Source: a virus. Taken from it: 27,078 bases of DNA. Location of the stretch: the IMG/VR virus record IMGVR_UViG_3300009492_000002, positions 7,974 through 35,051 of that record. One strand, 5' to 3'. This document shows, piece after piece, positions 1-27,078 of the stretch (position 1 is the stretch's first letter; each line of letters starts with the position of its first letter). Position numbers and translations under genes: made by a program. The notes beneath the pieces are model-generated. The model was given only the letters and a program-made list of their open reading frames with translations. It made no database searches and was not told the origin of the DNA.

Positions 1-422
1 ATAAATGTTTGGCAGATGAAACCTTCACTTTCCAAGTCATGTAACATGCCGTCGAGTGCCAAGGAGATGAAACCAGTAACGTTTTCACCAATAACGATAA
101 GGGGTTTGATTTCTTTAATAAGGCGAAACATTTCAGGCCAGAGATTTCTATCATCTTCTTGGCCTCTTCTTCTTCCGGCAACGGAATATGGCTGGCAGGG
201 GAATCCTCCGCAAATAATGTCAATTGTTCCGATACCATCTTTGTCCAGTTTTTCTTTAGTTAGTTCCCTTATGTCCACATAAACAGGAACATCAGGCCAG
301 TGCTCACCAATAACGGATCGCGGGTAATCTTCGATTTCACAAAAAGCCACAGTCATGTGTCCCGCGCGTTCAAGTCCCAAACTAAAACCACCAATACCAG
401 AAAATAAGTCTAATACTCTCAT
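1..422 (-). CDS. DNA (cytosine-5)-methyltransferase, N-terminal part
   Basis: This gene transfers a methyl group from S-adenosylmethionine to cytosine C5 in DNA. The 140 codons present contain the SAM-binding motif DLFSGIGG at residues 5-12, the catalytic loop GFPCQPYS at 73-80 with the nucleophile Cys76, and the GENV motif at 112-115. These are the ordered motifs I, IV and VI of the family. The start is an ATG at 422 preceded by AGGGGGG, a strong ribosome binding site. The gene runs off the left edge, so the target-recognition region and C-terminus are not visible. It is the last visible gene of the leftward early operon and has no restriction partner in the window. An orphan phage methyltransferase that protects phage DNA from host restriction is the likeliest role, but the target site cannot be read. 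Confidence 0.93.
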   Translation of the reverse strand, partial: MRVLDLFSGIGGFSLGLERAGHMTVAFCEIEDYPRSVIGEHWPDVPVYVDIRELTKEKLDKDGIGTIDIICGGFPCQPYSVAGRRRGQEDDRNLWPEMFRLIKEIKPLIVIGENVTGFISLALDGMLHDLESEGFICQTF

Positions 423-477
423 TGGCCCCCCTTACCTCGTCAAGCTAAAAAAAATAAAAAAAGCAAAGATAAATTTT

Positions 478-900
478 TTATATGTAACCCAAAAAATTAA
501 GTCTCCCCTGCTCTCCATTAGCTCGATCATCTAGCATTCGGTTGTACTCGCACCGCATAAATGCATACATGTCATTTTTATCAGTCTTAGTTAACTTAAC
601 AATAACTCTGTGTTTTTTTTCAAGCATTTCAATAACTTCATCCCCTAGATAATCTCTTGCCCAGTTGTAAAAGATTATTGGATTCCCACCTAGGTACTGA
701 TGACACGAAAAACAATGAGCGACCGCATTGAGCGGGTCCCATCGAGTGGACCGGTGTCGGCGCGAGAATATATGGGAACAATGAATTCCCTGCCTGCTTC
801 CTTCAGGGTAATGTGTCCCGCACCGCTGACAGGTCCAGTTATCACGTTCTCGGACCATCAACGAAAAAAGTTTATCAATCTTATCTCGCTTCAATCGCAC
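478..900 (-). CDS. HNH / NinG-like zinc-binding nuclease
   Basis: This 140-residue protein shows a CxxC knuckle (Cys24, Cys27), an HCSH segment at 40-43, WDPLN at 54-58, and a CFSCH segment with Cys63, Cys66 and His67. The order CxxC, H, N, CxxCH is that of a small zinc-stabilised HNH fold, as in lambda NinG (Rap) and related phage recombination nucleases. A NinG-like role in recombination or in processing branched DNA is inferred from family and position. The chosen start is GTG at 900, overlapping the TGA of the upstream wHTH gene. A later in-frame ATG at 858 has no better ribosome binding site. It lies in the leftward early operon between a replication-type gene and a methyltransferase. 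It could instead be a generic HNH endonuclease. Confidence 0.75.
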   Translation of the reverse strand: MRLKRDKIDKLFSLMVRERDNWTCQRCGTHYPEGSRQGIHCSHIFSRRHRSTRWDPLNAVAHCFSCHQYLGGNPIIFYNWARDYLGDEVIEMLEKKHRVIVKLTKTDKNDMYAFMRCEYNRMLDDRANGEQGRLNFLGYI

Positions 901-1097
901 GAACCGATTAATTTGTACTCTGCGTACCTTTTCCCTTTTTCACTCTTAATCTCACTAACAATTTCATAGCCTGAGTGCTTTAAGTCATCAACACGGGCAG
1001 CAAGGCGAAAACAACCAAACATGGCCAAAGCCTGGATAGGATTGATGGAATTATTTTTCTTTAAATAATTAATTATCAGTACGTTCTGACTTTTCAT
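891..1097 (-). CDS. Small winged helix-turn-helix protein (HTH_39-like)
   Basis: This 68-residue protein has the pattern of the small phage HTH family often called HTH_39: an N-terminal helix (NVLIINYLKK), a central ALAMFGCFRLAARVDDL segment forming the helix-turn-helix, then HSGYEIVSE and a YAEYKL wing strand at the C-terminus. Such proteins occur in phage early operons near replication genes and are thought to bind DNA, but their targets are mostly unknown. It starts at ATG 1097, overlaps the end of the DnaT-like gene by 29 bp, and its own stop overlaps the start of the HNH gene. It is therefore likely to be translationally coupled to both. Confidence 0.75.
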   Translation of the reverse strand: MKSQNVLIINYLKKNNSINPIQALAMFGCFRLAARVDDLKHSGYEIVSEIKSEKGKRYAEYKLIGSCD

Positions 1098-1423
1098 TTT
1101 TCTTACCTAAAATGTTCACTAATGCCATTCGACCTACACTCTTATTTTTACTGGTAATCTCTTGAGGTTTATAGTCACGGAACGACTGACTACCTCGCTT
1201 AATGGTATCTTCAGTTTTTTTATTAAAAGTAAGCGATTTCTTCAACCAGTTCTTAAAGGCGAGATTAAAATTCGATCTTCTTTTTTTTTTCCTTATTCCA
1301 GAATATAAAATCAATCTTCTCACGCTCCATTGTGTGAGATGTAATCCCCATCTGTTTGCACCAATCAATCAGATCATCTGAAGGCGTGTAGTTGTCAGTA
1401 ATTGTTGTTGGTTTCTTTTTCAC
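1069..1423 (-). CDS. DnaT-domain replication protein, interrupted by a frameshift at an A10 run
   Basis: Two overlapping frames together form one protein. The first frame starts at GTG 1423 (upstream GAGAGG) and reads through PSDDLIDWCKQMGI and EKIDFIFWNK before stopping at 1265-1267. The +1 frame, entered at the run of ten A (T10 at 1281-1290 on the plus strand), continues with FNLAFKNWLKKS and a basic tail, ending at 1069. Joined, they give about 117 residues resembling the DnaT DNA-binding domain: a W/G helix, then an F..W motif, then an AFKNWL helix. Such domains load replicative helicase in phage and primosome systems. Nine A residues would restore one frame. The break may be a sequencing error, a real mutation, or transcriptional slippage on the homopolymer. 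The gene lies between a Cro-like gene and early genes, where replication genes are expected. Confidence 0.6.
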
Positions 1424-1689
1424 TAACCCTCTCAAAAACACCTGTAGTTATTATGCAAAACTCATATCCAGAGACAGTACTAATCCCAAAGACGCATCAC
1501 ACTCGCTGATGCGCTCTGAACTATGCAAAAACCCAATAGAGCCGTCGAATGCACATTCACTAGCTCAGGCTACCCTCGCCTCTTATCTCTTTTAACAGCA
1601 GGACGTCTAGTGATTAATCCCTATCCTGATGCTTGTTTTATGCTGGCCAAACGGAGAACACCTTGTCAGACCGATAATCCAGCAACCAC
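1424..1689 (-). other. Structured leader between cro-like and DnaT-like genes
   Basis: This stretch of about 265 bp lies inside the leftward early transcript and has no convincing gene. It holds a hairpin with 7-bp arms (CGCATCA / TGATGCG, 1493-1513) and a TATGCAAAA word repeated about 70 bp apart. Two short open frames of about 35 codons overlap on the minus strand around 1455-1560. One of them reads VHSTALLGFCIVQSA and then SVMRLWD, which from memory resembles peptides in small Ash/Icd-like ORFs of prophage immunity regions. That comparison is not verified. A regulatory RNA, antitermination site or decayed gene are all possible. Confidence 0.35.
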
Positions 1690-1968
1690 CTATAGTGGGT
1701 AAAAATGATCCCTTATATCTTTATACGAACAGGCTCCACCAGTTGCCTCAGTCAACATAATCATCGTTTTAGAGCTTGGCTGACATCTGCATGGTTTTTT
1801 ATGTTTGTAATTTGAGTCAAGGGGTTTAGCTAAGGGGCGAATATAATTCACTTTTACTGATTCAATTGACGTGCCAGCCCTACGTGCAAATTCATTACGC
1901 TCATCGGCGCTCAACAGCGAATACCATAACTGGAATCTTGACTGAGCATGAAAAGGCAAGTCACTCAC
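1690..1968 (-). CDS. Cro-like phage transcriptional regulator
   Basis: This 92-residue protein is the first gene of the leftward early operon and is divergent from the repressor at 2121-2606. Residues about 17-40 (SLLSADERNEFARRAGTS, then VKVNYIRPL) look like a helix-turn-helix. A second conserved-looking block near the C-terminus reads MLTEATGGACSYKDIRDHF. The arrangement of a divergent pair around a promoter with repeated operator-like words is typical of a cI/cro switch, so a Cro-type role in lytic commitment is inferred from position. The start is GTG 1968, with only a weak ribosome binding site upstream. It could alternatively be a CII- or YdaS-like regulator. Confidence 0.65.
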   Translation of the reverse strand: MSDLPFHAQSRFQLWYSLLSADERNEFARRAGTSIESVKVNYIRPLAKPLDSNYKHKKPCRCQPSSKTMIMLTEATGGACSYKDIRDHFYPL

Positions 1969-1993
1969 AATAAAACCAAAAAATTAATAACAT

Positions 1994-2048
1994 ATAACGA
2001 TTTATAACGCCGCCGTCTATAAATGTCAATATGTTTAACAATCGTTAT
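1994..2048. repeat. Paired operator-like inverted repeats of the immunity switch
   Basis: The word ATAACGATT occurs at 1994-2002 and its exact reverse complement at 2040-2048. The similarity extends to ATAACGATTnnTAA in both copies. The two words bracket the -35/-10 of the leftward promoter and lie upstream of the repressor gene. They are good candidates for sites bound by the repressor, the Cro-like protein, or both. Only two clear copies were seen, with a weaker third (ATAACAGTG on the minus strand) near 2053-2061. Confidence 0.5.
2001..2029 (-). promoter_or_regulatory. PR-like sigma-70 promoter of the leftward early operon
   Basis: On the minus strand a perfect -35 TTGACA (2024-2029) and a -10 TATAAA (2001-2006) are separated by exactly 17 bp. 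Transcription would begin near 1994 and run into the cro-like gene at 1968. The -10 region touches an operator-like word at 1994-2002, so repressor binding there would block it. Confidence 0.75.
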
Positions 2049-2053
2049 GCCCA

Positions 2054-2082
2054 CTGTTATTTATTTTTTTTTGAACTATAAT
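2054..2082 (+). promoter_or_regulatory. Putative PRM promoter of the repressor gene
   Basis: A consensus -10 TATAAT at 2077-2082 lies 38 bp upstream of the repressor ATG at 2121. The hexamer 17 bp upstream (CTGTTA, 2054-2059) is a poor -35. A weak -35 fits a maintenance promoter that needs activation by bound repressor, but that is inference. Confidence 0.5.
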
Positions 2083-2120
2083 GCGACTTAATCAGACAAA
2101 AAGACAAAGAGGTGGTAGAT

Positions 2121-2606
2121 ATGGAAGATGTTGACGTTATTCGCAGGAACAATTTGCAACTACTAATGGACCTTGGATCGGGAACGATAACGTACCTTGC
2201 CAATGAGTCAGGAATAAATAGATCAACACTTTCCTCAGTAATGAATGGAAGTAAAATGCTAGAAAAACACGCAAGACTAATCGAGCGTGTTTTTGATAAA
2301 CCGTTTAGCTGGCTAGACATACCTCACCATACTAAAGGGATAGTGGAATATGATAGAACTGTTCTAAGTGCTGCGTTAAAGTGCCTTTATGGCACAAATG
2401 AAGTGAATAACCTTTACGATGGTCTAAGCGTCAGAGGAAAGACTAAGCTATTGGACAAGCTTTATCTTATATTCACTGATCCAGCAGCAAGAGAACTACA
2501 ACCAAGAACAATTAAGGTTATGCTGGGGATAATTGATGACAAGAAAGAAAAGCGACCGACAGAGTCAAAACAGGCTTCGCCTCGAAACGATAGCAAGAAT
2601 AAATGA
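2121..2606 (+). CDS. Short HTH prophage repressor (CI-like, no peptidase domain)
   Basis: This 161-residue protein has an XRE/Cro-C1 helix-turn-helix near residues 22-47 (TITYLANESGINRSTLSSVM), followed by LIERVF and WLD, a usual end for this domain. The C-terminal half is helical and charged and shows no LexA/S24 Ser-Lys peptidase motifs. I chose ATG 2121 because AAGAGG ends 8 bp upstream. A GTG at 2112 would overlap that site. It is divergent from the cro-like gene and is likely to hold the lysogenic state by binding the words at 1994-2048. Without a self-cleavage domain, induction must work by another route, such as an antirepressor or regulated proteolysis. Confidence 0.75.
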   Translation: MEDVDVIRRNNLQLLMDLGSGTITYLANESGINRSTLSSVMNGSKMLEKHARLIERVFDKPFSWLDIPHHTKGIVEYDRTVLSAALKCLYGTNEVNNLYDGLSVRGKTKLLDKLYLIFTDPAARELQPRTIKVMLGIIDDKKEKRPTESKQASPRNDSKNK

Positions 2607-2709
2607 GCTAGCTCTCATTCTTGACAACGCAGAGGAATATAAGAAAAAATACGAGCGGCGCCCAGTGACGATTAAAGGTAATGTCATAAAGGTAAAGTTC
2701 AGCGACTAA
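2536..2709 (+). CDS. Small basic protein overlapping the repressor 3' end
   Basis: This 57-codon frame begins at ATG 2536 with GGGG about 7 bp upstream, overlaps the repressor gene by 71 bp, and ends just before a terminator. The product is charged and probably helical (LRLETIARINELALIL, then a Lys/Arg-rich EEYKKKYERR). No family is recognised. Good spacing of ribosome binding site, start and terminator supports it as a real second gene of the repressor transcript, but overlap with another coding frame means it could be chance. Confidence 0.5.
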   Translation: MTRKKSDRQSQNRLRLETIARINELALILDNAEEYKKKYERRPVTIKGNVIKVKFSD

Positions 2710-2716
2710 AACAACA

Positions 2717-2743
2717 CCTACGGAGTTACCCGTGGGTTTTTTT
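2717..2743 (+). terminator. Rho-independent terminator after the repressor unit
   Basis: CCTACGG (2717-2723) pairs with CCGTGGG (2730-2736) around a short loop, with one G-U pair, and is followed by seven T. It closes the repressor and small-ORF transcript. Confidence 0.8.
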
Positions 2744-2776
2744 AGCTCAGGAATATAACGAATAATCACGCTTCTG

Positions 2777-2804
2777 TTGTATTATGTTATCTATGATGTA
2801 ATAT
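2777..2804 (+). promoter_or_regulatory. Possible promoter of the recombination-gene unit
   Basis: TTGTAT (2777-2782) and TAATAT (2799-2804) are 16 bp apart, just after the terminator and before the exonuclease unit. A start near 2811 would give a 75-base leader to the well-placed ATG at 2886. The match is moderate in AT-rich DNA. Confidence 0.4.
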
Positions 2805-2885
2805 AGCTCGATGTCAAAAGTAAAAGAATATCTTTGGCTCGAAACTGATAACGACATTGAACTCTACTATCCACCGGAGGCAACC

Positions 2886-3281
2886 ATGCACATTTCAAAA
2901 ATGATTCCATCAAAATTTATAAAAGGCGAAGATGTTGATCCACCAATACTTGTGACGATACGGGATGTAAGAGAGAAGAACGTTGCAAAGGATGGAGAGC
3001 CAGCAGAAAACAAATGGTCCCTCTCCTTTTCCGACTATGAAAAACCACTCGTTTTAAACGTAACCAACATCCAGTTATGTGTAATTGCTTGCGGATCTGA
3101 AAATACAGAGGACTGGATTGGTCGCCAGATAGTTCTATATTACGATCCGACCATCACTTTTGCCGGAAAAATAACAGGTGGAGTAAGGATTAGACCGTCG
3201 AAGCTCCAGAGCAATAACCCGCATCAGGCACATCCCACTCCAAATGCCGGTAGTGAGTTTAATGATGATATAGGATTTTAA
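2886..3281 (+). CDS. Conserved phage protein of the recombination module
   Basis: This 131-residue protein has segments typical of a phage family found beside exonuclease or replication genes: ISKMIPSKFIKGEDV at the N-terminus, KPLVLNVTN at 53-61, WIGRQIVLYYDP at 77-88, and GGVRIRP at 98-104. The predicted content is mostly beta, ending in a disordered Pro/Asn-rich acidic tail, which recalls ssDNA-binding proteins, though I recognise no proven function. The start at ATG 2886 is chosen because CGGAGG ends 5 bp upstream and because members of this family, as I recall them, begin near this point. An in-frame ATG at 2811 would add 25 residues but has no ribosome binding site. The stop lies 2 bp before the exonuclease gene, so the two are probably co-translated. 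Confidence 0.75.
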   Translation: MHISKMIPSKFIKGEDVDPPILVTIRDVREKNVAKDGEPAENKWSLSFSDYEKPLVLNVTNIQLCVIACGSENTEDWIGRQIVLYYDPTITFAGKITGGVRIRPSKLQSNNPHQAHPTPNAGSEFNDDIGF

Positions 3282-3283
3282 GC

Positions 3284-4102
3284 ATGAAGTACGCGTCAGA
3301 ATCAGGCCATTGGTACAACAGGGATGGATCGACTTGTTACACATTAATAGGTAAAAATGGAAAAACGAGAAACACGACACTAAGAGATGCAAGAAAACTA
3401 AAACTGGTCCCATCCGTAACAGAAATAATGAAAGTAATGGCGAAACCAGGATTAGAGCGATGGAAGCAAGAACAAGTAAAGTTATCCGCACTAACGCTAC
3501 CTCAAGTAAAAGGAGAAACACTGGATGAGTTTTCTCGTCGAATTGATAGTGACGCGTCAAAACAAGCTCTGGACGCGCAGAAGCTGGGGACCAGCATACA
3601 TGGCGCAATAGAAAGGCATTTCCAAGGCAAGGAAGTAACAGAGCATAAAGAAATAGTGAGACGACTAATAATGGTATTGCAGGATGAGTTCGGCGATCAG
3701 GATTGGTCGTCAGAAAAATCATTCTCACACCATTTTGGTTTCGGCGGAAAAGTAGATATACACTCTAACGAATGGGTCATAGATTTCAAAACAAAAGACT
3801 TCACGCAAGAGGATATGAAAAAGAAATTCTCTATCACCGACAATTTAATTCAGCTATCCGCCTATAAGCTAGGTCTGGGCGTCGATGAGGCGAATATTGC
3901 AAACATCTTTATATCCAGAACAGAATCAGGACTCATAAAAGTAGAAAAACACGAAAAAGAATTGAACTTTTTATTCGTCACGCTACTGAACTTCTGGAAA
4001 AAACTAAAAGAGTATGATTCTGGTTATACTCAAGATAACATGAAGCCTCAACAAGAGGTAAACCTAAATGATTGCAGAAAAAAGAGAGAACAAATTAAAT
4101 AA
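3284..4102 (+). CDS. PD-(D/E)XK exonuclease (RecB/Cas4-like fold)
   Basis: This 272-residue nuclease has the motif set of the RecB/Cas4-type PD-(D/E)XK fold: GTSIHGAIE at 102-110 (His106), GGKVDI at 154-159 (Asp158), IDFKTK at 166-171 (Asp167, Lys169), and QLSAY at 190-194. Such phage enzymes resect or trim DNA ends for homologous recombination, often paired with an annealing or ssDNA-binding protein. Here the partner could be the protein just upstream. The ATG at 3284 is 2 bp after the previous stop, with AGGA in the end of that gene as ribosome binding site. The 3' end overlaps the next gene by 35 bp. Specificity (double-strand 5'-3' or other) cannot be read from sequence. Confidence 0.85.
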   Translation: MKYASESGHWYNRDGSTCYTLIGKNGKTRNTTLRDARKLKLVPSVTEIMKVMAKPGLERWKQEQVKLSALTLPQVKGETLDEFSRRIDSDASKQALDAQKLGTSIHGAIERHFQGKEVTEHKEIVRRLIMVLQDEFGDQDWSSEKSFSHHFGFGGKVDIHSNEWVIDFKTKDFTQEDMKKKFSITDNLIQLSAYKLGLGVDEANIANIFISRTESGLIKVEKHEKELNFLFVTLLNFWKKLKEYDSGYTQDNMKPQQEVNLNDCRKKREQIK

Positions 4103-4997
4103 AAAATCAGAATGGCAAAAAGTATTAACTGGCCACCAAAGAAGAAAAGAAAAAGAACCTACGTTCCTGACAACTCAAATGCTTCCAGAGGACGCAGAGT
4201 ACCTACTGGAAGAGAACGACCATAACCGTCACATGCAAACAAGAGTGGTTGATCGTTACAAGCGATTCATGAAAGCAGGTAAGTGGCGATTAAACGGCGA
4301 GTGCATAAAAATAAGCACAGATGGAATACTGCTTGATGGGCAACACAGGCTCGAAGCGTTAAGGCAACTAGGAAAACCAGTAAGAATGTCTTTAGCGATA
4401 GGCGTTGCCCCTGACACTTTTGCCATCAACGACACAGGCAAGCCCCGATCATCTGGAGATATTCTTTCTATCGCTGGATACAAAAACGTAAATGCAAACG
4501 CTGCCGCGCTCAGATTTTTATTATGGTATAGGGATTCTGAAGTTTTCTCTTCACGAATAGATATATGTCCAGACGACATACTAACCGCGATAAAAAGATG
4601 GCCGCACATCACATACTTTGTCTATCCGTCTATAGAATTCAAAACATTAATGCCTAGCAGTATTGTTCAGTTTTTCATGTACATAACCCAAACCATAGAT
4701 TCAGAAAAGTCTTATCTCTTTTTCCAGAAATTATTAACTGGAGAAGGACTAAAGAAAAAATCAGGTATATTGCAACTCAGAAACATGTTGTTGAAATACA
4801 AGATATCAAATCTATCAATGGATAAAAGACATCATGTTGCTTGTCTAGTTTTGGCATGGAATGCCTTTATAGAAGATAGGCCAGCAAAAACAATAAAATG
4901 GAACGGTAAAAGCTTTCCAGCAATAACTGGAATTGATAGAGATTTACTGTTCAAAAAGAACTCAGGCTTCAGTGCAAATCATTTCGACGAAAGCTAA
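4068..4997 (+). CDS. DGQHR-motif ParB/sulfiredoxin-superfamily protein
   Basis: This 309-residue protein carries the signature LLDGQHRLEAL at 88-98, preceded by GKWRLNGECIKIS and followed by INDTGKPRSS at 120-129. The DGQHR box marks the ParB/Srx-like fold, seen in ParB N-terminal domains and in DndB/DGQHR proteins of DNA modification loci. The remaining C-terminal 170 residues are helical and match nothing I know. The start is ATG 4068, with AAGAGGT 8 bp upstream inside the exonuclease gene, so translation is likely coupled. A role in DNA transactions together with the exonuclease is inferred from position. Partitioning is unlikely because there is no ParA and the phage has an integrase. Confidence 0.7.
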   Translation: MIAEKRENKLNKKSEWQKVLTGHQRRKEKEPTFLTTQMLPEDAEYLLEENDHNRHMQTRVVDRYKRFMKAGKWRLNGECIKISTDGILLDGQHRLEALRQLGKPVRMSLAIGVAPDTFAINDTGKPRSSGDILSIAGYKNVNANAAALRFLLWYRDSEVFSSRIDICPDDILTAIKRWPHITYFVYPSIEFKTLMPSSIVQFFMYITQTIDSEKSYLFFQKLLTGEGLKKKSGILQLRNMLLKYKISNLSMDKRHHVACLVLAWNAFIEDRPAKTIKWNGKSFPAITGIDRDLLFKKNSGFSANHFDES

Positions 4998-5047
4998 CAA
5001 GTAACGAAATACCACGTCAGCGTTGCAAAACGTTATATCTTCATATA

Positions 5048-5082
5048 CCCTGTAGTTATCTATTGAATAACTACGGGGTTTT
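5048..5082 (+). terminator. Terminator-like hairpin that overlaps the xis ribosome binding site
   Basis: A 12-bp stem (5048-5059 with 5067-5078, one G-U pair) around a 7-base loop is followed by four T. It would end the recombination-gene transcript. Its 3' arm contains CGGGG at 5074-5078, the only ribosome binding site for the ATG at 5085, so the hairpin would also hide that site in any read-through message. Confidence 0.75.
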
Positions 5083-5084
5083 CT

Positions 5085-5390
5085 ATGTTACTCACCTTAA
5101 AAGATGTCGCAAAAGAGCTTCAATGCAACTATCAGACAGTCAGAAAAATGGTTGCTGATGGAGTCATTGCTGGAATGTACATCAATGAGCGCTGCATACG
5201 GATTCACCCTGATAGTTTAGATAGCTACATCGAAAATAAACTCAAAGAGGCTACGTTATGCAAGCAACAAAGAACAAAACAACAGGAAGGTATCAACTCA
5301 GGTTTTATGACACACAAGGAGAGAGACAGCACTTCTCGTCGTCAACGGATTTCCCAAAGGGCATTACTAAACGAGAGGCGGACAAAATAG
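5085..5390 (+). CDS. xis: MerR/excisionase-like DNA-binding protein
   Basis: The first 55 residues form a helix-turn-helix of the excisionase/MerR type (LTLKDVAKELQCNYQTVRKMV, then a wing with RIHPDSLDSYI). This small domain is usual for phage excisionases that bend attachment-site DNA and steer the integrase toward excision. The last 45 residues are Arg/Lys/Gln-rich and lie in DNA that also encodes the start of the integrase (133-bp overlap, different frame). This tail may be constrained mainly by that overlap. The gene lies directly upstream of int and downstream of a hairpin overlapping its ribosome binding site. It could also be a simple int regulator. The symbol is assigned by position and fold. 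Confidence 0.65.
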   Translation: MLLTLKDVAKELQCNYQTVRKMVADGVIAGMYINERCIRIHPDSLDSYIENKLKEATLCKQQRTKQQEGINSGFMTHKERDSTSRRQRISQRALLNERRTK

Positions 5391-6262
5391 CGACAGAGAT
5401 ATATGAGATACATGAGCAAACAATAGCAATATCAAAACTTCCATCATTAGCTGATTGCGTAGAACGAATGCTAGTGCATCTTGAGAACACAGGAGTGAAG
5501 GGAATAAAGGTATACAGGAGCCATGCCAAAAAAGCACTCGAACACAATAATAACAATTCGATTAATGACATTGTAAAGGTCTGCGTGAAAATGAGAGACG
5601 ATATGCTTTCCGCAAAAAACCCTAACGGATCACCAAGGTATTCAGGGAACACTATAGGCAAACGAATGTATATATATAAGCGCACGGCTAACCTAGCATA
5701 TCAAGAATGGGATTTGCTTGATGCCCCCGTCTCTGAAAAAATGAAAGCACCAAAAAAACCTAGAGCAAGAGTTAGGTTTTTAACAAAAAAAGAATGTAAG
5801 GACCTGGTCGATAACTGCGAGGATCAACAAACCGGTTATATCATTGCTTTCAAAGCATTAACAGGGATTCGCCATGCTGAACTAGAAAGAATGACTGAAG
5901 AGGATCTTGTTGACAATCGAATAGTAATAGACGGAAAAAACGGAACTGTTCGCTCATTCGCCATATCCGATGAAGCGATGGCCATTGCAAAAAAGATCGA
6001 CTTTCCAGTAACCCTAACCTACGACCACATATATAAACATTTCTGTGATGCAAAAGATCTATCGGGGATTGAAGACTTCGGAATGCATGATCTACGCCAT
6101 ACTTTCGCTTCTTGGCTCGCTCAATCAGGGACTGTGTCACTGCACCATCTACAACAGGTTATGGGGCATTCACAGATAAACCAGACACTAAAGTACGCTC
6201 ACTTAATGCCTAAAGATCTAGATAAAGTAGCCTCCGGTTTATCAATAGAAAAAAAAGAATAA
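5258..6262 (+). CDS. int: Tyrosine integrase
   Basis: This 334-residue site-specific recombinase has all the catalytic residues of the family: Arg205 in TGIRHAE, a candidate beta-hairpin lysine near 227 (DGKNGT), His277 and Arg280 in HDLRHTF, His304 in MGHS, and the nucleophile Tyr313 in LKYAHL. The N-terminal 50 residues fit an arm-site-binding domain and residues about 63-155 a core-binding domain. The start at ATG 5258 has AAAGAGG 7 bp upstream inside xis. The gene ends about 230 bp before a tRNA-Asn 3' fragment flanked by repeated TTTACCC words, so the enzyme very probably integrates the phage at the host tRNA-Asn gene by recombining at that core. The length is standard. Confidence 0.95.
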   Translation: MQATKNKTTGRYQLRFYDTQGERQHFSSSTDFPKGITKREADKIATEIYEIHEQTIAISKLPSLADCVERMLVHLENTGVKGIKVYRSHAKKALEHNNNNSINDIVKVCVKMRDDMLSAKNPNGSPRYSGNTIGKRMYIYKRTANLAYQEWDLLDAPVSEKMKAPKKPRARVRFLTKKECKDLVDNCEDQQTGYIIAFKALTGIRHAELERMTEEDLVDNRIVIDGKNGTVRSFAISDEAMAIAKKIDFPVTLTYDHIYKHFCDAKDLSGIEDFGMHDLRHTFASWLAQSGTVSLHHLQQVMGHSQINQTLKYAHLMPKDLDKVASGLSIEKKE

Positions 6263-6282
6263 AAAGAAATAAAAAGAAATAA

Positions 6283-6311
6283 AAAAAACCTCCGTTCTGG
6301 GGGTTTTTTTT
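6283..6311 (+). terminator. Rho-independent terminator after int
   Basis: An A-run plus CCTCC pairs with GGGGG plus a T-run around a 5-base loop (6294-6298), ending in eight T. It starts about 20 bp after the int stop. Just upstream is a short A-rich tandem repeat (about 10-bp units, 6260-6280). Confidence 0.8.
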
Positions 6312-6352
6312 GCAAAAAAAAGGAGCAAATAAACCAAACAATTATCTCTATT

Positions 6353-6386
6353 TTTACCCCATAATTAAATTACCCATTCTTTACCC
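6353..6386 (+). repeat. Left-arm integrase site repeats
   Basis: Three direct copies of the word TTTACCC or ATTACCC start at 6353, 6369 and 6380. An inverted near-copy (AGGTAAT) follows at 6391-6397. They are probable arm-type binding sites for the integrase N-terminal domain. Confidence 0.6.
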
Positions 6387-6431
6387 TTTTAGGTAATATA
6401 AGATAACAATTGGCACTACCAGCACACCATA

Positions 6432-6452
6432 TATAGTAGAGTCGATACTATA
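6432..6452. repeat. Dyad in the left arm of attP
   Basis: TATAGTA (6432-6438) and TACTATA (6446-6452) form perfect 7-bp arms around 7 bases. A second 6-bp dyad (TATACA / TGTATA) follows between about 6451 and 6473. The position between arm sites and core suits an Xis or host bending-factor site, but no consensus was matched. Confidence 0.4.
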
Positions 6453-6489
6453 CAAGACTATATGCTGTATACATTAAAGAACTTTTGCG

Positions 6490-6534
6490 CTGTTAATCCG
6501 TTTGTCGCTGGTTCGAGTCCAGCTCGGGGAGCCA
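6490..6534 (+). other. attP core: 3' fragment of tRNA-Asn
   Basis: The segment starts in the anticodon loop (CTGTTAA, anticodon GTT) and contains the 3' anticodon strand TCCG, a complete T-arm (GCTGG, TTCGAGT, CCAGC), the 3' acceptor strand and GCCA. The bases before 6490 do not form the 5' anticodon strand, D-arm or 5' acceptor, so this is not a full tRNA. About 45 bp would match the host gene and rebuild it on integration. Confidence 0.85.
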
Positions 6535-6540
6535 CATTCT

Positions 6541-6573
6541 AAAAGCCTCTTAGCGATAAGAGGCTTTTTTTTT
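6541..6573 (+). terminator. Rho-independent terminator behind the tRNA fragment
   Basis: A perfect 12-bp stem (6541-6552 with 6557-6568) with a GCGA loop is followed by an uninterrupted T-run to 6573. Placed 6 bp after the tRNA CCA, it would replace the host tRNA terminator after integration. The A-run on the 5' side means it could also work on the minus strand. Confidence 0.88.
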
Positions 6574-6600
6574 GAGCGTAAATTTACCCAAAATTTACCC

Positions 6601-6863
6601 ATAAGGCGCAAAAAAGCGCACAAACAAGTCACTTTTTTGAGATTTAAACCGTAAAAACAATCACTTAAAAATGCCAGTGTAGCGATCATTCTTCTGCTGC
6701 CACCGAAGGGAAAACTTCGTATCCCGAACAACAAAAAGACAACTACTTTTTTGGCATCTAAATGATCGTCCCCGATCTGTATTGATTATTCTCATTGCTG
6801 CTCGCTTCCAGAATAGGCTTAATCTTAAGCCCAGTAAGCTAATTCAATAAAGAGTCAAAAAAA
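6601..6863. promoter_or_regulatory. Non-coding region upstream of the lipoprotein gene, with a palindrome
   Basis: No gene is supported here. The clearest element is the near-perfect palindrome GGCTTAA-TC-TTAAGCC at 6816-6831, about 33 bp upstream of the lipoprotein start, a good size for an operator. No strong sigma-70 promoter was seen. The best candidate (TTGCTG at 6796 to TAATCT) has a 19-bp spacer. The reverse strand gives an open frame only because it reads across the tRNA fragment. Confidence 0.4.
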
Positions 6864-7157
6864 ATGAAAAAAACAACAAAAGCCGTTATCTTGCTTTCTT
6901 TTCTACTAACTACAACATCTTGCTCAACTGACGTTGAATCAGCTGGTATTTGCAGAAGAGTTCATGGCTGCACAGAGCAGGAAAGGGAAAAGCATTGCCA
7001 AAAAGTAAAGCAGCAGGAATATATTTTATGTGAAGAAGGCGTAGATATTGAAATGGAGTCAATGCCAGACTTTGATTTCGGTCCAGGATACAGAAAAAAG
7101 AGATATAATGGCTGTAGAACCAAGGCAAAAAGAGCCTACACCAAGTGTAAGCGTTAA
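6864..7157 (+). CDS. Small six-cysteine lipoprotein (lysogenic conversion candidate)
   Basis: This 97-residue product starts with a lipoprotein signal peptide: Lys-rich head, hydrophobic AVILLSFLL, then TTTSC with the lipid-modified cysteine at position 20. The mature part has six further cysteines (30, 36, 45, 56, 84, 95), enough for three disulfides, and a basic C-terminus (KAKRAYTKCKR). No family is recognised. It would be anchored in the inner or outer membrane, facing the periplasm or the surface. Located between attP and the tail-fibre genes, with its own upstream palindrome and opposite in direction to the virion operon, it looks like a moron expressed in the lysogen, as lambda bor is. 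Superinfection exclusion or serum/stress resistance are possible but unproven roles. The start at ATG 6864 has AAAGAG upstream. Confidence 0.75.
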   Translation: MKKTTKAVILLSFLLTTTSCSTDVESAGICRRVHGCTEQEREKHCQKVKQQEYILCEEGVDIEMESMPDFDFGPGYRKKRYNGCRTKAKRAYTKCKR

Positions 7158-7202
7158 TAAAAAAGATAACAGTGAGAAGGAGCTGGTAAGTAATCAGTAA
7201 TA

Positions 7203-7237
7203 ACTACCTACCAATTAGCACCGAATTGGTAGGTAGT
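7203..7237. repeat. Perfect 14-bp-arm inverted repeat, no U-tract
   Basis: The arms 7203-7216 and 7224-7237 are perfectly complementary around a 7-base loop. It lies 46 bp after the lipoprotein stop, so it may stabilise or end that mRNA, but no T-run follows on either strand. A smaller dyad (TCTAAT / ATTAGA) follows at about 7268-7286. Confidence 0.7.
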
Positions 7238-7370
7238 TGGTAGTAACAGCATAAGAACCGAGCACCAATCTAATCAATAAATTAGATACAGGCTTCTTGA
7301 AGCAGAGCATGCACATCGTCTTGCTCATGAGCGACAAGCTCTTTACCTACCCAACCAGCAACTACTTTTA

Positions 7371-7406
7371 ATGAAGGCTCGCCTAGATGATTCGGCGAGC
7401 CTTCAT
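7371..7406. repeat. Perfect 13-bp-arm GC-rich inverted repeat
   Basis: The arms 7371-7383 and 7394-7406 are perfect complements (ATGAAGGCTCGCC) around 10 bases. It lies about 40 bp downstream of the YadA-like gene on the minus strand and could protect or end that transcript. No T-run follows. Confidence 0.7.
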
Positions 7407-7447
7407 CCGAAAGAGCTGTTCACCCCGATGTGTGTTCAGGTAGCAAC

Positions 7448-7975
7448 TCAAAGGCGATAACCAATGCCTACCCCGACGCGCTGCTCATTTCGACTATACC
7501 CCACAGTGACTTTATAGACTAAATCGTCGTCAACATAATGGACCCCGATAGCACCGGCATTTACACCACCTAACCCGCTTGCGCCAGCACCAATAAAAAG
7601 ACCATCAGAGGTGGGAGACGGAACGTTCGATATTGCTCCTCCGACAGCTATTACAGCAATCATATCTAGGTCATTGTAATGGCCAGCGTAAAACGACTCG
7701 CCGTTCGAACCCATCATACCTTCTGGCCCCTTAACTCCTCTATCACCCTTATCTCCTTTGTCTCCCTTGTTATTTTTCCCACTCATTATCTTTAATCGAC
7801 GATTTATGTCTTTTATCGAATTGGTGTTAGTTTCTATACGGCGAGCGCCCTCTTCAGCCTTTAGGTATTTACCACCAATACCACTACCTATTAAACTTGA
7901 CGCAAATACAGGTGTGGACGATAGCGAGAAGGCTAACGTAACCAAGACTATATTTATTAAACTATTTTTTTTCAT
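7448..7975 (-). CDS. Miniature YadA-like trimeric autotransporter with collagen repeats
   Basis: This 175-residue outer-membrane protein candidate has four parts. Residues 1-25 are a Sec signal peptide ending VFA. Residues about 38-68 form a coiled coil of trimeric-adhesin type (IETNTNSIKDINRRL). Residues 71-94 are eight Gly-X-Y triplets (GDKGDKGDRG onward). Residues about 95-175 match the YadA anchor pattern: VPSPTSDGLFIGAGASGLGG, NAGAIGVHY, and the final strand VGVGIGYRL. Three chains would build one 12-strand barrel with a short collagen-like stalk. There is no head domain. The start at ATG 7975 has TGGAGA 5 bp upstream. It lies between tail fibres and attP, the place of lom in lambda, so lysogenic conversion of the host surface (adhesion or receptor masking) is inferred. 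Prophage-borne Eib proteins are known trimeric autotransporters. Confidence 0.8.
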   Translation of the reverse strand: MKKNSLINIVLVTLAFSLSSTPVFASSLIGSGIGGKYLKAEEGARRIETNTNSIKDINRRLKIMSGKNNKGDKGDKGDRGVKGPEGMMGSNGESFYAGHYNDLDMIAVIAVGGAISNVPSPTSDGLFIGAGASGLGGVNAGAIGVHYVDDDLVYKVTVGYSRNEQRVGVGIGYRL

Positions 7976-8079
7976 GTGACTCTCCAGTTATTTTATTTAA
8001 CGCGAGGCAAACGATGCTAGCCTATCTGTTGCTCGCAGCTTTATTAAAGAACATTAATTTTGCTCAGAAGTTAAAGGGG

Positions 8080-8211
8080 TTATGGTTTTTTTCCTCTTTT
8101 TTTCTGAGAGATAGCAATAGCCTGCCCCTGCTTTACTGCATCTTTTTTGTTTCGGTAAACCTTTCCTTTTGTTCCATACTGATAACCCCCTTTTACTTTT
8201 CGTACCGGCAT
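8080..8211 (-). CDS. Small basic phage protein
   Basis: This 43-residue product begins MPVRKVKGGYQYGTKGKVY and ends in a Lys-rich tail. Many phages carry short proteins of this shape (VRKVKGGY, then GKVY, then an AxxQGxAI helix), usually near tail or lysis genes, with no known role. ATG 8211 is preceded by GAGAAG. It lies at the downstream end of the virion operon. Confidence 0.6.
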   Translation of the reverse strand: MPVRKVKGGYQYGTKGKVYRNKKDAVKQGQAIAISQKKRGKKP

Positions 8212-8297
8212 AATCTTCTCGCTCTGGTTACTGTAATTGTTGTCTTTATAGCTTCCCCGATCGCTCTTGCAATATCAGTTGCACAAAAGATATTCAT
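8193..8297 (-). CDS. Possible 34-residue ORF
   Basis: This short frame starts at ATG 8297 (MNIFCATDIARAIGEAIK) and overlaps the next small gene by 19 bp. It is helical in character, with no clear ribosome binding site. It fills the gap between two small genes in the operon, which is the main reason to list it. Confidence 0.25.
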   Translation of the reverse strand: MNIFCATDIARAIGEAIKTTITVTRARRLCRYEK

Positions 8298-8322
8298 CGC
8301 AATCACTGTTGATGATCACGCA

Positions 8323-8541
8323 TCACCTGGCGCATCCGTTATCAATCCAAAACTGATCACGGCCATCTGGGTAGGAATTTGGATAACCTAGACTGTCAAA
8401 CACGTCTAGCCACATATCCTGATTCGCGCCGATAGTAGTAGCAACATGCGCTAATAAGAATTCATGTTCAGCATCCTGAATCCCATTAGATGTCGCGCCG
8501 TTCGCTTTGTAATACGCCAATTTGCAATCGTTATACGCCAT
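8323..8541 (-). CDS. Small tail-associated protein
   Basis: This 72-residue protein starts MAYNDCKLAYYKANGATSNG and has a C-terminal segment with a DMWLDVFDSLGY stretch and FWIDNG. Similar short proteins, or C-terminal segments with MW-x-x-x-LxxLGY and FW motifs, are common directly after tail-fibre genes in podoviruses and siphoviruses. Their role is unknown. The ATG at 8541 has GGGGG upstream. It follows the tail protein gene at 8551-9318 with a gap of 9 bp and is probably co-expressed with it. Confidence 0.65.
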   Translation of the reverse strand: MAYNDCKLAYYKANGATSNGIQDAEHEFLLAHVATTIGANQDMWLDVFDSLGYPNSYPDGRDQFWIDNGCAR

Positions 8542-8550
8542 CGCGGCCCC

Positions 8551-9318
8551 CTATAGTTCTGCATCTACTTTTAAAAGCGATATGGTAAATCTCCGTGATG
8601 GCGCTGCCCCGTCAACAGTACCAAATATTGTAATTCCTGATTCATCAATCACCTGTCCTCCAACATCAGTCCCAGTATTAACTGTGTAACTCAATGTCGG
8701 GGCAGCTCTCATTATGGTTGGTAGGTCGATACCTAAAGCTGTGTTACCAGTCCCGTCACCAAGATAACTTGTGAACTGCTTATTAGATTGATAGTAGTAC
8801 CTTAAGCATTTTTGAAACTCACTAGCTTGGTCCGGATACTCAAATAGTGTGACTGTTCCGCCTACTTCCAGTTTTACTTTTGAACAAGTGCCGACGCTAT
8901 TAACCGCAAAATACCAATCATCGGTGCTTGTGATATTGAAGGGGTAAGGCGACGTAACATTATTGAACTTATCTCCACTTCCTAAAATACCAATTGTTAG
9001 ACTTGCTGTTCCTTCCCACGAAAGAACAACTCCCCCCGAATAATTAAACCGTTCTACGACTTGTAATAGACGTCCACTATTAACAGTCATAACACCATCA
9101 ACAAAGTCAGCGTTAGACGCGCCTGAAGCATCCCTCCATCTATCTACTGAAAATGCACCCGATCCAATTGCACCACCTGCAAAACCACGCTGATTAATGT
9201 TAAAGCTGGGATTAATAATATAATTCTTACCTATGACATCATCAGAATGACTGTGACACTGAAAGTCATTAAATAACTGACGTAAATTTATTTCTGCCTG
9301 CCTAAAAAACGCACTCAT
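8551..9318 (-). CDS. Tail fibre-like / receptor-binding candidate protein
   Basis: This 255-residue protein has an N-terminal helical part (FFRQAEINLRQLFNDF), then YIINPSFNINQRGF and VDRW, the start of a beta-rich domain often seen in phage tail-fibre and hydrolase proteins, and later FQKCLRYYYQ, a recurrent motif near the C-terminus of such proteins. I place the start at ATG 9318, in an ATGA overlap with the previous stop and with AGGA just upstream. An ATG 24 bp earlier lies inside the fibre gene. It follows two fibre genes and probably forms a distal or accessory tail part. Direct receptor binding is inference. Confidence 0.7.
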   Translation of the reverse strand: MSAFFRQAEINLRQLFNDFQCHSHSDDVIGKNYIINPSFNINQRGFAGGAIGSGAFSVDRWRDASGASNADFVDGVMTVNSGRLLQVVERFNYSGGVVLSWEGTASLTIGILGSGDKFNNVTSPYPFNITSTDDWYFAVNSVGTCSKVKLEVGGTVTLFEYPDQASEFQKCLRYYYQSNKQFTSYLGDGTGNTALGIDLPTIMRAAPTLSYTVNTGTDVGGQVIDESGITIFGTVDGAAPSRRFTISLLKVDAEL

Positions 9319-12128
9319 AATCCTGTCAACTCCAAATTGCAAACGGTACTAACTGAGTCAATCACCTCAGCTCTGTCTTCCGTCACAATTAAATTATTAA
9401 ACTTCGTAATGTGATTTGCACTGCACACGGTTAAGATATTATTTGATGGATCAAAATCCATCGCTCTTATATCTGAGCTTGTCCCTTGTAAAAGGCATTT
9501 AGCGTTTTGGTTAAAGAGCGGTTTTTCTGCTTCGTATATGGCCTTAATTTGATCTGTTGTTAGAGCACCTGCACCGATCCTTATTAATGCCTCCCTGTGA
9601 GTATTCCCGACAGATCCATCCCATGCAGCACCAATAATCAATGGAGCCGTGTTAGAAAGACTGCCTGAGTCTGCTGCTAGAATCTCCTCATTCCCATTCA
9701 CCACTAAAACAATTATTCCGTCACGTCTTATTACAGAAACAAACGCCCAAACATCATCGGGTATCTTAGTAGTTGAAACATAAAATGTTCCCCCAATCCT
9801 AAATCTCAACAGAGCCGTAGAACTCTGCTTAGTGGCATAAAAACCATTAACACCCGTAAACTTAGAAAGCCAGTAAGTCGTGTTGGACGAATTCGCGTCT
9901 ATCCAACCCATCATATAAAAATCACCAGACCCAAAATCCAAACCTGTATTTCCAGTCTGACTTAGATAACTACCCAACACATTAAACCCCGAATACGCCA
10001 TTAGTTCTGCATTAAAAGCCACTGGTGATTTTGTGATTGTGCCGTGTACTGCTAAATGAACGGCCACATCATTTATATGAGATGAACGAGTCGGGTCTTG
10101 AGCGCTAACCGTAATGTTGTCATAATTCATTACTGCGCCAGCATCACCAAAGCAAACAAGCTTAATAACACTTACTGTTGAGGTCGCATCAAGAGCAAGA
10201 AATGTGTCGTCGTTCGCTGAACTAGAACCTAAGCTAGAGCCGGTAGGCGAATTCTCATTAAGTTCAACGCTGACGCTTCCAGTGATGTTTGTATTATTGT
10301 AGTGAACTAAGTACCTTAATCCAATTACCGTGGTGAGGCTCTGATAAGCATAACCATTGCTTGCCGTGTTGGTTATTTCTAACTCGTTTGCGACAACCGC
10401 TAACGTACAATCAACAGCCGTCCAGTCACTCGTGCCCACATCAAACGTGCCATTTACTACTAGCTCACCACCAACTAAATCTGTATCATCACCAGACGCC
10501 AACCACGCACCTTTTATGTCGCCTTGCATAAAACCAGAGACATAATCTGTTGTGGTATAGAAGACCATACCCGTGCTCTGTGAAGAAGATATAACCTCCC
10601 CCGCAACATGAGACGTCAATCCATCCTCTGAACCGATGAACTCTGTACACCCTTGCGCGACTGGGGTCAGGTTTTTCACTGATAAAGGTGAAGGAATCGT
10701 CGGGGAATCAACCCTTTGAAAGTAAAATGTACGCCATGATGTTCTTGCGAAGTCTGCGAATATAGGAAAAGGACCGTAAGACCTTACATTAAAATTAGTG
10801 CCATGAGAAAAACCCAAAACATCATCATGAATAGCTATACTATCTGCTCCGGTAGCCTCGACTATGTCAAATACTCTGAAGTCCGGATGGATAACCGATA
10901 CTCCATTGTCAGTTGCAACCGCTACAGTGTTTTTCATGCTCGAACTGATAACTGCAATATCGTTACATACATTATTAATTATGTTGCCATCACCACTACC
11001 TTTATAACTCAACGCATCATTGCGCTGACTGACATTCCCCAAATAACCATTGTATAAATTATCAACTCCAATCACTGTGCCACTATCATCTGTCATGTTT
11101 AATATAGAAAGCCTGGAGTTAATTGAGGCCACGTATATAATTCCGTTTTTGGCGACTACGCTTGGCTTACCAGTGAATATACGAAGCATATTTGATGAAC
11201 CACCGTTAAACACCATCCACATAGGGAGGGCTGGATCATCGCCATCATAAACAGTAACGGTGGCCCCTTCAGCAACAATTAATGCAAGCTTTGGAAAGGC
11301 TCTGGTTGCACCACGATCAATCGTATTTAATTCCTCATGATACCAACTTTGCGTCGTTGCTTTGTCCACCCATGCGCCGTGATCATCATCATGCACTGTG
11401 TTGTAGATAAAAACGCCAAGAACACTATTATTGTTTATTGTTAGATCCAACGCTGGAAGCACTTCAACTGATGGCGGAATGGCAAAAGGAATCCATGATC
11501 GAGCACCTGCTGAAGTACTGGATAAAACATAGCCATCTGTTGTTGGATCACCTAGTGTTGGCTCTTTTGTTGTATTTAAAATAAACCCCTGATTCGCACT
11601 CAACGCGCTAGTGATATCACCTACACCTGCCAGATCATCACGAATAACTGTACTGCCACCAGTGACGCTAGCTAATAGAATATTGCCATTGCTGTCAAAG
11701 GTAAGAATTTTATCTGCACGATCAGTCTTTTTCGGTAAAACAGGATAAGCACTATCACCAAGTGGAAACTGGAGCGCGCGAGTTAACCCTTGCGTATTTT
11801 GTTGAACCAACATAGTTAATTTATCTAACGCACCTTCGTGTGTTTCTGCTGGAAAAGCGTCAAAGGGTTGATAGTCAACTTCCTGAGTAGCGGTAACCTG
11901 TCGCAATAATATAACGGTAGCCGCTAAGGAAAGTGGCACATTTAAAATAACCAATCCGCCACCGGAATCACCCAGCCCCGTCATGGTAAATGCACCCTGC
12001 CCAATATCTACACCATCAAGCGATACAAACATATCGGTTTTCTTATCAACTCTAAAATTGTAAGCAAATGTATCTTGAGGAGGGACGCCTGCATAAGAGA
12101 TGTTTGTATCTGTCGTGAGTACCGTCAT
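9315..12128 (-). CDS. Large multi-domain tail fibre (T7 gp17-like N-terminus)
   Basis: This 937-residue protein binds the tail by an N-terminal T7 gp17-type domain (residues 1-110, with TFAYNFRVDKKTDMFVSLDG and the DAFPAETHEG segment). Residues about 225-535 are beta-rich with short repeats such as GIIYVAS and VAVATDNGVSVI, like a propeller. Residues about 553-678 look like a carbohydrate-binding jelly roll (NGTFDVGTSDW). Residues about 715-870 resemble a LamG/ConA-like lectin domain. Residues 886-912 (IRAMDFDPSNNILTVCS) look like one more propeller blade. No catalytic depolymerase motif was recognised. The start at ATG 12128 shares a base with the previous stop (TAATG). It probably recognises a surface glycan of the host. 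Confidence 0.82.
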   Translation of the reverse strand: MTVLTTDTNISYAGVPPQDTFAYNFRVDKKTDMFVSLDGVDIGQGAFTMTGLGDSGGGLVILNVPLSLAATVILLRQVTATQEVDYQPFDAFPAETHEGALDKLTMLVQQNTQGLTRALQFPLGDSAYPVLPKKTDRADKILTFDSNGNILLASVTGGSTVIRDDLAGVGDITSALSANQGFILNTTKEPTLGDPTTDGYVLSSTSAGARSWIPFAIPPSVEVLPALDLTINNNSVLGVFIYNTVHDDDHGAWVDKATTQSWYHEELNTIDRGATRAFPKLALIVAEGATVTVYDGDDPALPMWMVFNGGSSNMLRIFTGKPSVVAKNGIIYVASINSRLSILNMTDDSGTVIGVDNLYNGYLGNVSQRNDALSYKGSGDGNIINNVCNDIAVISSSMKNTVAVATDNGVSVIHPDFRVFDIVEATGADSIAIHDDVLGFSHGTNFNVRSYGPFPIFADFARTSWRTFYFQRVDSPTIPSPLSVKNLTPVAQGCTEFIGSEDGLTSHVAGEVISSSQSTGMVFYTTTDYVSGFMQGDIKGAWLASGDDTDLVGGELVVNGTFDVGTSDWTAVDCTLAVVANELEITNTASNGYAYQSLTTVIGLRYLVHYNNTNITGSVSVELNENSPTGSSLGSSSANDDTFLALDATSTVSVIKLVCFGDAGAVMNYDNITVSAQDPTRSSHINDVAVHLAVHGTITKSPVAFNAELMAYSGFNVLGSYLSQTGNTGLDFGSGDFYMMGWIDANSSNTTYWLSKFTGVNGFYATKQSSTALLRFRIGGTFYVSTTKIPDDVWAFVSVIRRDGIIVLVVNGNEEILAADSGSLSNTAPLIIGAAWDGSVGNTHREALIRIGAGALTTDQIKAIYEAEKPLFNQNAKCLLQGTSSDIRAMDFDPSNNILTVCSANHITKFNNLIVTEDRAEVIDSVSTVCNLELTGL

Positions 12129-13180
12129 TAAATTTGACCTCGATTACCCATCCAAATAAACGCAAAAGCACTATCAACTAACGCGCCGCCACCATCGTTT
12201 CTCATCTCAATAATGAATGCATCAACAGTAAAGCCACCAAAAGGGATATAACATATAGCGGTTCTAAAAATAATGGAATAAATCGCTGCACTCGTTACGA
12301 CCTGGTCTAGCGCGTTACCTAAATTTAAATTGTGCGTGATCTCATATCGACCCGTACTTAACTTCTGTGATGTCCAACCAGAAGGCAGCGTAATCTCATC
12401 ACCGAAAATATCCACCTGTCCATACTGGATCTGCTGTAGTTGTGCGTCTGTGTATTGGTTTGCAGTAGCTAGTGTTGCGGCATCTCTGATATCCGCATAA
12501 GACTTTGCATCAGCCAACACTGCTGTATCCTGAGTATCTGTATAGGTGCGATTAACAACATCAACACTGTCAGTGTAATCGTCTGCATCATTCAAAATAC
12601 TGAGTGGAGTTTCACCTGTGTCAATTGCATTCTTAAATGCATCGAATGCCATCAGGTGACCATCCGTTACACTGCCTAGTGGTTTTTGTACTGCATTGGG
12701 ATCACCTCCACCTGTGCCGGCAACCAGCGCGATATCGCCAATCGCATCAAACGATAAAAACAGTAATGACCTCGCTGTCGCCTCGGGCAAAACAGGATCA
12801 GACTCATCGCCAATAGGAAATCGAAAACTACGACGCTCTGCATCTTCATTTTGCTGCGATAACATGGTTAGTTTGTCTAACGCTCCCTCATGTGTCTCTG
12901 CGGGAAAAGCATCAAAAGGCTGGTAGTCCACTTCTTGCGTAGCAGGAACCAATCGCGCCAACACCACAACAGCTTCGACGACTAATGGTGTGTTCAGCGT
13001 GACAATGCCACCATTAGGTTCACCTAAGTTTGTTATAGTAAAATCACCCTGATCCACCAGCGCCCCATCAAGCAAAACATTCATGTCAGTCTTCTGATCG
13101 ACACGAAAATTATAGACGAATGTATCTTGACCTATTAACCCGTCATATTGGATGGTTGATGCTGTCGTAAGTAATGTCAT
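12128..13180 (-). CDS. Shorter tail fibre / adaptor with gp17-like N-terminus
   Basis: This 350-residue protein has the same N-terminal tail-binding domain as the next gene (residues 1-110), then a linker. Between about 200 and 250 it carries YTD/YAD repeats (YTDSVD, YTDTQDTA, YADIRDAA, YTDAQL) typical of a trimeric coiled-coil shaft. A beta-rich C-terminus follows (TLPSGWTSQKLSTGRYEITH and further strands). It is too short for a full fibre and may be an adaptor or a second fibre with another receptor. The start at ATG 13180 has TAGG 6 bp upstream. The two neighbouring genes compete for, or share, similar docking sites if the domains are functionally equal. Confidence 0.78.
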   Translation of the reverse strand: MTLLTTASTIQYDGLIGQDTFVYNFRVDQKTDMNVLLDGALVDQGDFTITNLGEPNGGIVTLNTPLVVEAVVVLARLVPATQEVDYQPFDAFPAETHEGALDKLTMLSQQNEDAERRSFRFPIGDESDPVLPEATARSLLFLSFDAIGDIALVAGTGGGDPNAVQKPLGSVTDGHLMAFDAFKNAIDTGETPLSILNDADDYTDSVDVVNRTYTDTQDTAVLADAKSYADIRDAATLATANQYTDAQLQQIQYGQVDIFGDEITLPSGWTSQKLSTGRYEITHNLNLGNALDQVVTSAAIYSIIFRTAICYIPFGGFTVDAFIIEMRNDGGGALVDSAFAFIWMGNRGQI

Positions 13181-13187
13181 TGCTGGC

Positions 13188-15542
13188 CTATAATTTAATG
13201 GGTTGAAAGAGGTAGCCCCGACCCTCGTCTTGCTTCAGTCTTGCTTCGCGTTTATGTAATTTATTTATATATTCTGGATCAGCTAATTGGCTCACTGTTT
13301 GAGCTACATAATGATCAAAAACTAACTTTGAATACCATAACTGTGTTGGTAGGTTATTTTTTACTTCCTGAGTTAACGTCACACCAAAACTACGCGCCAC
13401 TTCTTCAAACGCTTTTGGATCTTGTTCTATTGCAGCGACAAACGCTTTTTGCGAATGTGATATAAGTAACTTACCGATAAGTGTTTCCGCTGTTGCCATT
13501 GTTGGTCCCATCAAGGTAGTCGTTAATGAGCTACCATACCGGCTTTGATCTTTAAATATGAAGTCTGCGAATATACCCAGTCCACCACCTTGTGCCGCCG
13601 CTGCCAACCATGACTCACCGCGCTCCAAATCCATTGGCTCTTTACCCGCGATCAGCTGTTTAATCTGTGCGGCAATCATTCCCGTAATCGTCAGTGTCAC
13701 AAACGTTCCAGCCAAATACGCTGCTCCCCGTGCCCGACCAAATTGTTTTGAAAATTCGATTTGATACAACAGAATTGAAATACCAAACGACTTAAACTGA
13801 GCTGCTGATCGAGCGACTTCACCCCAAACCGTTCCCGCTTCTGTCCCTTGTCTCATGATTGCTCTGACTTCTACATCAGGTGCAGGTATTGCGCGATAAG
13901 CCAAAACATCCATCATGTTGCCCACTTTCATTTGCACATCCATTGGTAACTCACGCATATCCAAAAAGCGCGCCCCTTTTATTGTGTGTTTTTTCGACTG
14001 AGTCATCACCCGCCAGTCGGCTTCATTTATGCCTGACTCCTGAAGCATTCTCAAGTTGCCGGCATCCAGATCCTTCCATGCAGTCTTTTCGATATTGGCT
14101 AAATGTCCTAATGACGATAACTGGATTGATGAGCGTCCAGCTTCTGTCATTTTATTCAAGCCACTTAAGCGAATAAAACGATCCGGTATTGTGGCAAATT
14201 TTCCCCAAGCCGAATTAGCTTCAACCTCACCATAACGCGCAAGGCCACTTGCTATATCTATGACATGATCTGCGTTTACACCGCTCTGTAATAAAAACTG
14301 TCTTTCAACTGCGCCTCGACCTGCGAGCGACTTAATAAAGTGCATCGCATTTTTAAATACAGGCAGGCCATTTATTCTTGCTGCTATCGCCATTGTGCCT
14401 TGATCACTGATTGCAGAAACTGACGCGCTACCTAATTTAAAAACATTTACGCCGCGCACCTGCTCAAAGAATTGCTGTAACTTGTTGTTCACACCGGCTA
14501 ACTCTCCGGTTAACTCCTTCATTGTGTTATCTGCACGAACAATTAATCGCTGATCAGCTCCTGCCAGTACGGACGCTTTCGCTCGAACATAATTGTAACC
14601 AGCTCCAGGGTTTGGTCCGAACTGTTTTATCATTGCCGTCTCTTGCGCTAACCCCTTTATGTGAGTAATCATGGCAGAATAAATATTATCTTCACCGAAC
14701 TTACTCTGATAATTCAGATAGGCCTCGCTGCTTTTAAATCGAAGAAAACGCTGGCGGTTAGTGACACCTCTGGCTACACGAATATCTTTATATTGAGCTG
14801 CTTCCCAATCTGTTTTTGATGCGCCATTGGTAACAATACTGTCGTACATTGACTGAAGCGCAGGACGCAGCTCCTCTTTGTTTGAAAAAGACAAACCAGT
14901 GTTGCGATTAATCATATTCTTTAGATCCAGAACATTGTCTGCCAACAAACCATCAACCCATTCCTGCTGTGAGACTCTTCTGATTTTTAATCCGTTATGA
15001 CTTTGCGGTAAATGCCATTGACTGTCCTTGCGAATATCGCCACCTAATTTATTGTGCATCACCCTTAAATTCTCATTCGCATCAATAAAAGATTTAGCGA
15101 ATGCCTTCGCTTCAGCATCGCCGGATGCTTCACCGAATATTTCTTTTACAATGTTACTCCTGAGTGTGTCATCTACCTGCCATCCGTTAGCTGTCTTCGG
15201 CATAAGCCTCTCCATCATGTCTGACATTTCTGCAAACGCAAAACGAGAATATTGATCAGCCATTAGATCAATTGACTTAACGCCAGACTTACCCGTTTTA
15301 TCAAAAGCCAATAGTGACAGTAGTCCATTACTTGCACCCTCTGGATGCGAAGTGACTGTGTTCATCGCGCTATCAATCGTTAGCATCTGTATTTTTGCGC
15401 GACGGGTTTTTTCTCTCAGTAGTTTTTGAGCCTTTGTCATTGACTCAATAAATTGCGGCTCACTTAGTGGTCGATCACCGACCATGTTATTGATTTCGTT
15501 TTCAGTGAAACCATTTTTTATCATGCAATCTTTCAGGCTCAT
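13188..15542 (-). CDS. Large internal virion / ejection protein, second half (T7 gp16-like)
   Basis: This 784-residue, mostly helical protein follows another internal protein gene and has the size and position of the C-terminal part of the T7 gp16 class of ejection proteins. It shows LGSASVSAISDQGTMA and a hydrophobic segment near residue 610-635 (YLAGTFVTLTITGMIAAQI), suited to a role in a trans-envelope DNA channel. I use ATG 15542, in an ATGA overlap with the upstream stop and AGGA upstream. An ATG 21 bp earlier lies further inside the previous gene. No lytic transglycosylase motif was found. Assignment rests on order and general character. Confidence 0.65.
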   Translation of the reverse strand: MSLKDCMIKNGFTENEINNMVGDRPLSEPQFIESMTKAQKLLREKTRRAKIQMLTIDSAMNTVTSHPEGASNGLLSLLAFDKTGKSGVKSIDLMADQYSRFAFAEMSDMMERLMPKTANGWQVDDTLRSNIVKEIFGEASGDAEAKAFAKSFIDANENLRVMHNKLGGDIRKDSQWHLPQSHNGLKIRRVSQQEWVDGLLADNVLDLKNMINRNTGLSFSNKEELRPALQSMYDSIVTNGASKTDWEAAQYKDIRVARGVTNRQRFLRFKSSEAYLNYQSKFGEDNIYSAMITHIKGLAQETAMIKQFGPNPGAGYNYVRAKASVLAGADQRLIVRADNTMKELTGELAGVNNKLQQFFEQVRGVNVFKLGSASVSAISDQGTMAIAARINGLPVFKNAMHFIKSLAGRGAVERQFLLQSGVNADHVIDIASGLARYGEVEANSAWGKFATIPDRFIRLSGLNKMTEAGRSSIQLSSLGHLANIEKTAWKDLDAGNLRMLQESGINEADWRVMTQSKKHTIKGARFLDMRELPMDVQMKVGNMMDVLAYRAIPAPDVEVRAIMRQGTEAGTVWGEVARSAAQFKSFGISILLYQIEFSKQFGRARGAAYLAGTFVTLTITGMIAAQIKQLIAGKEPMDLERGESWLAAAAQGGGLGIFADFIFKDQSRYGSSLTTTLMGPTMATAETLIGKLLISHSQKAFVAAIEQDPKAFEEVARSFGVTLTQEVKNNLPTQLWYSKLVFDHYVAQTVSQLADPEYINKLHKREARLKQDEGRGYLFQPIKL

Positions 15543-16816
15543 GCTTTTATTCCTAAAAGACAAATATCCAAATTACGTGCCCGATTATCCATTTCTTCAA
15601 TTTGCTTAATTGCATTCATTCCTTTCTCTCTGGGTGTTAGATCAATATCCTCACCAAACATACCGGCCTGCGGATCAATGTCATCCAGATCAAGCATTTC
15701 AATATCATTCATGTACTGGCTATCCAGCATGCGCGATTCAAAATCCGACTCCAACTGAGCATCATCAATAACATAATCTAAGTCCTCCTCTTGCCTCGCA
15801 ATAGGAACGCCCTCACTAATACGCTTTTCTGTTGCGTCCATTCTTTCAAAATGATCTCTTGCTGATATATTATCCGTTACACTTTCAAGCTCGTACTCCG
15901 TCTGTTTTAAAAACGCCTCACCTTCTGGATCTTCGGACACCTCGTTTGCGGCCTTCCTCACCTGCTTCAAGATATTGGCCACTTCTCGTACACCGATCTG
16001 ATTACCTGCGCGAACAAGCTCCTGTTCCATGAGTGAGCCTAATTGCTCCCCCCTAAAACCTTTTTTTGTTCTTATGCCTGTCGCCATGCCTGTTGCTACG
16101 CCTGACAGCAAACCAACCGAGGCTATATTAAATAAGGCGTCACCCCACGTCATATCCACGCCAATGTCTTCATGCCAATTAAAAACAATGGGCTGAATGG
16201 CTGTCTCGGTTGCCATATTAGCGGCAGCACTAATGCCAGCGACTCTGGATGCTCGCCCAAGACGGGTTGTTGCCTGTGATAACTGATAGGCCGCACGACC
16301 GATAAAATAACCCTCCAAAGGGATAGCGGCTATGGCTGCTGGCTCTAACGCATAACCCGTCAACGCTCCTGCAAACTCACCAACTCCACCCATAAAAGTT
16401 TGTCTTCCAGTAATGCTTTGCGCATACTCTTTTCGCTGCTTAAGCGCCTCACGCATTTCGCTGTCAATCGTTTTATTATTCTTAATTTCAGTGCCATACT
16501 TTCTATTTGTATAATCAGCAAGGGAGCTATAATCAGGCAACATCATTCCACGGTTGTCAGGCTTAACGAAGGCAATCCACTCTTGATCTGTTATCTTTCC
16601 TTCTTCACGCAAATCACGAAGTTTTTGATCACGATCACTATAGGACCAACCGCCAGTATCCCGAACAATCCACTCCGATACAGACAGGGCTTCGTCTATA
16701 GTCTGACCAACGCCTACAGTGAGATTCTGGCCGTAACCAGTAGATAGTTGTGGCATAGGAGTGAGATTGTTTCTTACATTCTCCTCAAACTGACGCTGCT
16801 CGGTTTCATAGCTCAT
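15539..16816 (-). CDS. Internal virion / ejection protein, first half (T7 gp16-like)
   Basis: This 425-residue protein begins SYETEQRQFEENVRN, has Gly/Ala-rich amphipathic stretches (FMGGVGEFAGALTGYALEP and LLSGVATGMATG) around residues 140-250, and an acidic C-terminal 130 residues (DLDYVIDDAQLESDF, DIEMLDLDDIDPQ). The hydrophobic but non-secreted middle fits a protein ejected from the capsid that inserts into host membranes. It couples to the next gene by ATGA (15539-15542) and to the previous one by ATGA (16813-16816). Together the two genes encode about 1,210 residues, close to the roughly 1,300 of T7 gp16. That they are one split protein is inference. Confidence 0.6.
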   Translation of the reverse strand: MSYETEQRQFEENVRNNLTPMPQLSTGYGQNLTVGVGQTIDEALSVSEWIVRDTGGWSYSDRDQKLRDLREEGKITDQEWIAFVKPDNRGMMLPDYSSLADYTNRKYGTEIKNNKTIDSEMREALKQRKEYAQSITGRQTFMGGVGEFAGALTGYALEPAAIAAIPLEGYFIGRAAYQLSQATTRLGRASRVAGISAAANMATETAIQPIVFNWHEDIGVDMTWGDALFNIASVGLLSGVATGMATGIRTKKGFRGEQLGSLMEQELVRAGNQIGVREVANILKQVRKAANEVSEDPEGEAFLKQTEYELESVTDNISARDHFERMDATEKRISEGVPIARQEEDLDYVIDDAQLESDFESRMLDSQYMNDIEMLDLDDIDPQAGMFGEDIDLTPREKGMNAIKQIEEMDNRARNLDICLLGIKA

Positions 16817-18909
16817 TGCTTAAACTCATGCCAGCTCATAGCTCTCTTTTTAGGTGCATTGCGATTGTAAGGAAGTCTAAAAGGGATTGATTTACCAACC
16901 TGCGGAGTAGCCGTCATTAGATAATTCCCATCGGCATCCTGAATTAGATACTCACCGCGAGTTAATGAAGGGTGTAACGTGAATTCACCATCACGGATCG
17001 CTTGAAGAACAAACTTTGCATCCCTACCGGCAGCCCCACCCAAGTCATCAATGTACTCGTAACTTAGATCATCCAACCAGGACTCAAAACCGTCGGCATC
17101 CAGTTCATTGTTCGGCAGTAAAAATTTCCTACCATCATAATCAACGATATTTCCTACCACTATTTCTATTGCATCCTGCAAATCATCTGGGTCAGTAGCG
17201 CCGGCATTAAATGCCCCTTCATCATTAGCAATCTTCGCATAATAATCCTTTACTGCTTCGCGATATTGTTGAAGTTCTGTATTTAATTTAAAGACACCAG
17301 CAAGCTCAACATTAATCAAAGCATCTGTATTCTTTGGAATTAAATCTAATCTTTTATCACTCCGCAATTTCTTACCTTCCGATATAGCTTTAATAACTCC
17401 TTCTTCACCGCGCTCAATAATATCGGCATAGACATTAAGGTTTCCTGCATTTTTTTTATCAATCTGAGTAAAGAGCGCATCACGATCTGCCTTTTCTGGT
17501 ATGTCATTAATGACCCTTTTGATAAAATCTTGTTTTTCACCAATGGTCTTAAATTTAAATTGCTTGGCATATTGACTAGCAACTAAATCAGATAGCGGTA
17601 GTGCTTTTATCTTGTACAGTGCAGCCGCTTCTCGGGAACTTTGGAGTGATTTTGCAAAAAAACCTGGTTGATTAGGATTCGGTGAACTACCTACACGCTC
17701 CTGATACAATCCGGTCACGTCTTTACTTATACGTTCTGCTACACGGTAACTAACTGTCAATAGGTTACGCCGAAGAACCCGAGACTCACTACTGTCATCC
17801 TTACCCATAAGTTCGTTGATCATAGGTATATGATCCATTACCGGATTCCTGTACATAAAATCAACAAAAGGTGCTATCTTTTCAGCACGCCTCACATCAA
17901 TCTCCAAAGCACGAAGATCAACGTCTTTTAGTCGGCCTCTCATCTCTTCTACAGTTTCCGAGTCGAACAATGTGCCATCATTCATATTGGCAATCATGTC
18001 CTGAGCTTTCTGTCTTATCTCTTCCTTGTAGACTTTTTGGCCAGACGTAAAACCGGCTTGCAGTGAACCCAGTCGGGAGCGCAATCTGTTTTGTAGATCA
18101 AGGTTTTTGCGCTCAGGTAATGGGCCGCCCTTCTCGCGATAATTATCATCTTGCAGATAACTAATCATGTTTTTAATTGCAGCAATATCTTCAGGCACAG
18201 GTTGAGATATTCTAATAAGCTCATCGGCATTCCACACCTCAAGCCCTTGCTTGTTTCGAGCCAACCGCTCCTTTATCTCAAATTCAGTCCCATCGAAAGT
18301 TGACGCTAAAAAGTCTGCTGTTTGTATATCACCATTTGATATGGCTTGTTTAATCCTGGCGTCTGTCTCGTTCCTCAAGTAGAGATATTGATCATTCGCA
18401 GCCTTAAGTCCGGTAGAAGTATTAAGCTGTGCGTTACGCTGGGAGCGCGATTCAATAAAAGCCTGTCGATCAATCGGGTTGGGGATTGTTCCCGCGATCG
18501 CCTCCATGTCTCCTTGCAATTTATTTCTTAATAATTGTGGATACACTTCATAGGCAGGTATTTGTTTTCTGGGTACATTAATTTCATTCCCGTCTGCATC
18601 TGCTTCCTTATCATTAAGCCGAACACTGTTATCGACTCGCCCCTGTAATTCATCGGCAGTATAAAATTCTTTTGCACCTTCCTTTTCAATAAACTGACTT
18701 TCACTGATATTTGATCTAGCTAAACCCGCATCGAACTTTGCCTTTTCATCACGACGAATAAATTCACCACTGACTTTAGCCATGTGATTTAGTAATGCAG
18801 ATTTTGCGCTACCAGCTCCGCTCTTCGCTGCCGCAACTCGACCGACCGCACCAGAGCTTGCGCGCCCTAATGATTGAACTTGTGTGGACTGAAATTGTGG
18901 AAGCTTCAT
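16813..18909 (-). CDS. Internal virion protein (T7 gp15-like)
   Basis: This 698-residue helical, charged protein occupies the place of T7 gp15, between the small gp14-like protein and the large gp16-like pair. It starts KLPQFQSTQVQSLGRASS, followed by an Ala/Ser/Gly-rich segment, long helical repeats without membrane segments, and a C-terminal beta part (YLIQDADGNYLMTATPQVG). Proteins of this class form the middle ring of the ejectosome. The start at ATG 18909 is 2 bp after the previous stop. No enzymatic motif was seen. Confidence 0.68.
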   Translation of the reverse strand: MKLPQFQSTQVQSLGRASSGAVGRVAAAKSGAGSAKSALLNHMAKVSGEFIRRDEKAKFDAGLARSNISESQFIEKEGAKEFYTADELQGRVDNSVRLNDKEADADGNEINVPRKQIPAYEVYPQLLRNKLQGDMEAIAGTIPNPIDRQAFIESRSQRNAQLNTSTGLKAANDQYLYLRNETDARIKQAISNGDIQTADFLASTFDGTEFEIKERLARNKQGLEVWNADELIRISQPVPEDIAAIKNMISYLQDDNYREKGGPLPERKNLDLQNRLRSRLGSLQAGFTSGQKVYKEEIRQKAQDMIANMNDGTLFDSETVEEMRGRLKDVDLRALEIDVRRAEKIAPFVDFMYRNPVMDHIPMINELMGKDDSSESRVLRRNLLTVSYRVAERISKDVTGLYQERVGSSPNPNQPGFFAKSLQSSREAAALYKIKALPLSDLVASQYAKQFKFKTIGEKQDFIKRVINDIPEKADRDALFTQIDKKNAGNLNVYADIIERGEEGVIKAISEGKKLRSDKRLDLIPKNTDALINVELAGVFKLNTELQQYREAVKDYYAKIANDEGAFNAGATDPDDLQDAIEIVVGNIVDYDGRKFLLPNNELDADGFESWLDDLSYEYIDDLGGAAGRDAKFVLQAIRDGEFTLHPSLTRGEYLIQDADGNYLMTATPQVGKSIPFRLPYNRNAPKKRAMSWHEFKQ

Positions 18910-18911
18910 AA

Positions 18912-19403
18912 TTAACCCATGTAAGAACTGCTGTAATGATATTGAGAACCACCACCAAACAATCCTGCCGAGCCTAATATAGACAAACCACTAACCAGCC
19001 CAGAAATAAGACCGTATTTTTTTGACTTAGCCTGTATGCGAAGAGCCTTTGCCTCATTCAATGCTGCCTGCTTATTTAGGCGAATACGAGATTCACCAGC
19101 ATCTTGCATCCAGTTAATTTCGCGCGCCTGTTCGGTTTGCAAATAATCTAGGTAACCTTGAGTTGATCCTTCTATTCTTGCACCAGACGCGGCTGCCTTT
19201 GCTTGTGCTGTTCCTCGCAGCTGCGCATTTGCATTTTTTTGCCGACGCAACCCTTCTTCGAGTTCGCGTCGCTCTAACTGCTCGTTCTCTTGAGCCATTA
19301 GCTCCTGCTCTACTGCCAGTTTTTTCATGTCCTTGCCTGACTGGTATTCCCCAATACCACCAAAGACACTCAATGCCGCAGGGATAAACCACAGCGGGTT
19401 CAT
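18912..19403 (-). CDS. Internal virion protein (T7 gp14-like)
   Basis: This 163-residue protein has an N-terminal hydrophobic helix (WFIPAALSVFGGIGEY), a long charged alpha-helix (residues 25-60, QELMAQENEQLERRELEEGL), then AQAKAAASGARIEGSTQGYLDYL, the SGxxxxGS-type signature of gp14-like proteins. It ends with a second hydrophobic helix (GLISGLVSGLSILGSAGLFGGG). gp14 is the first ejected protein and forms a pore in the outer membrane. The gene starts on a TAATG overlap with the previous one. Confidence 0.72.
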   Translation of the reverse strand: MNPLWFIPAALSVFGGIGEYQSGKDMKKLAVEQELMAQENEQLERRELEEGLRRQKNANAQLRGTAQAKAAASGARIEGSTQGYLDYLQTEQAREINWMQDAGESRIRLNKQAALNEAKALRIQAKSKKYGLISGLVSGLSILGSAGLFGGGSQYHYSSSYMG

Positions 19404-20227
19404 TAGCCGTAATTCCTATACGCTTGACGTTGCTGCTCTATAGCAACATCGCGCTGCAATTGATACTCATCATAGACTCTGTTTGCATCACTGATGCGTT
19501 GTGTCATTGTTGACTCAAAACCAGCTTTGTCTTCATCACTGCCAAAACGTGACAACTCGTATTCTTCAATTGTTGGCATAATGGAAGACCTGTAAGTTTC
19601 ATATGCCGCTTTATCTGAGCGGGAAAAACCTTCAGGAGTCCAACCCTCAGGAGTCTGTTTTATCCCGTTGTAATCACGCAAATCACTTTGCTGATCTATG
19701 GTAAAAAAACTCTCGCCTGATTTACCTTCTTTAACAAGACTGTATGTTCTTTCATCTATGTCGCTCCCATATTCTATTCTCGACTGCATGCCTGACATAA
19801 AATCATAATCTTGCTTTAGAAACTTGTAAGCCTCACTTGTTCTAAACTCATCCTCTCGTAACTGTACTTCGCCTAGAGATCTATCGCGTTTTGCAGCCTC
19901 CTCTCCCAGCAAAGCCAACCAGCTCTCACCTTCGAGACGTGCGCCCGCCGCACCGTACTTTGCCTTTGCTGAAGCAATGCCATACTGGTAACCAGCCTCT
20001 GCTGTCTTTCGACCTTTAGCTAGATCTTCAAATTCTCGTTCACCTATTCCGTAAGCTTGTTTTGTGTGGGCTTTAAGTAGGCGAGCTTCTTCACGTCTGC
20101 GTCTTTTTTTTGCGCTACGACCAAATAATCCACCCAGTACTGCGCCGGTAAAAATACCGACAGGCCCAAACATAGCGCCGGCTCCTGCGCCACTTAACAT
20201 TCCTGACTTGCCTTCATCTAATGCCAT
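19403..20227 (-). CDS. Internal virion protein with glycine-zipper N-terminus
   Basis: This 274-residue protein begins with a glycine-rich hydrophobic segment (MLSGAGAGAMFGPVGIFTGAVLGGLFG) ending in a basic cluster, and then has long charged helices. A GYQYGIASAKAKYGAAGARLEGESW stretch, read here in parts, again resembles the ASGARIEGS region of the next protein. This suggests a second gp14-related member, possibly by duplication. It starts on a TAATG overlap with the tubular B gene. The role in virion or ejection is inferred from location and character. Confidence 0.6.
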   Translation of the reverse strand: MALDEGKSGMLSGAGAGAMFGPVGIFTGAVLGGLFGRSAKKRRRREEARLLKAHTKQAYGIGEREFEDLAKGRKTAEAGYQYGIASAKAKYGAAGARLEGESWLALLGEEAAKRDRSLGEVQLREDEFRTSEAYKFLKQDYDFMSGMQSRIEYGSDIDERTYSLVKEGKSGESFFTIDQQSDLRDYNGIKQTPEGWTPEGFSRSDKAAYETYRSSIMPTIEEYELSRFGSDEDKAGFESTMTQRISDANRVYDEYQLQRDVAIEQQRQAYRNYG

Positions 20228-22755
20228 TATAAATTATCCACTCCCATCTCACCGTAAATCGCGAGAATGTTCATCGCAACCGGCAAGCTCTCTTCAATTG
20301 TTATTTGTCCGAAATCATCCCAGCCCAGATTAATAGTGCTGTAATGTGTTGTAGCATTCGGCTCAACTGTATCCATAGGTGTTGACGGTGTTCTGTCGGG
20401 AGGACGAACACCATTAATAACAGGCATTTTTGAATCAAGAACAAAAGCGTAAACCTGATTCCATCTTTTTTTAAAAGATCGAATTTGCGACTGAGCCACG
20501 TCAGGCGGCAGTGTTTTTATTTTCGATGTGTAACCAAGTCCAGCATAAAGTTGCTGTCCTGTTCGCTGAGTCGTTATCACTCCGCCAATAACTATCTTTT
20601 CTGGCTCAACCGCCCCATCAACTATCGGTCTAACCGATCTGCCTTCAAGATGATCTAAACCTGTAATAACATTTGTTCCTTCCGCGCTAAAAACAGAGGC
20701 GTAAGAATCCAAGTATTCCTTGTTACCACTATTGGTTTCAACGTCAATTTTTCCATCATCGCGTTGCCCAGCCAGAATTATTTCATTAACACCACTGTCT
20801 CTCCCCGTCGCAATATCCAGCACTTTCATGCCAGTTATTGTTATGCGAGTCCATGCAACCGTCTGCGCGCTACGGTCATAAGTCATGACTGCTAACGTGC
20901 CATCCTCCATAACAACAATAAATATATTTCTCGGGTGCTGTGCCCAGCATCTGAACTTTCCGATAGGTAAAGTAACATGATCCGACAGCATAGTGAGATC
21001 CTCAGACAGCCAGTTATTTTCATCCCAGTTATATGCCATTGCTCTTAACTTGCGTCCATCAGGAGTAAGATAGAAAACCTTTTCGCCCACCTGAACGGCC
21101 TGCATATTATTCGAACCATAATCAGATTGTTTTTCAACCTGAAAATCCAGCGACGATAAAACGCCACTATCAGAGGTAATAATATATTCACTGTTCTCTG
21201 TTCCGACCAACATGTTCTTTGTTCCTACCATCCACTCAATCCGACCTAACGCCTGTAGCGTTATATCAAACGAAGTTGCGGCAGTCGGAGCGGGAGGGTC
21301 AAGACTCGCATCAAGCTGCGTAAAGTCATCAGGGCTTCCAGAAACAGACCCCCATAAACGCTGACGCTCATTAGGTGTCCCACCAAACCATAAGCGCCCT
21401 TGAAAACTAGCCCCTGTTGATGGCCAGCTTGTACCGTTCCAGTCTGCGGGTTTATTAGTAAAAAAATTATCGCCGCCATTGATGATCGTATCTCCATTAA
21501 GTAACGGACCGAAAACATCATTAGCAAACGAATAAATTATTTTATGAATAGGGATATTTGGATGGCAAAAATAAACAGCATCACCCTGAGCGGCTTCAAC
21601 AAAGTGAACAGCATCAAGCTGTGCTTCATTCCACGGAGCGACATACTCAATACCAATACCAGTCGCGTCTTCCTCAGCGGCGGTAGCTACATTAGTAACA
21701 TGAACTTCTGCTGTATGCTGTCCATCAGCGACAACGTCAATCCACACGTTACTCACATTAGGAACGTATGCGACAGTAAAAAATTGAGCGGTTGTTTCAT
21801 AAGATCCAACATCGGATAATCCGGCATTAGATCCTAGTTGTATCCGCAATCTCTCATTACCTAATTGAGTCACCTGCAATAGATGCGTTTTACTTGGATC
21901 AACAATAGTCTGACTTTGTTGTCTAACACCTGCGTAACGATCAATCGGTTCTATAATGGCTACGCTATCTAAAGTAATAAAACTGTTCGGGGATTCGCAA
22001 TCCAGAGTAAGCCAAAAAGGAACAAACGTCGCGGTGAATGTGATAGTTGAGTTGCTTGTCACCAAAACATCCAGCAACGAACCATCGCCTTCAGTACCCC
22101 CTACTCGAATTCGCAAAGCGTTACCGCCAAAATCACCTTTAACTATTATCTTATAAACTGCATCAACCAAGGTAGCTGGTATCGCTTGCGCAATACCGGC
22201 GTAATCACCTAAGACACCTCGGGGAATCATAGTCACTTGGTTATTATCAAACGTAACAACAGATGAACCAGGAGGGTTAGCCCTAACCAGCCAATCTAAA
22301 CCGCCCAATATAAAGTCACCGTTTTTTACGATGTCAATATCGTTTTGTTCGGGCAATAAAACAACTTCGCCATCACCGAAATTAACTAAAGATGTCGCAG
22401 GCGCTTTTAATGCAGTCCAGTGATCCGCACCCGCATTAAAGTTACCATTTAGAAATAAATTACTTCCCACAAATTGAGCACCTGGTGCAATTATCGTTAA
22501 TTTTAAATCAGTAAGTAGAAACGTGTAATATTGTATACGGGTAACTTGAAGGGTATAAATCCTAGCGGCGTTACCATTCACGCGAGCGAAATGCTCCAAA
22601 CCCTCACGTCGAAACGCGCCACCCAGCCGGTCAATAATAACGTTCTCGGCAATGGCTAACCCTTTACTGTAAACTTCAGTATCCGATCGACCTAAATACC
22701 TCGGCGTTATTTCTCCCATCTGAAAGGAGAGTTCTTTTCGCTGAAGAACAGCCAT
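20227..22755 (-). CDS. Tail tubular protein B / nozzle (T7 gp12-like)
   Basis: This 842-residue beta-rich protein starts with RKELSFQMGEITPRYLGRSD and then YSKGLAIAENVIIDRLGG and AFRREGLEHFA, the usual N-terminus of podovirus nozzle proteins. It closes the tail tube and carries fibres. Between residues about 97 and 275 two jelly-roll-like segments are inserted, marked by NGNFNAGADHW and NGDFILGGLDW. Later parts have FQGRLWFGGTPNERQRLWGS, DFTQLD and EWMVG, also typical of the family. It starts immediately after the tubular A stop (TAAATG). At 842 residues it is somewhat longer than T7 gp12 (about 794). Confidence 0.85.
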   Translation of the reverse strand: MAVLQRKELSFQMGEITPRYLGRSDTEVYSKGLAIAENVIIDRLGGAFRREGLEHFARVNGNAARIYTLQVTRIQYYTFLLTDLKLTIIAPGAQFVGSNLFLNGNFNAGADHWTALKAPATSLVNFGDGEVVLLPEQNDIDIVKNGDFILGGLDWLVRANPPGSSVVTFDNNQVTMIPRGVLGDYAGIAQAIPATLVDAVYKIIVKGDFGGNALRIRVGGTEGDGSLLDVLVTSNSTITFTATFVPFWLTLDCESPNSFITLDSVAIIEPIDRYAGVRQQSQTIVDPSKTHLLQVTQLGNERLRIQLGSNAGLSDVGSYETTAQFFTVAYVPNVSNVWIDVVADGQHTAEVHVTNVATAAEEDATGIGIEYVAPWNEAQLDAVHFVEAAQGDAVYFCHPNIPIHKIIYSFANDVFGPLLNGDTIINGGDNFFTNKPADWNGTSWPSTGASFQGRLWFGGTPNERQRLWGSVSGSPDDFTQLDASLDPPAPTAATSFDITLQALGRIEWMVGTKNMLVGTENSEYIITSDSGVLSSLDFQVEKQSDYGSNNMQAVQVGEKVFYLTPDGRKLRAMAYNWDENNWLSEDLTMLSDHVTLPIGKFRCWAQHPRNIFIVVMEDGTLAVMTYDRSAQTVAWTRITITGMKVLDIATGRDSGVNEIILAGQRDDGKIDVETNSGNKEYLDSYASVFSAEGTNVITGLDHLEGRSVRPIVDGAVEPEKIVIGGVITTQRTGQQLYAGLGYTSKIKTLPPDVAQSQIRSFKKRWNQVYAFVLDSKMPVINGVRPPDRTPSTPMDTVEPNATTHYSTINLGWDDFGQITIEESLPVAMNILAIYGEMGVDNL

Positions 22756-23397
22756 TTAACGCACAACCGTAAAAGCGTCGGAACGCGTATTATACGAGCG
22801 ACCCTGCATACCATCACTCGCTGCTGCAAGCGCCATTTTATCCCCATACATTTTTGCCATGTCGGACTGTAGTGATTGACTGTTGGTTATGGGAATAGCT
22901 AAATCCATAGCCATTCGCGCCGCAAGCGCCTGATCAAACGCGGGACTAAACTTAGTTGTATCTTCAATCTGAATGAGGGCACGAACAAAAATACGATCTG
23001 AACTATTAGCCAGTATTTGATCACATTCACGTAGCCACTCAATCCGAGTTTCACGACCCATTCCGGTCCCGCCGCGTGTCGCCGATAAAAAAGACCCTTC
23101 AACCAAGACACCGCTGTCCACCTCGCCTGCGCGAGAAACTTGCAAGACGCGAATAACTTCCGGCGGGATCTGAAATGCTTTATCAAATCCATACAAAGGA
23201 GCATCCGATAATGCTGCCGGTTCTAAACGTTTAACTGCAAACGTCCACTCTCTCTCTTCAATAACAGCGTCACGCAAAGAGGCATAATTTGCCTTACATA
23301 ACTTAGCTTCAACACTGGGATCATCCAGCGAAATAATTAAGTCACCACCAAGCCAGCCTAACGCTAGGTTGCAAATTTCCACTGGCGAGATAGCCAT
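22756..23397 (-). CDS. Tail tubular protein A (T7 gp11-like)
   Basis: This 213-residue protein has the pattern of gp11-type gatekeepers: SPVEICNLALGWLGGD at the N-terminus, KLCKANYASLRDAVIEER and WTFAVKR, then PPEVIRVLQV, and the C-terminal helices QALAARMAMDLAIPIT and MYGDKMALAAASDGMQ. It connects the portal to the nozzle. It starts on a TAATG overlap with the small gene before it, and the tubular B gene follows directly, the usual order in these phages. Confidence 0.9.
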   Translation of the reverse strand: MAISPVEICNLALGWLGGDLIISLDDPSVEAKLCKANYASLRDAVIEEREWTFAVKRLEPAALSDAPLYGFDKAFQIPPEVIRVLQVSRAGEVDSGVLVEGSFLSATRGGTGMGRETRIEWLRECDQILANSSDRIFVRALIQIEDTTKFSPAFDQALAARMAMDLAIPITNSQSLQSDMAKMYGDKMALAAASDGMQGRSYNTRSDAFTVVR

Positions 23398-23612
23398 TAC
23401 TCAAAAGAGCCATTAAAACAATTAGAAGGAAAATCAGTAACAGTAACAACGTGCAAATCAAACTCGTCTCTGCTTTCGCTCTTTACACCTGAAGCAATAA
23501 CTTCAGTTAACTCATAGGATTGCCCTTTTGTTCCTGTGCCGGTATGCGCGCCACCCGCATGAGTCTGCTTAGATGAAGATGAAATACTTTCATTCTTAGT
23601 GCTTCTAATCAT
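23397..23612 (-). CDS. Small structural-operon protein, unknown
   Basis: This 71-residue protein has a Ser/Gly/Thr-rich N-terminal half (SISSSSKQTHAGGAHTGTGT) and a beta-leaning C-terminal half (EFDLHVVTVTDFPSNCF). No family is recognised. It lies between the capsid and tail tubular A genes, where BPP-1-like phages also have small genes. The start at ATG 23612 has AGG 8 bp upstream. Its stop overlaps the next start. Confidence 0.6.
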   Translation of the reverse strand: MIRSTKNESISSSSKQTHAGGAHTGTGTKGQSYELTEVIASGVKSESRDEFDLHVVTVTDFPSNCFNGSFE

Positions 23613-23621
23613 AAAAGATAC

Positions 23622-23798
23622 CTATAACGTTAATGTGCGCTTTGATGCAGCTTTCTTTTTTGGTAATCGGACGCTAATTACATGTTCAATTTCGCTTTGA
23701 TCAATAAAAACTTCCTGACTAATGTCTTTAGGAACCATTCCTTCACCGTGCAATCTCATGATGCGCCGAAGGTCTGTGTAAGTGGTATGTGTTCGCAT
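23622..23798 (-). CDS. 58-residue HTH-like small protein
   Basis: This short gene starts at ATG 23798 with AGGAG 6 bp upstream. The product contains LRRIMRLHGEGMVPKDIS, then IDQSEIEHVI, the spacing of a simple helix-turn-helix, and a basic C-terminus (LPKKKAASKR). No specific family is recognised. It stands directly after the capsid gene and the hairpin at 23809-23856, and 9 bp before the next small gene. It could bind DNA or be a small head-completion factor. Confidence 0.65.
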   Translation of the reverse strand: MRTHTTYTDLRRIMRLHGEGMVPKDISQEVFIDQSEIEHVISVRLPKKKAASKRTLTL

Positions 23799-23808
23799 GT
23801 CATCTCCT

Positions 23809-23856
23809 AAAAAAAATAAAACAAAAACATTCTGTTTTATTTTCTCTGTTTTATTT
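23809..23856 (-). terminator. AT-rich hairpin with T-run after the capsid gene
   Basis: On the minus strand AAATAAAACA pairs with TGTTTTATTT (23814-23823 with 23833-23842) and runs into a T-tract. A direct repeat of the upstream arm lies at 23847-23856. Located 8 bp past the capsid stop, it may partly end or trim the transcript so that capsid is made in excess. The stem has few G-C pairs. Confidence 0.45.
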
Positions 23857-23863
23857 TTTTATG

Positions 23864-24739
23864 TTATGTGTTTTGCACCTGTAACCAGACGACGTGTTCA
23901 TCCTCTGTTCGCACGACCCCGAATGTTGTTGCGCAGTAAATGCGCCACGCGAATGATTGTGTCGGGTCCTCCGCTACTCGGACCAACATATCTCTATTCA
24001 TTTGCATACCCAGACCGCGCTTCGTAAACGAAACACAGTCGATAGTGTCGGGAGTGCCGGCGTTTATATTAAGGAGCGTAGACATGATCCACGTAAAACC
24101 CATCCAGTTAAGCACAATGCCCGTATTGCTTAATTGCATCAGTGCTTCGCGATGAACATAATCGGATGATGTCTGTTCAGTTAGTTGCATCAGCTTTCTA
24201 ACTTGCTTTGGACCGACAACAAAAACCTTCGGCACATCAGGTTCGATATTGTTATCTAAGAACCGTTCCTGAACTTGAGTCACGAGATCAAACGTTATCT
24301 GACTCGCAGCAACAATTTGCTGGTTAGCTGTGTCGAAAGCGACAATCGCCCCATCCCCATCTAAAGCATTGCCTGTCGCTGCTGTCAGTATCGCGACATC
24401 CCATGCCCGACGAATTGCCATAGAAAGAGAAGCAGCTTGATTTGAATTAGGATCGTTCAACATCTGAACGATGTCTTCTTGCTGGGTTGTATCGCCGGCA
24501 TGTTCGGTAGCTGCAAGGCTTAGACGGCGAGAATAGGTTCCGCCCGTTGATGGTGTTGCGACTAATCCCGCTGCTTTTGCTGTTGATGTTGCCGCAGATA
24601 AACGCTCCCAACCATGATCTTTACCATTGGTTGAACGCTCAGTAACGTAAGGGCGCAAACGCGTAATTGATTGCTGCGCAAGATGACGCAGTACGCGCTC
24701 AAAAGTCGATATATATACCTTGGAAATATCGGTAGCCAT
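23864..24739 (-). CDS. Major capsid protein (BPP-1/T7-type podovirus)
   Basis: This 291-residue protein follows the scaffold gene and has an HK97-type profile: an N-terminal helical segment (FERVLRHLAQQSITRL), QQEDIVQMLNDPNSNQAASLSMAIRRAWD for the spine region, read here in pieces, then VFVVGPKQVRKLM and QSFAWRIYCATTFGVVRTEDEHVV near the end. These features and position match major capsid proteins of BPP-1-like podoviruses. The start at ATG 24739 has GGAGG about 9 bp upstream. The gene is set apart on both sides by non-coding DNA, unlike its neighbours, which fits separately tuned high expression. Confidence 0.85.
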   Translation of the reverse strand: MATDISKVYISTFERVLRHLAQQSITRLRPYVTERSTNGKDHGWERLSAATSTAKAAGLVATPSTGGTYSRRLSLAATEHAGDTTQQEDIVQMLNDPNSNQAASLSMAIRRAWDVAILTAATGNALDGDGAIVAFDTANQQIVAASQITFDLVTQVQERFLDNNIEPDVPKVFVVGPKQVRKLMQLTEQTSSDYVHREALMQLSNTGIVLNWMGFTWIMSTLLNINAGTPDTIDCVSFTKRGLGMQMNRDMLVRVAEDPTQSFAWRIYCATTFGVVRTEDEHVVWLQVQNT

Positions 24740-24902
24740 GTTGACTATCCTCCAATTGAATTTATAAAAAATTCGTCGAAAGATAGTGGCTACAAGGCCA
24801 GTCTTTAAATGACTTACTGAGTTCTGTCAGTCGCAGGATCTACTGAAGTCGAGATGATAGTTCAGTAATAATAACAATAATAAACGCTGGTGTTATATTT
24901 TG
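24740..24902 (-). promoter_or_regulatory. Non-coding leader of the capsid gene
   Basis: This gap of about 160 bp is the largest in the virion operon. On the transcribed strand it contains a 7-bp hairpin (arms 24841-24847 and 24861-24867) and ends in a strong GGAGG site. No clear sigma-70 promoter was found. It may hold an mRNA end-stabilising structure or a processing site that raises capsid synthesis. Confidence 0.4.
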
Positions 24903-25784
24903 TCAACCACCCATTAATGACTCTCTGAATAAATCAGCTTCTGTTTTTTCTCCTGTTTCAGCCAGCTTACCAAGTTCAAGGGCTTTTTCTTTTGCTGCTT
25001 CATGCGAAGGGTCCTCTGGATGCCAAAAGGCATGATCCTTATTTCCCATTAACTCATTAAGGCGATTATCCGCTTCTTTTGGAGTCATGATGACATCAGG
25101 GTTCACTGCTTGACGACCGATCTGATTAGCATCCCCTTCATACCCTTTTATTACATTATCGAATGCTTTCATATTGGTGGCGTCAATCTGTCCATTTTTT
25201 ATTGCAGAAATAAAGTCGCCAGAAAATCCGGTCTGCTCCGCGAAGTGAGCAACGGTATTAACTTTTTGATCATAAGCCATACCCCAATCTGTTCTTAGCT
25301 CGCTTCTCTGCTCTTCAATTGAACCAACAGCAATATCTGTATTCTTTTTAAAATCATCAAGTATTCCGTGAGTGATGGCAGAAAACTGGTTTTTTGTTAG
25401 TCCGGCTTTGTGCGCCGTCTCAGACAAATTCAGCATGTTATCTTTTATGCTGTCCGGTAACTCAGGAAGATCGTAACCCGTCACTTCATCAGGCATACCC
25501 AATGCCTTCATCGTTTCATTAAACGAGTCCTGGCTATTTACGTCCGGCTTAAAGATCAGATCCGGTACTTTTTTCATCAGGTCCTTGCGAAAAGTAGCCT
25601 GATCATCGACGCTCGCATCTGACGAAGGAACATGCAGCGCAGTTGTTGCAAGTGTTCGCCCATCAATCGCCATCTTGGTTAGATTTTCAATACTTGTTAC
25701 AGTATCCAGTATGCCGTTATTTTTCATATCATCAGGCAGCGCATCTCTCCAGCCTTCAGGTAAGTTATAATTTTCTTCACTCAT
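24903..25784 (-). CDS. Capsid scaffolding protein
   Basis: This 293-residue acidic helical protein lies between portal/Bbp19 and capsid genes, the place of scaffolding proteins. It begins SEENYNLPEGWRDALPDD and contains FNETMKALGMPDEVTGYDLPE, then helical FAEQTGFSGDFISAIKNG, and a C-terminal end with HAFWHPEDPSHEAAKEKAL. These are common features of podovirus scaffolds. I chose ATG 25784 because GGAGA lies upstream and it overlaps the previous stop by 8 bp. The open frame extends 34 codons further up, but that part lies inside the Bbp19-like gene and has no start signal. Confidence 0.8.
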   Translation of the reverse strand: MSEENYNLPEGWRDALPDDMKNNGILDTVTSIENLTKMAIDGRTLATTALHVPSSDASVDDQATFRKDLMKKVPDLIFKPDVNSQDSFNETMKALGMPDEVTGYDLPELPDSIKDNMLNLSETAHKAGLTKNQFSAITHGILDDFKKNTDIAVGSIEEQRSELRTDWGMAYDQKVNTVAHFAEQTGFSGDFISAIKNGQIDATNMKAFDNVIKGYEGDANQIGRQAVNPDVIMTPKEADNRLNELMGNKDHAFWHPEDPSHEAAKEKALELGKLAETGEKTEADLFRESLMGG

Positions 25785-26007
25785 CTTCTGTTCTCCACTT
25801 CTGTAATTGCTTGAGGTAAACAACCACATCTCTGCGGCCCAAATTATAAGCCGTTCTAACTGGATCATCGGAATACAATTCACCATGATAGAACTCGTCT
25901 TCCAGCGCCTGAATCACATCATGACCCAATTCTAAACTCATAAAATGTTGAATTTTTTTTGCTTTATTTTCCAGACGATTTTTTAATTTAATCAATGACT
26001 GACTCAT
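25777..26007 (-). CDS. Bbp19-like small protein
   Basis: This 76-residue protein sits between portal and scaffold, as Bbp19 does in Bordetella phage BPP-1. The sequence HFMSLELGHDVIQALEDEF, then DPVRTAYNLGRRDVVVYLKQL fits the pattern of that family: F..x..G..V...L, followed by an A.xxGRR.VV..L helix. The function is not established. It starts on an ATGA overlap with the portal stop. Confidence 0.7.
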   Translation of the reverse strand: MSQSLIKLKNRLENKAKKIQHFMSLELGHDVIQALEDEFYHGELYSDDPVRTAYNLGRRDVVVYLKQLQKWRTEDE

Positions 26008-27078
26008 ACCGGCGACTCCATTCCTGCATCCGCCATCGACTTGGCTCCATCTCCCATAGATTGCATTGCCTGCCCTTGCATCCCAACTTGCTGTAGTTGC
26101 TGCTGCATTAAAGCGTCTTGCTTTTCTGAGTTGATCGTCTCGTCAACCTCATCTCTTGACCGAACAATCGTAGCTGGAATATTTGCGGCCTTGGCCATTT
26201 CCCTGCCGTAGTTCTGTGCATCTGGCAGCATTCTCAGCTCTGGGTAAAGCTCACCAAGTTCAGCCATGTCTCTCATCCACTGTGACATGGCTTGAAGCAT
26301 GTCAGATTTCTGAGCACGTCCCATAGGTCCAATATATTCCACATCTAACTCAGCGCCCCCTTCCTTCAGTTCGTCTGGCATTTCAGGGAATCGACCAGCA
26401 CGAAATAAAATCTTAAAAGTGCGTTCTAGCATCGGTCCTAAAAAATCAGTCTGCAATCGACCAAACACAGGTCCAAGCAATCGCTGCATCAAATCGTAAC
26501 GCGCATTCACTTCTGTTGCCGTCATCGCTGGCGATTCTTTTAGCTCCAGACGATCAACTAAAAACATTCTGTTTATATTTAAACGCAAATCCATAATAAG
26601 ACTCTCAGCCACATTAAAACGTGCGCCAGACTCATAAGGTCTTGCGCCATTAATATCCCGCACAACGGTCAGACCACCTGCTTCTAAATCCAGATCAGAC
26701 AACAGCCCACGCTCTGTCACTAAAGATGGCGGATCAATAGCTTTCGCTGCGGCGCTTAATCGCTGCTCAACCATCGTGTTTAGTGTCATGACATCTGAGA
26801 TAGCAATTGTTCCTGCGCCAAACCCCCACATAGAGCCTGACGTCTTCTGATAACGAGGAAGATAAGCCGGCATTTCATAGAAGCCACCAACATCCCCCAT
26901 CTGCTCTGCCGTATCATGAAGAACATACTTGCTTTCAAACGGTCGCTGTTTAGGCGTCAAGAGTTTTGTTGTATCCACGTTCCTCTTTTCCTTTCGTGGA
27001 TAAATGGCATAAATAATTGTGTGCTTGTGATCAGCTTGCGTGGGCTGCTTTGCCTGCTCTTTTACATGCTCGGGACTT
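26004..27078 (-). CDS. Portal (head-tail connector) protein, C-terminal part
   Basis: This is the C-terminal part of a T7 gp8-type connector. The frame has no stop up to the window edge, so the gene continues beyond it. The GTG at 26978 is not its real start. Visible features are IYAIYPRKEKRNV, then GGFYEMPAYLPRYQ, SMWGFGAGTIAISDVMTLN and AKAIDPPSLVTERGL, the ordered motifs of podovirus portals, then a helical region and a Gln/Met-rich tail (MQQQLQQVGMQGQAM). It forms the ring through which DNA enters and leaves the head. The N-terminal portion and any terminase genes lie outside the window. Confidence 0.9.
   Translation of the reverse strand, partial: SPEHVKEQAKQPTQADHKHTIIYAIYPRKEKRNVDTTKLLTPKQRPFESKYVLHDTAEQMGDVGGFYEMPAYLPRYQKTSGSMWGFGAGTIAISDVMTLNTMVEQRLSAAAKAIDPPSLVTERGLLSDLDLEAGGLTVVRDINGARPYESGARFNVAESLIMDLRLNINRMFLVDRLELKESPAMTATEVNARYDLMQRLLGPVFGRLQTDFLGPMLERTFKILFRAGRFPEMPDELKEGGAELDVEYIGPMGRAQKSDMLQAMSQWMRDMAELGELYPELRMLPDAQNYGREMAKAANIPATIVRSRDEVDETINSEKQDALMQQQLQQVGMQGQAMQSMGDGAKSMADAGMESPV

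Follow-up and report, generated by a model that had tools for sequence, protein, structure and literature searches.

The stretch of DNA analysed here (the window, 27,078 nucleotides) corresponds to positions 7974-35051 of the 35,051-base IMG/VR virus record IMGVR_UViG_3300009492_000002, and the phage is a temperate podovirus. The minus strand carries the genes for the head-tail connector, the major head protein, tail proteins, internal virion proteins and three tail fibres; the gene for the terminase large subunit lies outside the window, within the first 8 kb of the record. By its major head protein, the nearest named phage is Alteromonas phage ZP6 (49% identity). A search of genome_contigs with the exact 45-nt tRNA-Asn stretch of attP, which could have led to attB or to the host, gave no match. 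PADLOC reported no defence family and Rfam nothing above its gathering score.

Two of the tail-fibre genes lie in tandem on the minus strand (9315-13180). The N-terminal domains of their products, some 120 residues long, are similar and match the same PHROG families; the C-terminal parts differ, as if two alternative fibres were encoded in one phage; the same is seen in the sister phages. For the fibre gene at 8551-9342, the scan gave no close relatives.

The gene studied here, which encodes a 175-residue protein with a YadA-type anchor, is the final late-strand gene before attP, from which it is separated by 0.9 kb (Table 1). The initial annotation had already located it between the fibres and attP, and this placement stands, attP being kept in the sister phage. 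Its base composition resembles that of the other genes of the phage. Between it and the last conserved late gene there is a small basic ORF, and on its other side, facing it, the gene for a Cys-rich protein to which no family could be matched. At the equivalent position, the sister phage G043 also encodes a secreted protein that contains Cys (L119:2744-3055), but a different one, no sequence similarity between the two being detectable. Two further small proteins with signal-like N-termini are encoded within the 8 kb to the left of the window (L002:1799-2032 and L002:2052-2336, plus strand). Their genes are flanked by that for the terminase large subunit and a candidate gene for the small subunit, and run on the opposite strand; they bring the secreted accessory candidates of this phage to at least four.

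Table 1. Features of the anchor-gene region, with the lysogeny genes of the window
Feature	Position	Strand	Basis or remark
HTH repressor-like gene	2112-2606
Tyrosine integrase gene	5258..6262	+	PHROG integrase, E 1.7e-51; homologue 68-69% identical in sister phage G043
attP, 3' part of a tRNA-Asn(GTT) gene	about 6490..6534	+	Sequence; kept in sister phage G043
Terminator after attP	6541-6568		Inverted repeat
Gene for a 97-aa Cys-rich, basic secreted protein or lipoprotein; convergent, att-proximal accessory neighbour	6864..7157	+	Seven Cys; signal-like N-terminus
Possible terminator between the convergent genes	7202..7238		Perfect 15-bp inverted repeat, 7-nt loop; no clear T-run
Possible terminator 3' of the anchor gene	7371..7406		Perfect 13-bp inverted repeat, 10-nt loop; no clear T-run
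Gene for a 175-aa headless trimeric-autotransporter-like protein (anchor gene)	7448..7975	-	ORF with ribosome-binding site; Pfam YadA_anchor above cut-off
Four beta strands, residues 125-174 (one third of the expected 12-strand barrel)	7454..7603	-	AlphaFold2; matches to solved anchors; Pfam
Helix expected to fill the barrel pore, residues 102-116	7628..7672	-	AlphaFold2; superposed on the Hia and YadA anchor helix
Eight Gly-X-Y triplets, residues 71-94	7694..7765	-	Sequence and shuffle test
Putative coiled-coil segment, residues 40-69, membrane-distal	7769..7858	-	Heptad register and model helix
Predicted Sec signal peptide, residues 1-25	7901..7975	-	Basic start, hydrophobic core; cleavage after VFA (by eye)
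Small unlisted ORF, 43 aa, basic (MPVRKVKGGYQYGTKGKVYRNKKDAVKQGQ...)	8080-8211	-
Last conserved late gene, upstream of the anchor gene	8323..8541	-	51% identical to the start of L116:17329-18096 (sister phage)

Architecture of the anchor protein

The ATG of the anchor gene is immediately preceded by a Shine-Dalgarno-like sequence, CTGGAGAG. A promoter scan at the gene stayed at chance level and gave no convincing promoter of its own, so that the gene may be expressed only late. The protein begins with MKKNSLINIVLVTLAFSLSSTPVFA, followed beyond the predicted cleavage site by SS; hydropathy peaks there at 2.4 and the AlphaFold2 model places a helix at residues 3-19. The coil that comes next has K A G I N I I L M N in its heptad a and d positions and is drawn as a helix in the model, at low pLDDT; it is a possible trimerisation nucleus for the collagen part.

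Residues 71-94, GDKGDKGDRGVKGPEGMMGSNGES, consist of eight Gly-X-Y triplets without interruption, as the initial annotation had counted them, and include three successive Lys-Gly-Asp motifs. Such motifs are established as favouring a stable collagen triple helix. A run of eight or more triplets occurred in only 0.015% of 20,000 shuffles of the mature protein (P 0.00015). With the Pfam Collagen model the score is 18 bits, short of the 27.2-bit cut-off, which is expected of a run this short; the stretch is collagen-like and is not filed here as a member of the Pfam Collagen family. Ahead of the anchor there is nothing other than signal peptide, coil and collagen, and the earlier statement that the 175 residues hold no head domain is thus borne out.

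The C-terminal part, residues 95-175, had been read as a YadA-type anchor, and two sequence comparisons agree with this. Pfam YadA_anchor (PF03895) matches residues 128-174 with 25.6 bits against a cut-off of 22.7, and an independent profile, for which 11 other phage anchors were used, gives 22.7 bits on residues 95-175, where the best of 5,000 shuffles reached 13.6. The anchor is nevertheless divergent, with 20-32% identity to other anchors, and ends in a Leu, not in an aromatic residue. A terminal aromatic residue in the C-terminal beta signal is usual for the YadA family (type Vc) without strictly defining it. The alternation of hydrophobic residues is kept (V, V, I, Y, L at -9 to -1), as are the columns that are invariant among the phage anchors.

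The predicted fold leads to the same assignment. AlphaFold2 was run on a single chain with an 11-row alignment (a single-sequence run gave a pLDDT of 31), and the model has, per chain, one helix (102-116) and four strands (125-135, 138-149, 152-161 and 166-174). Block-mean pLDDT is 74-86 over residues 101-175 and 76-86 over the strands, the coil and collagen parts being low. Aligned with VIA-align, the model superposes on the anchors of Hia (2gr8; Z 12.0, rmsd 1.1 A, 73 residues), YadA (2lme; Z 10.6, rmsd 2.0, 83 residues) and AtaA (9vnj; Z 9.8, rmsd 2.1, 81 residues), whereas unrelated rows of the comparison had a Z of 6 or less. Foldseek retrieved the same solved anchors with the model, as did the sequence profile of the phage anchors; among viral models, the Foldseek matches were YadA-anchor proteins of phages, phiEco32 and FSL SP-076 among them. 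The product is very probably a YadA-type anchor protein of the outer membrane, destined for the host cell.

A variable interval at the end of the prophage

Two related phages, G042 and G043, share with the window phage the integrase, the tail and internal virion genes and attP. For G043, the identity is 68% in the integrase, 70% in an internal virion protein and 79% in a tail protein. Its sequence has a 114-nt terminal overlap, and G042 spans that junction. From the last shared late gene to attP, the genes of G043 are unrelated to those of the window phage: the interval encodes, beside att, the small Cys-containing secreted protein, and further two proteins (130 and 153 residues) and two 94-residue paralogues, and no YadA anchor was found in it. 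Since unrelated genes occupy the same place in the sister phage, the interval is variable, and the anchor gene is accessory cargo at the prophage end. The 94-residue paralogues of this cargo interval stand in tandem, with near-identical upstream sequence (L119 of G043, 3867-4574; L116, 18481-19188).

The order fibre, YadA-anchor gene, prophage end recurs elsewhere, in L093 of provirus G037, in L099, in P-EibA and in PhiR12_2. In G037, the anchor gene stops at the end of the record and the integrase lies at the opposite end; in P-EibA, the order is J-lom-orf401-orf191A-eibA.

Relatives in phages and bacteria

Searches of phages, plasmids, viral_contigs and genome_contigs gave no close homologue of the protein over its full length. 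The first link to phage anchors came from a query with the anchor only, which reached gp428 of the Salmonella jumbo phage Munch at an E value of about 0.9; a search started from the Munch anchor, the profile and the fold subsequently bore it out. The Munch anchor itself retrieves 96 phage records at E 0.1 or better. A search for YadA_anchor in 36 relatives found by the head protein, many of them fragments, gave none. Loci L100, L101 and L103-L105, which match only upstream of the anchor, were rejected, having no anchor match with the profile.

Four phage proteins resemble that of the window in combining a predicted signal peptide, Gly-X-Y repeats, a putative coil and a YadA anchor with no recognised head: gp119 of phiEco32 (226 residues, counted from Met40 of the record), and the proteins of FSL SP-076 (320 residues), Erwinia phage RF1 (346 residues) and Salmonella phage Munch (gp428, 441 residues). 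In all of them, Pfam Collagen and YadA_anchor are both above cut-off, and there are 17-41 triplets compared to eight here. They differ from the window protein in that a coil separates collagen from anchor, whereas here the collagen abuts the anchor helix, and in that their genes do not lie between fibres and attP. MAFFT pairs the coil of the window protein with the coil that precedes the anchor in the other phage proteins, an alignment in which collagen looks inserted between coil and anchor. This coil-collagen-anchor order is unusual and was not seen in the other phage proteins examined. The smallest phage anchors include g139 of Yersinia phage phiR1-RT (122 residues), gp154 of Kosakonia phage 305 (138 residues) and gp003 of Proteus phage P59 (194 residues), which like the window protein have a signal-like N-terminus and an anchor, are headless and have a minimal passenger. 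Unlike it, they lack collagen, belong to T4-like or Privateervirus phages and are not encoded beside attP.

The initial annotation had called the minimal combination unusual. In view of the four headless proteins with both collagen and YadA anchor, and of the smaller anchor proteins of phiR1-RT and 305, this was overstated. With 175 residues, the window protein is the shortest collagen-bearing headless anchor among those examined, the next being phiEco32 gp119. It is a real, intact and divergent member of the phage-borne headless YadA-anchor proteins.

In other phages, the homologues sit among small non-structural genes, for example adjoining a dUTPase gene, and neither with tail genes nor in lysis cassettes. 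That virulent phages have yadA homologues was pointed out in 2013, when the location of the FSL SP-058 and FSL SP-076 genes apart from the tail genes was stressed; SP-076 is described as virulent and as lacking a lysogeny module (PMC3728262). The annotation of several phage YadA-anchor proteins (L087, L113, L115 and others) reads 'tail protein' or 'receptor binding protein', labels that look doubtful given their signal-like N-termini and outer-membrane anchors.

By position, the closest analogue is the Eib protein of an E. coli prophage, P-EibA. It likewise has a YadA-type anchor and is encoded after the J-lom-tail-fibre region of a temperate phage; it differs in its larger passenger (392 residues in all) and is immunoglobulin-binding by annotation. 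The lom gene of P-EibA is annotated as a homologue of lambda Lom. In lambda, Lom and Bor, an outer-membrane protein and a lipoprotein, are encoded near late genes and act in lysogenic conversion; Lom, unlike the window protein, is a monomeric Ail-type barrel, and no homology is claimed. Collagen repeats are combined with a YadA anchor in the VtaA proteins of Haemophilus parasuis as well, which are virulence-associated (PMC6211672). These differ in being encoded by large bacterial genes, in having the head and stalk domains of YadA and in their ESPR signal peptides.

Proposed role and its alternatives

After export by Sec, the product would be inserted in the host outer membrane as a trimer, in which three four-strand units would form a 12-strand barrel around three pore helices. 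Outside the membrane, each trimer would present a short rod without an adhesive head, made of a collagen triple helix of about 7 nm and a coiled coil of about 4-5 nm; the total of about 11-12 nm is calculated from 24 collagen residues at ~0.29 nm and a 30-residue helix at 0.15 nm. Such rods could hinder access to receptors sterically, so that other phages would reach the surface of an infected cell or a lysogen less easily. The whole explanation, optional cargo encoding an outer-membrane trimer whose headless rod hinders the adsorption of other phages, is the one that we favour, and we regard it as evenly balanced between right and wrong. Surface display is well supported, better than the function, and hindrance of adsorption as the main role is put forward tentatively, as a plausible reading on which we stay just short of that balance.

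Several labels and matches could be taken to mean that the protein is a minor virion component, a collagen-bearing fibre or tail part: PHROG tail-fibre families match through the collagen stretch, some homologue records carry the words 'tail protein' or 'particle associated', and prophages commonly encode collagen-like fibres (PMC3368898). To read the PHROG matches as evidence of a tail fibre was rejected, as the best of them cover mainly the coil and the Gly-X-Y stretch. A homologue in fENko-Kae01 was detected by LC-MS/MS in a washed lysate, which also held polymerases and ligases and so gives no proof of a virion location. The signal-like N-terminus and the outer-membrane anchor, together with homologues that lie apart from tail genes, argue for a host-cell protein rather than a virion part, and a virion role seems to us very improbable. 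We give hardly any credence to the idea that the gene is a decayed, functionless remnant of a larger bacterial or phage autotransporter. The divergent anchor, the terminal Leu and the very short passenger would fit such an origin; against it stand an intact frame with a ribosome-binding site, an unbroken Gly-X-Y run, the alternation of hydrophobic residues at -1, -3, -5, -7 and -9, and the retention of the invariant anchor columns. A late outer-membrane protein that acts in the lytic phase, aiding release or stopping progeny from re-binding to debris, is an unlikely explanation, even if the gene stands downstream of the late tail genes on the same strand, has no strong promoter of its own and belongs to a phage whose scanned ORFs include no recognised spanin or lysis protein of the outer membrane, for the homologues lie outside lysis cassettes, among small non-structural genes.

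Altered cell-cell adhesion is the main alternative, less likely than hindrance. The protein would then be a lysogenic-conversion adhesin, expressed in the lysogen and making it sticky to cells, surfaces or a eukaryotic host, like Eib and, in part, lambda Lom. We regard this as possible and somewhat doubtful. The position of eibA, which follows J, lom and two tail-fibre-region genes in P-EibA, matches that of the window gene, the proviruses with L093 and L099 have such genes at their ends, and the virulence-associated VtaA proteins join collagen to a YadA-type anchor (PMC6211672); adhesion is moreover the general habit of the family. On the other side, the window protein has no head and only about 70 extracellular residues, and many homologues belong to virulent phages, which form no lysogens. 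Such phages keep headless versions, some of only 122-138 residues, and would gain nothing from a long-lived adhesive cell, which favours hindrance of adsorption, a function for which no adhesive head is needed. What counts against hindrance is that EibA, the closest positional analogue, is annotated as immunoglobulin-binding, and that most characterised autotransporters of the YadA type are adhesins; the divergence of the anchor and its terminal Leu also weigh against the explanation as a whole.

Lysogenic conversion of the cell surface had been proposed for this gene from its position. The part of the proposal that concerns cargo at a prophage end is upheld by the sister phage and by P-EibA, PhiR12_2 and the two proviruses; lysogeny as such is not required, many carriers being virulent. 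Since virulent phages carry relatives, action during lytic infection would be as plausible as action in the lysogen.

The window protein shows how small a trimeric autotransporter can get with its anchor retained, and it joins the Eib prophage proteins, the 'agglutinating adhesin' genes of virulent phages and phage collagen into one testable group. Headless YadA-anchor proteins, from the 122-residue versions of T4-like phages to the collagen-stalked ones of phiEco32-like, jumbo and temperate phages, might serve phages generally as a means of remodelling the host outer membrane during infection, superinfection exclusion being one example, and 'adhesin' might then mislabel most of them; this broader reading is speculative, and we hold it with considerable doubt. 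If the blocking of adsorption is true, these proteins would be an outer-membrane counterpart of the superinfection-exclusion proteins already known, and this would account for their occurrence in virulent phages. The barrel with its eight-triplet collagen stalk would, besides, be a compact display scaffold.
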